Below are positions 1 through 64,000 of a DNA stretch of 64,000 bases, one piece after another (position 1 is the first letter of the stretch; each line of letters begins with the position of its first letter). The stretch is from assembly GCF_006546835.1 (NCBI RefSeq), contig NZ_VICB01000025.1:1-64000 (forward strand), in the 5' to 3' direction. Both the position numbers and the translations under genes were made by a program. Source of the DNA: Actinomyces johnsonii (GTDB lineage: Bacteria > Actinomycetota > Actinomycetes > Actinomycetales > Actinomycetaceae). Under the pieces are notes generated by a model. The model made no database searches. It had not been told where the DNA came from and saw nothing but the letters and a program-made list of their open reading frames with translations.

Positions 1-95
1 GAATCTTGCCCCGGCCGCGTGAGGACGGCGTGACGCTTTCGCCCGTGCAGAGCGTCCCCGGCCGCACGCGAGGGCGAACGACTAGGGTGACGGGT

Positions 96-1259
96 GTGAG
101 CCAGTCCCGCCCGTCGAGGCCGTCCAAGCATCACGTCGAGCGCTCCCCTGCGTCCGCCAGCCACGCAGGGTCCTTCCCCGAGTCACCCGTGTCCTCTGCC
201 TCGCCAGAACTCGTCGATTCCGCGGAGGGCTCCACATTCGCTCCGACCGGCTCGCCCGACGGCGCCGCCTCCCCGGCGTCGAAGGGCACCGCCGCGCCGC
301 GCCGCGCCCCCTCCCAGCAGTCCCGGCCCGGCCCTCAGGACGACATCATGCTGGCCACTGGCAAGCCCCGGCAGACCGAGCGCCCCAAGCCCCCAACCCA
401 GGAGCAGATCCGCCGCCAGCCCGGCCGTAAGGCCTGGGTCCCCAACCAGCACGGGGCCTGGTCGATGCTCGTGCTGCCTCCGATCGTCGGCTGGACCGTA
501 GGTGGCTTCAGTTGGGTGAACCTCCTGTTCCTGCCGGCGTGGTGGGGCGGCTACCTCACCTACTGGTGCTGGTCGCAGTGGCTGCGCACCCGCTCGGCCC
601 GCAAGCGCGCCCTCATTATGCTGCCGCTCCTGGTCTACACCGGCTGGACGGCCTCCCTGGCCCTCATCACCCTGCTCGTGGCGCCCTACCTCATCCAGTG
701 GGCGGTGCCGCTGCTTCCCCTGTTCGCCATCGCACTGCACCAGGTGTGGCGCGGCCACGAGCGCTCGCTGATCTCGGGATTGTCGACGACGGCGGCCGCC
801 TCCCTCATGGCGGCCGTCACCTACAGCCTGGCGGTGCGCGGGGACGGCGGGTTCTTGGGGCTGGGGACGCCGAGCGCCCCCTTGCCGGGAGCCTCCCCCA
901 ACGGCGCACTGACGGGCTGGTCATGGATGTGGCTGGTGACAGCACTGACCGCCGCTTACTTCTGCGGCACTGTGCCCTACATCAAGTCGATGATCCGCGA
1001 GCGCTTCAACTACGTGCTGCTGGCGGGCACGGTGGCGGCGCACTCGGCGGTGGCGGTGGCGACGATCTGGCTGGCGTCATCGGGAATGCTGCCGTGGGGA
1101 CACGCCGTCTTGTGGGTGGTGCTGACCGTGCGCTCGCTGGTCATGCCGCTGTGGCAGTGGAGCCTGGTGCGCAGGCGCCACCGTCCGCTGCACCCGGGCA
1201 CCATGGGCATCGTCGAGGTCGTCATGTGCCTCGTCTTCCTGGTGACCATCTCGGTCTGA
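96..1259 (+). CDS. YwiC-like family integral membrane protein
   Basis: Predicted 387-aa membrane protein. The first ~115 residues are Pro/Ser/Ala rich and look disordered. The conserved block starting NQHGAWSML (about residue 117), followed by several hydrophobic segments, is typical of the YwiC-like family found in actinobacteria and Bacillus. No biochemical role is established for the family. The reading frame is open further upstream to a TTG at 6. I chose the GTG at 96 because a TAGGGT box just before it could drive a leaderless transcript; an ATG at 348 would remove most of the disordered region. The gene is monocistronic and converges on the minus-strand hisC. Confidence 0.7.
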   Translation: MSQSRPSRPSKHHVERSPASASHAGSFPESPVSSASPELVDSAEGSTFAPTGSPDGAASPASKGTAAPRRAPSQQSRPGPQDDIMLATGKPRQTERPKPPTQEQIRRQPGRKAWVPNQHGAWSMLVLPPIVGWTVGGFSWVNLLFLPAWWGGYLTYWCWSQWLRTRSARKRALIMLPLLVYTGWTASLALITLLVAPYLIQWAVPLLPLFAIALHQVWRGHERSLISGLSTTAAASLMAAVTYSLAVRGDGGFLGLGTPSAPLPGASPNGALTGWSWMWLVTALTAAYFCGTVPYIKSMIRERFNYVLLAGTVAAHSAVAVATIWLASSGMLPWGHAVLWVVLTVRSLVMPLWQWSLVRRRHRPLHPGTMGIVEVVMCLVFLVTISV

Positions 1260-1318
1260 CAACTGGTCTGACAACTCGGTCTAAGTCCGACGGCGCCCCG
1301 ACACCTGCGCAGCGGTCC

Positions 1319-2434
1319 TCAGCGGTCGAGCCAGGAGGCCGCAGCGGCCAGAACCCTCTCGTTGTCCGACGTCGTCCCGATCGAGATCCGCACGCCCTCA
1401 CCGTCGAAGGGGCGCACAAGGATGCCGGCGGCGCGGAAGTGCTCGGCCAACGCCGTCGTCTCGTCGCCCACACCCAGCCAGAAGAAGTTGCCCTGGGCGT
1501 CGGGCACCTCCCAGCCCTGGGCGCGCAGGGCGGCCACCACCCTGTCGCGCTCGGCGGCGATGGTGGCCGAGCGCTCGGCGGTGCGGGCCAGCTCAGCCTC
1601 CCCCAACGCGGCTGCGGCAGCCGCCTGCGCGGGAAGGTTGACCCCGAAGGGCGTGGCCACGGAACGGATGGCGGCGGCCAGGCCCGGCTCGCACACGAGG
1701 TAGCCCACCCGCATCCCGGCCAGGGCGTGGGCCTTGGAGAAGGTCCGCGAAACCACGAGGTTGGGGGCCCCGGCCAGCAGGGTGAGGGCGTCTCCCGCCT
1801 CGGGGTCGGTGACGAAGTCGAGGTAGGCCTCGTCGATGAGGACGACGACATCGCGCGGCACCCCGGCCACGAGCTCGGCCAGCTCGCAGGCGGTCAGGAT
1901 CGTCCCGGTGGGGTTGTTGGGGGTGCAGGCCATGACCACGCGGGTGCGGGGAGTGACGGCAGCCAGCATGGCGGGCACGTCGTGGCGCGCGTCGGGGGTC
2001 AGCGGGATGCGCACGGCCCTGGCTCCGGCGACGGCGACGCAGATCGGGTAGGCCTCGAAGGAGCGCCAGGGGATGACGACCTCGTCGCCGGGCCGGCAGA
2101 CGGCGTCGAGCAAATGCTGGATGAGGGCGACCGACCCGTTGCCGACGACGACCTGCTCGCTTTCGACGCCCCACCGGCGGGCCAGCGCCTGCGTCAGCGA
2201 CTCGCCCGTCATCTCCGGGTAGCGGTTGGCTCCGGTCGCGGCGCGGGTGATGGCCTCGACAACCGCGTCCTGAGGCGGGAAGGGCAGCTCATTGGAGGAG
2301 AGCTTGGCGATCTCCACCGGGCCCTCGGCATCGGGACGGGCCCCGGGCACGTAGGCGGGCAGGGCGGCGACGTCGGGGCGGATGCGAACCGTCGTCGATG
2401 TTTCGCCGGGCGCTGGAGTCGCTGCGGAAGTCAT
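1319..2434 (-). CDS. hisC: Histidinol-phosphate aminotransferase (HisC-like, PLP-dependent)
   Basis: 371-aa fold-type I aminotransferase. The PLP-binding Schiff-base lysine is in SRTFSKAHALAGMRVGY (Lys about 234). The acceptor motifs CTPNNPTGT and DEAYLDF and the N-terminal KLSSNELPF substrate loop are all present. HisC transaminates imidazole-acetol phosphate with glutamate in histidine biosynthesis. In actinobacteria close relatives also act on aromatic keto acids, so Phe/Tyr aminotransferase is an alternative. The frame is open 33 codons further upstream, but that part overlaps the divergent neighbour and reads like non-coding DNA, so the ATG at 2434 is preferred. No other his gene is adjacent. 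Confidence 0.85.
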   Translation of the reverse strand: MTSAATPAPGETSTTVRIRPDVAALPAYVPGARPDAEGPVEIAKLSSNELPFPPQDAVVEAITRAATGANRYPEMTGESLTQALARRWGVESEQVVVGNGSVALIQHLLDAVCRPGDEVVIPWRSFEAYPICVAVAGARAVRIPLTPDARHDVPAMLAAVTPRTRVVMACTPNNPTGTILTACELAELVAGVPRDVVVLIDEAYLDFVTDPEAGDALTLLAGAPNLVVSRTFSKAHALAGMRVGYLVCEPGLAAAIRSVATPFGVNLPAQAAAAAALGEAELARTAERSATIAAERDRVVAALRAQGWEVPDAQGNFFWLGVGDETTALAEHFRAAGILVRPFDGEGVRISIGTTSDNERVLAAAASWLDR

Positions 2435-2480
2435 AGCCCCATCTTGGCACCGGTGCAGGCTCACTTGGCACAATGGGCCT

Positions 2481-2888
2481 ATGGAGATCGTGGCACGAAC
2501 TATCGGAAATGCAGCCGGCCTGTGGCTGGCCACGCGCCTCCTGTCCGGGCTGAGTGTGCCCGAGGGGGTGGGTACCGCTCAGATGTGGCTGAACCTGGCG
2601 ATCCTGGGGCTGGTGCTGGCCCTGGTGAACTCGCTGGTCAAACCCGTGGCGAAGTTTCTGACGTTTCCCCTCTACATCGTCACCTTCGGGCTGTTCTCCC
2701 TGGTGGTCAACGGCGCGATGCTCTCGCTGACCGGCTGGCTGACCGACCATATCGGGGCATTGGGCGCAGGCGGCTCGGTGCCACTGGGGCTGGAGGTCTC
2801 CACCTTCGGTTCGGCGATCATCGGCTCGATCATCATCTCGGTGATCTCCTCGATCATCGCCGCGATGCTCGTGAGCCGCGAGGACTGA
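2481..2888 (+). CDS. Phage holin family 4 (PF04020-type) membrane protein
   Basis: 135-aa protein with about four transmembrane helices. It has the family hallmarks NAAGLWLATRLL near the N terminus and LVNSLVKPVAKFLTFPLYIVTFGLF in the middle. Despite the name, most chromosomal members are small conserved membrane proteins unrelated to phage lysis. The start at 2481 gives the usual family N terminus (MEIVART); the upstream in-frame extension overlaps hisC on the other strand and is ignored. It is transcribed divergently from hisC with only 46 bp between the starts, so the two promoters must be very short or overlapping. Confidence 0.8.
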   Translation: MEIVARTIGNAAGLWLATRLLSGLSVPEGVGTAQMWLNLAILGLVLALVNSLVKPVAKFLTFPLYIVTFGLFSLVVNGAMLSLTGWLTDHIGALGAGGSVPLGLEVSTFGSAIIGSIIISVISSIIAAMLVSRED

Positions 2889-2983
2889 GGCCGTTCGCGG
2901 CCTCCGAGGCCTCAAGCCCGCCCGCCTCCTCTCCTCCCGCACGGTGCCTCGCCCCGGGCTCGTCTGGTCGTTCTCCCTCGGTT

Positions 2984-5098
2984 TCAGTGCTCTCCCGTCG
3001 GTTCGGCCGACGGCGTCGGCAGTTCGTAGGAGGAGGCCGACGACGGCGTCTTTCCCGGGTGGTCGGCGCCGTCGGTGTAGACCCCGTTGGAGTCGGTGTT
3101 GCGCTGGATCGCGAAGACGTGCTCGGTGGTGGTCGCCCCTTGCTCGCCGGCGCCCGAGACGCGGGAGAAGGAGGTGCTCCAGTCGGCCAGCTCAGGGGCC
3201 CTATCCTCCAGGCCCTCGGTGGTCTGCGCGTAGACGCTGGAGGCGTGTGGGTAGCCGTCCACATCCATCTGGTGGGTGTCGATCATGGCGACCTGGCGGT
3301 GGGGGCCGGTCGGCGTGGGGGCGGCATCGAGGCCCGGGACGGCGTCGCCGGTGTTCTCCAGGTGCAGGGCGTGGACCTCCTCGGGGATGTCGGCTCCCGC
3401 GGTGGGGGCCCCGGCGGTGAGGACCGTGGTGATGTTGTACCGGCTCTGGATCTCCGGGTCGGCCGCGATATTGGAGACGGTGATCCCGCCCTGCGAGTGG
3501 CCATAGAGGGCGACCTCGTCGCCCGACTGGATGCCGGCCTGGCGCATGGCGGTGACGACGGCGCTCTCCATGACCGTGGGGGTGCCGCCCACGCCCTCGA
3601 GGTTGGTGAGCAGGTCCTGCGGCTCGCCGTCGCCATTGGTCCAGTCGGTGGTGCCGGGGACGTAGACGACCCAGGAAACGCGGCCGTCGGCGTGCTCGAC
3701 CCGCTGGATGGAGATGACGCCCGCCTCCTCGTAGCCCTCCCCCAGGGATCCCCTGGAGGCCTGCAGCTCCTGGCAGTGGAGGATCGTCTCGGAGATGTTC
3801 CGCGGGGGCTTGGACTCCTTGCCCTTGCCGGTCATTCCGGCCTGGACCGGGCTGCCCAGCCCCAGGGGATCCTTGGTGGCGGGCGGAAGCACGGTGGCTC
3901 CGCTGCCGCCCATCGGGGTGACCGTGATGCCGGTCTGGCGTCCATAGACCGTAGAGCCCAGCATCGCCGCGTTCAGCCCCAGGTACTTGGTGACGCGCTG
4001 CATGGGTGTGAGGCTCTTGGTGTCCACGGTCTGCGTCCCCACGGTCACCTGGGCGGGGAGGCGCTGCATCACCCAGGGGTCGAGGCGCTCGGAGACCTGC
4101 TTGAGGTAGGCCTCGATCGTGGCTGACTCCCGGCCGGTGCGGGCCTTCTGGAGCCAGAGCGTCAGCAGGACGAGCCGCGCGGCATCGTCCTTGACCCACT
4201 GGGCGGTGGCCGGGTCCAAGGCCAGGAGCTGAAAGGCCTCGAAGACCGCCTGTCCTCCCTCATTGTCCTTCAGCAGCGGGTATACCGGGCTGTTGGGAGC
4301 CAGAAGCAGCACCGATAGGCCGACGGCATCGGGGAACATGGTGGCGAAGGTGATCCCCAGTGCCTGGTGGACCAGGCCTCCGTCGAAGGCTCGGATGTCC
4401 ACGGGCCCCACGAGGTCGGAGTCGGGGGTGGCGCCTCCGTCGGCGAGTGTGTGGGCCTGAGAACAGGCGGTGACATCGGAGGCGATGCCGCGCAGGGTGT
4501 CGGCGACGTCCTGGAGCGACCCGGCTCCGGTATTCAGGGCGTTCAGCGAACTGATGGCGGTATTGCGCTCCTGGTCGAGGGCCACGGCCTCGGAGTAGGA
4601 CAGCGCGTTGAAGTGCACGGCCCCCGTTTCATCTGTTTCGTAGAGTTGGTCGGAGTACATCGATCGTGGAAGCCGCTCTCCGGCGACGCACTGCATTCCG
4701 TCGTCGTGCCACACCTCATTGCCATGGGGCTGCAGGTCATAGGAGCCGTATATCTTCGTTCCCGGGGGAAGAGGTGCTGAATTGACGTCGGAAATCGCGC
4801 AATCGATCCAGGATCTGGCGTCATCGAGTGAGCCGGCGGCGGAGTTCAGATCGGCGGACAACGTGTCCAGATCAGCTGTATTGACCGAGACGCTCCCACC
4901 ATTCACCACCAGCGGGGCCGGCCCCTTCCATATGTGCCATGGATGCCCCGTATCCTCCGGTGCAGGTCCGTTGTATGGGGCAGTGGGAGCTGCGGGCGGG
5001 GCTGGGGCCGACTCGGACTTGGGCGCCTGCGTTGCATGAGAGTCCTGCGCCCATGCCGGGTAGGGGTTGTCGGAGCTTCTCGTGGATAGCGGGCTCAT
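2984..5098 (-). CDS. Large alpha/beta-hydrolase (esterase/lipase-like), partner of WXG-like protein
   Basis: 704-aa protein. The C-terminal third carries a serine-hydrolase nucleophile elbow GHSQGG (Ser about 535) and the preceding strand YVPGTTDW, so it is an alpha/beta-hydrolase, probably an esterase or lipase. The N-terminal half is helical, with heptad-like stretches such as NTADLDTLSADLNSAAGSLDDA, resembling the long helical N-terminal domains of proteins exported by type VII (ESX-like) systems. No Sec signal peptide is visible. It overlaps the upstream 75-aa WXG-like gene by ATGA, so the two are translationally coupled. Substrate unknown. Confidence 0.65.
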   Translation of the reverse strand: MSPLSTRSSDNPYPAWAQDSHATQAPKSESAPAPPAAPTAPYNGPAPEDTGHPWHIWKGPAPLVVNGGSVSVNTADLDTLSADLNSAAGSLDDARSWIDCAISDVNSAPLPPGTKIYGSYDLQPHGNEVWHDDGMQCVAGERLPRSMYSDQLYETDETGAVHFNALSYSEAVALDQERNTAISSLNALNTGAGSLQDVADTLRGIASDVTACSQAHTLADGGATPDSDLVGPVDIRAFDGGLVHQALGITFATMFPDAVGLSVLLLAPNSPVYPLLKDNEGGQAVFEAFQLLALDPATAQWVKDDAARLVLLTLWLQKARTGRESATIEAYLKQVSERLDPWVMQRLPAQVTVGTQTVDTKSLTPMQRVTKYLGLNAAMLGSTVYGRQTGITVTPMGGSGATVLPPATKDPLGLGSPVQAGMTGKGKESKPPRNISETILHCQELQASRGSLGEGYEEAGVISIQRVEHADGRVSWVVYVPGTTDWTNGDGEPQDLLTNLEGVGGTPTVMESAVVTAMRQAGIQSGDEVALYGHSQGGITVSNIAADPEIQSRYNITTVLTAGAPTAGADIPEEVHALHLENTGDAVPGLDAAPTPTGPHRQVAMIDTHQMDVDGYPHASSVYAQTTEGLEDRAPELADWSTSFSRVSGAGEQGATTTEHVFAIQRNTDSNGVYTDGADHPGKTPSSASSYELPTPSAEPTGEH

Positions 5099-5322
5099 GA
5101 CGGGCTCGTTCCACTCGATGAGCTGCGGGCGTCGATGACACCGACGTCGGAGAACGCCGTGTCATAGCGGCTCGCCAGCGCGCTCAGGAGCCCGGAGGCG
5201 TCGTCGAGCGCCAGTTGACAGGCGGTCGAGTCCGCGCCCACCCAGCTGGCGGGGACCGAGGCGGGAAACCGAGTGACTGCGGTGTCGTAGTCCGTCTTGG
5301 AAAGATACAACGAGAATGACAT
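5095..5322 (-). CDS. Small WXG100-like protein
   Basis: 75-aa helical protein with a WVG turn (…ASWVGADST…) between two predicted helices, the arrangement of WXG100/ESX-type proteins. The C terminus is Ser-rich. It overlaps the start of the 704-aa hydrolase gene by 4 bp. In actinobacteria such pairs often consist of a small WXG-like chaperone or secretion partner and a larger effector. The assignment rests on length, the WxG turn and context; the sequence is too short to be certain. Confidence 0.5.
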   Translation of the reverse strand: MSFSLYLSKTDYDTAVTRFPASVPASWVGADSTACQLALDDASGLLSALASRYDTAFSDVGVIDARSSSSGTSPS

Positions 5323-5504
5323 GACTCGACGTTAGAGCGCCCTCGGGACGGCCGCAGTGGCCGTGGGCGGCCCTGTGGATCAGCCCTGCTGATTGGCGCC
5401 TGTGGCCCCCCGGAAATCAAGCGCGAACAGGACGCCGAGAAACTCGCCGGCCTGCCCCAGGCCGGGACGCGCGCATCTGCTCAGTTCTGCTCGATAAAGG
5501 ACTC

Positions 5505-5536
5505 GGCCCGCGGTCCGGTTCTCCGGACCGCGGGCC
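5505..5536. terminator. Strong hairpin between the WXG-like gene and a methyltransferase gene
   Basis: Perfect 14-bp GC-rich inverted repeat (5505-5518 pairing with 5523-5536) around a TTCT loop. It is placed to end transcription of the minus-strand methyltransferase gene that stops at 5861. There is no clear T-run, as is common in high-GC actinobacteria. I see no supportable gene in the rest of 5323-5860. Confidence 0.6.
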
Positions 5537-5860
5537 CAAGCCTCGCGAGGTCCTCCTGCTACCCGGCTTCCCATAAGGCCGGGGAGGCGGAACCTCCTTC
5601 GCCAGAACGTCCAGTCCGGGCTCCCTAAGACCCGTTCCAAACTCGGATACCTGTCAGTCAGCGGGCTCCCCAACCCTCGTGACCGGTTCCGTCCGGCGGC
5701 AGTAACTATGTAACCCACCGATCCTGAGCGGACCCCCCGAAAACTCCTATGAACATGCTGAGAAATAGGCGCTATCCCGCCATATTCACGTTGACTGCAC
5801 CACACTCTGACCGTCGGCCGAATATTTCCAGCACTTTCCCGGGCCGGTTCTCGCTTTCCT

Positions 5861-6571
5861 TCAGGATGCCGGGGCTTCCGGCCTGCGCAGGCACACGACG
5901 GCGTCGGCCCGGCTGCCCTCCTGGCCGTCGGGTCCCGTCGCCTGTCGCCTGCGCTCCTCGGCGACGACGATCTCCCAACCGGTCGTCGCCCCGGCCAGGC
6001 CCTCAAGGAGCTCATCGGCCGTATAGGTCCGGGCGTGGTGGGTGTGCCAGGGCGGGTTGACGGCGTGGACGGCCGTGAGCAGGTGCCCGCCGGGGGCGAC
6101 GCGAGCGGCGGCGTGGGACAGGAGGGCCACGAGGTCGAGGGAGCCCTCCTCGGGCCCGCCGTGAACGTAGAAGCTCGTCACCAGGTCGAATGGCCCCTCC
6201 GGCAGGCCGGCTCCGACGTCGTGCACCCGGCCGGTCACGCGCGAAGCGACTCCGAGGCGCTCGGCATGTCGGGTCAGGCGCCCGATGGCCGTGGCGGACA
6301 GATCCAACCCGGTCACCCGCCAGCCACGCTCGGCCAGCCACAGGACGTCCGCGCCCTCGCCGCAGCCGATCTCCAGGGCGCTCCCGGGCGACCAGTTAGC
6401 GGCGAGCTCGGGCAACCAGTCGTTGGGACACCCCGACCAGAGCTGCTCGACCGAGGCGTAGCGCTCCTCCCAGCGAGAGGCCCGGTTGTCGTCGTCGGGC
6501 TTGGGAGTATCGGTCTGCGGTCCGCAGGCCTGTGCGCCGGCGCATTGAGGGTGCTGGTGGGACTGCGTCAT
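5861..6571 (-). CDS. Class I SAM-dependent methyltransferase
   Basis: 236-aa protein with the Rossmann SAM-binding motif I ALEIGCGEGADVLWLAERG, the acidic end of strand 2 (VTGLDLSATAI) and motif IV-like PFDLVTSFYVHG. The substrate cannot be told; the motif II-IV spacing resembles the thiopurine/tellurite-type small-molecule methyltransferases. The first 30 residues (MTQSHQHPQCAGAQAC…) are His/Cys containing and may not be part of the fold. The gene stands alone, with terminator hairpins on both sides. Confidence 0.75.
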   Translation of the reverse strand: MTQSHQHPQCAGAQACGPQTDTPKPDDDNRASRWEERYASVEQLWSGCPNDWLPELAANWSPGSALEIGCGEGADVLWLAERGWRVTGLDLSATAIGRLTRHAERLGVASRVTGRVHDVGAGLPEGPFDLVTSFYVHGGPEEGSLDLVALLSHAAARVAPGGHLLTAVHAVNPPWHTHHARTYTADELLEGLAGATTGWEIVVAEERRRQATGPDGQEGSRADAVVCLRRPEAPAS

Positions 6572-6577
6572 GGCGCG

Positions 6578-6608
6578 AGCCTACCGGCGCCGGCTCGGCC
6601 GGTAGGCT
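6578..6608. repeat. Inverted repeat just upstream of the methyltransferase start
   Basis: 11-bp arms AGCCTACCGGC (6578-6588) and its complement (6598-6608) with a 9-nt loop. It lies within 40 bp of the methyltransferase start codon, so it could be an operator or a structured 5' leader. Confidence 0.4.
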
Positions 6609-6655
6609 CACCCTGGCACTCATCCAGTGACCGGGCGAGGTCTGCGCCCCTGCAC

Positions 6656-6913
6656 GTGGCGGCCCTGAAGCTGGAGAGGGTCCACCAAACACTGCGCATC
6701 CGCCCGGGCGCCCCACTCAGCGAGTTCGTACGGCAGTACCGGGACAAGAACAGGGAGTTCCACCGGGTCGGGGCGCTCACCCGCACCATGTGCCTGGCCG
6801 GCGTCGACCTGATCTCCGGCGCCGCGCGGCGCCGGCGGGTGGAGAACCCCTGGGACGACTGGGAAACCGGCAGGAGTGCCGAGCCCAAAGGGTCAAAGCA
6901 GCCGACGGCCCCC
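6656..6913 (+). pseudogene. Possible gene remnant (Leu/Arg-rich, unrecognised)
   Basis: From a GTG at 6656 the frame reads protein-like (ALKLERVHQTLRIRPG…, then LSEFVRQYRDKNREFHRVG… and VENPWDDWE) for about 85 residues before becoming low complexity. The frame then runs on into the next gene without its own stop. The amphipathic helices suggest a decayed or truncated coding region. I do not recognise it, and chance in GC-rich DNA is a real alternative. Confidence 0.2.
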
Positions 6914-7019
6914 AGTCCTCTGGATCAGCCGGTCGCCGTCGTCGTTCTTCTAGCGTTTTCCCGACGTTTTCTGCCCGTCTCCGGGCGGGCGGCCTCAAGC
7001 GAACTGGCCTGTCCACCAG

Positions 7020-7039
7020 TTAAGGTTCCCCTGAACTCG
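7020..7039 (+). promoter_or_regulatory. Candidate DtxR/IdeR iron box
   Basis: TTAAGGTTCCCCTGAACTCG lies 38 bp before the siderophore-interacting protein gene. It matches roughly two thirds of the TTAGGTTAGSCTAACCTAA iron-box consensus, including the AGGTT half and a CT-AAC-like second half. Suggested only because of the downstream gene's likely role in iron release. Confidence 0.35.
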
Positions 7040-7077
7040 GGAATCGAAAAACACAGCATCGGGAGGAGAACGCGCGG

Positions 7078-7836
7078 ATGGCACGTGGAGGACGTGGATT
7101 CCAGGGCACGGTGCTCAAGGCACTGCGCGTACCGGAGCACAAGCTCACGGTCACCGGAGTGCGCGACCTCCCGCCCTACACGGAGCTGACCGTCCAGTGC
7201 CCGAGCCTTCTGGGCGCCGCCGGCCCCAAGCTGCCGCCCACCGCCTGGGTACGCATGTGGATTCCTCAGGGCGACCGCGAGTACCAGCGCGCCTATACAC
7301 TCACCCGCATCGACCGGACCCGGGCCAGCGCCAGGATGCTGTTCCTGCACCATGAGCCGGCAGGGCCTGCGTCGCTGTGGTCGAGCCGCGTGAAACCGGG
7401 CGCCACGATCGCCGTTCAGGTCATGGGCGGCACCAGCTACCGCCCGCCGTCCCACGGTGATCGACTGCTCTTCGTGGGCGACCGAGCCTCCGCGCCGGCA
7501 CTCGCCGACGCCGTGAACGCCGCCCCGACGGGCAGCCTGGCCACGGTCATCATGCTGGCGCCCGAGGTTGGCTACCTGCCCAGGGCCGAGCGCGACCATG
7601 ACTTCGTCCGTCTGGACCCCGAGGTGTCCGAGGACAGGCTGCTGGCCGCCGTCGACCACGCCCTGTGGGAGGACACCGGGGATATCTCGCTCGACTGGAT
7701 CTGGATCGCGTTGGAGAGCAGCGCCACCAAGGCGGTGCGGCGCCACCTGGTCGCCTCCGGCATGAGTCGGCGCAGCATCCAGCACCAGGCCTACTGGATC
7801 CGCGGCCGCGCCATGGGCGTGGCCGCGGAGACCTGA
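7078..7836 (+). CDS. Siderophore-interacting FAD-binding protein (SIP family)
   Basis: 252-aa protein with the two-domain layout of ViuB/SIP ferric-siderophore reductases. An N-terminal FAD-binding barrel includes the flavin motif RAYTLTRID. A C-terminal NADPH-like domain includes LLFVGDRASAPAL and the C-terminal WIALESSATKAVRRHL…AYWIRGR typical of SIP proteins. It would reduce Fe(III)-siderophore in the cytoplasm to release iron. GGAGGAG eight bases upstream gives a clear start. No siderophore transporter is adjacent. A possible iron box precedes it. Confidence 0.85.
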   Translation: MARGGRGFQGTVLKALRVPEHKLTVTGVRDLPPYTELTVQCPSLLGAAGPKLPPTAWVRMWIPQGDREYQRAYTLTRIDRTRASARMLFLHHEPAGPASLWSSRVKPGATIAVQVMGGTSYRPPSHGDRLLFVGDRASAPALADAVNAAPTGSLATVIMLAPEVGYLPRAERDHDFVRLDPEVSEDRLLAAVDHALWEDTGDISLDWIWIALESSATKAVRRHLVASGMSRRSIQHQAYWIRGRAMGVAAET

Positions 7837-7914
7837 CCCGAGGCGGCACTGGGCGAGGAGCGGACTTATCCTGGAGCCGTTCATCGTCGCGATCTGTTCA
7901 CCGAGGTGCTCGAC

Positions 7915-8286
7915 ATGCGACTCATCAAGCCCGCCATTCTTGTCCTTGCCCTGACCGTCCTGGTCACCTCGATCGGGAACCTGTTTCTCGGGTGGCAGTT
8001 CAGCAGCCTGAATACATCGCTGTGCATGCTCCTGCTCGGCCTGGTTCTGCTGCAAGCCCAGACCTCAGATCCGGGCGAACGCAACCTGTCGCCGTCGGGA
8101 ATCCGGTTGCTGGGGATCGCCGGACTCGTCCTCTCCGGGCTCGTTCTCGCGCGCGGCCTCTACCGGTCCGACGTCGTCGCGCTCCTCATCCTGCCCGCAC
8201 TGGTTCTGCTGGGTTACGTCCTGGTGCGCAGCCTGAGGGACCGGCGGCCCCGTGAGGTCGCCGCAAGCAAGCCTTCACCTCGATAG
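7915..8286 (+). CDS. Small membrane protein, paralogue of the 9136-9552 gene
   Basis: 123-aa protein with about four hydrophobic segments: MRLIKPAILVLALTVLV…, SLNTSLCMLLLGLVLLQAQ, LLGIAGLVLSGLVLARG and VALLILPALVLLGYVLV. The same layout, LLQAQ motif and MRLxxP start recur in the protein at 9136-9552, so they are a duplicated pair. The start at 7915 is preferred over 7906 because GAGGTG sits at 7903-7908 and the paralogue starts at the equivalent Met. Function unknown. Confidence 0.6.
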   Translation: MRLIKPAILVLALTVLVTSIGNLFLGWQFSSLNTSLCMLLLGLVLLQAQTSDPGERNLSPSGIRLLGIAGLVLSGLVLARGLYRSDVVALLILPALVLLGYVLVRSLRDRRPREVAASKPSPR

Positions 8287-8340
8287 GCCCTATCACCCGC
8301 CGGCCCCGGCCAACAGACTCCTCGACGAGGTCGATCGAGA

Positions 8341-8418
8341 ACGTACTTCCGCCGCGAGGACTGCGTCTTCCCGCAGATGACTGGGGACGGACCGCAGTCA
8401 TCTGCGGGAGAAGTACGT
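8341..8418. terminator. Nested double inverted repeat between convergent genes
   Basis: Inner perfect 13-bp stem (8370-8382 with 8396-8408) and, outside it, a second 9-bp stem ACGTACTTC (8341-8349) with GAAGTACGT (8410-8418). It sits exactly between the plus-strand membrane protein gene and the minus-strand acetyltransferase gene, so it is best read as a bidirectional terminator. Confidence 0.6.
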
Positions 8419-8423
8419 CGTCG

Positions 8424-8885
8424 TCAGGAATCGCAGTTCTCGGCACGTGCCGTTCGGGGGAGGGGCCGCCTCACGCATCGGTAGCGGCGGCGCCCCGGCC
8501 AGCGCGAGTCCGACGGCGCAGGACCGATATCGAAGTCGAGCGCCCGGTAGAAGCCGACAGCGTCGTCGTCGGTCTCGGCGACGACCGGCTCAGCCCCGCC
8601 AGCCAGGGCATCGACGAGCACCCGCCCAACCCCGCCGCCACGCAACTCCGGAGCCACGGCGATGTACTCCAGCACGACGCCATCGGGTCGAGACACGTAG
8701 GCAGCTACCGACGTGGGCGCACCCTGCAGACCCGTGCCCACGACCTCCATGAGTGCTAGCTCCTCAGCAATGATCCTGCGCAGCTCGACGACGGGCAGTC
8801 CCGCGGCCTCGCGCATAAGCGCCAGCATTTGCTCACTGGCAAGGTCTTCCCCCACCAGCCGTCTGACCGTCGGTCTCGTCGACAT
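8424..8885 (-). CDS. GNAT family N-acetyltransferase
   Basis: 153-aa protein. It contains the acetyl-CoA-binding segment YIAVAPELRGGGVGRVLVDAL (the R/Q-x-x-G-x-G/A loop as RGGGVG) and the C-terminal VGFYRALDFDIG strand-helix typical of GNATs. The substrate is unknown. The ATG at 8885 (MSTRPTVRRLVGED) is chosen over the upstream in-frame ATG at 8954 because it gives a normal GNAT N terminus. Confidence 0.8.
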   Translation of the reverse strand: MSTRPTVRRLVGEDLASEQMLALMREAAGLPVVELRRIIAEELALMEVVGTGLQGAPTSVAAYVSRPDGVVLEYIAVAPELRGGGVGRVLVDALAGGAEPVVAETDDDAVGFYRALDFDIGPAPSDSRWPGRRRYRCVRRPLPRTARAENCDS

Positions 8886-9135
8886 CCGCGCTCCCTCCGA
8901 GGGCTCGTGATCTCTGAGTGGCACAGCACCTATGGCATCACAGAGCCATTGCATTTTCGCTGGCCAGAGCTAATTTTAGGGATACAGGACCGACCTGCCG
9001 TGCAGGTTGACGGCAACCGGGCAGTACTCCCCATCAACGACGATGGGTGAATTATTGAAAGTACCATAAGAATCCGGCAGGATCTTGCCTGGTTTTACCG
9101 CTCCCCATCATCTCCGCCCCTACGAGGTCACTACC

Positions 9136-9552
9136 ATGCGACTCCTCCCTCCAGTCGTCTTCACTCTCGCCACGACCGTCCTGGTTCTCACCGTCGGCGG
9201 CGGTCTCTTCGGCTGGGAAACCTCCCTCCTGACGCCCCTGAGTCTGTTGACGGTCAGTCTCATTCTCCTTCAGGCCCAGCACGTTCAGCGGGCCGAGCCG
9301 GCCCAGCCCATCCCGGGTCCCTCGGTCCTCGCTCTGAGCGTCATCGGCCTCGGGCTGGCGATCGCCCTGCTCGGCTACGGCTTCTACAACCACGACGCCG
9401 CTGCCGCCGTCAACCTGCCGGCGGCCGGTGTTCTGCTCTACGTCATCATCAGCCAGTACGCCCGCCGCCAGCGCAAGCCCGCCCCGCAGACCGTCTTCGT
9501 GACCACCCCGGAGGCTCCCCTCGCAGAGATCGGCAACAGCCTGCCACAATAA
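9136..9552 (+). CDS. Small membrane protein, paralogue of the 7915-8286 gene
   Basis: 138-aa protein with four hydrophobic stretches (MRLLPPVVFTLATTVLVL…, LLTVSLILLQAQH, VLALSVIGLGLAIALLGYG, LPAAGVLLYVIISQYA) and a short polar C-terminal tail. It shares arrangement and the LLQAQ motif with the protein at 7915-8286. The start at 9136 is the Met equivalent to the paralogue's, with a similar GAGGTC upstream. It ends 5 bp before purB, so the two may be cotranscribed. Function unknown. Confidence 0.6.
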   Translation: MRLLPPVVFTLATTVLVLTVGGGLFGWETSLLTPLSLLTVSLILLQAQHVQRAEPAQPIPGPSVLALSVIGLGLAIALLGYGFYNHDAAAAVNLPAAGVLLYVIISQYARRQRKPAPQTVFVTTPEAPLAEIGNSLPQ

Positions 9553-9557
9553 GTGGC

Positions 9558-11003
9558 ATGGTCGATCTCTCCACCGTCTCCCCCGCCATTGCCCTGGGCC
9601 CCCTGGACGGCCGCTACCGCGCCGTCGCGGCCCCATTGGTCAACCACCTCTCCGAAGCCGCCCTCAACCGGGCCCGCCTGCAGGTCGAGGTCGAGTGGCT
9701 CATCCACCTCACCGACGGCGGCATCCTGCCCGGCGCCCCCCGTCTGAGCGAATCGGAGAGGGCCTACCTGCGCGGCGTCGTCGAGGACTTCGGGGCCGAA
9801 GAGATCGCCGAGCTCGGCGCCATCGAGGCAGAGACCCGCCACGACGTCAAGGCCGTCGAGTACCTGCTCAAGCGGCGTCTGGCCGCGGCCGCACAGTCCC
9901 CCAGCGTCGTCGGCGCCGACGGCGGCCCCACCGTGCTGCCCACGGTCGGCGAGATCGTCCACATCTTCTGCACCAGCGAGGACATCAACAACCTCTCCTA
10001 CGCCCTGACCATCCGCGCCGCCATCGAGCAGGTGTGGCTGCCGGCCGCCCGCGGCCTGGTCGAGGACCTGGCCGCCATGGCCCACGAGTACGCCGACGCC
10101 GCCATGCTGGCGCGCACGCACGGCCAGCCGGCCACCCCCACCACGCTCGGCAAGGAGCTGGCGGTCCTGGCACATCGCCTGCGCCGTCAGGTGCGCCGTG
10201 TCGAGGCCACCGAGTACCTGGGCAAGATTAACGGCGCCACCGGCACTTTCGGCGCGCACGTCGTCTCCGTTCCGGGCGCCGATTGGCAGGCGGTGGGCCG
10301 CGGCTTCGTCGAGCACCTGGGGCTGACCTGGAACCCGCTGACCACTCAGATAGAGTCCCACGACTGGCAGGCCGAGCTCTACTCCGACGTCGCCCGCTTC
10401 AACCGGATCGCCCACAACCTGGCCACCGACGTGTGGACCTACATCTCGCTGGGCTACTTCCACCAGCGCCTGAGCGCGCAGGGCTCCACCGGCTCATCGA
10501 CCATGCCGCACAAGGTCAACCCGATCCGCTTCGAGAACGGGGAGGCCAACCTGGAGATCTCCTGCTCGCTGCTGGACACGCTGGCCACCACGCTCGTCAC
10601 CTCCCGCCTCCAGCGCGATCTCACCGACTCCACCACGCAGCGCAACGTGGGGGTGGCCCTGGGGCACTCGCTGCTGGCCGTGGACAACATCCGTCGGGGC
10701 TTGGCCGGGCTCGACGTCGACCGCGCTCGCCTGGAGGAGGACCTGGAGGCGACCTGGGAGGTGCTCGGCGAGCCCGTCCAGCAGGCCATGCGGGCGGCCG
10801 CCGTCGCCGGGGCCACCGGCATGGCCGACCCCTACGAGCGCCTCAAGGAGCTCACCCGTGGCAAGAAGGTCACGCCCGAGGGGATGCGCGAGTTCATCTC
10901 CGGGCTCGGCATGCCCGACGACGTCGAGGCGCGACTGCTCGCCCTGACGCCCGCCACCTACACGGGCCTGGCCGCCAAGCTCGTCGCCCACCTGGACGAC
11001 TGA
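9558..11003 (+). CDS. purB: Adenylosuccinate lyase
   Basis: 481-aa fumarase/aspartase-superfamily enzyme. The signature loop SSTMPHKVNPIRFENGEANLE, the LGPLDGRY N terminus and CTSEDINNL / ARTHGQPATPTTLGKE blocks identify the E. coli-type PurB. It removes fumarate from SAICAR and adenylosuccinate in purine synthesis. The full-length, intact frame begins five bases after the upstream membrane protein gene. No other pur genes are in the window. Confidence 0.95.
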   Translation: MVDLSTVSPAIALGPLDGRYRAVAAPLVNHLSEAALNRARLQVEVEWLIHLTDGGILPGAPRLSESERAYLRGVVEDFGAEEIAELGAIEAETRHDVKAVEYLLKRRLAAAAQSPSVVGADGGPTVLPTVGEIVHIFCTSEDINNLSYALTIRAAIEQVWLPAARGLVEDLAAMAHEYADAAMLARTHGQPATPTTLGKELAVLAHRLRRQVRRVEATEYLGKINGATGTFGAHVVSVPGADWQAVGRGFVEHLGLTWNPLTTQIESHDWQAELYSDVARFNRIAHNLATDVWTYISLGYFHQRLSAQGSTGSSTMPHKVNPIRFENGEANLEISCSLLDTLATTLVTSRLQRDLTDSTTQRNVGVALGHSLLAVDNIRRGLAGLDVDRARLEEDLEATWEVLGEPVQQAMRAAAVAGATGMADPYERLKELTRGKKVTPEGMREFISGLGMPDDVEARLLALTPATYTGLAAKLVAHLDD

Positions 11004-11027
11004 GGGGCCGTCAGCCGTCCGGTCGAC

Positions 11028-11173
11028 GGCCCCGGAGCCGCCGGCCGGCATCCCCTTCATGGACACATGACGTCCTTCATCGACACTCATGATCACTCAT
11101 GGACACTTACGAACCCTTCATCGACACCTCATAGACACTTTATGCACACTCTGGAGCCCTTCATCGACATTTC
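11028..11173. repeat. Array of short TTCATnGACA direct repeats upstream of the Schlafen-like gene
   Basis: The unit TCATnGACAC or close variants occurs about seven times in this interval (CTTCATGGACAC, CTTCATCGACAC, CTCATGGACAC, CTTCATCGACAC, CTCATAGACAC, TTTATGCACAC, CTTCATCGACAT). A similar cluster follows the gene at 12925-12995. It could be an iterated operator or the ends of a mobile unit. Confidence 0.65.
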
Positions 11174-12889
11174 ATGTACAATCGACACGTGATTGTCGAT
11201 CTGACTGACCTCACGGAAGCCCTCGCGCGTTTGGCGCTGGAGGGCGGCGACTGCCTTGAGATCGAGGCGAAGACGTTCTCCGAGTACTCCCGCAGCGCCC
11301 TCGGTCCCACACTGTCGGCCTTCGCGAATCTTCCTGGAGGCGGCACCATCCTCCTAGGCGTCAGCGAGGACCCGGTTTCCGTCGTCGGAGTCCAGGACCC
11401 GCACAAGCTCCAGCAGACCCTCATCTCACAGGCCCGTCAGGGCTTCTCCACCGAGATCGCTGTCGATACGCACGCCATCGCCATTGAAGGCAAGACCGTC
11501 ATCGCCGCCAACGTTCAGGAAGCTCCCGTCAACAGCAAGCCATGCCGGTGGAAGGAGACGGGGGCGGCGTACCTCCGCCAGTACGACGGCGACTACCGCA
11601 TGTCGCAGCAGGAGGAGCAGCAGCTCCTTCTGCGCCACCAACGTCCCCGGCAGGACTCCGTTGCCGTTCCCGGCACCTCCGTGGACAGCCTCGACAAGGC
11701 TCTGGTTCAGCGCTTTCTCCGAGCGGTTCGCACCGGCTCCACCGCGCTCAGCGGCCAGTCGGATACGGAGGTCCTCCTCAACTTGAACATCCTCACCGAG
11801 GACGGAGAGGCGACCCGGGCAGGGCTGTACGCGCTGGGCCGTTATCCGCAGAGGCAGTTCCCCGGCCTGTCCATCACAGCCGCCGTCACCGACGCGAACG
11901 ACGCAGTCAGGGCAACGGATCGACTCACGATCGCCGGCCCCCTGCCGCAGATGCTCACCGACGCCGTCGACTGGGTCGCACGCACCACACAGACACGCAT
12001 CCGATTCGGGGATGACGGACATGGTCGCGATGATCATGAGTTCCCACTCATCGCGGTTCGTGAGCTCATCGCCAACGCTCTCGTCCACCGAGACCTCTCC
12101 GAGCCCGCGCTCTCGAAAGGGATTGAGATTCGTCTGCTGCACGACCGCCTCACCATCTCCAGCCCAGGTGGTCTGTGGGGGCTGAGCGTGGATCAGCTCG
12201 GTACACGCGACGGGAAGTCTGCGGTCAACGAGCACCTCTACACCATCTGCACCTTCGCCACGGACTACGAGGGACGGCGCGTGATCGAAGGCTTGGGCTC
12301 CGGTATTCGGGAGGTCCGGCGCGCCCTGCTAGAGGCGGACATGGAGCCCGTTCGCTTTCAGGACACCGGCGTGCGCTTCACTGCTCTGCTCCCCCGAAGC
12401 GCCCTCCTCTCACTCGAGGATCTCACCTGGCTGTCCGATCTTGAAGCCCACGGCCTCGGCGTCGAGCAACGCCACGCACTGGTCGAGATGCGGCACGGAA
12501 AGTCATGGACGAACTCCTCCTATCGCTATCGCTTCGGCTGCGACTCCCAGCAGGCCCGTCGTCAGCTCCAGGAGCTGGTGAACCGGGGCTACGCCGAGGC
12601 CCGGGGACAACGCGGCTCCACCTCCTACGTCCTGGCCTCCGACGGCGCCCGGCCGGCTTCCGGCGCCACAGACATCACTGTTCCCGCAGAGATCTCCGCC
12701 CTGACCACCAATGCGCCCGCCGTCTGGACCAGTCTTGAGGCCGGGCCGCGCACGCGCCAACAGATCGTCGAGGCCACACGCCTGTCCCCACGCCAGGTGA
12801 CGTACGCGCTCAAACATCTCGAGGAGGCCGGATTCGTTCAGAAGGACGGCCGTCGGGGTGACACCACCACCACGTACCACCGCGCCTGA
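11174..12889 (+). CDS. Schlafen/AlbA_2-type ATP-binding DNA-binding protein
   Basis: 571-aa predicted regulator of the COG2865 type. The N-terminal AlbA_2/Schlafen-like domain (about 20-150) has CLEIEAKTFSE and SAFANLPGGGTILLGVSED. The middle domain has a GHKL-like ATPase core, AVRELIANALVHRDLS and LTISSPGGL…EGLGSGI. C-terminal winged-helix segments (SCQQARRQLQELVNRG-like, then RQIVEATRLSPRQVTYALKHLEEAGF) would bind DNA. Family members are annotated as transcription regulators or phage-defence-associated proteins; the true role is unknown. An in-frame GTG at 11189 is an alternative start. An inverted repeat ACAATC-7 bp-GATTGT overlaps the start region, and direct repeats flank both sides, which suggests autoregulation. 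Confidence 0.7.
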   Translation: MYNRHVIVDLTDLTEALARLALEGGDCLEIEAKTFSEYSRSALGPTLSAFANLPGGGTILLGVSEDPVSVVGVQDPHKLQQTLISQARQGFSTEIAVDTHAIAIEGKTVIAANVQEAPVNSKPCRWKETGAAYLRQYDGDYRMSQQEEQQLLLRHQRPRQDSVAVPGTSVDSLDKALVQRFLRAVRTGSTALSGQSDTEVLLNLNILTEDGEATRAGLYALGRYPQRQFPGLSITAAVTDANDAVRATDRLTIAGPLPQMLTDAVDWVARTTQTRIRFGDDGHGRDDHEFPLIAVRELIANALVHRDLSEPALSKGIEIRLLHDRLTISSPGGLWGLSVDQLGTRDGKSAVNEHLYTICTFATDYEGRRVIEGLGSGIREVRRALLEADMEPVRFQDTGVRFTALLPRSALLSLEDLTWLSDLEAHGLGVEQRHALVEMRHGKSWTNSSYRYRFGCDSQQARRQLQELVNRGYAEARGQRGSTSYVLASDGARPASGATDITVPAEISALTTNAPAVWTSLEAGPRTRQQIVEATRLSPRQVTYALKHLEEAGFVQKDGRRGDTTTTYHRA

Positions 12890-12924
12890 TGGGCTCGCCC
12901 GCCGAGCTCGTCGCCCACCTGCCC

Positions 12925-12995
12925 GACGACAGCCCCTTCATGAACACCTCATATACACTCCAGAGCCCTTCATGGACACTCTATGAACACCTTGG
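12925..12995. repeat. Second TTCATnGACA repeat cluster, downstream flank
   Basis: This interval repeats the upstream motif (CTTCATGAACACC, CTCATATACACT, CTTCATGGACACT, CTATGAACACC). The 16-mer GAGCCCTTCATSGACA occurs in both clusters, at 11154-11169 and 12963-12978, so the gene is bracketed by direct repeats. Confidence 0.6.
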
Positions 12996-13023
12996 CGCTT
13001 CAGAGGCAGAGCGACGCTCGTGG

Positions 13024-14178
13024 TTACCCGGCAGCGGCTGAGGGCTGGGCCGGGGGCGCGGCGCCCCCGGACAGAAGCTGGCGGGCGCACAGCCCGGCGA
13101 TGCACTCCTCGGCCGGGTTGAGACCGAGCCGGTTGACGTCGATGTGCAGCAGATCCAGGGCCCGGCGTCCGTCGGTCCCCGCGCCCATGGCCCCGATGGC
13201 CCGCCCGGCGTCGTCGGCCAGCTCGCCGAGGGCCCCGGCCGCCTTGCTCCAGGACGGAATCTCGTCGAACTGGAACTCGATGACCTCCAGCAGCTGTTGA
13301 ACGATCGGCCCCAGGGCACTGCCGTCACGCAGATGCGCGGGCAGGCGAGAGCCCCACATCCGCAGGTGCGCGGACAACAGCTCGGCCTCGGGCAGCGGCG
13401 CGCTGCGGGCCGCCAGCGCCAGGAAGCGCGCCGCCAGGGCCGCCCGCGGCACCGGTCGGGGAATCTGCCAGATCTGGTGATCCAGGCACCACCGGCTGGA
13501 TAGGTAGAAGTGGCGTTCGGCCTCCTCGACCCCGGCCACGCCCCCGTACTTGTCGTATTCGGGGCCGTAGACGCCGAAGGCGATCCCGGGCCGGCTGGCG
13601 CCGATTCCCCCGGTCATCGGGTCGGAGACCAGGCGCTCGACCGTGCGTGCCTCGGCTCGCCGGGCGACGGCGCCCAGCTCGCGCATGCTCGCATAGGCGT
13701 CATCCAGGACGCCCTGAACGGCCTTGAGCCGCAGTCGGATGTGGTGCCCGCGCAGGTCGACGAAGCGCAGGAAGTGCGCTGAGCGAATGTCCCACTGTCC
13801 GCGGGCCCGAGCCAGCCACTGGGCGATCTCGGGCAGCAGGGCGTCGGTGTCGTCCCCGCCGGCGCAGTAGATTCGCGCGTACAGCCAGCCGACGTCCTCG
13901 ACCTGGTTGACCAGTGCCGATCCCCGCTGGCGCACCGAACTGTGCTGGGCGCGCAGGCTGCCGAAGTCGGCGGCCGCCATCTCCAGGGGCTGGATCCCCG
14001 GGATCGAGGCCCCAACCTGCGGAGATGCGTCTGCTTGGCCGCCCTGGACCGAGGGCTCGCCCGGCTCTCCCGCCCGCGAGCGCCCGCCGAGCCAGCGCAG
14101 GCGCCGGGAGCGGGTGAGTCGGCTGGGCTGGTTGCGCTGGTCGCGTCTGCTGGACTGGGCTTCGTCGCGCGTGCTCAT
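13024..14178 (-). CDS. SpaB_C / thiopeptide-type bacteriocin biosynthesis domain protein
   Basis: 384-aa protein of the thiopeptide-type biosynthesis domain family (the stand-alone C-terminal domain of LanB dehydratases). Diagnostic blocks are WLYARIYC, RSAHFLRFVDLRGHHIRLRLK, FGVYGPEYDKYGG and EEAERHFYLSSRWCL. In goadsporin- and thiopeptide-type systems such a protein either eliminates glutamate from glutamylated Ser/Thr to make dehydroalanine or forms the [4+2] pyridine. Only one copy is present here, so elimination is more likely. The N-terminal ~75 residues are Arg/Gly/Gln rich and atypical. It overlaps the LanB N-domain gene by ATGA, so the two are coupled; it is the last gene of the cluster. 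Confidence 0.8.
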   Translation of the reverse strand: MSTRDEAQSSRRDQRNQPSRLTRSRRLRWLGGRSRAGEPGEPSVQGGQADASPQVGASIPGIQPLEMAAADFGSLRAQHSSVRQRGSALVNQVEDVGWLYARIYCAGGDDTDALLPEIAQWLARARGQWDIRSAHFLRFVDLRGHHIRLRLKAVQGVLDDAYASMRELGAVARRAEARTVERLVSDPMTGGIGASRPGIAFGVYGPEYDKYGGVAGVEEAERHFYLSSRWCLDHQIWQIPRPVPRAALAARFLALAARSAPLPEAELLSAHLRMWGSRLPAHLRDGSALGPIVQQLLEVIEFQFDEIPSWSKAAGALGELADDAGRAIGAMGAGTDGRRALDLLHIDVNRLGLNPAEECIAGLCARQLLSGGAAPPAQPSAAAG

Positions 14179-16817
14179 GCCATTCCTCCCAGGTCCTTGG
14201 GCCACTGCAGCCCCACCAGGTACTCGGCCACGGTCGGCTCGCCGTCCTGCGTGAGTCCCAGGGCCTCGCCTCGGGCCGGAAGGGCCTCGACGAAGCTGAT
14301 GTGTGCGGCGTCGGGATCGATCCACCCTCGCAGCGCCAGCAGCGAGACCGGCGAGCTCAGGTCCACGTAGCGGGGCTTGTGCTGGTCGAAGGTGGCTCCC
14401 TGGGAGGGCATGTGCTGGTGGACGAAGACCTCCACCGGAATCCCCCACTGCTTGCGCAGGTCGTCCATGTGCAGCAGGGTCGTGGTCAGGTCGCGGTCCA
14501 TGAGCGGGGCGATCTGGGCGGCCGGGAAGGTCCAGGACTCGCGCCGTGTCACCAGGCGGCCGGCCACGGCCCGCTCGGAGTGCATGACCTCGTCGGGAAG
14601 AGGACCGTTCAGGTCACGACGCCGGCTGGTCCAGTGGTCCGCGAACGGGGGCAGCCGGGACCACGGATCGCTCAGCAGCACCAGCCAGGACAGGTAGCCG
14701 CCTAGGAGGTACTGGGGGGTCAGACCCAGGTAGGCCAGCCCCACGGGGCCGGCGTCGTCGGCCAGGAACAGGGTATTCGTGGCTGGGTCGTGGACGAGCC
14801 GCAGGGAGCTGAGGGGGACCATGTCCGGCGCGCCCGGCTCACCGGGTAGGCCCAGCGGCGGCAGAAGCCCGCAGGAGACGGCCTGGCCGGTGTTGCACTC
14901 GGTGCTGGCCTGGATCTCCAGGACCCGCTCGGTGCCCCAGGCGGTGCGGATCCGCGTGGCCAGGCGCTCCCGGAAGCTGGAGCCCAGGAGCCGGTGGAAG
15001 CGGGCCTGGAGCGAGCCGTTGGCGTTGGTGAAGGCGTTGACGACGGTCAGTCCTCCGCCGGCGGCATAGGTCCGGACGCTGGGGGCCACGGGCTGGAGGA
15101 AGGCACCCAGGTGCCTCGGGGAGCCGGAGAGCCCACCGGGCAGGGCGGCGCGCTCCGTATCGGGACCGGCGGCGTAGTCGAGCCCGGCGGCGCGCAGCAT
15201 CTCCTCGTCGCCGTCGGGGGCGTGGGCGAGGGTCATGAAGAAGGCCAGCGGGTCCTTGCACACCCCACCGCTTCCGAACAGTGAGACGAACCGGGTCACC
15301 ATGAGGTCGTAGATGTGGGAGCGGGCCACCCAGGGGTCGGCGAGCTCGCCGAGGACCTGCACGTCCTGGGCGAAGGGGGCGTCGTCGAGGGGATCAGTCC
15401 AGCTGCGGACGGCCTCGCGGTCCTCGTAGAGGAAGCCGCTGGGGCGCTCGCCGAGCTCGCCGTCGGGGAAGACGCGCTCGGCCAGCCGCACCGTGCGGTT
15501 GAGGAGCTCGGCCCGGGTGGGCCCGTCGGCGGCGCCAATGGCCTCGTCGAGCCGGGCCAACCAGGCCAGGTCCTCGCCCCACTGGCGCTGCTGGTCCGGT
15601 GAGAGCGTGGCGGCCAGCAGCGGGAAGGGGTTCTCCCCTCGGTACCAGGGCACCCGCGGCACGACGGCGCCCGAGGCCAGCAGCCGCTCCAGGCGCAGGC
15701 GGGGGTCGGCCCCGCCCACGCGCTCGCAGGCATCGCGCACACTGAGCACGGCGTGCATGCCGCCGCCGGTCAGGGCGTCGTGGGTCCCCTGGAGCCAGCG
15801 GGCGGGCTGGACGGTCTCCTGGCGGAAGACCATGCCGTTGCCGTACTCGTGCTCGCCGATGACGGTCAGCGTCTCCGCCTCCGGTTCGGCGGGCGGGTGC
15901 TGCCCGTATGCATTGGCCGCTCCCCCGCCGGAGCCGGCGCTGAAGGCCCGGCGCACGGGGGCGGGCTCGAGGTAGAGGGCGCCGTCAGACGCCAGATCCT
16001 GGGCGGTGGCGCTCAGAATGCGGTAGGCCAGGTGGGTCGCCACCATGCGGTGGCTGCGCCCGGCAGCGGGCTGGCCCGCCTCGTTGACGGTGGTCAGTCC
16101 CGAGAAGGGGCTGGTCTTGAGGGCGGCCCGGGTGGCCAGGGTGTAGAGAGTGCGCAAGACGCGGGGATCCTCGAGCCTACGACCGCGGGAGGCCAAGGTG
16201 GAGATGAGCGCAGGAGCGGCGATCGCCAGGGCCTCCTGGTAACCGGGCTCATCGAGACCGGCCGCCAGCAGCTCGCGGCTGCGATCGAGGTCGACGTCGA
16301 CGAGGACGGCCAGACGCCCACGGGTCTCCTCCTTGCGGGCCACCAGGGCATCCCAGCGCTCCAGCAGCGCGCGGAGCTCAGTGGGTAGGGCAGCCAGGAC
16401 CTCCTCGGACAGGCCGGTGGCCCGCCCCTGGAAGACTCGGCGCTTGGCGCGCAGGACCAGGCGGCGCTCGGTCTTGGCCAGGGTGGGGATGAGCTCGTAG
16501 AGCGGGTCGAGCAGCTGGTTCGCGGCGCCGTCGAGCACCTCGTCGAGCCGGCGCAGGTACTCCAGGTTACCGGTGACGGCAGCGGTGGTCTCGGGGACAG
16601 CCCGCACGGGGAGCCCGCCCAGGCGCACGAGGGTCGGCAGGGCCACGGCGGGCTGGGCCAAAGCCGGAGGTTCCGGCGCCGGTACCGGTACCGGAGCTGG
16701 TACGGCGGAAGACGGAGCGGATAGGACGGGCTCCCCGGGGGTCACGGCGGATGTGGAGTGCGGCTGTGGCTGTCGGGATGGGGAGGCACCGGTACGGGAA
16801 AGAACCGGCTGCGTCAT
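14175..16817 (-). CDS. LanB-type (tRNA-Glu dependent) lantibiotic dehydratase, N-terminal glutamylation part
   Basis: 880-aa protein of the Lant_dehydr_N type. After a ~65-residue Pro/Ala linker come blocks typical of LanB/TclK enzymes: LVLRAKRRVFQGR, the TSPFSGLTTV motif, HEYGNGMVF, and a C-terminal part with the HQH…KPRYVDLSSP region. These enzymes use glutamyl-tRNA to glutamylate Ser/Thr of the precursor before elimination by the partner protein. The frame is open another 260 codons upstream, but that is the shadow of the M50 protease gene; the ATG at 16817 overlaps the protease stop by ATGA. It lacks the elimination domain, which is encoded by the next gene. Confidence 0.85.
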   Translation of the reverse strand: MTQPVLSRTGASPSRQPQPHSTSAVTPGEPVLSAPSSAVPAPVPVPAPEPPALAQPAVALPTLVRLGGLPVRAVPETTAAVTGNLEYLRRLDEVLDGAANQLLDPLYELIPTLAKTERRLVLRAKRRVFQGRATGLSEEVLAALPTELRALLERWDALVARKEETRGRLAVLVDVDLDRSRELLAAGLDEPGYQEALAIAAPALISTLASRGRRLEDPRVLRTLYTLATRAALKTSPFSGLTTVNEAGQPAAGRSHRMVATHLAYRILSATAQDLASDGALYLEPAPVRRAFSAGSGGGAANAYGQHPPAEPEAETLTVIGEHEYGNGMVFRQETVQPARWLQGTHDALTGGGMHAVLSVRDACERVGGADPRLRLERLLASGAVVPRVPWYRGENPFPLLAATLSPDQQRQWGEDLAWLARLDEAIGAADGPTRAELLNRTVRLAERVFPDGELGERPSGFLYEDREAVRSWTDPLDDAPFAQDVQVLGELADPWVARSHIYDLMVTRFVSLFGSGGVCKDPLAFFMTLAHAPDGDEEMLRAAGLDYAAGPDTERAALPGGLSGSPRHLGAFLQPVAPSVRTYAAGGGLTVVNAFTNANGSLQARFHRLLGSSFRERLATRIRTAWGTERVLEIQASTECNTGQAVSCGLLPPLGLPGEPGAPDMVPLSSLRLVHDPATNTLFLADDAGPVGLAYLGLTPQYLLGGYLSWLVLLSDPWSRLPPFADHWTSRRRDLNGPLPDEVMHSERAVAGRLVTRRESWTFPAAQIAPLMDRDLTTTLLHMDDLRKQWGIPVEVFVHQHMPSQGATFDQHKPRYVDLSSPVSLLALRGWIDPDAAHISFVEALPARGEALGLTQDGEPTVAEYLVGLQWPKDLGGMA

Positions 16818-18031
16818 AGGAGGAAACCTTTCACGAGGACGTACAGCCAGTAGCCTATCCATACAACGCTCATCGTGAAGGCCAGGAGACCGAGAAGACT
16901 GCACAGAAGCCCGTAGATGAAATAGCCCCAGCGCACCGCGGGCCGCATCCCGGCCAGGGCCGGCGGCAGGGGCTGGCGCGTGAGAGTGCAGCGCAGAACG
17001 AACATGGAACGCCCGCGCAGGTTGACCGAACCAGTGGCCGCCTCGACCGCGGCGACCCCGTCGGACTGGGTGAGGGGGTTGAGGTTGGTGATGAGCATCG
17101 TGAGCTGGAAGGCACACAGGGTCAGGGCCACCTGGCGCACCATCCCCGTGGAGGCCCAGGCGACGGCTGCCTCCAGACCGCAGACGACGCCGTCGGAGAA
17201 GATGCCGGCCAGGGCCAGCATGGTCAGCCCGCGCCGGGATCGCACCCGGTAGGAGTCGGTGCGGTCGACGTAAGCAATCGGGATGACCCAGAACATGAGC
17301 GCCACCCCGAGCCCGCGAATCGGCGTGCCCAGGTAGCCGGCGACGATGGCGTGCCAGGACTCGTGCAGCAGGATGCTCACCAGCTGGATCGCCACCGCCG
17401 TGATGAAGACGAAGACACTCGGGCGGGGGCCCCCGGCCAGGGAGCTCAGCGCCATGGCTCCGGCCGTGTAGCCGCAGGCGGCCAGGGCCAGGAAGACCCA
17501 GCTGAGCGCGCGGGCCGGCAGGTGCTGAAGCAGGGTGACAACGGGGGCGACGATCCGGTGGTACTTGCGGGCAATGATGATGCGGGGCAGCCACCAGCCC
17601 CCGCTGCGGCGGGGCTTTTCAACCTTGAGGTGGCGGGCCTGACGGGGCTGGGCGGTGTGCCGCCCACGGGTGCGCCTGGTGCGCGTCGGGGCCGCTGAGA
17701 CGGCGGGAGCGGGCTCACTGCCCGCCAGGAGGCTTTTGTCGCGCAGGTTGTCGACCAGGCTCGTGATGCGTTTGGCGCCTGCTTCGTCGATGTCCTGGGG
17801 CAGCTCCTCGATGATAGTCGGCAGGGAGCGCACCCCGTCGAACTGGTTGACGATGAAGGCGGCGGCCGCACCGAGCCGGTGGTACTTGCCCGAGTCGGAG
17901 TCGAACAGCATCGGCTGGTTGTCCATCCCGACGATGAGACTCACGCCGCGGCGCAGGCGCGGGATCGGATTCGTCGGGGTGCTCCCAGGGCTCATCGGCG
18001 GGCTCGTCGCCGTACTCATCACCGTGCTCAT
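16814..18031 (-). CDS. PqqD-M50 fusion: membrane zinc metalloprotease of the RiPP cluster
   Basis: 405-aa protein. Residues ~25-105 resemble a PqqD/RRE-like leader-binding domain (LFDSDSGKYHRLGAAAAFIVNQFDG…). The rest has several transmembrane helices with the zinc motif HESWH (His223, Glu224, His227) and a downstream NLNPLTQSDG motif, equivalent to the NxxPxxxxDG metal-binding loop of site-2-type M50 proteases. It is therefore an intramembrane or membrane-bound metalloprotease guided by the leader peptide. The likely job is cleaving the precursor leader at the membrane; a role in export or immunity is also possible. It overlaps the dehydratase gene by 4 bp and lies 96 bp after the precursor gene. 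Confidence 0.8.
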   Translation of the reverse strand: MSTVMSTATSPPMSPGSTPTNPIPRLRRGVSLIVGMDNQPMLFDSDSGKYHRLGAAAAFIVNQFDGVRSLPTIIEELPQDIDEAGAKRITSLVDNLRDKSLLAGSEPAPAVSAAPTRTRRTRGRHTAQPRQARHLKVEKPRRSGGWWLPRIIIARKYHRIVAPVVTLLQHLPARALSWVFLALAACGYTAGAMALSSLAGGPRPSVFVFITAVAIQLVSILLHESWHAIVAGYLGTPIRGLGVALMFWVIPIAYVDRTDSYRVRSRRGLTMLALAGIFSDGVVCGLEAAVAWASTGMVRQVALTLCAFQLTMLITNLNPLTQSDGVAAVEAATGSVNLRGRSMFVLRCTLTRQPLPPALAGMRPAVRWGYFIYGLLCSLLGLLAFTMSVVWIGYWLYVLVKGFLL

Positions 18032-18127
18032 CGTGGGCTCATGGCTCCCTCAGGTCGGTTCGCGATGTACCGGGTACCGCTGTGGCGGGCAGGAGACCCC
18101 GGTCTCCTGCCCGCCACTGTGGGGTCG

Positions 18128-18331
18128 TCAGCAGGACGTCGTCGACGCGCTGGCGGCGCAGGCCGGGCACGAGGCCGAGGCCGCGCTGGCCGGGCACGAG
18201 GCCGAGGCGGCGCAGGCCGGGCAGGACGCGCTGGCGTGGCTGAAGGCGCAACCCAGGGCGTTGCCCTCGGGGAGCTCCTCGACGCCGAAGTCACTGTCGG
18301 CGAGGGTGAGATCGATCGCGCTGTTCGTCAT
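18128..18331 (-). CDS. RiPP precursor peptide with repeated Ser/Cys core
   Basis: 67-aa peptide with a very strong Shine-Dalgarno (AAGGAGGTG, 8 nt before ATG). The leader (1-27) is acidic (ADSDFGVEELPEGNALG), as in thiopeptide and goadsporin precursors. The core (about 28-67) has 7 Cys and 13 Ser/Thr and contains a 9-residue unit SASCPACAA three times (34-42, 43-51 with Cys49 replaced by Ser, 52-60), then SASTTSC. Cys residues should become thiazol(in)es through the YcaO enzyme and Ser residues dehydroalanines through the LanB pair. Cleavage after LG27 is a guess. The gene lies between the dehydrogenase and protease genes. Confidence 0.85.
   Translation of the reverse strand: MTNSAIDLTLADSDFGVEELPEGNALGCAFSHASASCPACAASASCPASAASASCPACAASASTTSC
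18152..18232 (-). repeat. Three tandem 27-bp repeats inside the precursor core
   Basis: The coding DNA for residues 34-60 consists of three 27-bp units (18206-18232, 18179-18205, 18152-18178) with few differences. They share the plus-strand stretch GGCCGGGCACGAGGCCGA or close variants. This points to repeat expansion of the core by slippage or unequal crossover. Confidence 0.8.
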
Positions 18332-18373
18332 ATGCTGTTCACCTCCTTCTCTCAGATGTCATGTGGGCAGGAG

Positions 18374-18439
18374 CGGGGCCCGATCGGGCCCCGGGGGTCC
18401 GGTCTGCCGGGACCGGGCCCCAAACCCCGCGAACGGGGT
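18374..18439. terminator. Hairpin cluster upstream of the precursor gene
   Basis: A perfect 20-bp palindrome (18374-18393) is followed by ACCCCG-CGAA-CGGGGT (18424-18439). On the minus strand they lie after the dehydrogenase stop (18527) and before the precursor start (18331). They could be an attenuating terminator or RNA-processing barrier that lets the precursor be made at a different level from the enzymes. A TACATA box on the minus strand at 18464-18469 could be a -10 for a separate precursor promoter. Confidence 0.5.
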
Positions 18440-18526
18440 GGTCTGTGGAACTCTCTGACGCGGTATGTAGTTCTGGGTCGGTCTCGCCACCGGCGGGCCG
18501 TCGGCGCACGCAGGTGATGATCGGGG

Positions 18527-19267
18527 CTAACCGGCCGTCGGACTCGTCTCGGGCTCGGCCACTGGACTGGCCACGGTGACGGCGAACATCTGGTGGCGGC
18601 TGACGCCGTCGGAGTCCAGCAGATGGCGCACCGCTGAGGTGGCGAAACCGGCGAAGACAGTCCCCACCAGTCCTCGGGCGACGGCGCGCAGGTGGACCGA
18701 GTAGATGAGGGCCGCACTGCGGCTCATGGTGAAGCGGTAGCCGACCGCTCCGCCCCAGGTGTCCGCCTCATCGAGGTTGGCGGCCACCGAGACGATGGCG
18801 CCGGCGCGGGCGAATTCCTTCTGCACCGTCATGCCCTCAATCGCCTCGGCCTCCGGCAGGGGGCGGATGAGGTCGACGCCGTCGAGCCGGACCCGGTAGA
18901 TGCCGGGTTCTGCTCCGCGCGGGCGCAGAAGGAGGACGAAGGGCTCCAGGGGGCAGGCCGCCGCGTCCTCGTCCCAGGTGCGCGCATCGTCGGCCAGGGC
19001 GTCACGGACCATGGCCAGGAGGGGTTCGGCCTCCAGCGGCTCGGTGCCGTAGCTGGTGGACGACGAGCGGCGCTCGAAGGTCTGATGCAGGTCGTGCGGG
19101 TAAGCCGTCTGGGGGCCGGGCACGAGCGCGTCCGGTTCCCGGCAGGCCAGCGGCGGGCGCGGACGGCGCGCGGCCAGGCCGTCGGAGGTCGGCTCGCCCG
19201 GGAGGCTTCCCGATCCGGATGAGAAGCCGTTGACGAGCTCGCGCAGCGTTTCGAAGTCAGTGCGCAC
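18527..19267 (-). CDS. SagB-type nitroreductase-like dehydrogenase (azoline oxidase)
   Basis: 246-aa protein of the FMN-dependent nitroreductase fold. The N-terminal FERRSSSTSYGTEPL motif matches the FxxRRSxRxF/Y start of SagB/McbC dehydrogenases. The middle LEPFVLLLRPRGAEPGIYRV and C-terminal LRAVARGLVGTVFAGFATSAVRHLL segments fit the fold. It should oxidise azolines made by the YcaO enzyme to aromatic azoles. It overlaps the upstream fusion gene by 11 bp and is coupled to it. Confidence 0.75.
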   Translation of the reverse strand: MRTDFETLRELVNGFSSGSGSLPGEPTSDGLAARRPRPPLACREPDALVPGPQTAYPHDLHQTFERRSSSTSYGTEPLEAEPLLAMVRDALADDARTWDEDAAACPLEPFVLLLRPRGAEPGIYRVRLDGVDLIRPLPEAEAIEGMTVQKEFARAGAIVSVAANLDEADTWGGAVGYRFTMSRSAALIYSVHLRAVARGLVGTVFAGFATSAVRHLLDSDGVSRHQMFAVTVASPVAEPETSPTAG

Positions 19268-21029
19268 GGCTGCCTCCCAGGTCGACGACGATGCAGGCCG
19301 GCTCGCGGGCCGGGTCGGTGCCCAGCGCCCGGGCGATCCGCTGCTCGTCCCAACGGGCCCGAGCCCGCAGGGGCACTCCCAGGGCGTCGGCGACGAGCCG
19401 GATCACCTCGAAGGAGCAGCCGCAGTCCTGGACCGCGATTCGCAGGGCGAAGGAGAAGTACTTGCGAGCCACCTTGTCCACGTTGCCGGTCAGGACGATT
19501 CTCACGCCGACGCCGTCGGGCACGACATCCGTCTCCGAGACCGAGGGGGCGGGCCCGATGAGGGCCAGGGCGTGGTCGCGCTCGATGTAGACGTAGGTTC
19601 CCGGGGCCAGCTGCTCCCCACCGACTTCACCCGCCTCCCCGCTCTCGGGGACGAGGACGTAGGCGGTCACCGAGCCGATATTGCCGCCGGCGGCCGTCCA
19701 GCGGCGCAGCTTGGCGCTCAGCGGGGTCTGTGCGGCGTCGGCCGCGCCCGGATCCGTGGACCCGGTGCCGAGGGGCTCGCGCACGCCGACCGACAGCGCC
19801 AGAATCGTGGCGAGTTCACTCAGGGTGGGGCGGACGGCGGCATCGGCATCGCCGCCTCCGATCGGATGCACGACGGGCCAGGGCTGATCCAGGCGCCCCA
19901 GGTCGGCGGGCGGCAACTGTGTGCGCGGGCAGACCGGCCAGTCGCGGAACTCGCGCTGGAGGCGCAGGTTGGAGGGCTTGTAGTGCTGTTGGTGGCCCTT
20001 GGAGTCCACGAAGGCCGCGGGCGGGATCACCACGGACTGCTCGTAGCGGGCGCCCACGGGGGCCGAGGGCGCCACCGGCACCAGGGTCTCGCCCTGCCCC
20101 GCCACGGAGCAGACCGGGCAGCCGGGGCGCGAGACGACCGGTCGATCGGAGTAGGTGAAGGTGGCCAGGTCGGTGCGCCGGGCGTCCCCGGGCAGGTGGG
20201 TGACGGTGGCGCGGGCGATGAGCGCGGCCACGGCCCGGGCGGCCAGGCCAATGACGATATCGCGGCGGGCGGCGTCGGGGCGGGGGCCGAGCTCGGGCTC
20301 GTCGGCACTCGCGCAGGCAAGACAGGGAGAGAAGCTCTCGTCGACGTAGGGGCCGATCGTGACCGCCTCATGTTCGGCGCGCACCCGCAGCAGCGGAATG
20401 CCGTCCTGGCGGCAGCGGCGCGCCACCTCCTCGGAGCGGTCGGAGAAGTCGATCGTCTCGATGAGGACGACGAGCGTGTCCCCCTGGCGGGGTGCGCCGT
20501 CGAGTCGCACATCGGGCAGCGTGGGCTCCAGGGCGGCGACCATCTCGCCGGCCAGCTCGGCGTCCCCGACGACGGCAACCCGGGCGGCTGCCAGGCGACG
20601 GGCGGCGTCCTGCCAGGAGTCGTTGACGCCGGTGGAGTCGCCCAGGCGCGAGAGGAGCCTGGCCAGCTCGGGGGCCGGCTCACCGGGAGCGGGCTCGGTG
20701 TCGCCCTCCTCGACGATGCCGCCGGTCCACAGCAGGGAGACGGCCTCGAAAGCGGCCTGGGGGCCGATACCGGTGGCCTCGCCGATCTCATCGAGGGTGC
20801 GGGTTCCGTCGCAGGCCTCGAGCAGGGGGCCCATGTGCTCGCGGGCGAAGGCTCCGCCCAGGACCTGGCTCTTACGGGCGCCGTCGACGATCCAGCCGCC
20901 CTCGTCGGGCCGGGCGCGCAGGCCGAGCCGGACCACGGGCTTGCGGGGGATGCGGAACTGCAGGTCGCGGCGGGCGGCGCGGCCGACGTCGCCGGCGCGC
21001 ATGACAGAGCCTGTGGTGTCCCCGGCCAT
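19257..21029 (-). CDS. TOMM leader-binding E1-like protein fused to a nitroreductase-like domain
   Basis: 590-aa protein. Residues ~20-105 form an RRE-type winged helix (LGLRARPDEGGWIVDG…LLEACDGTRTLDEIGEATG). The centre is E1/ThiF-like with two CxxC pairs (PCLACAS and GCPVCS) expected to bind structural zinc. The C-terminal ~200 residues (LSELATILALSVGVREP…, PGTYVYIERDHALALIG…, VRIVLTGNVDKVARKYFSFALRIAVQDCG) look like a second SagB-type nitroreductase domain, perhaps degenerate. It would capture the precursor leader and deliver the core to YcaO and the oxidase. The start at 21029 lies one base after the previous stop. Confidence 0.75.
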   Translation of the reverse strand: MAGDTTGSVMRAGDVGRAARRDLQFRIPRKPVVRLGLRARPDEGGWIVDGARKSQVLGGAFAREHMGPLLEACDGTRTLDEIGEATGIGPQAAFEAVSLLWTGGIVEEGDTEPAPGEPAPELARLLSRLGDSTGVNDSWQDAARRLAAARVAVVGDAELAGEMVAALEPTLPDVRLDGAPRQGDTLVVLIETIDFSDRSEEVARRCRQDGIPLLRVRAEHEAVTIGPYVDESFSPCLACASADEPELGPRPDAARRDIVIGLAARAVAALIARATVTHLPGDARRTDLATFTYSDRPVVSRPGCPVCSVAGQGETLVPVAPSAPVGARYEQSVVIPPAAFVDSKGHQQHYKPSNLRLQREFRDWPVCPRTQLPPADLGRLDQPWPVVHPIGGGDADAAVRPTLSELATILALSVGVREPLGTGSTDPGAADAAQTPLSAKLRRWTAAGGNIGSVTAYVLVPESGEAGEVGGEQLAPGTYVYIERDHALALIGPAPSVSETDVVPDGVGVRIVLTGNVDKVARKYFSFALRIAVQDCGCSFEVIRLVADALGVPLRARARWDEQRIARALGTDPAREPACIVVDLGGSRAH

Positions 21030-21030
21030 C

Positions 21031-21822
21031 TCAGGCCACCTCCCCTCGGCGTTCGGGCAGGAGGGCGGCGAGCGCGGGCAGACCATCGCGCCGGCCCTCG
21101 TAGCGGCCCGAGCAGATCTCGCAGCGGTCCACGGCCACGGTCCGCGAACAGGAGGTGAGGCCCGAGATGAGGTCGATGGTCCACACCCGGCCGCCGATCT
21201 CCGGGAGATCCCCGGTATCCGTGGTGCCGTCCTTGACGTCCTCGACGTCGTCGGCGCCGAGCGGGGTCTCCTCCCGGCGGTCGAGGGTCTGGAGGGCCAG
21301 CGAGATGAGCCCGGCGCCCAGGAGCACGTGGTGGTAGGCGTATCCCTGCTCCAGCGGGCCGAGCTCGGCACTCACCTCCGGGGGTAGCGGGCGGTAGCCG
21401 TGCTGGCGTCGGCGCCGGTCGTAGCAGCGGTAGCAGGCGCTGCGGCCGGGGACCACGAGCGGTCCGCAGCGCAGCTCAGTGGGGAAGAGTTCCAGGCCGA
21501 GGGAGGGCATGCCCCTGGTGAAGGACAGGGCGTCGAGGTCCTCGCGCAGGCCGGTCTGGTCGGGGTCGGCCACGAGGACGGCGCGGTCGGCGTAGGGGAC
21601 GAAGGTGCTGACCAGCCCGTGGTCGACCGGCACGACGACGTCGTCCGGCCCGGCGAGCCGCCGCACGACGGCTCGTGCGAACCCACCCTGGGGCAGGTAG
21701 GCCGTCACCGGCCCCGAGGGGGCCTGCGGTGCCGGCCGCGCGGCCGGTGGGGGCGTCGTCGTACTCATGGCGGGTCGGGGCTCCTGAGAGTTGGACGGAG
21801 GCGTCGGGGACGCTGTTGACAT
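21031..21822 (-). CDS. E1-like (ocin-ThiF type) cyclodehydratase partner protein
   Basis: 263-aa protein with two CxxC pairs (ACYRCYDRRRRQ and CEICSGRY) separated by GYAYHHVLLGAGLISLALQTL, the layout of the bacteriocin cyclodehydratase / ThiF-like partner family. It lacks an obvious RRE, which the neighbouring fusion protein supplies. It probably partners with YcaO to activate it. The start is uncertain: 21822 gives the longest form, while an ATG at 21768 has AGGAG 12 nt upstream and skips a Pro/Ser-rich stretch. Confidence 0.75.
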   Translation of the reverse strand: MSTASPTPPSNSQEPRPAMSTTTPPPAARPAPQAPSGPVTAYLPQGGFARAVVRRLAGPDDVVVPVDHGLVSTFVPYADRAVLVADPDQTGLREDLDALSFTRGMPSLGLELFPTELRCGPLVVPGRSACYRCYDRRRRQHGYRPLPPEVSAELGPLEQGYAYHHVLLGAGLISLALQTLDRREETPLGADDVEDVKDGTTDTGDLPEIGGRVWTIDLISGLTSCSRTVAVDRCEICSGRYEGRRDGLPALAALLPERRGEVA

Positions 21823-21834
21823 CGGGGACAGGAC

Positions 21835-23190
21835 TCAGGCGAAGGGTTGGCGGACGGGATTGATCCCCGCCTCGTCGTGGACGGTCAGGCCCATGGCCCG
21901 GGGGGCCTCGTAGAGGCGAGGCGTGGCCAGGTAGCGGGCGTGGTGGCTAAAGGACAGGGGCATGGCCTCGGGGATGAGGGCCTTGATGACGTGCATGCCG
22001 ACCTGGCGGGCCTCATCAGTGGTGATGTCGACGACGATCGCCTCGGCGCCGGCCCTCTCCAGGTTGGCGACGACCTGTTCGAGCGGGTCGGCACCAGTCG
22101 AGGGCGCCCCCAGGGTGCCGATCTCGTCCAGGGCGTGGACGGGGCGCTCGCCCTCGAGGAGGAAGTCGAAGACGTGGCGCATGGACAGGTCGGCGTCGGC
22201 CAGGGCGCCGCCGACCACGGTGAGGTCCTGGCCCTTGATCTCTTGAGCGCGCGGGCCGCGGGCGTGGCTGCGCAGGGCGATGCGCAGGGAGGCGAGCTCG
22301 CGGTGGATCTTGGCCAGTGCCCGCTGCGGGTCGACGTCGCAGGTGGCGGCAACCACCTGGGCCAGCTCGGGGTCGACCTGGGAGGTCTGGACGGCGTAGA
22401 GGGTGGGGACGCCGTAGTCAGTGGTGGCGTCGAACAGATGGGTCTCCAGCTCGGTGGAGGTGCCGACCCGGTGGTACTCGGCGGCCGTCTCGCCCAGCGC
22501 GTCGGGGTTGACCGCGACCGCCGGCAGGCGCAGGCGCTGCAACCAGGTCAGGGCGATGGAGTCGCGCTCAATAACCTCGAGCAGGCCGCCCAGCACCGCC
22601 TCGCGCAGGTCGGAGTGCGCGGCGGTACCGGTGGAGATGGGGTTGACGAACTGCTCGGAGGGGGTGCGTACCGGGAAGTTGAGATAAGTCAGGACGGCTG
22701 GGACGAAGACCTCCCGGCCGCGGGTCAGGGACCAGCCGCGCACCCAGCGCATCGGGACGCGGGGGTCCGAAGCGATGAGCCCGCAGTCGGGGTCCGCCAG
22801 CTCCGTGGCCGAGCACGCCGGCCAGCGTTCCGGTCCGATCGCGGCTTCGCCGAGACCGGCGGGGGTGTCCCACACCAGCTCCTCCTCCGTCCATGAGCAG
22901 CTGGAGTAGCGTTCCATCGTCTCCACGATCGCGATGTGTCTGGCGCGATCGGCATCGATGGCCCCGCCGGCCCCGTCGAAGTTGCCCGCCTCGGCACGGT
23001 GATTCCAGCTGCGCTGTGACCTCAGCGCCTCAGATGGATCACCCAGAAGACCGGTCCAGATCGCGAAGACCGGCTCTCCGGCCGCCTGGGGCAGCTCGGT
23101 GGAACGGGAAACCAGGCCGAAGGGCGACTCAAGAGACGCAGCGCGAGCCAGTGATGGCGCCACGCCCTCAATGAGCGCAGAGCGATACAC
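21835..23190 (-). CDS. YcaO-domain azoline-forming cyclodehydratase
   Basis: 451-aa YcaO enzyme. The ATP-binding signature STGTAAHSDLREAVLGGLLEVIERDS matches the SxAxHxxxxxAxxxxxxEVxERD pattern. The N-terminal block IAIVETMERYSSCSW and the C-terminal tail INPVRQPFA are typical of TOMM/thiopeptide YcaO proteins. It phosphorylates amide bonds so Cys (or Ser/Thr) side chains cyclise to azolines. It is the first gene of the minus-strand operon; GAAGGAGG lies upstream. Next gene follows after 12 bp. Confidence 0.9.
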   Translation of the reverse strand: MYRSALIEGVAPSLARAASLESPFGLVSRSTELPQAAGEPVFAIWTGLLGDPSEALRSQRSWNHRAEAGNFDGAGGAIDADRARHIAIVETMERYSSCSWTEEELVWDTPAGLGEAAIGPERWPACSATELADPDCGLIASDPRVPMRWVRGWSLTRGREVFVPAVLTYLNFPVRTPSEQFVNPISTGTAAHSDLREAVLGGLLEVIERDSIALTWLQRLRLPAVAVNPDALGETAAEYHRVGTSTELETHLFDATTDYGVPTLYAVQTSQVDPELAQVVAATCDVDPQRALAKIHRELASLRIALRSHARGPRAQEIKGQDLTVVGGALADADLSMRHVFDFLLEGERPVHALDEIGTLGAPSTGADPLEQVVANLERAGAEAIVVDITTDEARQVGMHVIKALIPEAMPLSFSHHARYLATPRLYEAPRAMGLTVHDEAGINPVRQPFA

Positions 23191-23344
23191 GGAGCCCTCC
23201 TTCCTGGGAACGACAGAGGAGGCACACTTGGGGGAAGTGCCGTCGGCGAAGAGCCTGCCCGAAGCCTTGAGGGCTTCACATCGGTCTTTGATCTACTACT
23301 TGTTCCGCTGTTTGGATAGGCCCACCCGTCCTTTCGTCGAAACG

Positions 23345-23356
23345 CGTCTCGAGACG
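23345..23356. promoter_or_regulatory. Palindrome in the divergent promoter region of the RiPP cluster
   Basis: CGTCTCGAGACG is a perfect 12-bp palindrome midway between the divergent YcaO and LuxR-regulator genes (interval 23191-23456). It is a reasonable operator for the LuxR-type protein encoded next to it, but nothing beyond position supports this. Confidence 0.4.
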
Positions 23357-23456
23357 TTTACACGGCGGAGGCCTTTCTTCAGGTAGTTTGTTCCCTGTTC
23401 CCAGCAGACCGCGACCCCCACTTCCGCGACCTGCACACATCTGCCCAAGGAGACAC

Positions 23457-24215
23457 ATGTCTTCCCAGATTTCTCCCGAAAGAATCGGCCTCGCCCTGGT
23501 CGACGACGATGCGATGGCCTTGGCCCATCTCGAATCCTATTTTTCTGACGTTGAGGACCTCACCGTCCTCACAGCGACGCGCTCGCCCCACGCCGTCCTG
23601 AGGTTTCTTCAGTCGCGTCAGGTCGACGTCCTCATCACCGATGTTCATATGGAGAGCATGGACGGCGTGGAAATGACCAGGGAGGTGATCCGCGTCTCGC
23701 CGTCGACCAGAGTCATTCTGCTGACCACCGTCGATACCGACGAGGACCTCCTTCAGGGGTTGGGGGCGGGAGCCAGTGGCTTCCTGCTCAAGAGCGCCCC
23801 GGCCGAGGAGATCACCGCAGCAGTCCGCACAGTCCATTCCGGGGCGAAGGTCGTGGCCCCGACGCCGACGACGCGCCTCATCGACTACGCGTTGGCTTCC
23901 GTGCGCGGCGCGGATGGGAGCGTCCATCTGTCGGATCGGGAGCGCGACGTGCTCCACCTCCTGTGCGAAGGGGCCTCGAACCGCAAGATCGCCTCCCTGC
24001 TGGCCATTGCCGAGGCAACAGTCAAGTCCCATATCACCGGCTTGTTCCACAAGACGGGCACGACCTCGCGTCTGGAGATCGTGGTGTGGGCCTTCAAGCA
24101 CGGCTACGCCTCCAACAGCCCCTTCACGATCCCGGTCACCAGTGCCCCCAGCAGCCCGACCCCGGGCTCGAGCCCCAGTCCCTCAGAGGCCCGCAGCATC
24201 GGCCGTGAACACTGA
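23457..24215 (+). CDS. NarL/LuxR-family response regulator, likely cluster regulator
   Basis: 252-aa protein. The receiver domain (about 12-130) has acidic pocket LVDDD, phospho-acceptor Asp62 in LITDVHMESMDG, and the Lys of FLLKSAPAEEI. The LuxR-type helix-turn-helix (about 160-225) has LSDRERDVLHLLCEGASNRKIASLL and ATVKSHITGLFHKTGTTSRLE. It has a Ser/Pro-rich C-terminal tail. AAGGAGA at 23447 fixes the start. It is divergent from the YcaO-led operon with a shared 266-bp intergenic region, so it probably controls that operon. No histidine kinase is adjacent, so its signal is unknown. Confidence 0.85.
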   Translation: MSSQISPERIGLALVDDDAMALAHLESYFSDVEDLTVLTATRSPHAVLRFLQSRQVDVLITDVHMESMDGVEMTREVIRVSPSTRVILLTTVDTDEDLLQGLGAGASGFLLKSAPAEEITAAVRTVHSGAKVVAPTPTTRLIDYALASVRGADGSVHLSDRERDVLHLLCEGASNRKIASLLAIAEATVKSHITGLFHKTGTTSRLEIVVWAFKHGYASNSPFTIPVTSAPSSPTPGSSPSPSEARSIGREH

Positions 24216-24235
24216 CGTCCATCTGTTCGCTCACC

Positions 24236-25177
24236 TCAGCGGGCCAGCATCCGTATGAGCGTGACGATGAGGATGAACAGGCCCCAGCCGACTACCTTGC
24301 CCAGGCTCGTGCCGGAGCCCGAGGACGACGCCGAGCCACCCGGCCGGCGCGAGACCCCGTATCGCCCCGCCGCCCCGTAGGAGGGAGGGGGGCCGGGCGG
24401 CACGGTCGGCTGTGGGCCCCCATAGCCCGGGACCCCGCCCGGCACCCAGGGGTCGCCCTGCGGACCTCTGCCGTAGGAGCCGTGCCCGGGCCCGCCATAG
24501 CCCGGCGCAGCAGGCCCGGCGGGGCGGCCGGGCACCGGCACCTGCCCCCCGGGCTGCGCGTTGCGTCCGGGCCGGGCGCCCGAAGGGGCGGCAGGCATCG
24601 GTGGAGCCGGATGCGGCCTGGTCCGTTGAGACGAGGCGCGTGGCGCCGAGGTCCGAGGCGCGGCCGTCGTGGAGGAGGAGCGAGCGGCGGTGTGCGCCAC
24701 GGCCGTGCGCCGGCTTGTCTCCCGCTGCTGCCCGCCGACCTCGTCGGAATCATCACCGCGGCCGCCGTCGTCGAAGAGTGGCGAGCCCATAAGTGGGTCT
24801 CCCAGGACGGAGCCGAAGGGGTCGTCGCCCAGGCCGATGTCGGACGGCTCCCATCCCGTGGGCGCCAGCGACAGGGAGTCGTCGAGGCCACCGTCCCAGG
24901 CCGAGTCGGCCCCGGAGCCGGGACTCGCCCCGTCGCCGGGACCGACCGAAGACGTTCCCATACGGCCGACCCAGGTGCGCAGCTCCGGGGAGCAGGCCGG
25001 GTTGTCGACGATGATCCGGCGCAGATCGGGGCGGACGCCGGCCAGCACCATGAGCCGGCCGGCGTCCGCCCTCGGATCCCGGGCGAGTTGAAGGTCGGGG
25101 TCTTCAGACGCCCCCGCCCTCTCGGTTGCGGTCCTGTAGCCGATTGAGCCGGAGGCGGCATTCGCAACGGTGGTCAT
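24236..25177 (-). CDS. Variant leucine-rich repeat protein with C-terminal membrane anchor
   Basis: 313-aa protein. The N-terminal segment DPDLQLARDPRADAGRLMVL…ACSPELRTWVGRMG is the variant LRR repeat common in actinobacterial membrane proteins. The centre is a long Pro/Gly/Ser/Arg-rich disordered linker. The last ~20 residues (GWGLFILIVTLIRMLAR) form one transmembrane helix. Function unknown. The ATG at 25177 is chosen because upstream codons overlap the csoR promoter region. Confidence 0.7.
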   Translation of the reverse strand: MTTVANAASGSIGYRTATERAGASEDPDLQLARDPRADAGRLMVLAGVRPDLRRIIVDNPACSPELRTWVGRMGTSSVGPGDGASPGSGADSAWDGGLDDSLSLAPTGWEPSDIGLGDDPFGSVLGDPLMGSPLFDDGGRGDDSDEVGGQQRETSRRTAVAHTAARSSSTTAAPRTSAPRASSQRTRPHPAPPMPAAPSGARPGRNAQPGGQVPVPGRPAGPAAPGYGGPGHGSYGRGPQGDPWVPGGVPGYGGPQPTVPPGPPPSYGAAGRYGVSRRPGGSASSSGSGTSLGKVVGWGLFILIVTLIRMLAR

Positions 25178-25266
25178 GACACGAGCATCCCACGCCGCCC
25201 TCCACCTTGTCCCGGATCCGCGCCCATCCGGCCGCACGAACGGACCGGGCGGGCAGCCACCACCAC

Positions 25267-25312
25267 ATACCCCTAGGGGGTACTTGACGCATCTACCCCC
25301 TAGGGGTATGTT
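25267..25312 (+). promoter_or_regulatory. csoR promoter with two CsoR-type operators
   Basis: Two near-identical palindromes, ATACCCCTAGGGGGTAC (25267-25283) and TACCCCCTAGGGGTA (25294-25308), match the G/C-rich CsoR operator type. Between and over them lies TTGACG (25284-25289), then 17 bp, then TATGTT (25307-25312), a good sigma-70-type promoter. The second operator fills the spacer and touches the -10 box, so apo-CsoR binding should block transcription. Confidence 0.85.
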
Positions 25313-25343
25313 CGGCGTCGAACGAGAAGGAGAGGCGACAGAG

Positions 25344-25625
25344 ATGGCCGGATACACCGGGACCAAGGAGGACTACCTCAAGCGCCTGCGCCGTATCGAG
25401 GGGCAGGTTCGGGGCATCTCCCGCATGGTCGAGGAGGACACCTACTGCATCGACGTCCTCACGCAGATCTCCGCCGCCACCAAGGCGCTCCAGGCCGTGA
25501 GCCTGGGCCTGTTGGAGGATCACATGAGCCACTGCGTCCTGCACGCGGCCCAGGCGGGCGACGAGGAGGGTATGGCCAAGATCCGCGAGGCCTCCGACGC
25601 CATCGCCCGGCTCGTCCGGTCCTGA
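25344..25625 (+). CDS. csoR: Copper-sensing transcriptional repressor CsoR
   Basis: 93-aa all-helical DUF156 repressor. The Cu(I) ligands are at the expected positions, Cys35, His60 and Cys64 (family Cys-His-Cys fingerprint), with RLRRIEGQVRGI in helix 1. Copper binding releases it from the two operators upstream. An ATG at 25308 lies inside the -10 box, so 25344, with GAAGGAG before it, is the start. It heads a copper-handling group (copZ, then copA further on). Confidence 0.9.
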   Translation: MAGYTGTKEDYLKRLRRIEGQVRGISRMVEEDTYCIDVLTQISAATKALQAVSLGLLEDHMSHCVLHAAQAGDEEGMAKIREASDAIARLVRS

Positions 25626-25711
25626 GCCCCAGCCCGGGCCGCTGGACCGGGCCGCCTCGTTCCCGTTCCACTTCAATCGCCTTTCTTCACACACTTCCCA
25701 AGGAGTGAAAG

Positions 25712-25981
25712 ATGACCGAGTTCACCGCCGACGGCGTCGACCGCACCACCACCCTGAAGGTCTCCGGACTCACCTGCGCACACTGCGTCGCCCACGTCAC
25801 TGAGGAGCTCGAGGCGCTCGACGGCGTCAAGGATGTCTCCGTTCTGCTCAACAAGGGCGGGCAGTCCACCGTCACCGTGCTCTCCGACGTCCGCCTCGAG
25901 GACGCGGCCCTGGCCGAGGCCATTGATGAGGCCGGGGACTACACGCTGGACGCCGTCGAGCGCGACGTCCGCGAGAGCTGA
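25712..25981 (+). CDS. copZ: Heavy-metal-associated copper chaperone (CopZ-like)
   Basis: 89-aa single HMA domain with the metal-binding motif GLTCAHC (Cys22, Cys25) and the ferredoxin-like beta-alpha pattern. It carries Cu(I) to the CopA ATPase. AAGGAGTG precedes the ATG. It follows csoR by 86 bp and is probably cotranscribed. The C-terminal part is longer and more acidic than usual for CopZ. Confidence 0.85.
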   Translation: MTEFTADGVDRTTTLKVSGLTCAHCVAHVTEELEALDGVKDVSVLLNKGGQSTVTVLSDVRLEDAALAEAIDEAGDYTLDAVERDVRES

Positions 25982-26173
25982 GCCGACCGACCGCCATTCA
26001 GTCACCGGCGCGCCCCGTAGCTTTCATGCCGTCTCAGTCGGCGGACATCCCGCGTGCTCGACATACGATCTCCCGATCGTGTCGCCGCGAGGGACCGGCC
26101 GGCCGAACGGGTTTGTCGCGCCCCGCGGGACCGGTACCGGATCATGCCCTGAAGATCGCATTGGAGAATGCTC

Positions 26174-28174
26174 ATGCCGATGTCCCGTCCCCGACGGCTC
26201 CTCGGGGCGGCAGCGCTCGCCGTCGCCCTGACAGCCCCAGCCTTCACCACGGCACAGGCCGTGCCCCGCAGCGCCGAGAGTCCGGCCGCCGGCCCGGTGA
26301 CCACAGCCATTGAGGCGCCCGACGCCCAGCTGGCCGCCGGCGAGCACAACGGTATCCGCACCTGGACCCATGACAAGGCCAGCAAGGCGACCGAAGGCGC
26401 CGTCGCCCCTGAGGAAGTGCGCCAGTCCCCGTTCTACTCCGTGCGCGTGGCCCCGGTCTCCGCACCCGATCAGACGCAGGACTCTTTCACCTACCTGAGC
26501 GTTCCACGCAACGGCAAGGATAAGGAGGGCTACACGGCCGAGGACGGCGCCGACTACGCCGCCACGACGAAGGCGACCATGTCCTGGTCGACCTTCGAGT
26601 ACAGCCCGCAGGTCAAGGAGGTCTTCGTCTACGTGACGCTCCTGAACGGGGCCTCAGTCAAGGACCCGAGCGACATCACGATCCGCCCCACCTCCACAGA
26701 GGACAAGAACATCAAGGTCGAGGCCATTGAGAACGAAGGCCGCACCGCGAAGATCCGGGTCCCCTACTCTCAGAACGGCTACCGGCTCTCGGTGGAGTTC
26801 CCCTCGCAGACGGTCAGCACCTATGCCGACAAGGACGGCGTTCTCGGCGAGGAGTCGGACTCGAGGACCTTCCTGGAGTCCGAGCCCCGCAACGCGATGC
26901 TCCTGTTCGCTCAGCCCCAGGCCCCTGAGGGCACGGTTCCTGATGCTGGCGCCCCCGAGGTCCTGAGGGTGACGCCGGGCGACATCAGCGCACTCGACGA
27001 GACTGCCCGTGCGGACTCCTCGAAGAACACCCTCTACTTCGGGCCGGGCGTCTACTCCATGGGCTCAACGCACCTGCCCCAGCTGCCCGGCAACATCAGT
27101 CGGGTCTATCTGGCGCCGGGCGCCTTCGTCAAGGGCGGCTTCCACTTCGCCGACAACGGGGCCGCAGAGTACCGGGTGACGGGGTACGGCGTCCTGTCCG
27201 GAGAGGAGTACGTCTACGAGGCGGACACGCTCGACGGTTTTAAGTCCTTCCAGGACTCGACTCACTCCAGGAACGGCGACTGCCACGCGGACTGCGCCAA
27301 GCCGCTGCGTTTCAGCTCCTCCAACGCAGCGCAGCACCTCACCCTCCAAGGAGTAACCATGAAGGAGCCCCCGTACCACTCCTTCGTGATCTACGGCAAC
27401 GAGAACACCTTCCGCATGAACGTGAACAACTACCAGCAGGTGGGCGCCTGGTATTGGCAGACCGATGGCCTGGAGATGTACTCCGACCCCGACCAGGGCA
27501 GGTCCACCCTGGAGAACTCCTTCTTCCACGCCAACGACGATGTCTTCAAGCTCTACCACTCCAAGGTGGATCTCCGTAATAACGTCGTCTGGAAGGGCCA
27601 GAATGGCCCGGTGTTCCAGTGGGGGTGGACTCCAAGGAACATCGACGACGTCACCACAACCGACACGGCGATCATTCACAGCCGGATGTTCTCCCGCGAC
27701 GTCGTCCACAACTCCTGTGTCTTCAACTCGGCCCGGCACTTGGATGCCCCGGAAGCGACGAACACAGCCAATCCGTCCACAACGGTCAGCAACATGACCT
27801 TCACGAACACCCGAGTCGAAGGCAGCGTCAACTGCGCGATCCGCATGTACGGACTGTCCAACACCGAGAACATCACGATCGACGGGCTAGTCATTGACGG
27901 CTGGAACGGGCAGAGCACCGACCTCGCCCAGAGCCGGATCCAGATGCTGACCAACAAGAACGGTCAGAAGGTGCGTTTCGGCTCGGCCGACAGCACCGTC
28001 AAGGGCCTGAACATTCGCGATTACAAGGTGGGACAAGGGGGTGGCGCCACCGGAGCCAAGCCGGCTACCTACACCACCATCACCCTGGACCAGAACAACT
28101 GGCAATCAGACAAGCCCGGGCGGCTCAACTTCGACGCCGAGCTCTGGGGGCGCTGGACAGCAACCGGCCAGTGA
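26174..28174 (+). CDS. Secreted GH49-type dextranase
   Basis: 666-aa protein with a Sec signal peptide (RPRRLLGAAALAVALTAPAFTTAQA). It is similar in layout to GH49 dextranases/isopullulanases: an N-terminal beta-sandwich domain, then a right-handed beta-helix containing YFGPGVYSMGS, the GAWYWQTDGLEMYSD and FFHANDDVFKLYHS blocks. The Asp residues there (QTDG, NDDV) match the catalytic aspartates of the family. It should cut alpha-1,6-glucan (dextran) outside the cell, relevant in dental plaque. The start at 26174 suits GGAGA at 26163-26167; 26168 is also possible. It sits between copZ and copA, an unexpected place. Confidence 0.8.
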   Translation: MPMSRPRRLLGAAALAVALTAPAFTTAQAVPRSAESPAAGPVTTAIEAPDAQLAAGEHNGIRTWTHDKASKATEGAVAPEEVRQSPFYSVRVAPVSAPDQTQDSFTYLSVPRNGKDKEGYTAEDGADYAATTKATMSWSTFEYSPQVKEVFVYVTLLNGASVKDPSDITIRPTSTEDKNIKVEAIENEGRTAKIRVPYSQNGYRLSVEFPSQTVSTYADKDGVLGEESDSRTFLESEPRNAMLLFAQPQAPEGTVPDAGAPEVLRVTPGDISALDETARADSSKNTLYFGPGVYSMGSTHLPQLPGNISRVYLAPGAFVKGGFHFADNGAAEYRVTGYGVLSGEEYVYEADTLDGFKSFQDSTHSRNGDCHADCAKPLRFSSSNAAQHLTLQGVTMKEPPYHSFVIYGNENTFRMNVNNYQQVGAWYWQTDGLEMYSDPDQGRSTLENSFFHANDDVFKLYHSKVDLRNNVVWKGQNGPVFQWGWTPRNIDDVTTTDTAIIHSRMFSRDVVHNSCVFNSARHLDAPEATNTANPSTTVSNMTFTNTRVEGSVNCAIRMYGLSNTENITIDGLVIDGWNGQSTDLAQSRIQMLTNKNGQKVRFGSADSTVKGLNIRDYKVGQGGGATGAKPATYTTITLDQNNWQSDKPGRLNFDAELWGRWTATGQ

Positions 28175-28287
28175 ACGGCCAGTGATCAAACACTGGCCAA
28201 CCAGCAGCCGCCCAGCGACCAACCGTTGACGCCGCCTCCCACGGTTCCCGGCGGGACGCCGTCGGGCGGCAGCAGAAGGAGACTCGT

Positions 28288-30939
28288 ATGAGTACATCAA
28301 CCGCTCAGGAGCAGGACGAGCAGCTGCGCACCGTCAACCTCTCCATCGGGGGCATGACCTGCGCCAGCTGCGTGGCCCGGGTCGAGAAGAAACTGGGCAA
28401 GCTCAACGGCGTGACAGCCTCGGTCAACCTCGCCACCGAGTCCGCCCGCGTCACCGCCCCGAGCACGGTAAGCGTCGATGATCTCCTTGCTGCTGTCGCC
28501 CGCGCCGGCTACTCCGGCGCCCTGCTGGGCACCGGCTCGCAGGACGAGTCCGCGAAGGAGAATTCTCAGCGTCCGTCTGCGGACTCGGCGGCAGCGGCGT
28601 CGGCCCCGGCCAAAAAGACGCCGACCCCGACGTCAACAGGCCCTGAGGCCTCGGCGACGACATCCTCATCGGCCACCTCGGCCTCACCAGCGACCCCTGC
28701 CGCACCGTCGGGGACGGCAGCGGCGTCGGAGTCCTCCCGGCCGGCCTTGGGCGCCTCGCACGTGGAGCGGGCCGCCGACCTGCGCCTGAGGCTCATCTAC
28801 AGCCTCATCCTGTCGGTGCCGATCATGGCGATCTCCATGGTGCCGGCTCTCCAGATGCCCGGCTGGCAGTGGACGGTGGCGCTTATGGCGCTGCCGGTGG
28901 CGACCTGGGGGGCGTGGCCCTTCCACAAGGCGGCCTTCCGGGCGCTGCGCCACGGCGCCTTCACCATGGACACCCTCGTGTCGCTGGGAGTCATCGCGGC
29001 GACCGGTTGGAGCCTGTGGGCGCTGCTGCTCGGCGGGGCCGGGCACATCGGCATGCGGATGAGCATGGAGCTGCTGCCGCGCTCACAGGGGCACGCCGCC
29101 CACATGTACTTCGAGTCGGCCGCCTGGGTGACCACCTTCCTGCTGGCGGGCCGCTATGCCGAGGCGCGCGCCAAGTACCGCTCCGGCGACGCCCTGCGCG
29201 CTCTGCTCGAGCTGGGTGCCAAGGAGGTGACCCGAGTGGTCCTCACCTCGCCTTCGGGCAGTCGCGACGCCATCGACGTCCTGGATGCCGACGGCACGCC
29301 GCGCGCGGAGGTCTCCCGCACCGAGGAACGCATCAGCATCGAGGATCTGGCTGCCGGGGACCTGTTCCTCGTGCGACCGGGCGAGAAGGTGGCCACCGAC
29401 GGCGTCGTCGTCGAGGGCCGCTCGGCCGTGGACGCCTCGCTGCTGACCGGCGAGTCCGTGCCCACCGAGGTCGAGGCCGGGCAGGCCGTCACCGGGGCGA
29501 CCGTCAACACCTCCGGTGTCCTGCTGGTACGGGCCACGGCCGTGGGCGAGGGGACGACGCTGGCCCGGATCGGCCAGATGGTGACGGCCGCGCAGGCGGG
29601 CAAGGCCCCGGTCCAGCGCCTGGCCGACAAGATCTCTGGGGTGTTCGTGCCGATCGTCCTGCTGCTGTCGGCCGCGACCCTGGCGGGCTGGCTGCTCACC
29701 GGCAACAGCCCACAGGCGGCCTTCACCGCCGCGGTGGCCGTGCTCGTCATCGCCTGCCCCTGCGCGCTGGGACTGGCCACGCCGACGGCGCTGCTGGTCG
29801 GCTCGGGCCGGGCGGCCCAGCTCGGCGTGGTCATCAAGGGCCCGGAGGTACTGGAGTCGACACGGACGCTGGACACGATGGTCATGGACAAGACCGGGAC
29901 GGTCACCCAGGGGCGCATGAGCCTGGACGTCGAAGCCTGCCGCGAGGTGTGCGGGCCGGCCGCTGGCTCGTCTGAGGAATCGCACGGCGCTGCGGGCCCG
30001 GCCCCGCTCGGGGACGAGGCGCTGCGCCTGGCGGGCGCGGTCGAGTCGGCCTCCGAGCACCCGGTGGCCGCGGCGATCACGAAGGCCGCCCGCGAGCGCC
30101 TGGACGCCCTACCGGCGGTTACCGGCTTCTCCAACCACGAGGGCAGGGGCGTATCGGGAACCGTGGAGGGCCAGCGGGTGGCGGTGGGCCGGCCGGGATG
30201 GCTCGCCGACGAGATGGGCGTGGAGGTTCCTAAAGCTCTCAGCGCCGCCGTGGAGGAGGCCCAGGACTCCGGGGCGACCGCCGTCGTCGTCGCGGTCAGT
30301 GCGGCGGATACCACCGACGCCACCGACACCGTCGAGGCTGGGGCCGACGCCGACAAGGAGCCGCTGCAGGCGGTGGCGGTCCTCGTGGTGCGCGACACGG
30401 TGCGGTCCTCCTCGCGAGCCGCCGTGGCCGCGCTGCGGGAGCTGGGGATCCGCCCGGTGCTGCTGACCGGGGACAACGCCCGGGCCGCCGAGCACGTGGC
30501 GGCCCAGGTGGGGATCGACGCCGCCGAGGTGCGCGCCGAGGTACTGCCCACCGACAAGCGGGACGTCGTCGCCGCGCTGCAGGCCGAGGGCGCGGTGGTC
30601 GGCATGGTGGGCGACGGGGTCAACGACGCCGCCGCCCTGGCCCAGGCCGGCACGCAGGGGCTGGGCCTGGCCATGGGGTCGGGGGCGGACGTGGCCATCG
30701 AGGCCGCCGACATCACCCTGGTGCGCACGGATCTGGACGCCGCGGTGGCGGCGGTGCGGGTGTCGCGGGCGACCCTGCGGATCATCCGCCAGAACCTGTT
30801 CTGGGCCTTCGCCTACAACGTGGCCGCGATCCCGCTGGCGGCCGCCGGACTGCTCAACCCGATGATCGCCGGGGCCGCCATGGCCGCCTCCAGCGTCATC
30901 GTGGTCACCAACTCCCTGCGCCTGCGCCGCGCAGGCTGA
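28288..30939 (+). CDS. copA: Cu(I)-exporting P1B-type ATPase CopA
   Basis: 883-aa P-type ATPase. An N-terminal HMA domain (GGMTCASC, Cys25/Cys28) is followed by an unusually long Ala/Ser/Thr/Pro linker (about 85-155), then transmembrane segments. The transport motif is CPC (Cys490-Pro-Cys492 in IACPCALGLATP), the phosphorylation site DKTGT at Asp534, and the hinge GDGVNDAAAL. It exports Cu(I) from the cytoplasm. AGAAGGAGA precedes the ATG. It belongs functionally with csoR and copZ, although the dextranase gene lies between. Confidence 0.9.
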   Translation: MSTSTAQEQDEQLRTVNLSIGGMTCASCVARVEKKLGKLNGVTASVNLATESARVTAPSTVSVDDLLAAVARAGYSGALLGTGSQDESAKENSQRPSADSAAAASAPAKKTPTPTSTGPEASATTSSSATSASPATPAAPSGTAAASESSRPALGASHVERAADLRLRLIYSLILSVPIMAISMVPALQMPGWQWTVALMALPVATWGAWPFHKAAFRALRHGAFTMDTLVSLGVIAATGWSLWALLLGGAGHIGMRMSMELLPRSQGHAAHMYFESAAWVTTFLLAGRYAEARAKYRSGDALRALLELGAKEVTRVVLTSPSGSRDAIDVLDADGTPRAEVSRTEERISIEDLAAGDLFLVRPGEKVATDGVVVEGRSAVDASLLTGESVPTEVEAGQAVTGATVNTSGVLLVRATAVGEGTTLARIGQMVTAAQAGKAPVQRLADKISGVFVPIVLLLSAATLAGWLLTGNSPQAAFTAAVAVLVIACPCALGLATPTALLVGSGRAAQLGVVIKGPEVLESTRTLDTMVMDKTGTVTQGRMSLDVEACREVCGPAAGSSEESHGAAGPAPLGDEALRLAGAVESASEHPVAAAITKAARERLDALPAVTGFSNHEGRGVSGTVEGQRVAVGRPGWLADEMGVEVPKALSAAVEEAQDSGATAVVVAVSAADTTDATDTVEAGADADKEPLQAVAVLVVRDTVRSSSRAAVAALRELGIRPVLLTGDNARAAEHVAAQVGIDAAEVRAEVLPTDKRDVVAALQAEGAVVGMVGDGVNDAAALAQAGTQGLGLAMGSGADVAIEAADITLVRTDLDAAVAAVRVSRATLRIIRQNLFWAFAYNVAAIPLAAAGLLNPMIAGAAMAASSVIVVTNSLRLRRAG

Positions 30940-30962
30940 CCGGGCCTGGTCCGATGTGAGGT

Positions 30963-31005
30963 CTCGGCGTCGAGAACCGCCGCATGAGTGGTTCTCGACG
31001 CCGAG
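30963..31005. terminator. Bidirectional terminator between copA and an esterase gene
   Basis: Perfect 16-bp stem (30963-30978 with 30990-31005) and an 11-nt loop, centred between the convergent copA and esterase genes. Confidence 0.75.
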
Positions 31006-31071
31006 CCCCTGGGCCGGGTACACCGTTGCGCGCCTGCGGGCCTCGTGAGTCCGCAGAGCGGCGCGGTGCGC

Positions 31072-32067
31072 TCAGCCCGCCTTGGTCAGGTGGGCGATGA
31101 TGCCGTCGATGTCCTGCTGCAGCCGCTCCGGGCGCACGAAGTGGGTCCCCGAGTCCTCATAGCGCTCGTGAGGGATACCAGCGGCCTCCAGGGCACCGCC
31201 GAAGGTCCTCTGGGTCGGCAGAACAAAGGTCTCATTCACATCGGGATCGGTGCCGGAGACGAGGAAGATGCGCTTGCCCCGGTAGCTCTCGATGTGCTCC
31301 ATCGGGTTGTCGGCGCTCACACGCGCCTCATCCCAGGGGAAGCCATAGATGGTGCCGCCCTTGAGCTCAACCAGCGCGGAGGAAAGATTGGCCCAGTTGG
31401 TAACGGTGCCTCCGATTGGCCCCCGCAGGTCGGCGGGTCCCGAGTGGCTGGAGACGGAGGCGAAGTGACCGTAGTACTTGGCGGTGTACTTCAGGGCCCC
31501 GAAGCCGCCCATTGAGAAGCCGGAGACGGCGCGCCCCGAGAACTCCGCGATGGTGCTGAACGTGGCGTCGACCCAGGGGATGAGCTCGCTTATGTGGAAG
31601 GTCTCCCAGTTGCGCGGCCCGGCATTCGAGGACACCGGGTTGGAGTACCAGCCGGCCCTGCCGCCGTCGGGCATGACGACGATGAGATCGCGACCTGCGG
31701 TCACGTCCCGAATGCCCAGGTTGTCGAATGCCCTGAAGTCGGCATCGCCTCCGTGGAGCAGGTAGAGCACCGGGTAGCGGCGCGAGGAGGTATAGCCCTC
31801 GGGCAGGAGCACGTTGACGGCCGGATTCCACCCGATGGACGGCGTGGAGAACCGGTAGTACTGCATGCGGCCACCGTCCTGGTACTCCACAATGTTCAGG
31901 CCCGCGGCCTGGGCAGGGGCCGAGGCGCCCACGGAAGCGCCGGCGCCCATAGCGACGAGGGCGGCGACCCCGCCCACGCCTTTGAGCATGTTGCGTCGAT
32001 TGATTGCTCGGCCGCCCGAAGGGAGGGGCGGGGCTTCGGTCATCGGTTGGTCAGATCTCTGATTCAT
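31072..32067 (-). CDS. Secreted esterase of the antigen 85 / esterase D family (Tat substrate)
   Basis: 331-aa protein. The N terminus NRRNMLKGVGGVAALVAMG is a twin-arginine-type signal (one Arg pair, then a hydrophobic stretch). The mature part is an alpha/beta-hydrolase of the putative esterase family: YPVLYLLHGG oxyanion region, nucleophile Ser185 in GFSMGGFGALK, and His in SGTHFVRP. Relatives include mycolyltransferase-like and feruloyl-esterase-like enzymes; the substrate is not predictable. The start at 32067 has AAGGAG 11 nt upstream, while the in-frame region beyond is promoter DNA. Confidence 0.8.
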   Translation of the reverse strand: MNQRSDQPMTEAPPLPSGGRAINRRNMLKGVGGVAALVAMGAGASVGASAPAQAAGLNIVEYQDGGRMQYYRFSTPSIGWNPAVNVLLPEGYTSSRRYPVLYLLHGGDADFRAFDNLGIRDVTAGRDLIVVMPDGGRAGWYSNPVSSNAGPRNWETFHISELIPWVDATFSTIAEFSGRAVSGFSMGGFGALKYTAKYYGHFASVSSHSGPADLRGPIGGTVTNWANLSSALVELKGGTIYGFPWDEARVSADNPMEHIESYRGKRIFLVSGTDPDVNETFVLPTQRTFGGALEAAGIPHERYEDSGTHFVRPERLQQDIDGIIAHLTKAG

Positions 32068-32204
32068 GGGATGTACAGCTCCTTGCTGTGTCATTGATCG
32101 CGAAGGAGGGGAGCCCTCTCTCAGACCGCCTCCATCGGCTGATGGCTGCGGCGACGGCCGTCGCGACCCCGTCATGGCGTTCGCGACCGCCATCGCCAAT
32201 AATA

Positions 32205-32232
32205 CTCATTATTTACCGGTATAAAATATAGA
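32205..32232. promoter_or_regulatory. AT-rich promoter island upstream of the sulfur amino acid genes
   Basis: A marked AT-rich stretch in GC-rich DNA (ATTATTTACCGGTATAAAAT within it) containing TATAAA at 32220-32225, TATAGA at 32227-32232 and the palindrome TACCGGTA. It lies about 50 bp before the plus-strand leader ORF, and its other strand has TATATT/TTTATA boxes facing the esterase gene. It is therefore a probable divergent promoter; no clear -35 box is visible. Confidence 0.5.
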
Positions 32233-32280
32233 TTGGCTCCTTCCCGGAGAATCCCTCCCGCCCCTCAGGAGGCCCGGGCG

Positions 32281-32406
32281 ATGGACCAGCGAGGTGGCGC
32301 CGACCGCGGCGCGCCCGCTATGCTCTGCGCCATGACGACTTCTCTGCCCCAGGCCCGCACGATGATGGTGCGCACCCTTGGCGAGGGTCGAATGTGCATG
32401 CGCTGA
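32281..32406 (+). CDS. Met/Cys-rich leader peptide upstream of patB-metB
   Basis: 41-codon ORF with a good Shine-Dalgarno (AGGAGG, 8 nt before ATG). It has 7 Met and 2 Cys: MLCAM in the middle, a Met-Met pair, and RMCMR right before the stop. Just after the stop are a 7-bp stem (32405-32411 with 32420-32426) and a GC stem (32480-32486 with 32493-32499). The genes downstream make homocysteine and methionine, so this is a good candidate for ribosome-mediated attenuation that senses Met or Cys supply. Confidence 0.6.
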   Translation: MDQRGGADRGAPAMLCAMTTSLPQARTMMVRTLGEGRMCMR

Positions 32407-32623
32407 CAGCGCCAGCCGTCGCTGTCTGACAGATAACGGTGAGAGTCCGAGCCGCTTGAAACCGGTTCGTCGCACTCCGCGGAGGCCCCGCCGCCTCCGT
32501 GTTCATCTCTCCAGCACCCCGCCACCCCGGCCGGCCCGCGCGCCGGCCGCCCCGGAACGCCCTGTGCCGACGCACCGCGTCCGCGCACCAGGTCGCGCCC
32601 GGGCCCCGAGAGGACCCTCAGCC

Positions 32624-34060
32624 ATGCACGCCCACCTCACCCCCATCAACAGCTCCAACGCCCCCATTCCCGCTGAATCATCGTCCGGACCTGACGACGG
32701 CGCCTGTCCCACCCGTCCAACGCTCACACCGACGCCGACCCGGGCATCCGCCGCCGTCTCCTCCCCCGCGGCCGCCTTCACCTCGACGGGCCGCTCCCCC
32801 TTCTCGGGCGCTCCCGACGTCGACGCCGCCGCCTTCGACGTCGTCCCCGACCGCCGCGGCACGTCCAGTCTCAAGTGGGACTTCGCCGTCGAGCGTGGAC
32901 GTCCCGCGGACGTCCTGCCCCTGTGGGTGGCGGACATGGACCACGCCACTGCGCCGGCCGTCACCAGCGCCCTGCTGTGGCGCACCCGCCACGGCATCTT
33001 CGGCTACTCCGATCCCGATGACGCCTACAACGAGGCCCTGACCGGCTGGTTCTCCCGCCGCTACGGCTGGCGGGTGGAGGCGGGCTGGAACACTGTGACC
33101 CCCGGTGTTGTCCCGGCCCTGGCCCTGGCCGTGCGCGCCCTGAGCGCACCGGGCGAGGCGGTCATCATCGAGGAGCCCGTCTACTATCCCTTCCGCGAGG
33201 TCGTCGAGGACAACGGCCGTAGCGTCGCCGCCGTACCGCTGGTCCGCGATGCCGACGGCGTCTATCGCCGTGACCTGGCCGCCTTGGAGGCCACGATCGA
33301 GGAGACCGGCTCGCGCCTGCTGCTCCTGTGCAACCCACACAACCCGGTCGGCCGGGTCTGGAGCCGAGATGAGCTCGCCGCTCTGGATGAGGTGGCGTCC
33401 CGCCACGGCGTCGTCATCGTGGCCGACGAGATCCACGCCGATCTGGCCCTGCCGGGCTTCGCCACGACGCCCTTCGCCTCCCTGGGCGAGGCGACTGCCG
33501 CCCGCACGATCACCTGCACTTCGCCGTCGAAGTCCTTCAACCTGGCGGGTCTGCAGGTCGCCAACATCCTCATCGCCGATGCGCGCCTGCGCGAGGCCTT
33601 CCGCCGCGAGCTGGCCGCCACCGGCTACTCCCAGCCCAACGTCCTGGGCCTGACGGCGTGCCGGGCCGCCTACGAGGGCGGCGAGGCCTGGCTCGATGCC
33701 CTGCGCGAGCACATCGCGGCCGCCCGCGCCCATGTCGAGGCGCGCCTGGAGCGGATCGAGGGGATCGAGGCGGCGCCCTGCGAGGGCACCTACCTGCTGT
33801 GGCTGGACTGCTCGGGCCTGATCGATGCCGCCGGCCTCGAGCCCGACCAGCTCGACGACTTCATGCTGCGCCAGGCCGGGCTCTGGCTCGACGACGGCCG
33901 GATCTTCGGTGCCGGCGGCGAGGGCTTCACCCGCATCAACGTCGCCTGCGCCCGCACCACTCTCGACGCCGCCCTGGATCGGCTCGAGGCGGCCGCCACT
34001 GCGGTCATCGCCCGCGCCGCCAAGACCGCTCGACGCGGCCGTATCGCCCTGTCCGCCTGA
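32624..34060 (+). CDS. PatB/MalY-type cystathionine beta-lyase (PLP enzyme)
   Basis: 478-aa fold-type I PLP enzyme. After a ~70-residue Ser/Thr/Pro-rich N-terminal extension come the MalY/PatB blocks: WDFAVERGRPADVLPLWVADMDHAT, GYSDPDD, LLLCNPHNPVGRVW, DEIHADLALPG and the PLP lysine in TSPSKSFNLAGLQ (Lys303). It converts cystathionine to homocysteine, ammonia and pyruvate. The start at 32624 has GAGAGGA upstream; the frame is open back to 32378 but overlaps the leader ORF. It is followed by metB after 103 bp. Confidence 0.85.
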   Translation: MHAHLTPINSSNAPIPAESSSGPDDGACPTRPTLTPTPTRASAAVSSPAAAFTSTGRSPFSGAPDVDAAAFDVVPDRRGTSSLKWDFAVERGRPADVLPLWVADMDHATAPAVTSALLWRTRHGIFGYSDPDDAYNEALTGWFSRRYGWRVEAGWNTVTPGVVPALALAVRALSAPGEAVIIEEPVYYPFREVVEDNGRSVAAVPLVRDADGVYRRDLAALEATIEETGSRLLLLCNPHNPVGRVWSRDELAALDEVASRHGVVIVADEIHADLALPGFATTPFASLGEATAARTITCTSPSKSFNLAGLQVANILIADARLREAFRRELAATGYSQPNVLGLTACRAAYEGGEAWLDALREHIAAARAHVEARLERIEGIEAAPCEGTYLLWLDCSGLIDAAGLEPDQLDDFMLRQAGLWLDDGRIFGAGGEGFTRINVACARTTLDAALDRLEAAATAVIARAAKTARRGRIALSA

Positions 34061-34163
34061 GTTGGCCCGCCCGGCGTCCGGCCACCGGTCGCCGCCCGCG
34101 CCGGCGGCCGGTCATCAGACATCATTCCCTCCCGCCCTCCCCTACCTCGAGGAGAAACCGCCC

Positions 34164-35369
34164 ATGACCAGCCAGTCCACCTCACAGTCCAGCGACCGTT
34201 CCGACTGCCCCCGCCCCACGGCCGCCCGCACCTTCCCCGTCCACCACCACCCGTCGTCGGCCCCGACCCCGCAGGTCCACCTGGAGACACTGCTGGTGCG
34301 CGCCGGAACCGGGACGGACCCGGCCACGGGCGCGATCACGACGCCGATCCACCTCTCGACCGCCTACGGTCACCCGGGTCTGGGCGAGTCGACGGGCTAC
34401 GACTACACGCGTTCGGCCAACCCCACCCGCGACGTCCTCCAGGACGCCCTGGCCCGCCTGGAGGGCGGGACGGCCGCCTTCGCCCTGTCCTCGGGGATGG
34501 CGGCCCTGGAGCTGGTGACGCGCACGCTGGCGCCGCACGGCAGCCGGATCGTGGCGCTGCGAGACCTGTACGGCGGCTCCTTCCGATTCCTGGAGGTCCT
34601 GGCCGAGGAGGGGACGGCCGACGTCGACTTCGTCCTGGGGATCGATGGCCTGCGCGCGGCCCTGGCTTCCCCGGCGGACCTGGTCGTCATCGAGACCCCC
34701 ACTAACCCGATGATGGTGGAGATCCCGATCCCGGAGGCGGCCGAGCTGGCCCGCGCCGCCGGGGCCCTGCTGGTCGTGGATAACACCTTCTACACCCCGG
34801 TGGTGCAGCGGCCCCTGGAGCTGGGGGCCGACGTCGTCGTCCACTCCGGTACGAAGTACCTGGGCGGGCACAACGACGTCATGGCGGGCGTCGCGGTGGT
34901 GGCCGACGACGTCCTGGCCGAGCGGCTGAACTACCGCCTCAACACCACCGGCGCAACGCTGGGCCCCTTCGACTGCTTCCTGCTGCTGCGCGGGCTCAAG
35001 ACCCTAGCACTGCGCATGGAGCGCCACGAGGCCAACGCCACCGCGATCGCCGAGTTCCTGCGCTCCAGCCCGCACGTGACGCGCGTGCTCTACACGGGGC
35101 ACTCGGGCATGGTGAGCTTCGATTTGGCCGAGTCGGTGGATGTGTCCCGGTTCCTGGCCTCGGTACGGGTGTTCACCTTCGCCGAGTCCCTGGGCGGGGT
35201 GGAGTCGCTGGTGACCTGCCCGTCGGTGCAGACGCATGCGGATGTGCCCGCCGAGGTGCGCGCCTCCTACGGGTTGAGCGACCGACTCATGCGCCTGAGC
35301 GTGGGGATCGAGCACGTCGACGACCTCATCGCGGACCTGGCCCAGGCCTTCGAGGCGGCCAGCGCCTGA
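34164..35369 (+). CDS. metB: Cystathionine gamma-synthase / gamma-lyase family enzyme
   Basis: 401-aa Cys/Met-metabolism PLP enzyme. It has YDYTRSANPTRDVLQ, SSGMAALELV, the ETPTNP loop, the PLP-lysine motif SGTKYLGGHNDVMAG, and the C-terminal SLGGVESLVTCPS. The family includes cystathionine gamma-synthase (MetB) and gamma-lyase; pairing with a PatB-type beta-lyase favours MetB in the methionine pathway, but gamma-lyase cannot be excluded from sequence alone. GAGGAGAAAC precedes the ATG. It is the second gene of the unit controlled from the leader upstream. Confidence 0.8.
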   Translation: MTSQSTSQSSDRSDCPRPTAARTFPVHHHPSSAPTPQVHLETLLVRAGTGTDPATGAITTPIHLSTAYGHPGLGESTGYDYTRSANPTRDVLQDALARLEGGTAAFALSSGMAALELVTRTLAPHGSRIVALRDLYGGSFRFLEVLAEEGTADVDFVLGIDGLRAALASPADLVVIETPTNPMMVEIPIPEAAELARAAGALLVVDNTFYTPVVQRPLELGADVVVHSGTKYLGGHNDVMAGVAVVADDVLAERLNYRLNTTGATLGPFDCFLLLRGLKTLALRMERHEANATAIAEFLRSSPHVTRVLYTGHSGMVSFDLAESVDVSRFLASVRVFTFAESLGGVESLVTCPSVQTHADVPAEVRASYGLSDRLMRLSVGIEHVDDLIADLAQAFEAASA

Positions 35370-35482
35370 GCCCGGGCCGCGCCGGGCACCGATAGTGGAG
35401 GTTCTCGGGTCGGGCTACCCCGACATCAGCTGGCCAGGCTGCCGGATGGTTCATATTCGCCGGAAACACAAGGCTTGTTTCC

Positions 35483-37249
35483 ATGAGACACCTACGAAAG
35501 ACCTCGCCATCGCACGCCACCTCAACCCTCGCCGTCCTCACCCTGCTCGGTACGCTCACCGCCTGCAGCATGCTCGGTGCGAACGCCGCGGCCGCCGCGA
35601 GCCCGCCCTCGCATGACCCCCATCAGACCGGCGTCGTCCTGGACAGCAGCGCGACCTCCAGCAGCGCCGCAGGCACGTCTCAGACCACCGGCAGCAATAA
35701 CTCAAACAGCTCCGGGGGATCCACCGGGTCCAGGGGGACGGGCGTCCCCAAGGGACTGGAGTCCTTCTACAACCAAGACCTCACCTGGACCGACTGCACC
35801 GACGACGCCACCGGCACCGCCTTCCAGTGCGCCACCGTGACCGTGCCCCTGGACTATGACAACCCGCAGGGGCAGACCATCACCGTGGCTCTCAAGAAAC
35901 TGCCCTCGACGAACCCCTCCCCTCAGGGCTCGGTCTTCCTCAACCCCGGCGGCCCCGGGGGAAGCGGCATCTCCCTCATCGAATCCAACGCCGAGCTCTA
36001 CAAGAGCGGCGATCTGTCCGAGGTCCTGGCGAACTACGACGTCATCGGCTTCGACCCCCGCGGCGTCGGCCAATCCACACCCATCACCTGCTGGACCCCC
36101 GAGGACGTCCAGGCGATTCTGGCCGGACAGGCTGAGATGCCCTCCTACTTGACGGCCGGCAGCGCCGCCGACATCGTCGCCCAGGGCTCACGCGAGGCCA
36201 CGGCCTGCCAGGAGCACACGGAGGTCCCCGAGATCCTCGATCACGCGGACACCCGTTCGGTGGCCCGCGACATGGATGTCATGCGGGCGCTGGTAGGAGA
36301 CAAGGACCTGAACTACCTCGGCTACTCCTACGGAACCTACCTGGGCGCGGTCTACACCGAGCTCTTCCCCGACAATATCGGACGCGTCGTCCTGGACAGC
36401 GCCATGGACCCCACCATGAATCGCCAGGAGGCAATGGAAGGTGATGCAGCAGCAGCCGAACAGGCCCTGCGCACCTATATCGAGTCCCAGCAGGGCCAGG
36501 CCGGGTTCCCCCTGAGCGGGACAACGGATGAGGCGGTCGCCCAGCTCGCGGCATTCCTCGATGGTCTGGACGCCAACCCGCTGACAGTCTCCGACTCCGT
36601 TACACCCCTGGACCGGACCAAGACCGTTAACGCCATCGGCAAGCTCGTCAACTCCTCGCCCGATAAGTGGCCGCTGCTCAACGAGGGACTGGCCCAGGCC
36701 ATGAACGCGCACGACGGCACCGCACTGGCGAAGAGCGCCGCCTCCCTCGCGGGCAATAGCGCACCTCCTCCCACGACCGAGAAGCAGGTCGTCGAGCAGC
36801 TCCGGGGCCTCAAGGCCTTCTCGGCCAACCGGTGCCTCGACTTCCCCGACACCGGGAATGAGGCGAGCTGGGACACGGCACTGGCCTCCTACCGCCACGA
36901 CTACCCGGTTTTCCACAGCGCGCTTCCCCAGACCGACGCCTTCTGCCACGGCTGGGGGCACACCAGTAAGACCAAGGCGGTCGACGTCGACGTCGAGGCC
37001 ACGAACCCGATGCTCGTCATCGGCATCCTGCACGATCCGAACACTCCCTACCCGTGGTCCCAGGCACTGGTGTCGAGAATCCGCAACAGCCATCTGCTGA
37101 GCGTGGACATGTACGGGCACGGAGCCACCGGTCGCAATGCCTGCACGAGCGCGAAGGTCAGCGACTTCCTCGTCAACGGAACGCTTCCCTCTAACGGCGA
37201 GGTCTGCGCGGCCGACCCGGAGCCCGGGGCTGAAGGTGAGAAAGACTGA
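35483..37249 (+). CDS. Secreted alpha/beta-hydrolase lipoprotein (tripeptidyl-aminopeptidase-like)
   Basis: 588-aa protein. The N-terminal lipobox LTAC (Cys about 28) indicates a lipoprotein anchored outside the membrane. A Ser/Thr/Gly-rich linker leads to an alpha/beta-hydrolase of the TAP/SlpD family: FLNPGGPGGSG oxyanion block, DPRGVGQSTP, nucleophile Ser282 in GYSYGTYLG, and a C-terminal TAP-like domain with HDPNTPYPWSQAL and MYGHGAT supplying the Asp and His. It probably trims peptides or esters outside the cell. Ends at a shared terminator before tRNA-Arg. Confidence 0.8.
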   Translation: MRHLRKTSPSHATSTLAVLTLLGTLTACSMLGANAAAAASPPSHDPHQTGVVLDSSATSSSAAGTSQTTGSNNSNSSGGSTGSRGTGVPKGLESFYNQDLTWTDCTDDATGTAFQCATVTVPLDYDNPQGQTITVALKKLPSTNPSPQGSVFLNPGGPGGSGISLIESNAELYKSGDLSEVLANYDVIGFDPRGVGQSTPITCWTPEDVQAILAGQAEMPSYLTAGSAADIVAQGSREATACQEHTEVPEILDHADTRSVARDMDVMRALVGDKDLNYLGYSYGTYLGAVYTELFPDNIGRVVLDSAMDPTMNRQEAMEGDAAAAEQALRTYIESQQGQAGFPLSGTTDEAVAQLAAFLDGLDANPLTVSDSVTPLDRTKTVNAIGKLVNSSPDKWPLLNEGLAQAMNAHDGTALAKSAASLAGNSAPPPTTEKQVVEQLRGLKAFSANRCLDFPDTGNEASWDTALASYRHDYPVFHSALPQTDAFCHGWGHTSKTKAVDVDVEATNPMLVIGILHDPNTPYPWSQALVSRIRNSHLLSVDMYGHGATGRNACTSAKVSDFLVNGTLPSNGEVCAADPEPGAEGEKD

Positions 37250-37285
37250 CGTGGAGATTCAGCAGCGACTCAGCTGAGCCGCGCC

Positions 37286-37331
37286 GTCGGAGCCGGGGAA
37301 TCCCAGAAATGGAAAACACCCCGGCTCCGAC
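37286..37331. terminator. Terminator shared by hydrolase gene and tRNA-Arg
   Basis: Perfect 13-bp stem (37286-37298 with 37319-37331), 20-nt loop, located between the plus-strand hydrolase gene and the minus-strand tRNA-Arg gene. Confidence 0.7.
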
Positions 37332-37354
37332 TCATTCAGCCGAGGGCGGGGTGT

Positions 37355-37430
37355 TGGTGCGCCCGAAGGGATTCGAACCCCCAACCTTCTGATCCGTAGT
37401 CAGATGCTCTATCCGTTGAGCTACAGGCGC
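37355..37430 (-). tRNA. tRNA-Arg (anticodon ACG)
   Basis: Minus-strand cloverleaf: acceptor GCGCCTG pairs with CGGGCGC, D-arm AGCTCAACGGATAGAGCA-like, anticodon loop CTACGGA giving ACG, T-arm GGGGGTTCGAATCCC, discriminator A and encoded CCA. ACG is read as ICG and decodes CGU/CGC/CGA. Confidence 0.95.
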
Positions 37431-37591
37431 TTGTCGTTGCCGACGGGTAGAAGATTACTCAGCGTCCACCCGGGGGACAAATCCACGCCCCGTGAGGATG
37501 GGCACAGGGCCGGAGCACCCGCCGCCGACGGGACTCCGGCTCTACGAATGCAGTTGCGGCAGCGGCGCTCACACTGCCAGCAGCAGAACGC

Positions 37592-38881
37592 TCATCCCCC
37601 ACTGGCGGACGAGTTCAGCATCGACCACAGCGCGGCCCCGACCACGGCATAGACGACAATGCTCAGGACGGTGGCGATAACCGCCCAGATGAGAGTGGCC
37701 CTGGCCCAGTTCTTCTTGGCGATGGAGCGGCCACTGCCGAAGGCGAGCATCAGCAGGTAGACAAACCCGATTAGCGGAATGGCCATCAGGAACATCGTCA
37801 GCATCCAACTGCCGACCGAGTCGACGCTGCCGGCACTCTCACCCCGGGCTGCGGCCGGCGCACCACCCGCCGGCTGCCCGAACGGCGCTCCCGCCGCGGA
37901 AGGGACCATCTCGGAGAAAGAGGGGGCCTGCCCGGCCGCGGCGTCGGAGGAGGGCGCCGACCCCCACTGGGGCGCCGAGCCCTGCGACTGGATGGAGGGG
38001 GCCGACGACGGTGCCGACTGGGCGACCGGCTGAGCAGCGCCCTGGGGGGCGAAGGCCTCCGCCGCCTGCTCGGCCTCGGCACGCGCCGTCGCGGTGGGGA
38101 AGACCGAGGACATGCCGACCTCCCCTTCCTGGCGCCCCCCGCTGAAGGGATGCGAGTGCGGCACGGGTTGTTGGGCGAAGGCCTGCTGATCCTGGGGAAC
38201 GGCGGGCTGGGGCTCCTGCGCCGACGCCGACCAAAACAGGGGATCCTCGCTGGAGATGCCCGGCCGTCCAGCGGCGGGCGCCGAGGGGGTTCCGGGCGCC
38301 GACTGGGCGAATGGCGAGGCGGCCGCGGCACCGTCGTTGACCTGGGGCGCCCCCCAAGCCGGCTGGGCCGGCTGGCTGCGCGGCGCCGGCTGGGGCGGTT
38401 GCTGGGCGGCGGGCTGCCCGGTCTGGAACGGCGAAGCGCCGAGCCCGCCGAATCCCGCTCCGGCGGCCGGGTCTTGGCCGAACTGGGCCGACTGAGCGGG
38501 CTGGGCTTGCTGGGCGGGCCTGCCGAACTGATCGACCCCGTTTTGCTGCGCGAAGGGGCCGGACTGGAGGCTGGGGTCGGCCGAAGCGGCCGCCTGCTGA
38601 GCGCCCGTCCGTCCGGCACCGGCGGGGTAGGCACGCGTCTGTTCCTCGGGGGGAGGCCCGGTGGGAAGGTCGGGCTGCGCGGGGCGCCACGATCCGGCCT
38701 GGGCCCCGGGCATCGCGCCTGGAGCGGAGCCGGGAGCCTGTCCGGCGGCCTGCTGCTGCTCTGCGCGCGCGGCGTCGAGCATGCCCTGGTTGATGAGGAC
38801 GGTTCGGGCACTGAACTCGTCCCCCTCACCGGGGTGGGGCGATCCGGAGGCCGGAGGCTGGGTTGCGTCGTGGTCAGACAT
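37592..38881 (-). CDS. Pro/Ala/Gln-rich protein with two C-terminal transmembrane helices
   Basis: 429-aa protein. About 330 residues are low-complexity Ala/Gln/Pro/Gly/Ser, then two hydrophobic segments (SWMLTMFLMAIPLIGFVYLLMLAFG and ATLIWAVIATVLSIVVYAVVGAAL). The short N-terminal segment TVLINQGMLDAARAEQQ is the only ordered-looking part of the tail. The membrane part resembles small DUF4190/interferon-induced-transmembrane-like actinobacterial proteins. Function unknown. GAGAGGGA lies before the ATG at 38881. Confidence 0.65.
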   Translation of the reverse strand: MSDHDATQPPASGSPHPGEGDEFSARTVLINQGMLDAARAEQQQAAGQAPGSAPGAMPGAQAGSWRPAQPDLPTGPPPEEQTRAYPAGAGRTGAQQAAASADPSLQSGPFAQQNGVDQFGRPAQQAQPAQSAQFGQDPAAGAGFGGLGASPFQTGQPAAQQPPQPAPRSQPAQPAWGAPQVNDGAAAASPFAQSAPGTPSAPAAGRPGISSEDPLFWSASAQEPQPAVPQDQQAFAQQPVPHSHPFSGGRQEGEVGMSSVFPTATARAEAEQAAEAFAPQGAAQPVAQSAPSSAPSIQSQGSAPQWGSAPSSDAAAGQAPSFSEMVPSAAGAPFGQPAGGAPAAARGESAGSVDSVGSWMLTMFLMAIPLIGFVYLLMLAFGSGRSIAKKNWARATLIWAVIATVLSIVVYAVVGAALWSMLNSSASGG

Positions 38882-38999
38882 GAGGTCCCTCTCAGTCGAG
38901 TACAGCATCACGCTATCCCGGATTGGCGCGGGAAGACACGCAGGCGCTCCGATCGGCCAGAGGCGAACGCTCTGACCGAGGCTAATTCACGTGCCCCAG

Positions 39000-39356
39000 T
39001 CAGTGGGGAGTGGCCGCCGAAGTGGTTTCGCCGGCTCCCGATCCAGCCGGATCCCTCCAGCGCTGCCAGCAAGCGACCCCGACGAACATCACCAGCGGAC
39101 CGATGGCGCCGACGGCGGAGCCCGCGTGGGTCCGCAGCGCGACGAACGGTAGCGTCGCCAGGAGGATGACGGCTGCGATCACGGCGAGACGCGATCTGGT
39201 TCTGATCGCTAGCAGTGTCACCACAACGGCCACTGCGGACACGAGCGACAGGACCCGCCCGGGGCCGGCCCAGTTGAGGACGATGAAGAGGGCGACGAAA
39301 CCGCCAATGAGCGCGTATCCGACGATGGCCTGTCTTCGGTTGTCCATGTCAGTCAT
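39000..39356 (-). CDS. Small hypothetical membrane protein
   Basis: 118-aa protein with four hydrophobic segments: IVGYALIGGFVALFIVLNWAG, VLSLVSAVAVVVTLLAI, LAVIAAVILLATLPFVAL and VGAIGPLVMFVGVACW. I do not recognise the family. An alternative start is the Met at 39347 (MDNRRQ). The gene follows tRNA-Ser on the same strand after a terminator and precedes the low-complexity membrane protein gene. Confidence 0.6.
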   Translation of the reverse strand: MTDMDNRRQAIVGYALIGGFVALFIVLNWAGPGRVLSLVSAVAVVVTLLAIRTRSRLAVIAAVILLATLPFVALRTHAGSAVGAIGPLVMFVGVACWQRWRDPAGSGAGETTSAATPH

Positions 39357-39493
39357 GGCCGCTCACTCCCAGCACGATTGATGGGTTACTGCCAGGGTAG
39401 ACCGCAGGATGCGAGCCGTCGACCGTTCGGTCGGTTGAAAGGAGGTCGGCCCAGGCACAGCCCCCTCTGCGGCAACGGCTGGGCCGACGACGA

Positions 39494-39523
39494 AGCCCCG
39501 GCGCGCTGCTGCGCACCGGGGCT
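39494..39523 (-). terminator. Terminator of tRNA-Ser(GCU)
   Basis: AGCCCCGG (39494-39501) pairs with CCGGGGCT (39516-39523), with inner GCGC pairing. It is directly downstream of the minus-strand tRNA. Confidence 0.7.
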
Positions 39524-39530
39524 CTTGCTC

Positions 39531-39620
39531 TGGCGGAGATGGGGAGATTCGAACTCCCGAGGGGCTTCCACCCCAACCTCCTTAGCAGGGAGGCGCACTA
39601 GGCCACTATGCGACATCTCC
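39531..39620 (-). tRNA. tRNA-Ser (anticodon GCU)
   Basis: Minus-strand class II tRNA of about 87 nt plus encoded CCA. Acceptor GGAGATG pairs with CATCTCC, the anticodon loop CTGCTAA gives GCU, there is a long variable arm, and the T-loop is GTTCGAATC. It decodes AGC/AGU. Confidence 0.95.
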
Positions 39621-39890
39621 AGCCTTCCCACAGCTCCGCCGTGGGACGCACGGGCAGCCTACCGGGAGGGCACCCCTGCGAGCAAACCGCGGAGGTGGCG
39701 CACCGGAGCGCACGCCCGAGCAAGCACCTGAGTGGATCAGCTCCCCGCAACCGCAGAAGTCGAGCCCGCAGCACTGCCACGGTTTCGATCTGCCTGGTCG
39801 CCGCCGTCTGACACCCCCGCCACACGGGGGTTGTCTCGTGTGCGGGCAGCACGCGCCATTTGCGTTCGTATTGCTCGCAGCGACCGCATC
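39621..39890. other. Gene-free interval before the secreted-protein block
   Basis: No supportable gene. The stem ACCCCCG / CGGGGGT (39813-39819 with 39825-39831) looks like a terminator. Codon-like frames here overlap the tRNA and are GC-driven. Confidence 0.5.
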
Positions 39891-39938
39891 AGGGGATTGA
39901 TCCCCCTGGCATCGAATTGGATTCTGAGGTCACATGGT
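39891..39938 (+). promoter_or_regulatory. Palindrome plus conserved box upstream of secreted protein A
   Basis: AGGGGATTGATCCCCCT (39891-39907), then exactly 25 bp, then CATGGT (39933-39938). The same arrangement precedes all four paralogues. The ATG is 91 bp after the palindrome. If CATRGT is the -10 box, the palindrome is centred near -46, the place of a class II activator site. Confidence 0.75.
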
Positions 39939-39998
39939 TACACCGAGACAAGCACCGAAGTCATCCCAACTTCAATCTAGACAAAAGGAGGCATCCCC

Positions 39999-40364
39999 AT
40001 GCGATTCACAAAGCAAAACCTCATCAAGACTGCCGCCATCGGCTCAGCATTCGTCGGCGCACTGGCGGTCGCGGCGCCGGCCTCGGCGAACTCCTTCGGC
40101 CCCACCGATTCACACGGCGTGGTGAAGGTCAATTACAACGACGGAGAAGACGAGTTCTGTGTGACGGGGAACTATCACCACGGTTCAGTGGTATATCTCG
40201 TACCAGAAACGAGTGGCCGCGGGCCAAGCCACAAGATTACGGTCAGTGATGGGGAAACCAAGTGCGTCAGCCTGGCAACCGCTTACGAAGACAGCCGGTA
40301 TTACTACCAGACGGGAATCCCGCTTATTGGAGGAAGGTATAGCGCGGAGTACTTCTACAGCTGA
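39999..40364 (+). CDS. Secreted small protein A (four-member paralogous family)
   Basis: 121-aa protein. The signal peptide KQNLIKTAAIGSAFVGALAV…ASA is followed by a mature ~90-residue protein starting NSFGPTD. Features shared with the three paralogues at 40696, 48901 and 49602: YND-DxFC, RGPS, TKCVSLxxAYEDxxYYYQ, and a FYS C terminus. The two conserved Cys probably form a disulfide. I do not recognise the family. AAAAGGAGG is the ribosome binding site. It has its own palindromic promoter element and ends at a 20-bp-stem terminator, so it is transcribed alone at high level, as for an abundant exported product. Confidence 0.8.
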   Translation: MRFTKQNLIKTAAIGSAFVGALAVAAPASANSFGPTDSHGVVKVNYNDGEDEFCVTGNYHHGSVVYLVPETSGRGPSHKITVSDGETKCVSLATAYEDSRYYYQTGIPLIGGRYSAEYFYS

Positions 40365-40433
40365 CCCGGGCACACCCCGAATCACTCTCCTGACGATCGC
40401 GGCGCAGCCGCCACCTCGCATCCCCTCCCACGA

Positions 40434-40477
40434 CTCTCGAGTCCTCGGCAGCACTTCTGCTGCCGAGGACTCGAGAG
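40434..40477. terminator. Terminator after secreted protein A
   Basis: Perfect 20-bp stem (40434-40453 with 40458-40477) and CTTC loop. Nearly the same sequence follows protein C at 49344-49383. Confidence 0.85.
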
Positions 40478-40587
40478 CATGTTCACGTTCCTGAGCGGAG
40501 ATCTTGCAGGCTTAGTCCAGATACGACTACACGCCGGTGGCGACCCGATGCGCCCCAGCACGCCCACCCTCTTCGCACACGAACCAC

Positions 40588-40635
40588 AGGGGATTGATCC
40601 CCCTATCTTTCATGCCGATTTCAAGCTCTCATAGT
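40588..40635 (+). promoter_or_regulatory. Palindrome plus conserved box upstream of secreted protein B
   Basis: AGGGGATTGATCCCCCT (40588-40604), 25 bp, then CATAGT (40630-40635); ATG 91 bp after the palindrome. Confidence 0.75.
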
Positions 40636-40695
40636 TGTACGACAACAAGCACGAAGCACCCGGACTTCAGCACCCAACAAAAGGAAACAGTCACT

Positions 40696-41058
40696 ATGCG
40701 ATTCACCAAGCGAAACCTTATCAAGACCGCCGCCATCAGCTCAGCTTTTGCTGGAGCACTAGCAGTTGCAGCGCCAGCCTCAGCGAACTCTTTCGGTCCC
40801 ACCGACTACGGCACAGACGGGAGCGCAATAGTTAGTTACAATGACGCAAGCGACCAGTTCTGCGTAACTGAAAGCTCTGGGTGGTATAGGGGATATATTA
40901 ACGTCCGCCTTTATCCTGAAACAAACAGTCGCGGCCCAAGCTATAATTTCAACGTTTATAGTGGTGACACAAAATGTGTTAGCCTGAGCAGCGCCTTCGA
41001 AGACAGTTACTACTACTACAAAGTAGGCGACGGCAGTCCGGTCAACTTCTACAGTTGA
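40696..41058 (+). CDS. Secreted small protein B (four-member paralogous family)
   Basis: 120-aa member of the family. The signal peptide (KRNLIKTAAISSAFAGALAV…ASA) and mature start NSFGPTDYG are conserved. So are the two Cys (DQFCVTE, TKCVSL), the RGPSY turn and the Tyr-rich end (DSYYYYK…VNFYS). AAAAGGAAA is the ribosome binding site, 11 nt before ATG, identical to protein D. Codon use in the middle is less GC-rich than in the neighbouring housekeeping genes. The terminator that should follow is cut by the ISL3-like element at 41134. Confidence 0.8.
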   Translation: MRFTKRNLIKTAAISSAFAGALAVAAPASANSFGPTDYGTDGSAIVSYNDASDQFCVTESSGWYRGYINVRLYPETNSRGPSYNFNVYSGDTKCVSLSSAFEDSYYYYKVGDGSPVNFYS

Positions 41059-41133
41059 TTCGCACACACAATCCTGGCGAGGATCGCGATATGGCCACTA
41101 TTTCCGTCTCCCCACTCCCGCGACACTCAAACC

Positions 41134-42694
41134 GGCTCTTCGTGTTTGAGGGTGTTGTAGGTGGGGCTTATCGGCTGGTTTAGGTGGTTGTTGTCGGGTG
41201 GTCTTTGAGGCGTCCGGTGTGGACGAGGCTGCGGATGGTGTAGTGCGTGAGGTTGCGGAATCCCAGGGCGATGCCGCGTAGGTGCTCCAGGCGCCCGTTG
41301 ATCGCCTGGCGTGGGGCCGTTGGAGGTACGGGGGAGGTCGAAGTAGGCCAGAACGTCCTGGCTGCGGCTGATCAGGGTCTTAGCCAGTGTCTGGATCTCC
41401 TCCAGCCCGTCGGGGATGGCCTATTTCAGGGAGCCACGGCCTGTTTCAGAGAGTCGATGAGCCGTTGCATCAGGTACTTTCCCAGGCCCGGGTCCTCGGT
41501 GCGGTAGGCCTGGATGAGGTGCTGGTAGACGCCCCAGGCAGCCTGGACCGCAGCGTGGCGCTCATCGGCGAACAGGGTCTCGAGACGCTCGGCCTGGGCA
41601 TCGGTGAGCAGGCCGGCCCCGGTCAGCAGGGTGCGCCTGGCCCGGTTGAGCCGGTCACCCGCCCGGCCCCGCCGCCCCGTGATCGCCCGCTGGATCCGGC
41701 GGCGGCACTCATCGAGCTTGCCGGCAGCCAGGGCTACGACATGAAAGGGATTCATGACCTCCCGGGCCTGTGGGACCTCCTGGTCGGCGGCGCTGTTGAA
41801 ACCGCTAAGCCATCCATCGCCACCACCTGAGCAGCCTATTTCCAAAGCTCGTCCCGGGCGGCGAGCCAGGTCTTGAGGACCTTCTTGGACCGACCCGGGA
41901 CCACGCCCAGAAGCCGAGCCGGACCACTGCGATCGCGCACGGGGGTCATGTCGATGACCACGGCGGGCGTACCGGTCGCCCCGCCTGGTGTGGCGCCACA
42001 CAGAGGGAGCACCTCCCACATGGGAGCGAAGCGCGCGGGAAATTATCAACCCCCGAGAACCTCCACCCCCTAGAACCGGTCGGACGCCTCGTTGAGGATC
42101 TGCTCGGCCCAGGTCAGGACCGCGGCTGGTGGCGGCGTACCAGGCCACTCCCAGAGCGGCTGCTACCCGGGAGACCAACACGGACTCACGGCCCAGGGCA
42201 CGCAGCCCCCACTCCACCGCCGAGCGGGTCAGCCGCACTCTGCGCTCAGCCAAGCTGGAGGTCTCTTACCTCCACACCCGGCAGCAGCGGGTACAGGCGA
42301 AGCGCCGCCCACACACCATCAGCTGCGTGAGCCTCCACCCCACCGGCACGTGAACCCAGACACCGGGCCACCGTCCCACGAGCCTGCCCCTGGGCCCCGC
42401 AGGCCCTACAGAACGGGTCCTCGAACCCCGGTCCGCATGCGACACTCGATCACCGCGCACTCAACTGTGAGGTGCTGGCCCACCACGGTCAGCCCCAGGG
42501 CGTCCAGCCCCAGGAAGGTCGTCAGATCAGGACCAGTGAAGGTAGTCTCAGACACGTCGAGGTCTCCCGTGACGGTTGTGTAGCAGCTCCCATCATCCGG
42601 GGACCTCGACCCCTACCCACCACAACAACGCACCCACCCCCACCCCGAACACATCAATAAGCCTTACTTACCACACCCTCAAACACGAAGAGCC
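41134..42694. mobile_element. ISL3-family-like insertion sequence (decayed)
   Basis: Bounded by perfect 22-bp terminal inverted repeats: GGCTCTTCGTGTTTGAGGGT… at 41134-41155 and its complement at 42673-42694. It contains a broken ISL3-type transposase. The left end interrupts the terminator of protein B: protein D's equivalent sequence continues past the breakpoint. The eight bases on each side (CTCAAACC and AGATTGCT) do not match, so there is no intact target duplication and the right flank was rearranged later. Confidence 0.85.
41180..42555 (-). pseudogene. ISL3-family transposase pseudogene
   Basis: Pieces of an ISL3 transposase read in different minus-strand frames. The N terminus starts at a GTG at 42555 (SETTFTGPDLTTFLGLDALG…). 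Then come VVIDMTPVRDRSGPARLLGVVPGRSKKVLKTWL (about 41840-42000), DGWLSGFNSAA…MNPFHVVALAAGKLDECRRR, and a C-terminal RLKDHPTTTT. Several frameshifts separate them, so it is inactive. Confidence 0.8.
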
Positions 42695-42701
42695 AGATTG
42701 C

Positions 42702-43136
42702 TCAGTTGGAAAGGGCTCGGTGACCTTCCAGACCCAGGCCACGGGCGCGATGTGCCTCCAGCGCCTGCCTACCGAGATGCTCACTACCCAGAACCTCGCC
42801 GACGATGCGGACGGCCTCATCCCAGTCGATCGGTTCTGGCGCATAGGCCTTGGCTAGGGCGGGGTAGTCTTCCAAGAGCGCTTTACTAGCACCTAGGTCA
42901 AGTGGGCGTGCGGCTCTTCGCGCTCGGGCCAGCACCCCATTGATGGCCCCATTCAGCGCGACTCTTCGCCGTCCAGTGATACCGTGCTCTGCCTGAAAGG
43001 CCAGATAGGGCTCCTCCTTTCGATACTGGACCGCTATAGACAAGGTGTGCAAGGCATCCTGTAGTTCTTCGATGCGTTGAGACTGCTCCTCAACTCGGCG
43101 ACGCAACTCATCTAGCTCTGCGCTGGACTCTGACAT
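42702..43136 (-). CDS. Hypothetical coiled-coil protein
   Basis: 144-aa soluble protein. Residues ~5-30 (AELDELRRRVEEQSQRIEELQDAL) form a coiled coil. The rest is helical, including RRVALNGAINGVLARARRA and YPALAKAYAPEPIDWDEAVRIVGEVLG. GAGAGGAGA is a good ribosome binding site. It follows the secreted-protein gene by 33 bp on the same strand, so they form a two-gene unit. It ends 8 bp from the right end of the ISL3-like element. I do not recognise the family. Confidence 0.55.
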   Translation of the reverse strand: MSESSAELDELRRRVEEQSQRIEELQDALHTLSIAVQYRKEEPYLAFQAEHGITGRRRVALNGAINGVLARARRAARPLDLGASKALLEDYPALAKAYAPEPIDWDEAVRIVGEVLGSEHLGRQALEAHRARGLGLEGHRALSN

Positions 43137-43169
43137 TCGCTGTAATCTCCTCTCGCTCCTGGTAGGACT

Positions 43170-43847
43170 CTAGAGTAGTGCCCACATGGCCCACTCGACG
43201 GAGTCGGCGATAACTTTGGCGGTGCCACCACCTAAGGAACCTTCGAGTGCATAGAAGAGTTTCTCGCGAACTATGTGCCCAGCAAGGTCAGGCAAGCCTG
43301 CTACATCGTCGATAGCATCAGCAATCTGCCCGGACGATCTACGTAAGGCAGTTTCAGCGGCATCATCTAAGAAACTTTTTGTGAGGTCGATGAAGGCATT
43401 AGGGCTTTTTCGTATCATCCAGCCGACAGCCTTCAAAGCCTTTTTGAAGGCGAATGACCTTATTCCGACAGGTTGGGCGTCACCACCAACCTGAGCCTGC
43501 GGGTTTAGGGGAAACTCAGAGAGGGTTGTGATATCGGCAGGTCCTGTTGCGTTCTGAGCCTCATTCGCCCAACCTCTGAGAGTGGTTGCCGATTCAATAT
43601 CGTTTGCTTGTTCAGCAGCATCGGCGGCTTGCTTGAGGGCGTCAGCCTTCTGCTGGTTAGTCAATTCGGCGCTGCCTGATTGGTTGGCGCCTGAAGCGGC
43701 GACTTCAGATTCAGCAGCACTGGCCGGAACTAGTGTGCCGAAAGCAGTTAGGCCAAGCGAGATTGCTATTGCCGTTGCCATGGTTGCGAGAATGAGTCTG
43801 CCGAGATAATGGTGTCGTGTTGCGCGCTGTGACCGCATTGTCTGCAC
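43170..43847 (-). CDS. Hypothetical secreted helical protein
   Basis: 225-aa protein with an N-terminal signal (LGRLILATMATAIAISLGLTAFGTLVPASA) followed by a Gln/Ala-rich helical segment (TNQQKADALKQAADAAEQAND) and an amphipathic C-terminal half (FAFKKALKAVGWMIRKSPNAFIDLTKSFLDDAAETALRR…VEWAMWALL). GC content is visibly lower than the flanking core genes. No catalytic motif is seen. The helical, Ala-rich amphipathic mature region with an adjacent small partner gene could suit a secreted membrane-active protein and a partner, but this is speculation. An alternative start is the Met at 43838. Confidence 0.55.
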   Translation of the reverse strand: MQTMRSQRATRHHYLGRLILATMATAIAISLGLTAFGTLVPASAAESEVAASGANQSGSAELTNQQKADALKQAADAAEQANDIESATTLRGWANEAQNATGPADITTLSEFPLNPQAQVGGDAQPVGIRSFAFKKALKAVGWMIRKSPNAFIDLTKSFLDDAAETALRRSSGQIADAIDDVAGLPDLAGHIVREKLFYALEGSLGGGTAKVIADSVEWAMWALL

Positions 43848-44149
43848 TCCTCTTAGGCTCGGTCGTGACGAACTGGCGAATGTGGCGAGATGCCACTCTC
43901 ATATTTATGTCATACTCAACATAAAAACCGTGGCAAACTGCTGGGTACTCCATCAAAATCGAACCTTCAGCATCGCTGTCGTGCCATGCCTCAATGTGAA
44001 CCGTCATGGTGTTGCCGCGGCTAGTGGAGGCGAGGCCGGTGTTCGTCACTGCCATGCTGCGGGACAGCGCGCCAACGACTGAGTGAGACCACGAGAGCTA
44101 AGCACATCTCGCCAGTCGAGGCGATACACACCATACTCTCCAGAAGACG
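43848..44149. other. Interval without a convincing gene
   Basis: A minus-strand frame over 43860-44055 exists, but its second half overlaps the secreted-protein gene and its composition is unconvincing. Probably holds the promoter of the minus-strand pair. Confidence 0.4.
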
Positions 44150-44327
44150 GTGGGCAGGAACCTGCATGCCTACCGCACAGAGAGATCTGAACCAAGAAGC
44201 CTTCGCAGACCAACTTGGCGTCCACCGCACCTACATGGACGGGGTCGAGCGAGGCGAACGCAACCTGACGCTTAAGAACGTGGAGAAGATGGCGGAGAAA
44301 CTGGAGGTTGAGATGTTGGAGAGTTGA
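44150..44327 (+). pseudogene. XRE-type HTH regulator, frameshifted
   Basis: GTG at 44150 reads GRNLHAYRTER, then a one-base frameshift leads to DLNQEAFADQLGVHRTYMDGVERGERNLTLKNVEKMAEKL, a clear XRE helix-turn-helix. The second frame alone has an ATG at 44166 and could give a 53-aa truncated peptide. Together the two halves fit a normal domain, so decay by frameshift is the better reading. Confidence 0.6.
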
Positions 44328-44404
44328 TGAGGCAAAGCACTAACCTTGAGTTTTCATTGTTGGGGTGTTGAAGATGGGGTGAAGGTGTCGCTTCGCCTGG
44401 AATA

Positions 44405-44820
44405 ATGCGGGTTGCTGAGATCCGAGAACTCCAGGGGAAGGACACCTTCGCGGTGAAGAATAGCGGGTTGTACCCGGCTGTGGGTGTGGAGTCCGGGGAT
44501 GTTCCTGCGGTGGGGCTGACCGGGGCGAGGCTGCTGACCGAGACGAGCAGAGTCACAGGCCTGGGCAACGAGCTCTCGCGGGCCCTGACTGCATGGCGGC
44601 GGACGTAGTCGGTGCACGACCCGGGCAAGATCATGGCGAATCTGGCGGTGCGCGCGGCCCTAGGAGGCCATTGCCTGTCAGACCTTTCGCCGCTGCGGTG
44701 CGACAAGGAGCTCTTCGGAGCCTGTTGCCTCCGACCCCACGGCCTGCAGGCTGGTGGGGACCCCGGCCGACCACATCAAGACCATCCGCCAGGTACCGGA
44801 CCAGACCGGGCAGACCTGAT
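44405..44820 (+). pseudogene. IS1380-family transposase, N-terminal fragment
   Basis: Reads VGLTGARLLTETSRVTGLGNELSRALTAWRR, an in-frame stop, then SVHDPGKIMANLAVRAALGGHCLSDLSPLR, then after a frameshift PVASDPTACRLVG. This order is the N-terminal third of IS1380 transposases. It stops where the IS110 element begins, and the C-terminal part resumes near 47.9 kb. Confidence 0.7.
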
Positions 44821-44824
44821 GCTC

Positions 44825-46084
44825 TTATTGTGTGTCAAGGGTGGTGAGGTATTGGTGGTAGCGGTGTGTGAGTTGGGGTAGTGGGCGTCGGTGGTTTTCG
44901 ATGTCGGAGATTCTGGCGGGGTAGGTGTTCAGTGCGTGGGCTACGTCGGTTTGGGTCAGGTGGTGCCGTTTGCGGTGTGCTGCCAGGGTGCTGGTGGTGT
45001 CGGTTGGTGGGGGTTGGGTCAGGGCGCGGTAGACCTCGCGGGCGATGGCTCGTTTGAGGCAGCGGATGATTTCTTTGGTGGTTTTGCCTTCTTGGGTGCG
45101 TCGGTTGGCGTAGTTCTTGGTGGTGGGGTCGTGGCGTAGGCGTACCAGGGCGATGCGGTGCAGGGCGGCGTTGGCTCGTCTGTCGCCGCCTGGGTTGAGG
45201 CGATGACGGGTGGTTTTACCGCTGGATGCGGGAATGGGGGCGGTGGCGCACAGGTGGGCGAAGGCGGCTTCGTTGTGGATGCGTCCGGGGTTGCCTCCGG
45301 CGGTGACGGCGAGCTGTGCGGCGACGGTGGTGCCGGCGCCGTAGACGGCTAACAGGCCGGGGTAGTGGGTGGTCAGGATGTGATGCATCTGCTGGTTGAG
45401 CCGTTCGGCTCGGTGGTGCAGGTCCTGGTGGGTGCGGGCCATGTGGTGCAGGGCGCTGGTGGCGGCCTGCTGGGGTGTGGTGATGGTTCTGGTGGGACGA
45501 GTTCGAGCGAGGCGGGTGATCAGGGCCGGGGTGTCGAGCCTGCGGTAGCGCTCGCGCAGGGGCTCGGGGGCGGTGGTCAGCAGGGAGTGGATACTGTTAG
45601 TGATCGCGGTGGCGGCTGAGATCAGGCGGGTGCGGGCTGCCAGCAGGAGCCGGAGCTGCTCGGCTGGGCCGGTGGTGTCCTTGGCCTGGCTGACACCGTC
45701 TCCGGACAGGACGGTGCGAGCCGCGGCGATGGCGTCGATCGGGTCGGACTTGCCGTGGTGGCGTCTGACCCGGCGGCTGGGGCGCAGCACCTCGACGGTG
45801 TCGTAGCCGGCCTGGCGCAGGGTACGGGTCAGTCCTGCTCCGTAGGAGCTGGTGCCCTCTACGCCGACGGCCATGAGGGGACCGAAGCGGTCGAGGTGTG
45901 CTGTCAGATCGTCGTAGCCCTGCTGGTCGGAGGGGAAGGAGCTGGTTGCGATCACGGCGCCCTGGGCGGTGAGCACCGCCAGGGTGTGAGTGTCCTGGTG
46001 GGTGTCGACTCCAGCGACCAGTCCCGGAGGTGGGGCCGGGGACGCTGGCTCCGTGTCTGTGCTGGTAAGGTCCGTCAGATCCAT
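44825..46084 (-). CDS. IS110-family transposase with C-terminal XRE-type HTH
   Basis: 419-aa protein. The DEDD/RuvC-like N-terminal domain starts GVDTHQDTHTLAVL (first Asp), with VGVEGTSSYGAGL and SDPIDAIAAA carrying further acidic residues. The C-terminal Tnp_20 domain has the catalytic Ser in PIPASSGKT. After the usual end of the family (KEIIRCLKRAIAREVYRAL) there is an extra ~55-residue segment, LAAHRKRHHLTQTDVAHAL…ARISDIENHRRPLPQL, that is a helix-turn-helix of the XRE type. The ATG at 46084 is preferred; the frame extends to 46201. It is the only intact transposase in the region. Confidence 0.85.
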   Translation of the reverse strand: MDLTDLTSTDTEPASPAPPPGLVAGVDTHQDTHTLAVLTAQGAVIATSSFPSDQQGYDDLTAHLDRFGPLMAVGVEGTSSYGAGLTRTLRQAGYDTVEVLRPSRRVRRHHGKSDPIDAIAAARTVLSGDGVSQAKDTTGPAEQLRLLLAARTRLISAATAITNSIHSLLTTAPEPLRERYRRLDTPALITRLARTRPTRTITTPQQAATSALHHMARTHQDLHHRAERLNQQMHHILTTHYPGLLAVYGAGTTVAAQLAVTAGGNPGRIHNEAAFAHLCATAPIPASSGKTTRHRLNPGGDRRANAALHRIALVRLRHDPTTKNYANRRTQEGKTTKEIIRCLKRAIAREVYRALTQPPPTDTTSTLAAHRKRHHLTQTDVAHALNTYPARISDIENHRRPLPQLTHRYHQYLTTLDTQ

Positions 46085-46350
46085 GGAGCGTGCCTCCTGT
46101 CTTGGTGCTTCCTTGGTCGGGAGTGCCACCGGCTCGGGCCAGGCAGACAGGACGCTGACGGGACCACACCTGTGGCGACTGGCGCACTGCGGTGTGGTCA
46201 TGCTCCTATGAGGTCATGCACCACCCGTGCCTGTGGCGGCGTCTGCGGGACAGGACAGATCAGGCTCAGGACAGCCCTCCTGCACCGGGGCAGGCGGGGG
46301 TGTCAGTCAAGTTGCGGGTCACCGCCACGCAGGCTCCTACACCATCATCA
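46085..46350 (-). ncRNA. Candidate IS110 bridge RNA region
   Basis: In IS110 elements the non-coding left end upstream of the transposase is transcribed as a structured bridge RNA that pairs with target and donor DNA. This interval is in that position and is rich in potential stems (for example CCACACC near 46167 and GGTGTGG near 46191). Exact ends cannot be read. Confidence 0.4.
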
Positions 46351-46358
46351 GCGTCCAG

Positions 46359-47855
46359 TTTTCTGTGTAAGCGTTTTACAGGTAGGGGTTGATTCGGTCG
46401 GGGTAGGCGGTGGCGGGGCTGGGCCAGGGCCTTGTATCTGGTCGGTGGTGATCTGTCCTTCGACGAGCTTGCCCTTGGCCCTGCGCTTGGATGCTGGCAG
46501 TCCTTTCTCCTTGTAGCGTTCTCGGGCTCGCTTGTCCACGGGTGTCGCAGATCGCCAGCCACAGCAGCTTGCTCACCGCCTCATCGGAGGGGAAGTGGCC
46601 GCGGTTCATCGGTGATCCTTAGTGCAGCTGGTAGCTCGCAGCCTCGATGCGTTGGTGGAGGGGGTACCTCCCACGAAGTGGGGGAGAGATGACGCGCCTG
46701 AGCATCGACGGGAAGGCCAGGAAGGGCGTGAACCTCTCCCAGGCCCGCGCCCAGGTCGCCGCCGTCTCGGGGTACTTGCCCCCCAGGTCGGAGGCAGAGA
46801 AGTCGGTCAGGGCCTGCCGGGCGGCCTCCTGGTGCGGGGCGGTGCAGGTCGGCCTTGAGAGCGGCGGCGACCTTCTTGCGGTCTCCGTAGGAGACGAACC
46901 GCATCCAGGGGCGCGGAACCGGGTGGACCACACAGGTCTGGACCGTCGCCTGGGGCCAGGTCGCATCGATCGCCTCAGGCAGGCCCGCCGGGCCCGTCGC
47001 ATTCCCCCCGCGCTTCGCTCCGGTGCGGGAGGTGCACCCTCTACGATCAGCACGTCGCTCACGCTTCTGTTGTGCCGGCACGGGCGCACACGAGCCGCCC
47101 TTGAAGGAGGCTCCCTCCTCGGCCCGGGGCCCAGATACTTAAGCCACGTGCTTGATACCGTCCATGCCCCGCCCCGACCGCGATGTGAGCCGAGCGGGAG
47201 GCGACCCGGTGAACAGACGCGGACCATCGGCCCGGATCGCGCCCGTGGTAGACCACCGGGAAGAGGACTCCTCTAACGGGCGGCGCTGCCACCCGCGGGA
47301 CAGCCTCGGCTACCGCGTCGGTGATCCTCGAAATGGTCCCCGCGGACAGCTCCACGCTGAGTGCGGAGGCCAGGTGGTGCTGGATATCCCGCACTTCTCA
47401 ATTCCGCCGGCGCATCAGGCCTGGTGATTCACTCGCATCCAGCCCGTCCAGACGGCGCTGGCCCTTACACACCAGGCGCGGGGTGAAGGTCCCGGCCCGG
47501 TCCCGAGGCACCTCGATCTCGAAGGGCCCCACCTCAGAGTCCACCGTCTTGGACGTGGTTCCGTTTCTGGCGTTACCACGAGCCTGGGAGGTTGGCTCGC
47601 CCCTGTCGTAACCCAGGTGCTCGCTCAAGCCAAGCGGCCAGGCCCCTCTCCAGGGCCTCCTTGACCAGTGCCGGCAGCAGACCATCAGTCCCGGTCATGC
47701 TCACCTGCCCGGAATCAATCTGCTCAAACAAGCCATCCAGAGCCCCAGCCGAGCGCAGCTGGTCGACCACATCCCGACCACCAGCAGAAGCCCTGTTGTC
47801 ATCATCAGTAGCAGTCATCAGTGTCAGTCCTTCCACAAGGGCTTACACAAACCAT
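46359..47855 (-). mobile_element. IS256-family insertion sequence (decayed)
   Basis: Holds a fragmented IS256 transposase and short terminal matches TGTGTAAGC (46364-46372) and GCTTACACA (47841-47849) in inverted orientation. It lies between IS110 and the C-terminal IS1380 remnant. Confidence 0.65.
46376..47818 (-). pseudogene. IS256-family transposase pseudogene
   Basis: Minus-strand pieces in order: MTATDDDNRASAGG…TDGLLPALVKEALERG (start 47818); LGYDRGEPTSQARGNARNGT and VGPFEIEVPRDRAG; MRDIQHHLASALSVELSAGTIS; GLPEAIDATWPQATVQTCVVH; RFVSYGDRKKVAAAL; and NRGHFPSDEAVSKLLWLAICD…YPDRINPYL at the end. These are consecutive parts of one IS256 (Mutator-type) transposase, broken by many frameshifts. 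Confidence 0.8.
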
Positions 47856-47859
47856 TGAA

Positions 47860-48603
47860 CAGGCTCGACCGGGCTCAACCCCAGACCCAGTAGAAAGGTG
47901 CTGGTGCGCACCGATGGGGCCGGAGGCACAAAGGAGACCATTGAGTTCCTCACCCACCGCCGGGTGTCCTACAGCGTGGGGTTCACGCTGCCAGACCACA
48001 CGCCGCAAATCCACGAGCACCATCCCCGAGAACCACCTGGGCCCCGGCCTACAACGCTGACGGCCAGCCCAGACAGGGTACAGACGTCGCTGAGACCCGC
48101 CGACCTGCTGAACCTGACCGCCTGGCCGGACGGTATGCGGCTCAACCGTGCGCCGAGACCGGCCCCACCAGGGCGCCCAGCTGCGCTTCGAGGACATCGG
48201 AGACTACCGGCCCACCGCCTTCACCACCAACACAAAAGTGGGTCAGCTCGCCGACCTCAAGGTCCGCCACCGACTACGAGCCCACTGCCAGGGAACCGCA
48301 TCGACTGCGCAAAAGACACCAGGCTCAACCACTTCCCCCCTGCAGGGCATCGCGCAAAACCATATCTGGAGCCTGAACGTGACCCTGACCTGTGACCTGC
48401 CGGCCTTCTCCCAACTGCTCACCCTGACCTCCACCCCCGCCCGCGCCTGGAAACCCAGGACAATCCACCTACGGCTGATAAGCATCCCCGCTACCACCGC
48501 CCACCACACCCGCCGCACCATCCTGCACTACAAGACCGACCACCCCTGGACTGATCTCCTCCTCACCGGACTCGAACACCTCCAGGCCCCACCAGCTCCA
48601 TAG
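47860..48603 (+). pseudogene. IS1380-family transposase, C-terminal fragment
   Basis: Reads LVRTDGAGGTKETIEFLTHR and VSYSVGFTLPDHT, then in another frame GAQLRFEDIGDYRPTAFTTN, VGQLADLKVRHRLRAHC and LHYKTDHPWTDLLLTGLEHL with a stop at 48603. This is the C-terminal half of an IS1380 transposase, continuing the fragment at 44405-44820 and separated from it by the IS110 and IS256-like elements. Confidence 0.75.
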
Positions 48604-48789
48604 ACACACAGCTCCCGCATCTTGTCCACCACAATCCTGAAGAAAGAACCCCGGCCCCCAGAAAGGCCCGACCACCACGACCCGACACGAGGCAAACCGT
48701 CACACCCACACACCACAACCCCACCCACAACACCAACAACAACCCCACCCAACCAGCCCACGAAAGATCGAGGCTAGTGCATGTACCAC
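48604..48789. other. C-rich gene-free interval
   Basis: Strongly strand-biased (C/A-rich) DNA with runs of CCAACA/CACACC, no gene seen. It is probably the outer end of the IS1380 remnant plus the upstream region of protein C. Confidence 0.4.
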
Positions 48790-48837
48790 AGGGGATTGAT
48801 CCCCCTACCGTTCGGACTATTTTCGAGGTCTCATGGT
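48790..48837 (+). promoter_or_regulatory. Palindrome plus conserved box upstream of secreted protein C
   Basis: AGGGGATTGATCCCCCT (48790-48806), 25 bp, then CATGGT (48832-48837); ATG 94 bp after the palindrome. Confidence 0.75.
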
Positions 48838-48900
48838 TGTGCAGCAACAAGCAGAGAAGTCACCCGGACTTCGAAGGCCTACCCAAAGGAGGAGACCCCC

Positions 48901-49272
48901 ATGCGACTCACGAAACGAAACCTCATCAAGACCGCAGCCATCGGCTCAGCTTTTGTTGGAGCACTAGCAGTCGCGGCACCCGCTTCAGCAAACTCCTTCG
49001 GTCCCACTGGCTCTGGCACAGGAAACCTTGGAACAGTTAGCTATGACGACGGGGCCGATCAATTCTGCGCTACAGCCACCCAGCACTACGGCCTCAGCGT
49101 TGAGTTGAAGCCAGAAAACAGCCGTCGCGGACCTAGCTACACAATTCGCGCAGCGCAAGGAGAGACGAAATGTGTCAGCTTGGCGAGGGCGTACGAGGAC
49201 ACTCGCTACTCCTACCAAGTGACTAATGGTTTCTGGCCACCCCGCCTCACTCCGGTGTATTTCTACAGCTGA
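48901..49272 (+). CDS. Secreted small protein C (four-member paralogous family)
   Basis: 123-aa protein closest to protein A in its signal peptide and ribosome binding site (AAAGGAGGAG). The mature part starts NSFGPTGSG, with VSYDDGADQFCATA, RRGPSYTI, ETKCVSLARAYEDTRYSYQ and the VYFYS end. The two conserved Cys are present. The middle part diverges strongly from the paralogues while the ends are conserved, suggesting that the loop region is under diversifying change. Own palindrome and own terminator. Confidence 0.8.
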   Translation: MRLTKRNLIKTAAIGSAFVGALAVAAPASANSFGPTGSGTGNLGTVSYDDGADQFCATATQHYGLSVELKPENSRRGPSYTIRAAQGETKCVSLARAYEDTRYSYQVTNGFWPPRLTPVYFYS

Positions 49273-49343
49273 CCCGGGCACATCCCGAAGCGCTCTCCTG
49301 ACGATCGCGGCGCAGCCGCCATCTCGCATCCCCTCCCACGACA

Positions 49344-49383
49344 CTCGAGTCCTCGGCAGCACTTCTGCTGCCGAGGACTCGAG
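49344..49383. terminator. Terminator after secreted protein C
   Basis: Perfect 18-bp stem (49344-49361 with 49366-49383), CTTC loop; nearly identical to the terminator after protein A. Confidence 0.85.
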
Positions 49384-49493
49384 AGCATGTTCACGTTCCT
49401 GAGCAAAGATCTTGCAGGCTTAGTCCAGATACAGCTACACACTGATGGCTGCCCGATGCACCTCAGCACGCCCCCTCTTCTTACGCAGACCAT

Positions 49494-49541
49494 AGGGGAT
49501 TGATCCCCCTACCGCAAGGATGCATTCCAAGGTCTCATAGT
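49494..49541 (+). promoter_or_regulatory. Palindrome plus conserved box upstream of secreted protein D
   Basis: AGGGGATTGATCCCCCT (49494-49510), 25 bp, then CATAGT (49536-49541); ATG 91 bp after the palindrome. Confidence 0.75.
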
Positions 49542-49601
49542 CATACGGCAACAAGCACGATGCACCCGGACTTCAGCACCCAACAAAAGGAAACAGTCAC
49601 T

Positions 49602-49973
49602 ATGCGATTCACAAAACGAGGCCTCGTCAAGACCGCAGCGGTCAGTTCAGCACTTCTAGGAGCAATTGCTGTCGCCGCACCAGCCTCCGCCAACTCTTTC
49701 GGGCCGACCGACTATGCCACAGGAGGCTACACAAAAGTCAGTTACGACGACGCGAACGATCAATTCTGCGTCACAGGAACCGGCACGGATTACGCAGGAG
49801 TCACCGTAGCACCATCAAACGGGCGACGAGGGCCGAGCTATTATATTTCAGTCGGCCCAGGGGCAACGAAGTGCGTCAGCCTAGCACGAGCCTTCGAGGA
49901 CACTCGCTACTTCTATCAGGCAGAAAATCCTCTGACTGGAGGAAATTACGATCCAGTCCAATTTTACAGCTGA
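49602..49973 (+). CDS. Secreted small protein D (four-member paralogous family)
   Basis: 123-aa protein. The signal peptide KRGLVKTAAVSSALLGAIAV…ASA is followed by a mature start NSFGPTDYAT. The common frame is present: VSYDDANDQFCVTG, RRGPSYYI, GATKCVSLARAFEDTRYFYQ, VQFYS. The ribosome binding site and the ~45 bp before the ATG are the same as for protein B, so A-B and C-D are two copies of one two-gene unit. Function unknown. Confidence 0.8.
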   Translation: MRFTKRGLVKTAAVSSALLGAIAVAAPASANSFGPTDYATGGYTKVSYDDANDQFCVTGTGTDYAGVTVAPSNGRRGPSYYISVGPGATKCVSLARAFEDTRYFYQAENPLTGGNYDPVQFYS

Positions 49974-50046
49974 CCTGAGCATGTCCTGAAGCGTTCGCCT
50001 GACGATCGCGCCATAGCCGCCACTCCCATCTCCCCACTCCCGCGAC

Positions 50047-50088
50047 ACTCGAACCCTCGGCAGCCGAATTGCTACCGAGGGTTCGAGT
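50047..50088. terminator. Terminator between protein D and tRNA-Ser(UGA)
   Basis: 18-bp stem with one mismatch (50047-50064 with 50071-50088), loop CGAATT; serves the plus-strand gene and the minus-strand tRNA. Protein B's copy of this terminator was cut by the ISL3-like element. Confidence 0.75.
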
Positions 50089-50098
50089 AAGCATGAGA

Positions 50099-50187
50099 TG
50101 GCGGAGAGAGGGGGATTCGAACCCCCGGTGCGCTAGGCGCACAGCGGTTTTCAAGACCGCCACATTCGGCCGCTCTGTCACCTCTCC
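50099..50187 (-). tRNA. tRNA-Ser (anticodon UGA)
   Basis: Minus-strand class II tRNA, about 86 nt plus encoded CCA. Acceptor GGAGAGG pairs with TCTCTCC, the anticodon loop CTTGAAA gives UGA, there is a long variable arm, and the T-loop is GTTCGAATC. It decodes UCA/UCG and others. Confidence 0.95.
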
Positions 50188-50372
50188 AGGCCGCGCCCCC
50201 AGGGCGCGACAGGCACAGACCCTACCATCCCGGTGAACCCGCGGTCACCGCGAGCCCACCGGCGGCCGACGTCGCGGTCGTACCTTAGGACTCGCGTTCG
50301 AGGGGTAAAGGGCACGAACGCGCGCCCTACCCTACGAACACGAGGTCCTCCAGCCTACTTCCGCAACAGACC

Positions 50373-51722
50373 CTAAGACCTGCTGAAGAACCCGCGCCGG
50401 TGCGGCTTGCTGGCGCGCGCAGGCAGCAGCGAGTTCGGCTCGTCGAGCCGCCCCTCGGCCAGCGCCTGCCCGATCGCCGGCCACACCGGCAGGCGCGCCA
50501 TGAGCGTGGCCTGCAGGGCGTGGTAGATGTCCGGATGCCCGGCCCAGGTGCGGGTCGAGGGCCGGTTGTCGCGGTCGAGCTCGTGGGTCCACACGCCCGG
50601 CTCCTCGATGAGGAACTCCTCGGCGTAGTCGATCCAGGCGCGGTAACAGTGCTCGTAGTGCTCGACGTCGATCTCCCCGCGCCCGTCGTCGAGCAGGGCC
50701 TGGCGGATGGCGGCCGAGGCCGAGATGCCCTCGCAGACCACCCAGTGCATGCGCTCGTGGACCACCGGCTCGCCATCGAAGTCCGTCGTGTAAACGAAGC
50801 CGGGGGCGCCGTCGATGCGCCAGCCATCGGTACGGGCCTGCTCGAAGATGTGCTCGGCGGCATCCAGCATCCAGTCCGGCGCGCTCATGGACCGGTTGAT
50901 GAGGGCGCCGTGCAGCTGCACGGTCAGGCGCGCCCATTCCAGGCCGTGACCGGGGGTGACGCCGTAGGGCCTGAAGGGGTGGGCCGGCTCATCGCGGTTG
51001 TAGTCGAGTCTCGGCTTCCAGGAGGTGGAGTAGTGCTCGGGCAGGCGCCAGCCGTGCTCGCGGGCCTGAACGTTGACGGCGAAGTCGGCGATCTTCAGGG
51101 CCCGCTCCAGCCAGCGCACCTCGCCGGTGACGTCGGCCGTGGCCAGGTAGGCCTCGACCGTGTGCATGGCGGCATTGATACCGCGATAGTCCTCGGGGTC
51201 GGTGAAATCGAAGGCGTAGGACTCGATCGGCATCTGCTGGGGCTCGTCCCACCAGTAGCGGTCCTGGATCTCCATGGCATCGCGCAGCAGCTCGTGGGCG
51301 CCGGGCCGATCCGCGGCCGTCGCGGTGGCGGCGGCCAGGAGCACGAAGGCGTGCTGGTAGCACTCCTTGCGGGCCTCGGGGTCGATCGGGACGCCCCGCC
51401 CCTCGGCGTCGGGATCGGGGCCGATCGCCGAATACCAGCCACCATTGACCGGGTCGCGCAGGGGGCCGCCCAAAGCGCGCACACCGTGGTCGGCGTAGCG
51501 GCGACAGCCGGGGATGCCCATGAGCGCCCCCAGGGAGAAGGCGAAGGTCATGCGGCTGGTGATCCACAGCTCGACCGGATGGGAGGGGTCCACCTCGCCG
51601 TCCTGGCCGATCCACCCGAATCCTGTGGGCACCTGCGAGGCGCGCGCGTAGTGCAGTAGTGCATGCGTCTCGTAAGCCAGCCAACGCTTGTGCTCGGGAG
51701 CGCCGAACCATCCCAGTCCCAT
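50373..51722 (-). CDS. AGE-family sugar isomerase/epimerase
   Basis: 449-aa (alpha/alpha)6-barrel enzyme of the N-acylglucosamine 2-epimerase family. Conserved His-bearing motifs are NAAMHTVEAYL, TPGHGLEWARL and ERMHWVVCEG, placed as in YihS-type aldose-ketose isomerases and mannose isomerases. It probably interconverts an aldose with a ketose (mannose/fructose or sulfoquinovose-like), acting in the cytoplasm. AAGGAGGA precedes the ATG. It follows a sugar-type solute-binding protein gene by 93 bp. Confidence 0.8.
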   Translation of the reverse strand: MGLGWFGAPEHKRWLAYETHALLHYARASQVPTGFGWIGQDGEVDPSHPVELWITSRMTFAFSLGALMGIPGCRRYADHGVRALGGPLRDPVNGGWYSAIGPDPDAEGRGVPIDPEARKECYQHAFVLLAAATATAADRPGAHELLRDAMEIQDRYWWDEPQQMPIESYAFDFTDPEDYRGINAAMHTVEAYLATADVTGEVRWLERALKIADFAVNVQAREHGWRLPEHYSTSWKPRLDYNRDEPAHPFRPYGVTPGHGLEWARLTVQLHGALINRSMSAPDWMLDAAEHIFEQARTDGWRIDGAPGFVYTTDFDGEPVVHERMHWVVCEGISASAAIRQALLDDGRGEIDVEHYEHCYRAWIDYAEEFLIEEPGVWTHELDRDNRPSTRTWAGHPDIYHALQATLMARLPVWPAIGQALAEGRLDEPNSLLPARASKPHRRGFFSRS

Positions 51723-51815
51723 GAGTCCTCCTTGATCCGCTGGGGATTCAAGGCTATCGACCCGCCCCGTGCGGATCAATGCTTCGGACCGAGCCCTGCG
51801 GAGCCCGCGCGTCGG

Positions 51816-53453
51816 CTACTTCTGCTTGGGCCAGGCGGACTCGCCCTGTGCGAGCGCCTCCTTGGGGGTCATCGCACCGGTCGACCAGCGGCTCAGCCCC
51901 AGCCACAGGGCGCTGCTGCCCACGCCCACGGGCATCGAGTCCGAGGCATCCATCTCGACGGTCGTCTGACGCGACTGGAGCAGCCTGGTGGCGCGCTTGC
52001 CGACGTCGCTGGGCGCCAGGTCCGGGTCGACGCCCTGGTAGGCGGTTGCCACCCCGCCCATCGCCATCCGCGTGCGCGCCCAGTTCTGGGAGGTCAGGTA
52101 GGCCATGACCGCATTGGCCGCGTCCGAGCGGGTGAAGGCCACGAGGTAGTCGGTGCCCACGAGCACGGCCTCCGATCCCCGGTCCGCCGCCGGAGTGACG
52201 AAGGCCGAGATCTTGACGCCGTTCGACGTCGGCGACGCCGTCGCCGCAGCGGTCGTCTCCCCCGCTGCCTGGGCGGAGTCCGTCGAGGCCGTGGCGCCCC
52301 CGGTGGGGCTGGGCGCCTGGACCGTCACCGGGTTGGCGCCGTCGGCGTCGGTGATGGCGGTGCCCTCGGGGAACCGGCTCTCGAAGGAGGAGGAGGCGTG
52401 CAGCATGAGGCAGCTGCCCTTGACCAGGTCGGCCCCGGCCTGCGCGGGGGTCCGCGAGATGACCGAGCCACGCCCCCCGGCCACGCTCCCATCGGCCAGG
52501 ACCAGGGAGTCGACGACGTCGAGGGCCTCCACAGCGCCCGAAGAGTCGACGGGCACCCTGTGCGAGGCCCACGTCTCGTAGGCGCCGGAGCCCTGCGTGG
52601 ACAGCATGGCGTCCTCGAGCCAGTCGGTCATGACCCAGCCGGTGGACTCCCCGTCTGAGGCGCCTACGCACCAGGGGGTTACGGAGCCGTCGGGGTGGTC
52701 GGCGCGGACCTTGCGGGTGAGGGTCTCCAGTTCCGCCCAGGTGGCCGGCACCTTATAGCCGGCCTTGGCGAAGGCGTCCGGCGAATACCACACGAGGGAC
52801 TTCACCGAGGCCATGAGCGGGGCGGCGTAGGGCACGGAGGCGTGGATACCCACCTGGATCCAGTGCCGGTCCCACCCCGCCTCCACGTTGCTGTTAACCG
52901 TGTTCGGCAATGGGTGGACCACGCCGGTGTCGACGAGCTCGGCCACCATCGCCGGCTGCGGCACGATCGCCAGGTCGGGCAGGTTCTCGGGGTTGTCCTG
53001 GCTCGACGGCGAGGCCCCCTTGTTGGTGGACAGGTCCGCGCCCGAGCCGTTGAGCAGCTGGGAGCGCAGCTCGGTGGTGCCGGTGTGGGCGACGTCGATG
53101 CCCGTGCACTTCTCGAACTCGGCCACGGAGGCCTCGAAGCGCTCTGCCTCGGTGCCGGTCAGGCTGCTGGAGACGGTGACGGTGGAGCCCTCGTGGCCCT
53201 GGTAGGCCTTGTAGGCGGCGCAGCCGGTGGCCGATGCGGAGTGGGCCCCGCCGGCCGAGCAGGCGGCGGTGGCGGCGCAGACCAGGGTCAAGGCGCTGGC
53301 GGCCGCGAGAAGACGGCCGCAGCGCCGCCGTCTGCCGGTTGAACGTCGTCGGACCGGGGCGGCCCCGCCGGGCAGACCGGTGCCCGCGGCGGTGACGTCG
53401 TTGATGGGGCCGATGGAGTTGTGATGGGAGATAGGGAGAGGGGACTGTCGCAT
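51816..53453 (-). CDS. ABC-type solute-binding lipoprotein (extracellular family 1, sugar type)
   Basis: 545-aa protein. After a ~50-residue cytoplasmic leader, a hydrophobic signal ends in the lipobox TAAC. The mature part is a family 1 periplasmic-binding-type protein (TVTVSSSLTGTEAERFEASVAEFEKCTGIDV, LVWYSPDAFAKAGYKVPATWAELETL) carrying a Thr/Ala-rich insertion around residue 415. It should capture a carbohydrate. No permease or ATPase gene is next to it. It overlaps the HAD gene by ATGA, so it is cotranslated with it. Confidence 0.8.
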   Translation of the reverse strand: MRQSPLPISHHNSIGPINDVTAAGTGLPGGAAPVRRRSTGRRRRCGRLLAAASALTLVCAATAACSAGGAHSASATGCAAYKAYQGHEGSTVTVSSSLTGTEAERFEASVAEFEKCTGIDVAHTGTTELRSQLLNGSGADLSTNKGASPSSQDNPENLPDLAIVPQPAMVAELVDTGVVHPLPNTVNSNVEAGWDRHWIQVGIHASVPYAAPLMASVKSLVWYSPDAFAKAGYKVPATWAELETLTRKVRADHPDGSVTPWCVGASDGESTGWVMTDWLEDAMLSTQGSGAYETWASHRVPVDSSGAVEALDVVDSLVLADGSVAGGRGSVISRTPAQAGADLVKGSCLMLHASSSFESRFPEGTAITDADGANPVTVQAPSPTGGATASTDSAQAAGETTAAATASPTSNGVKISAFVTPAADRGSEAVLVGTDYLVAFTRSDAANAVMAYLTSQNWARTRMAMGGVATAYQGVDPDLAPSDVGKRATRLLQSRQTTVEMDASDSMPVGVGSSALWLGLSRWSTGAMTPKEALAQGESAWPKQK

Positions 53454-54640
53454 CAGGGGTGCCTTACTCGTTCGATGACGGCGTCCAGGACGGCGGCGCA
53501 GCCGTCCCGCCACACGGGCTCGGTCAGGATATCGCCGCGGTCGCGCACCCACTGGGGCGCACTACCCATGACGACTCCGGCCCCGGCCCACTCGATCATC
53601 TCGACGTCGTTGGAGCCGTCCCCGACCGCGAGGGTGCGGGCGGAGTCGACGCCCAGGCGGGAGATGAGCGCCTCGAGGGCGGAGGCCTTGGTGACGCCTT
53701 CGGGGGCGACGTCGAGCCAGGCCGTCCAGCCGATGGCGTACTCCACCGAGTGCAGCCCGGAGTCGGCCACGATCTCGGAGAAGCGCTCCACCGACATGCC
53801 CGGGGCCCGCAGGACCACGCGGGTGACGGGCTGGGAGACGAGCTCGTCGAAGGAGACGACCTGCTGGTCCTCGATGAGCTCGCCGTCGGGGAAGAGCCGG
53901 GAGACCTTGAACCCGACGCCAAGGTCCTCCACGGCGATGATCCCGTCGGGCACGGCGGCGAGCAGGGTCTCGATGGCGGGGCGCGGGTCGAAGGTGCGCG
54001 AGTCGACCACTTCGTAGCCGCCGGGGGCGTCCGGGTCGAGCCGCAGGGTCAGGGCGCCGTTGGCGCACACCATCCAGCCCGAGCTCAGCCCCAGGTGGCG
54101 CACCACCGGCATGGCGGCGGCGATCCCGCGCCCGGTGGAGATGACCACGGGCACCTCGTGGGCGCGCAGGCGGGCGATGGAGGCCATGACCCGCTCCGAG
54201 ACGCGCCCGTCCATGTCGAGGATGGTGCCGTCGACGTCGAGGGCGACGACGAGCCCTCGACCGGGCGCGAGCCGGGCCCCGCCGGAGGCCTCCAGCGCGT
54301 CGAGGTCCCGCATCCGGTCCTGGACCAGGGCGTGGTACTCCTCGTGGTCCAGAGCCCGACGGCGCAGCATGCGCCCGCCGGTTCCCCCGGCGGAGCCGGT
54401 GGTCTTGGCGGTGCTCTCGGGGTCGCCGCGATGCCCGATGCACTCAGCCGAGCCGCCCAGGCGGGTCAGCGGTTGACCACCCGGGACGATCCCGGTGTCG
54501 GGGTTGACGGCCGGGCCGTTGGCCGTGGGCTCGGCGGCGCTGGAGCCGCCCGCGGCGTCGGCCGTGCGGCCCGCACCGGCGGTCCCCGGCGAGGGGTCCG
54601 ACGGCGTCGACGGCGAGGGGGCGGATGGTGTGGGGCTCAT
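53453..54640 (-). CDS. HAD-IIB (Cof-type) phosphatase with long N-terminal extension
   Basis: 395-aa protein. A ~115-residue Pro/Ser/Gly-rich tail precedes a Cof-type HAD domain: motif I DVDGTILDMDGRV, motif II STGR (VVISTGRGIAAA), and the motif III/IV region GVTKASALEALI…AVGDGSNDVEMI. It probably dephosphorylates a sugar phosphate or similar small metabolite. It lies 12 bp after serS and overlaps the next gene. Confidence 0.8.
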   Translation of the reverse strand: MSPTPSAPSPSTPSDPSPGTAGAGRTADAAGGSSAAEPTANGPAVNPDTGIVPGGQPLTRLGGSAECIGHRGDPESTAKTTGSAGGTGGRMLRRRALDHEEYHALVQDRMRDLDALEASGGARLAPGRGLVVALDVDGTILDMDGRVSERVMASIARLRAHEVPVVISTGRGIAAAMPVVRHLGLSSGWMVCANGALTLRLDPDAPGGYEVVDSRTFDPRPAIETLLAAVPDGIIAVEDLGVGFKVSRLFPDGELIEDQQVVSFDELVSQPVTRVVLRAPGMSVERFSEIVADSGLHSVEYAIGWTAWLDVAPEGVTKASALEALISRLGVDSARTLAVGDGSNDVEMIEWAGAGVVMGSAPQWVRDRGDILTEPVWRDGCAAVLDAVIERVRHP

Positions 54641-54652
54641 GCGCGGCCGGCC

Positions 54653-55933
54653 TCAGGCGGTGGCGCCGACGGGCTCGATGGCCTCCAGGCCGCCCAGGTA
54701 GGGGCGCAGGCCCGCGGGCACGCGCACCGAGCCGTCGGCCTGCTGGTGGTTCTCCAGGATGGCGACCATCCAGCGGGTGGTGGCCAGGGTTCCGTTGAGG
54801 GTGGCCACGGGGCTCGTGCCGCTCTCGCGGCGCTCGCGCACGGCCAGGCGGCGGGCCTGGTAGGTGGTGCAGTTGGAGGTGGAGGTGACCTCCATCCAGC
54901 GCTGCTGGGTGGGCAGCCAGGCCTCGCAGTCGAACTTGCGGGCGGCCGAGGAGCCCAGGTCCCCGGCGGCGGTGTCGATGACCCGGTAGGGCAGCTCGAC
55001 CAGGGCCAGCATCTCCTCCTCCATGGCCAGGAGCCGGGCGTGCTCGGCCTCGGCGTCCTCGGGGCAGCAGTAGGAGAACATCTCGGCCTTGTTGAACTGG
55101 TGGACGCGGATGATGCCGCGGGTGTCCTTGCCGGCGGCGCCGGCCTCGCGCCGGTAGCAGGTGGACCAGCCCATGTAGCGCTTGGGCCCGGCGGTGAGGT
55201 CGAGGATCTCGTCGGCGTGGTAGCCGGCCAGGGCCACCTCGGAGGTGCCGGTGAGGTAGAGGTCGTCGGCGGGCAGGTAGTAGATCTCGTCGCTGTGGGC
55301 GCCCAGGAACCCGGTGCCGCCCATGACCTGCGGGGTCACGAGGGTGGGGGTGGTCATCGGGGTGAATCCGTGGGCGACGGCGGCGTCCAGGGCAGCCGTC
55401 ATGAGGGCCAGCTCCAGGCGCATGCCCCAGCCCTTGAGGTAGTAGAAGCGGGCGCCGGAGACCTTGGCGCCGCGGCGGGTGTCGATGATGTCCAGGCCCT
55501 CGCCGATCGCCAGGTGGTCGGCGGGCTCGAAGCCCTCGGCGGTGAAGTCTCGGGGCTCGCCGCCTTCGTGGCGCAGGACGACGTAGTCCTCCTCGCCGCC
55601 CGACGGCGCTCCCTCGATGAGGTTGGCGAACTGGCGGGCCAGGGCGTCGAGCTCAGCGGCCGCCGCCGAGGAGGCGGCCTCGGCGGCCTTGACCTGCTCG
55701 GCCAGTTCCTTGGCACTGGCAAGAATCGCCGGGCGCTCCTCAGGCGATGCCTTCCCGACGGACCGGGAGACGGCCTTCTGCTCGGCGCGGAGGTTCTCGA
55801 AGGCGGCCAGCGCCTGACGGCGGGTCTCGTCGGCGGCAATGACGCGGTCAACGAGATCGACGTCGGCGCCGCGGGCTCGCTGGCTGGCGCGGAAGGGCTC
55901 GGGGTTCTCACGAAGCGCACGCAGGTCGATCAT
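54653..55933 (-). CDS. serS: Seryl-tRNA synthetase
   Basis: 426-aa class II synthetase. The N-terminal coiled-coil arm ([14 protein letters not shown]…[16 protein letters not shown]) is followed by motif 2 ([21 protein letters not shown]) and motif 3 ([19 protein letters not shown]). It charges tRNA-Ser with serine. The start at 55933 gives the canonical MIDLR N terminus. It heads a unit with the HAD phosphatase, solute-binding protein and AGE isomerase. Confidence 0.95.
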
Positions 55934-56435
55934 GACCCTGAGTGTAGTCAGGACCGTGCCCGAGGCCGCACTCGGATCACTTTCCGGGCGACATCGGGCC
56001 GCACGCGAGGTGGTCACCAACCAGTGACGGACCCGACACTCGAGTCGGATCGACCCGTTTCGCCGTCGGATCCGCACCACTGACGAGGCGGACTCGCGGG
56101 CCCGAAAGCCAAGAATTAACCGGAAGGCCAGGGGTGGATGGCGCGCGTGCGGGCCATACACGTTCACCCCTGCACACACCACCCCTCGAGCGCGAACGTG
56201 ACCTACTTCCCTCTACCAACGTAATCCACCTGTGAATACAATCCATTTCAATCGGTGTACCCTATAGTTCCCGACGGCGTTCTCGGGCCGCCATGTTGGA
56301 GGCCCGCCCACGCCGGATCCCACACCATTCTCCCCGCTTCTCCCGGCCATTCGTCTGCCTTCGACTTTCTGTCACTCCGTCATATCAGGCTCGCCGATCG
56401 CGTTGGTGCGGGCCCCGACCACAGGACCACAACTC
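55934..56435. other. serS-oxyR divergent intergenic region
   Basis: About 500 bp without a supportable gene. The right part is AT-richer than average and contains TATAGT (56263-56268), a possible -10 for oxyR. No clear palindrome was recognised. Confidence 0.4.
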
Positions 56436-57368
56436 ATGCCGATCTCATCATCTCCGTCCTTCTCGCAGTTACGGGCCTTCGTAGCCCTGTGCGACCACCA
56501 GCACTTCGGCGAGGCCGCCACTGCGCTCGGCGTCAGTCAGCCCAGCCTGTCGCAGGCCATCACCGCCCTGGAGAAGCGCGTTGGCGGCGAGCTGGTGGAG
56601 CGCACCACCCGCCGCGTGCTGGTGACCTCCCTGGGCGAGGCTCTCCTGCCCTTCGCCCGCGACGCCGTCCTGGCCGCCGAGGCCTTCAACGAGGCCGCCT
56701 CCAGCCAGGGGGCCGCCCTGAGCGGCACGATGCGTCTGGGCATCATCCCCACCATCGCACCCTACCTGGCCCCCATTCTCATCGACGGTCTGCGCGAGGC
56801 CCTGCCCCAGATGGAGCTGGATCTGCGCGAGATGGTCACCGGGGACAACCTCGACCAACTCGCCCAGGGGCGTCTGGACGCCGCCATCATCGCCCTGGAG
56901 GACGACCTCCAGCGCACCACCGCGATCCCGATGTTCGACGAGCAGCTCGTCGTCCTCACCGCCGCCGACCACCCCTGGGCGGGGCGCCGGGACGTCAACC
57001 CCGCCGAGCTCGATGACCAGCCCCTCCTCCTACTCGACGAGGGCAACTGCCTGCGCGACCAGACCCTGGCCCTGTGCCAGCGCTACGGCACCCGGCCCCC
57101 GGTCGCGGTGGCCACCACCCTGTCGACGGTGACCCGCATGGTCGCACACGGCTCCGGCGTGACGATCATTCCCGAGGGGGCGCTCCAGCTGCTGACCCCC
57201 TCCTCGGAGTACGGCGTTGCCCGTTTCGCCGACGAGGCGCCGGTGCGCCACATGGGCCTGGTCCACCGGATCTCCTCCTCCCGCGGCGCCGACTTCGCCC
57301 AACTGGCCGCCCTCATCTCACGCCTGGTGAGCCAGGCCGGCCTACCCGTCACCCCGATCAGGACCTGA
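56436..57368 (+). CDS. oxyR: LysR-family hydrogen peroxide sensor OxyR
   Basis: 310-aa LysR regulator. The N-terminal winged helix is SQLRAFVALCDHQHFGEAATALGVSQPSLSQAITALE. The redox pair sits in EGNCLRDQTLALC: Cys205 and Cys214, the same 9-residue spacing as the peroxide-sensing cysteines of E. coli OxyR. Oxidation to the disulfide would switch on antioxidant genes. The start at 56436 (MPISSSPSFSQLR) is the family-like N terminus. No katA or ahpCF is adjacent. Confidence 0.85.
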   Translation: MPISSSPSFSQLRAFVALCDHQHFGEAATALGVSQPSLSQAITALEKRVGGELVERTTRRVLVTSLGEALLPFARDAVLAAEAFNEAASSQGAALSGTMRLGIIPTIAPYLAPILIDGLREALPQMELDLREMVTGDNLDQLAQGRLDAAIIALEDDLQRTTAIPMFDEQLVVLTAADHPWAGRRDVNPAELDDQPLLLLDEGNCLRDQTLALCQRYGTRPPVAVATTLSTVTRMVAHGSGVTIIPEGALQLLTPSSEYGVARFADEAPVRHMGLVHRISSSRGADFAQLAALISRLVSQAGLPVTPIRT

Positions 57369-57508
57369 GTCGGGGCGGGAACACGGGCGGAAAGTCGGCG
57401 CCGGGCCGCAGCCCGGACCACGCCCCGGATCCGTCCGGCCCCCCTCGATGACGTCCGCGCGGCTCCGGTGACAGTGACCGGGGCCGCGCGGACGGTTAAC
57501 CTGCCCCT

Positions 57509-58735
57509 ATGACCGGCTTCACCGACGGCGGGGCCCGGGCGACGACGCGCACCGGGCAGCCACTGGCCTGCGTCGTCGTCAACCCCTCCAAGCCGCGCGC
57601 CACCGCCGCGGTGCGGGGCCTGCTGGAGCGCGAGCTGCGCGAGGCGGGCTACGCCGGACCCGTCTGGCTCGAGACGAGCATCTCCGAGCCCGGCACCATG
57701 CAGACGCGCCTGGCCCTGGGCGCAGGGGCTCGGCTCGTGGTGGCCGCCGGCGGCGACGGAACCGTGCGCGCGGTGGCGGCGGGCCTGGCACGCAGCGGCG
57801 CCCAGATGAGCATCGTCCCCCTGGGCACCGCGAACCTGGCGGCCCGCAACCTCGGGGTACCCGTCGGCGACCCGCGGGCCGCGGTCCGGGCGGCTGCCCG
57901 CGGGGCCGACCTGCCCGCCGACCTGGCCTGGGTGAGGACCGAGCCCCTGCCCGAGTCCGACGTCGGACTAGACCGGACCGGGACGCCCAGAACCGCCGGA
58001 CAGGCGGAGGTCCTGGGCGGAGCCACGGCCGCCGAGCCGACTCGCCCCCCTCCGGCCGACCCGGTCGATCCGGCGGACGGCGTCGAGGCGGCAGACCCGC
58101 CGCGGCTATCGGCCGAGGCGGCCCGGGCGGTGCGCACGGTCCAGAGGGCGACCCGGCGTACCCGTCAGTGGGCCCGGCCCACGCTCGGCGACGAGCACGC
58201 CTGCATGGTGGTGGCCGGGATCGGCTTCGATGCCGGGCTGGTGGCCTCCACGCGCCCGGCCCTCAAGGCGAGGGTCGGCTGGGGAGCTTACGCCCTGGCG
58301 GCCATGGAGAACCTGGGATCACCGCGCATGGACCTGGTTCTCAGCCTTCTCGATGACACCGGCGAGCGACGCGTGGAACGTTTGACCGCCCGCAACCTGC
58401 TGGTGGCCAACGGAGGTCGCCTGCCGGCGGGGATCACTCTGCTGCCCGAGGCCCGCACCGATGACGGTCTGCTCGACGTCGCCGCCATCGATACGGTTGC
58501 CGGTCTGGCCGGGTGGAGCTCCCTGGCGCGCCAGGTGCTGCCGCCCTACGCGGCGCGCTATTCCGAGTCCGGCCGCTCGCTGGGCCGGGTGGTGCTGCGG
58601 CGCGGCGGGGAGGTGACCGTCCAGCTCTCGGCGCCGGCGCTGGTGGAGGTCGACGGGGATCTGCTGGCGCCCACGCGGGGCATGCGGGTGCGCATCGACC
58701 CCGGGGCGCTGCTCATCCGCCGTCCGGCGGCCTGA
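57509..58735 (+). CDS. Diacylglycerol/sphingosine kinase-family lipid kinase
   Basis: 408-aa protein. The catalytic domain has VVAAGGDGTVRAVAAGL and the PLGTANLAARNLGVP loop of the DAGK_cat family. An acidic/Pro-rich insertion (about 150-215) interrupts the usual spacing. The C-terminal beta domain is HACMVVAGIGFDAGLVAST…RNLLVANGGRLPAGITLLPEARTDDGLLDV. It phosphorylates a lipid acceptor at the membrane. A very short leader precedes the ATG. Confidence 0.85.
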   Translation: MTGFTDGGARATTRTGQPLACVVVNPSKPRATAAVRGLLERELREAGYAGPVWLETSISEPGTMQTRLALGAGARLVVAAGGDGTVRAVAAGLARSGAQMSIVPLGTANLAARNLGVPVGDPRAAVRAAARGADLPADLAWVRTEPLPESDVGLDRTGTPRTAGQAEVLGGATAAEPTRPPPADPVDPADGVEAADPPRLSAEAARAVRTVQRATRRTRQWARPTLGDEHACMVVAGIGFDAGLVASTRPALKARVGWGAYALAAMENLGSPRMDLVLSLLDDTGERRVERLTARNLLVANGGRLPAGITLLPEARTDDGLLDVAAIDTVAGLAGWSSLARQVLPPYAARYSESGRSLGRVVLRRGGEVTVQLSAPALVEVDGDLLAPTRGMRVRIDPGALLIRRPAA

Positions 58736-58805
58736 GGGCGGGTCGGTCGGGCGGGTTTGAGGGCCGCCCGCTCCGGCTGCATGCCCAGCGGTGCAGTCCC
58801 CCCGC

Positions 58806-60191
58806 TTATTCCTCCCAGAAGCCGGCGACGTCGATCGCCCCGCCGGTGGCCTCGAAGTCTGCGCGCACGGCTCGGCGCAGGTCGGCGTCGTGGAGCCAGT
58901 CCAGGGCGACGGCGGCCAGCCCGTAGGCGCCGTCGAGCGCGGCCGCGTCCCCGGTGGGGCCGCCGGCGGCCTCGGTCATGGCACGGGTGTGGAGGGCGAC
59001 GTCGGGCCGGTCGGTGACTTTGATGAGCGGGTGGATGCCGGGCACGCGCTGGGAGACGTTGCCGAAGTCGGTGCCGGCGGCGATCGTCTCGGGCAGAACC
59101 CCGGGGGCCAAGGGGTCGCGGCCGCGCTCGCGTTGGGAGCGCGCCCAGGAGGTGAGCAGGGGGCCGTTGTCCCGGACGGGGACCTCGTTGCAGTACTCCG
59201 AGGTAAGGATCTCGACGCCGGTTCCGGTCATGAGGGCGGCGCCGTGGAGGACCTCCTCGACCCGCTCGGCGATCTCCTTGAGGGTCTCGAGGTACTTGGA
59301 GCGCACCATGATGGACAGCTCGGTGCGTTCGGGGATGATGTTGGGGACCTGGCCGCCGTCGGTGATGATGGCGTGGAGGCGGTCCATGGGGAGCATCTGC
59401 TGGCGCAGCAGGCCGATGCCGGTCAGGGCCAGGGTGGCGGCGTCCAGGGCATTGCGGCCCATGAAGGGCTGGGAGGCGGCGTGGGCCGGCACGCCGTGGA
59501 AGACGACCTCCAGGCGGCGTACCCCGAGCCAGGTCTGGTGGGTGACGTCGTGGGCGTAGGAGTGGGTTTGGATGGCGGCGTCGACGCCGTCGAGCATGCC
59601 GCGCACGGAGAGGATCTCCTTGGCGGTCGAGTTCTCCTCGGCGGGCGTGGTCTGCAGGACGACGCGGCCGGGCAAGGCGCCGGGGTGAGAGCGGGCCAGG
59701 GCGGCCAGGGCGAGGAAGGCGCCCACGGAGTTGGCGCACATGACGTTGTGGCCGCAGCCGTGGCCGATGCCGGGGAGGGCGTCGTACTCGGCGAGGATCG
59801 CGATGGTGCCGACCGGCCGGCCGGAGGCACCTGCCTGTACTGGGGAGCCAGAGACCTCCGCGCGCAGGGCGGTGTCCATGCCGTAGACGCCGACCTCGGG
59901 CTCGATGCCGTGGCGGCGCAGGAGTGCGGCGACCGTGGCCACGGCATGGTGCTCCTCGAAACCGGTCTCGGGGTGGTCGTGGATGTCATGGGAGAGCTCA
60001 ACGATCTGCGGGGCCAGCTCGGCGACGGCCTCGCCCAGGGCGGCGCGCAGGTCGGAGGGGGCGCCGGCGTCGTCGGGCAGGGCCGTCGGTGGGCCAACGA
60101 CGCCGCGGCGCTCCTCGGTCTCGGCGGCCATGCGCTCCTGGATGGCACTGGAAGGGACAGTGGGACGGGTGAGGTCATTCAGGTCGCGCAT
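58806..60191 (-). CDS. M20-family amidohydrolase
   Basis: 461-aa protein of the M20D amidohydrolase type. The metal site is built from GHGCGHN (His-x-Cys-x-x-His), EEN in TPAEENSTAK and His in YAHDVTH. The dimerisation domain has VPAHAASQPFMGRNALDAA. Such enzymes hydrolyse N-acyl amino acids or aminobenzoyl-glutamate; the substrate is not defined here. The start at 60191 (MRDLND) is used. Confidence 0.85.
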   Translation of the reverse strand: MRDLNDLTRPTVPSSAIQERMAAETEERRGVVGPPTALPDDAGAPSDLRAALGEAVAELAPQIVELSHDIHDHPETGFEEHHAVATVAALLRRHGIEPEVGVYGMDTALRAEVSGSPVQAGASGRPVGTIAILAEYDALPGIGHGCGHNVMCANSVGAFLALAALARSHPGALPGRVVLQTTPAEENSTAKEILSVRGMLDGVDAAIQTHSYAHDVTHQTWLGVRRLEVVFHGVPAHAASQPFMGRNALDAATLALTGIGLLRQQMLPMDRLHAIITDGGQVPNIIPERTELSIMVRSKYLETLKEIAERVEEVLHGAALMTGTGVEILTSEYCNEVPVRDNGPLLTSWARSQRERGRDPLAPGVLPETIAAGTDFGNVSQRVPGIHPLIKVTDRPDVALHTRAMTEAAGGPTGDAAALDGAYGLAAVALDWLHDADLRRAVRADFEATGGAIDVAGFWEE

Positions 60192-60369
60192 GGGCCCATC
60201 ATGCCCACCCACCACCCGTATTGCACGAGGGTCCGGGGTTCGAGCAGTGCGGGTCACTCGCTGCCAGAACAACCTGAGATTCGTGCAGTTGCCACAGTGC
60301 TCCTAGACCATTCGTCATCGAATCATCTGCAGAACATGACTCTCTTGGGGTCAGAATCCATCCGGATCG

Positions 60370-60486
60370 TGCTAGCCTTAGCAGGACTGATTCCCAGTAA
60401 GCCCCGCCGTGTTTGCGGGGTTGAATGCTCCACCGGCTTGCCGGTCCAACTGCCCGATCTCACGTCGAGATCGGGCAGTTCTTTTG
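60370..60486 (+). ncRNA. Probable tracrRNA of the type II-C CRISPR-Cas locus
   Basis: Directly before cas9 on the same strand and free of genes. It holds, in order, a possible anti-repeat (about 60375-60400), a stem CCCCGC-7-GCGGGG (60402-60407 with 60415-60420), a stem ACCGGC-TT-GCCGGT (60432-60445), and a 14-bp terminator stem (60448-60461 with 60467-60480) followed by CTTTT. This is the architecture of type II-C tracrRNAs. The 5' end is inferred. Confidence 0.7.
60448..60486 (+). terminator. Rho-independent terminator of the tracrRNA
   Basis: AACTGCCCGATCTC, 5-nt loop and its complement, then a T-run (CTTTTG). It is the only hairpin in the window with a clear T-tract. Confidence 0.85.
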
Positions 60487-60526
60487 TCGCATTCTCAAGG
60501 CACTCCGGCTGTGATATGTATTTCTC

Positions 60527-63500
60527 ATGTCTGCTCACCACCTTCGCGTGGGGATCGACGTCGGCACCCATTCCGTCGGACTCGCAACGCTGCGGGTTGA
60601 CGACCAGGGGACCCCCATCGAGCTCCTCTCAGCACTATCGCTCATCCATGATTCCGGGATCGGCGAGGACGGAAAGAAAACCGCCTCGACTCGCAAGGAG
60701 ATCTCCGGCGTCGCCCGGCGCACCCGGCGTCTGCTGCGGCGTCGACGCAAGCGACTCCAGCAGCTCGACAAGGTGCTGCTTGACCTGGGCTTCCCGATTC
60801 CGGATCTGGGTGGGCAGACTGACCCGTACCTGGTATGGAGAGTGCGCGCCCAGCTGGTTGAGGAGACGCTGCCCGAGGAGCTGCGCGGTCCGGCGATCTC
60901 CATGGCGGTACGCCATATTGCACGGCACCGGGGGTGGCGTAACCCGTACTCGAAGGTCGAGTCGCTGTTGTCGCCCGCAGAGGACTCCCCGTTCATGGAG
61001 GCGCTACGTGAGCGCATCATGAAGGGCCCGGGCGTACTTCTCGACGACGACATCACCCCCGGCCAGGCGATGGCCCAGGTGGCACTGACTCAGCGCATCA
61101 CCATGCGTGGCCCCGACGGCATTCTCGGCAAGCTGCATCAGAGCGACAACGCCAACGAGATCCGGAAGATCTGCGCCCGCCAGGGCATCTCCCCCGATGT
61201 CTGCAAGCAGCTGCTGCGAGCCGTCTTCAAGGCGGAGTCCCCGAGAGGATCAGCCGTGTCTCTCGTGGCTCCCGACCCGCTTCCCGGTCAGGGCTCCTTC
61301 CGGCGCGCACCGAAGTGCGACCCTGAGTTCCAGCGGTTCCGGATCATCTCCATCGTGGCCAATCTCCGTATCAGCGAGGCCGGAAACAGGGATCGGCCGC
61401 TGACGGCTGACGAGCGCCGTCAGGTCGTCACCTTCCTCCTGGAGGACCCGCGAGAGGACCTGAGCTGGGTTGATGTGGCCGAGAAGCTGGGGATCTCCCG
61501 CCAGGCTCTGCGAGGTACTGCGACGCTCACCGCGGATGGTGAGCGGTCGGCCGCGCAGCCTCCTGTCAACGTCACCGACCAGATCATGCGCAAGACCAAG
61601 ATCAGCCTACTGAAGACCTGGTGGGCGAAGGCCGACGCCGAGAGGCAAGGTGCCATGGTCCGTTACCTCTATGAGGGGCTTGAGGACTCGGAGTGCGCCG
61701 AGGTCATCGCCGACCTGCCGGAGGAGGACCAGGCCAAGCTCGATTCCCTTCACCTCCCAGCCGGCCGTGCGGCATATTCGCGGGAGTCCTTGACAGCCCT
61801 CAGCGATCACATGCTGGCGACGACAGATGATCTTCATGAGGCGCGTAAGCAGCTCTTCGGCGTCGATGACTCATGGACCCCTCCAGCCGAACCCGTGGGT
61901 GCCCCGGTGGGCAACCCGTCAGTCGATCGGACTCTCAAGGTCGTTGCCCGGTATCTTGCCGCGGTTGAAAATGTGTGGGGCAAGCCCGAAGTCATTCAGG
62001 TGGAGCATGTTCGCGATGGATTCGCCAGCGAGCGTGCGGCGCGGGAACGGGACCGGGCGAACAACCGTCGCTACGAGGTAAACCAACGCGCGATCAAGGA
62101 CATTCAGCAGTCTTACGGTGTGGAGGGACATGTACGTCCGGGCGATGTCATGCGCCATCATGCCATCACATTGCAGGACTCTGCCTGCCTGTACTGCGGG
62201 GGAACAATCGGCTACCACACCTCTCAGCTGGATCATATCGTTCCGCAGGCCGGAACGGGATCGAATAACCACCGCGAGAATCTCGTGGCCGTCTGCGAGC
62301 GCTGCAACCGTTCGAAGTCGAACACCCCGTTCGCAGTGTGGGCGCAAACCTGTGGGATCCCTGATGTAGGGGTGAAGAAAGCCGTTGAGCGAGTGCGCGG
62401 GTGGCGCAACCGTCCCGGTGGTATGACATCTGGTGAGTTGAAGCGCCTCAAGAAAGAGGTCATCGCCCGTCTTCAGCGTACCCAGGAGGATCCGGAGATC
62501 GATGCGCGCAGCATGGAGTCCGTGGCCTGGATGGCCAACGAGCTCCGCCACCGCATTGCCGCTACCTACCCCGACACTGACGTCATGGTCTACCGCGGCT
62601 CCGTCACCGCGGCCGCACGCAAGGCGACGGGCATCGACTCGCGGATCAATCTGATCGGCGAGAAGGGACGCAAGGATCGCATTGACCGCCGGCACCACGC
62701 CGTGGACGCCAGCGTTGTTGCCCTCATGGAGCGAAGTGTCGCCAAGACCCTGGCAGAACGGTCGAGTCTTCGCTGGGCACAGCGTCTCACGGGACAGGAA
62801 GAGACCTGGAAGCAGTACACGGGCTTGACCGTGGGGGCGCGAGAGCACTTCGAGACATGGCGCAACCACATGCTCCGCCTCACGGAGTTATTCAACGCAA
62901 AGCTGACAGCCGATGAGGTTCACGTCGTCGAGAACCTTCGCCTGCGCCTCGGTAGCGGTAACGCCCATGATGACACGATCCGGAAGTACGCCATTCCTCG
63001 GCTGGGCGACGGCTTAACGGCCAATCAGGTCGATAGGGCCTGCTCCCCCGCATTGTGGTGTGCGCTTACTCGGGAGAAGGACTTCGACGAGAAGAACGGC
63101 CTTCCCGCGAGGGAGGACCGCTTTATCAGAGTTCACGGGCAAGAGCTGACCTCCAATGACCATATTCAGATCTTCGCCAAGAAGCCCGGCAATGACGCCA
63201 AGGAGAAGCCTTTCGGAGCCATCGCGGTGCGCGGCGGCTACGCGGAGATCGGGTCAACGATCCACCACGCCCGCATCTACCGCATCGAGGGGAAGAAGCC
63301 TGTCTACGCGATGCTCCGCGTCTTCACTCACGACCTGCTCAGTCAACGACACGACGATCTCTTCTCCGCAGTGGTTCCGCCTCAGTCAATCAGCATGAGG
63401 TGCGCGGAGCCGAAGCTTCGCCAGGCCATCGCTGCGGGCAACGCCACCTATCTGGGATGGGTCGTGGTAGGTGACGAGCTGGAGATCGACATCGACTCCT

Positions 63501-63790
63501 TCAAAACTGGGCAGATCGCAGATTTCCTAAGCGAGTACCCTGGCACAACAAGATGGCGCATTAGAGGGTTCTATAACGACCGACAACTCCGACTACGCCC
63601 CGCTTACCTAGCAGCGGAGGGGCTCATCGACCCCAGCGAGGCAATCAGTAAGACGTTGTCGATTCCCGGGTGGCTTCCAGCGATCAACCAAGTGGCAGCT
63701 ACTCATCCGCGAGTAATCCGCCGGGATGCACTCGGCCGTGTTCGCAGCTCCAGCAGATCGGGCCTCCCCACATCGTGGACCATCGAGTGA
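60527..63790 (+). CDS. cas9: Type II-C CRISPR effector nuclease Cas9
   Basis: 1087-aa Cas9 very like Actinomyces naeslundii Cas9. RuvC-I begins RVGIDVGTHSVGLATL (Asp11). The arginine-rich bridge helix RRTRRLLRRRRKRLQQL follows. The HNH domain has LDHIVPQ (catalytic His570) and a zinc knuckle Cys554/Cys557/Cys590/Cys593. RuvC-III is RRHHAVDAS (Asp727). The C-terminal domain that should read the PAM is divergent from the recalled A. naeslundii protein in its last ~60 residues. All catalytic residues are present, so it looks active. Start ATG at 60527. It lies 9 bp before cas1. Confidence 0.95.
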   Translation: MSAHHLRVGIDVGTHSVGLATLRVDDQGTPIELLSALSLIHDSGIGEDGKKTASTRKEISGVARRTRRLLRRRRKRLQQLDKVLLDLGFPIPDLGGQTDPYLVWRVRAQLVEETLPEELRGPAISMAVRHIARHRGWRNPYSKVESLLSPAEDSPFMEALRERIMKGPGVLLDDDITPGQAMAQVALTQRITMRGPDGILGKLHQSDNANEIRKICARQGISPDVCKQLLRAVFKAESPRGSAVSLVAPDPLPGQGSFRRAPKCDPEFQRFRIISIVANLRISEAGNRDRPLTADERRQVVTFLLEDPREDLSWVDVAEKLGISRQALRGTATLTADGERSAAQPPVNVTDQIMRKTKISLLKTWWAKADAERQGAMVRYLYEGLEDSECAEVIADLPEEDQAKLDSLHLPAGRAAYSRESLTALSDHMLATTDDLHEARKQLFGVDDSWTPPAEPVGAPVGNPSVDRTLKVVARYLAAVENVWGKPEVIQVEHVRDGFASERAARERDRANNRRYEVNQRAIKDIQQSYGVEGHVRPGDVMRHHAITLQDSACLYCGGTIGYHTSQLDHIVPQAGTGSNNHRENLVAVCERCNRSKSNTPFAVWAQTCGIPDVGVKKAVERVRGWRNRPGGMTSGELKRLKKEVIARLQRTQEDPEIDARSMESVAWMANELRHRIAATYPDTDVMVYRGSVTAAARKATGIDSRINLIGEKGRKDRIDRRHHAVDASVVALMERSVAKTLAERSSLRWAQRLTGQEETWKQYTGLTVGAREHFETWRNHMLRLTELFNAKLTADEVHVVENLRLRLGSGNAHDDTIRKYAIPRLGDGLTANQVDRACSPALWCALTREKDFDEKNGLPAREDRFIRVHGQELTSNDHIQIFAKKPGNDAKEKPFGAIAVRGGYAEIGSTIHHARIYRIEGKKPVYAMLRVFTHDLLSQRHDDLFSAVVPPQSISMRCAEPKLRQAIAAGNATYLGWVVVGDELEIDIDSFKTGQIADFLSEYPGTTRWRIRGFYNDRQLRLRPAYLAAEGLIDPSEAISKTLSIPGWLPAINQVAATHPRVIRRDALGRVRSSSRSGLPTSWTIE

Positions 63791-63799
63791 GGGGCGCCG

Positions 63800-64000
63800 A
63801 TGGACACGGCCTGGCGCATCATTGACTGCTCGTCGCTGGAGGGGCGCATCACCTCGGATCGTGGGGCGATCTGCGTCCACCAGGACGACGGCGGTGAGCA
63901 TCGGATCCCGACGGCGGACGTAGCAGTCGTCCTCATGGGCCCCCACGTGAGCTTCTCGACGGCTGTCGTGCATCGACTACTGGGCGCTGACGTCGTCGTA
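63800..64000 (+). CDS. cas1: CRISPR adaptation endonuclease Cas1 (5' part, cut by window end)
   Basis: First 67 codons: WRIIDCSSLEGRITSDRGAICV followed by IPTADVAVVLMGPHVSFSTAVVHRLLG. This matches the N-terminal beta-domain of type II Cas1, in which the adaptor strands and the LGPHVSIS-like segment are conserved. It starts 9 bp after cas9 with GGGGCG before the ATG. Cas2 and the array should follow beyond the window. Confidence 0.9.
   Translation, partial: MDTAWRIIDCSSLEGRITSDRGAICVHQDDGGEHRIPTADVAVVLMGPHVSFSTAVVHRLLGADVVV

What the first reader, a model, noticed from the sequence alone, without database searches (positions are those of the whole stretch)
13024..23190. Complete azole-plus-dehydroalanine RiPP cluster in an Actinomyces-type genome
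Eight contiguous minus-strand genes supply YcaO, two E1-like proteins, dehydrogenase(s), a split LanB pair, an M50 protease and a precursor. Known family roles predict thiazoles from Cys and dehydroalanines from Ser. There is only one SpaB_C-type protein, so either elimination or pyridine formation is covered, not both. A linear goadsporin-like product is therefore more likely than a classical macrocyclic thiopeptide. I do not recall a characterised product with this gene set.
Basis: partly seen in the sequence, partly recalled or inferred. Interest (0 to 1): 0.85.

Follow-up and report, generated by a model that had tools for sequence, protein, structure and literature searches.

The report
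Azole-and-dehydroalanine peptide gene cluster in Actinomyces
An Actinomyces genome carries a compact set of genes that most likely makes a linear peptide studded with thiazole rings and dehydroalanines; the same set in the same order turns up in distant bacteria with changing peptide cores, and its product has not been matched to a known compound.

Summary
The cluster is real. Eight minus-strand genes (13024-23190) encode a YcaO, an E1-like protein, an E1-like/SagB fusion, a second nitroreductase-like protein, a 67-aa precursor, a PqqD domain fused to an HExxH membrane protease, a LanB glutamylation protein and a LanB elimination-type protein. The LanB-N protein's best solved relative is goadsporin's GodF (3.4e-29; profile 5.3e-70). 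Family searches of the genome find one YcaO, one SpaB_C-type protein and no LanC, so a linear azole-plus-dehydroalanine peptide is the best reading; chemistry is untested. New here: seven enzymes keep one order in 29 of 30 cassettes read (the 30th is cut by its contig end), in Actinomyces and three other actinobacterial families; an Anoxybacillus plasmid is annotated with the same order. Ser stands before Cys in 61 of 61 precursors counted, the Ser-before-azole site that goadsporin enzymes dehydrate. The window's branch has one precursor with 9-residue repeats ASASCPA(S/C)A in varying number; other branches have three to five precursors built of (S/T)(S/T/C)X triplets. Goadsporin's fused cyclodehydratase, transporter-peptidase and acetyltransferase were not found in the cassette or ten neighbouring ORFs. 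The nearest possible characterised relatives, spongiicolazolicins, could not be compared: paper not held.

The parts
21835..23190 (-). YcaO cyclodehydratase (SagD family, discrete, not fused to E1)
   Evidence: PF02624 2.4e-62, TIGR03604 420.6 bits; aligns with LynD residues 411-775, to its C-terminus; only YcaO match of the genome
21031..21822 (-). E1-like protein, 263 aa, probable partner or leader-binding protein of the cyclodehydratase
   Evidence: TIGR03882 at 2.3e-6, below cut-off; conserved in the cassette
19257..21029 (-). E1-like domain fused to a SagB-family dehydrogenase domain, 590 aa
   Evidence: TIGR03882 1.4e-11, TIGR03605 2.9e-13 (the latter below cut-off); profile matches CyaGox, McbC and the E1 part of LynD/MusD; Lys523-Tyr524 invariant in 12 of 12 aligned
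18527..19267 (-). second nitroreductase-like protein, 246 aa, without the Lys-Tyr pair; possible partner subunit of the dehydrogenase
   Evidence: PF00881 0.017, below cut-off; family profile matches nitroreductase-fold chains 3eo7 (2.4e-9) and BmdC; alignment
18128..18331 (-). precursor peptide, 67 aa: leader MTNSAIDLTLADSDFGVEELPEGNALG (leader end assumed) and a core of 9-residue repeats with four Ser-Cys pairs
   Evidence: NF033482 1.1e-10; 27-base tandem repeat at 18143-18236; leader codons under purifying selection; GAAGGAGGTGAACAGCAT before the ATG
16814..18031 (-). PqqD-like (RRE-type) domain fused to an M50-type membrane metalloprotease with HExxH
   Evidence: PF05402 1.5e-5; NF041824 1e-23 and PF02163 0.062, both below cut-off; relatives in L068 and L039 pass the M50 cut-off; H223, E224, H227, D324 invariant in 14 of 14
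14175..16817 (-). LanB N-type glutamylation protein, 880 aa, GodF-like
   Evidence: phmmer to 9jhq GodF 3.4e-29; profile 5.3e-70 to GodF and 2.7e-28 to 6ec7
13024..14178 (-). SpaB_C-type protein, 384 aa, predicted glutamate eliminase
23457..24215 (+). divergently transcribed NarL/LuxR response regulator, probable neighbour regulator
   Evidence: PF00072 9.3e-22, PF00196 1.8e-15; next to the cassette in 18 of 19 other loci of this branch, the 19th being cut by its contig end

Best explanation
The cassette makes a linear RiPP that carries both azoles and dehydroalanines. Inferred order: E1-like/RRE domains bind the leader (..DSDFGVEELPEGNALG); YcaO with its E1-like partner cyclises Cys (and perhaps some Ser/Thr) to azolines; the SagB domain of the fusion oxidises them to azoles; the GodF-like protein then glutamylates, from Glu-tRNA, the Ser directly before an azole; the SpaB_C protein eliminates glutamate to give Dha, so every A-S-C-P unit becomes Ala-Dha-thiazole-Pro; finally the PqqD-fused membrane protease removes the leader and may also carry the product through the membrane. 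In the window's branch the product is a chain of 9-residue repeats whose number evolves; in other branches several precursors built of (S/T)(S/T/C)X triplets would give Dha-azole-X chains. Shown: gene content, order, conservation, motif, codon selection. Inferred: every chemical step and the function, most simply a bacteriocin or signal.
For: GodF is the best solved relative of the LanB-N protein. One YcaO, one SpaB_C and no LANC_like match in the genome. SpaB_C profile matches elimination domains only. NisB R784 and R786 (their importance recalled) align with R148 and R150, invariant in 16 of 16; an H..NR motif of MibB aligns weakly with invariant H345 and N349-R350. [AGS]-S-C-P in 20 of 20 precursors of the Actinomyces repeat type and 38 of 41 others; Ser directly before Cys in 61 of 61. 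In goadsporin, Dha forms at Ser preceding an azole and only after azole formation (PMC5303826, passages). In the 41 other cores S/T/C runs of exactly two: 199 against 79.5 +/- 7.9 in shuffles, commonest spacing 3; Dha-azole-X triplets are reported for nostatin A and called very similar in spongiicolazolicins and goadsporin (PMC11583998, passages). Seven enzymes in one order in 29 of 30 cassettes.
Against: No product, mass or expression datum. NisB R826 (recalled) falls on Lys210 here, though Lys also stands there in 5 of 7 other azole-cluster SpaB_C proteins looked at. Folds of [4+2] enzymes score nearly as well. No exporter, acetyltransferase or immunity gene was recognised in the cassette. 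Two of three Anoxybacillus precursors and the Paracoccus one lack S-C-P, and a further candidate in L027 reads S-A-C-P and was left out of the count. The triplet pattern is not shared by the window's own branch: there single S/T/C are in excess (142 against 92.0 +/- 8.3) and pairs less so (73 against 50.4 +/- 6.5), so the transfer of the Dha-azole-X idea to this window rests on the Ser-Cys pairs alone. The leader matches the thiocillin-family model, which fits a thiopeptide origin too. The SpaB_C tree did not resolve deep forks.
Confidence: 0.7

Rival explanations
1. A thiopeptide-like (pyritide) product: the one SpaB_C protein is the [4+2] pyridine synthase, or does both elimination and cyclisation, and the product is macrocyclic.
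Against: Profile matches only elimination domains up to E = 10; a glutamylation protein without an eliminase would leave glutamyl esters; one TIGR03891 match in 19 of 23 same-genus genomes with the LanB-N gene (G565 has two cassettes; G020, G028 and G035 have a further locus each); closest LanB-N is GodF.
Confidence: 0.12
3. Spongiicolazolicin-type peptides already represent this family; the window is a divergent member of a characterised class. This is compatible with the best explanation and bears on novelty.
Against: Neither the spongiicolazolicin sequence nor its gene cluster could be read (not held); length and pattern are a lead, not a test; the cut site is a guess; the window's own repeat core differs from the triplet cores.
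Confidence: 0.35

Closest known systems
Goadsporin (god cluster, Streptomyces sp. TP-A0584)
   Same: YcaO route to azoles, flavin dehydrogenase, split LanB (GodF/GodG); LanB-N is nearest to GodF; Ser before a heterocyclisable residue.
   Different: Cyclodehydratase discrete here, described as fused in goadsporin clusters (PMC4603692); PqqD-M50 protease instead of the ABC transporter-peptidase GodB; no acetyltransferase GodH found; two nitroreductase-like genes; repeat or triplet cores; only two SRP54-domain places in the genome.
Spongiicolazolicins A and B (Streptomyces sp. CWH03)
   Same: Reported as 28-29-residue linear azole peptides with a Dha-azole-X pattern like the triplet cores of related cassettes.
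   Different: Gene cluster and sequence not seen; relation untested.
Thiopeptides (thiomuracin, thiocillin and others)
   Same: YcaO, E1-like, dehydrogenase, split LanB; thiocillin-like leader.
   Different: No second SpaB_C ([4+2]) protein found; PqqD-M50 protease; Ser-Cys-Pro repeats.
Coryneazolisins (Cox et al. 2015, PMC4603692)
   Same: TOMM clusters with LanB-like dehydratases and no [4+2] protein, product unknown.
   Different: Two YcaO proteins, one fused; core with ten C/S/T, then Ile, then 5-7 more (section 26).
Dehydrazoles (carnazolamide, PMC10676384)
   Same: Dehydration only of Ser preceding an azole.
   Different: LanM-type (DUF4135) dehydratase, nitrile-hydratase-like leader, radical SAM enzyme.

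Membership tests
Goadsporin-type LAP | GodF-like glutamylation protein | tested here: met
Goadsporin-type LAP | separate SpaB_C-type protein in the place of GodG | tested here: met
   a separate SpaB_C-type protein is present; GodG itself was not available for comparison and elimination is not shown
Goadsporin-type LAP | fused E1-YcaO cyclodehydratase (GodD) | tested here: not met
   YcaO of 451 aa without a recognised E1 part; E1-like matches on two other genes
Goadsporin-type LAP | ABC transporter-peptidase (GodB) and acetyltransferase (GodH) in the cluster | tested here: not met
   no such Pfam match among the eight proteins or ten neighbouring ORFs scanned; the rest of the window was not scanned
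Goadsporin-type LAP | extra SRP54-type immunity gene (GodI, recalled) | tested here: not met
   two SRP54-domain places only in the genome, as expected for ffh and ftsY
Linear azol(in)e-containing peptide (LAP/TOMM) | YcaO plus E1-like partner plus Cys/Ser/Thr-rich core | tested here: met
Linear azol(in)e-containing peptide (LAP/TOMM) | azoles in an isolated linear product | not testable with these tools
   needs mass spectrometry
Thiopeptide | second SpaB_C-like [4+2] pyridine synthase | tested here: inconclusive
   one PF14028/TIGR03891 protein in the genome; sensitivity of these models for TbtD-type enzymes not checked
Thiopeptide | thiocillin-like leader | tested here: met
   NF033482 1.1e-10, residues 7-49
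Class I lanthipeptide | LanC cyclase | tested here: not met
   no PF05147 match in the whole genome
Dehydrazole | LanM-type DUF4135 dehydratase | tested here: not met
   no such Pfam match in the eight proteins at E 0.1
Spongiicolazolicin family | same gene set and precursor type | not testable with these tools
   paper not held

The most novel reading that the evidence does not exclude
The cassette defines its own, cross-phylum RiPP family: split E1/SagB machinery, GodF-like dehydratase and an RRE-fused intramembrane protease that both cleaves and exports. In Actinomyces it has evolved into a repeat-based chain, (Ala-Dha-thiazole-Pro...)n, whose length changes by gain and loss of 27-base units between species, while the enzymes stay fixed.
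Probability: 0.3. Interest if true: 0.65.

Novelty: new variant of a known kind. Interest (0 to 1): 0.52.

Why it matters
Few RiPP classes combine azoles and dehydroalanines, and how two enzyme systems share one Ser/Thr/Cys-rich core is described as not yet known (PMC10676384). Here nature supplies dozens of cores for one fixed enzyme set, including a repeat series that differs by whole 9-residue units, so the Ser-before-azole rule can be tested directly. Actinomyces is abundant in gingival communities, has few characterised peptides, and isolates inhibit other bacteria by products not yet identified (PMC8549736, passages).

Tried and rejected
Chance ORFs: rejected (homologues, synteny, codon-position pattern). 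Goadsporin-type immunity by an extra SRP54: not found. Plasmid relatives of P0008: none at E 0.01; of P0007 at E 0.001: one Anoxybacillus plasmid. Of nine loci fetched as hoped-for thiopeptide comparators I listed the ORFs of three; two of them seem, by ORF length and the place of the TIGR03891 match, to hold full-length LanB; the other six were not examined. A candidate [4+2] gene in L045 matched ABC permease models instead. Promoter and terminator scan around the precursor: nothing.

Rows dropped before the precursor counts: I chose precursors by hand; alternative starts were removed, and at least four candidates were left out: a 35-aa one in L041, a short GTG-start one in L042, an S-A-C-P form in L027, and a fourth precursor-like stretch (with S-C-P) inside a longer ORF of L028. 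The filters required a Shine-Dalgarno-like stretch, and one search also 8 or more S/T/C in the last 25 residues. Cores of related genomes are not independent, so the shuffle contrast overstates significance. One SpaB_C row, L030, was left out of alignment A3 because the stretch I gave held a stop.

Ten paper searches and the passages read gave no characterised product of this gene set; the library lacks most subscription papers, and most listed papers were seen as listings only.

Full report
Observation. In transcription order: YcaO (451 aa), E1-like (263 aa), E1-like/SagB fusion (590 aa), nitroreductase-like (246 aa), precursor (67 aa), PqqD-M50 protease (405 aa), LanB-N (880 aa), SpaB_C (384 aa). 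The LanB-N protein escapes Pfam and NCBIfam but is clearly a relative of GodF (PDB 9jhq, 3.4e-29; family profile 5.3e-70 along nearly the whole chain, then TbtB 6ec7 at 2.7e-28; that 9jhq is GodF and 6ec7 TbtB is recalled, the records say 'Goadsporin biosynthetic protein' and 'Lantibiotic dehydratase domain protein').

The dehydrogenase. The SagB half of the fusion matches CyaGox and McbC and keeps Lys523-Tyr524 in 12 of 12 aligned relatives; that this pair is the catalytic one of McbC is recalled. The separate nitroreductase-like protein lacks it and may be a partner subunit. Oxidation of azolines to azoles is therefore expected, not shown.

Genome context. The genome gives one PF14028 match, one TIGR03891 match, one YcaO, no LANC_like match, and two SRP54-domain places. 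In the 37 same-genus genomes (own included) 19 have the LanB-N gene; over all genomes of that call, 20 of 59. In a class-wide draw 30 of 394 genomes have any match to the LanB-N profile, but only 8 (own included) have matches stronger than 1e-100. In a family-wide draw 24 of 200 match. The protease profile reaches 1e-20 in 2 of 296 genomes drawn from the phylum, own included. So the cassette is common in this genus and rare outside it.

Conservation of the cassette. I read 30 distinct cassettes: window; L017-L028; L030-L036; L039-L044; L048-L050; L058 (L029 repeats L022 and is not counted). In 29 of 30 all seven enzymes are present in one order and orientation; L021 is cut by its contig end, with five genes (the first partial) left in order. 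Outside the genus identity to the window is about 28-55%, depending on the protein. Of 20 loci fetched, ten were this cassette and ten were not. An Anoxybacillus amylolyticus plasmid is annotated with the same order plus an ABC transporter and a CAAX protease, with IS66 and IS1380 elements upstream; a Paracoccus aminophilus plasmid has a rearranged version; two Streptomyces plasmids hold partial versions in which no LanB gene is listed (the gene tables of that collection are incomplete). So it is a cross-phylum and at times plasmid-borne cassette. Within the main Actinomyces branch it sits at one chromosomal place, near purB in 18 of 19 other loci and next to the divergent response regulator in 18 of 19, which speaks for long vertical inheritance there.

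Precursors. Most leaders share a DL..(E)ELPEG/Q-like stretch before the core. In the main Actinomyces branch (20 loci) I found one precursor each, with core units ASASCPA(S/C)A in different number (58- and 67-aa forms among close relatives), matching a 27-base tandem repeat in the window's DNA. Cys and Ser replace each other at the same repeat positions, as expected if both can be modified (seen by eye; inference). In other branches (Actinomyces L026, L027, L049; L028; L039-L044; L068) three to five precursors were counted per cluster, and S/T/C come in pairs often spaced by three: 199 runs of exactly two against 79.5 +/- 7.9 in shuffled cores, 103 spacings of three (41 hand-chosen precursors, many related to one another). 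The main branch does not share this: 142 single S/T/C against 92.0 +/- 8.3 and 73 pairs against 50.4 +/- 6.5. One genome, G565, carries both kinds of cassette (L048, L049). Ser stands directly before Cys in 61 of 61; [AGS]-S-C-P in 58 of 61. Candidates left out of these counts are listed under Tried and rejected.

Mechanism. Goadsporin enzymes put Dha at Ser directly before an azole, after azole formation, and azole formation depends on the residue before the S/T/C (PMC5303826: part 1 of 7 and passages read). Ser-Cys is such a site, so I predict Ala-Dha-thiazole-Pro at each unit and Dha-azole-X chains from the triplet cores. The same triplet is reported for nostatin A and described as very similar in phazolicin, spongiicolazolicins and goadsporin (PMC11583998, passages). 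The protease keeps HExxH and a distal Asp in 14 of 14; the epipeptide protease EpeP is thought to cleave and export (PMC10885120, passages), which may explain why no exporter was recognised in the Actinomyces cassette. That is inference.

Known or new. Papers seen: PMC5303826 (part 1 of 7 and passages), PMC4603692 (section 26 and passages), PMC10676384 (parts 1-3 of 7 and passages), PMC8549736, PMC6989792, PMC8838263, PMC10885120, PMC11583998, PMC7268733, PMC7470986, PMC7616364, PMC13289728 (passages). None of what I saw describes this gene set; the one Actinomyces cluster named in PMC4603692 is filed with the thermoacidophisins and was not compared. Two surveys report thiopeptide-type or unknown RiPP clusters in Actinomyces, products not described in the passages seen.

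Verdict. A real, well conserved RiPP cassette, best read as making a linear azole-plus-Dha peptide; it works like goadsporin biosynthesis but is not a goadsporin cluster. New variant of a known kind.

Noticed in passing
L068 1-31260 (NZ_CP015439.1, Anoxybacillus amylolyticus plasmid): Full cassette in Bacillota with an ABC transporter and CAAX protease; IS66 and IS1380 elements upstream and comX-type quorum genes on both sides.
   Followed up: partly
L071 3550-16653 (NC_022049.1, Paracoccus aminophilus pAMI4): Rearranged version in Pseudomonadota: SpaB_C first, then YcaO, leader-binding protein, a 780-aa nitroreductase-family protein, site-2 protease and a large hypothetical in the LanB place; a precursor-like ORF lies about 4 kb upstream.
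   Followed up: partly
L069 11980-19444 and L070 11837-17347 (Streptomyces plasmids): Partial cassettes with the YcaO annotated in two pieces, a GNAT acetyltransferase and no LanB gene listed.
   Followed up: no
L022 7363-10001 (Actinomyces oris S64C): LanB-N homology lies in two different frames, so the gene looks interrupted there, or the assembly has an error.
   Followed up: no
L048 and L049 (genome G565): One Actinomyces-genus genome carries both the repeat-core and the triplet-core cassette about 100 kb apart.
   Followed up: partly
NZ_CP116225.1 173057-173977 (Actinomyces oris record of 415 kb): A different YcaO gene (31.5% identity to the window's) on a record held in the plasmid collection.
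   Followed up: no
window 26168-28174 (+): Family 49 glycoside hydrolase (dextranase or isopullulanase type) about 2 kb beyond the response regulator; of interest for plaque glucan.
   Followed up: no
L045 4661-13732: A separate goadsporin-like cluster in another actinobacterial family: fused E1-YcaO, SagB-like match, split LanB and a DrrA-type ABC transporter with permease.
   Followed up: partly
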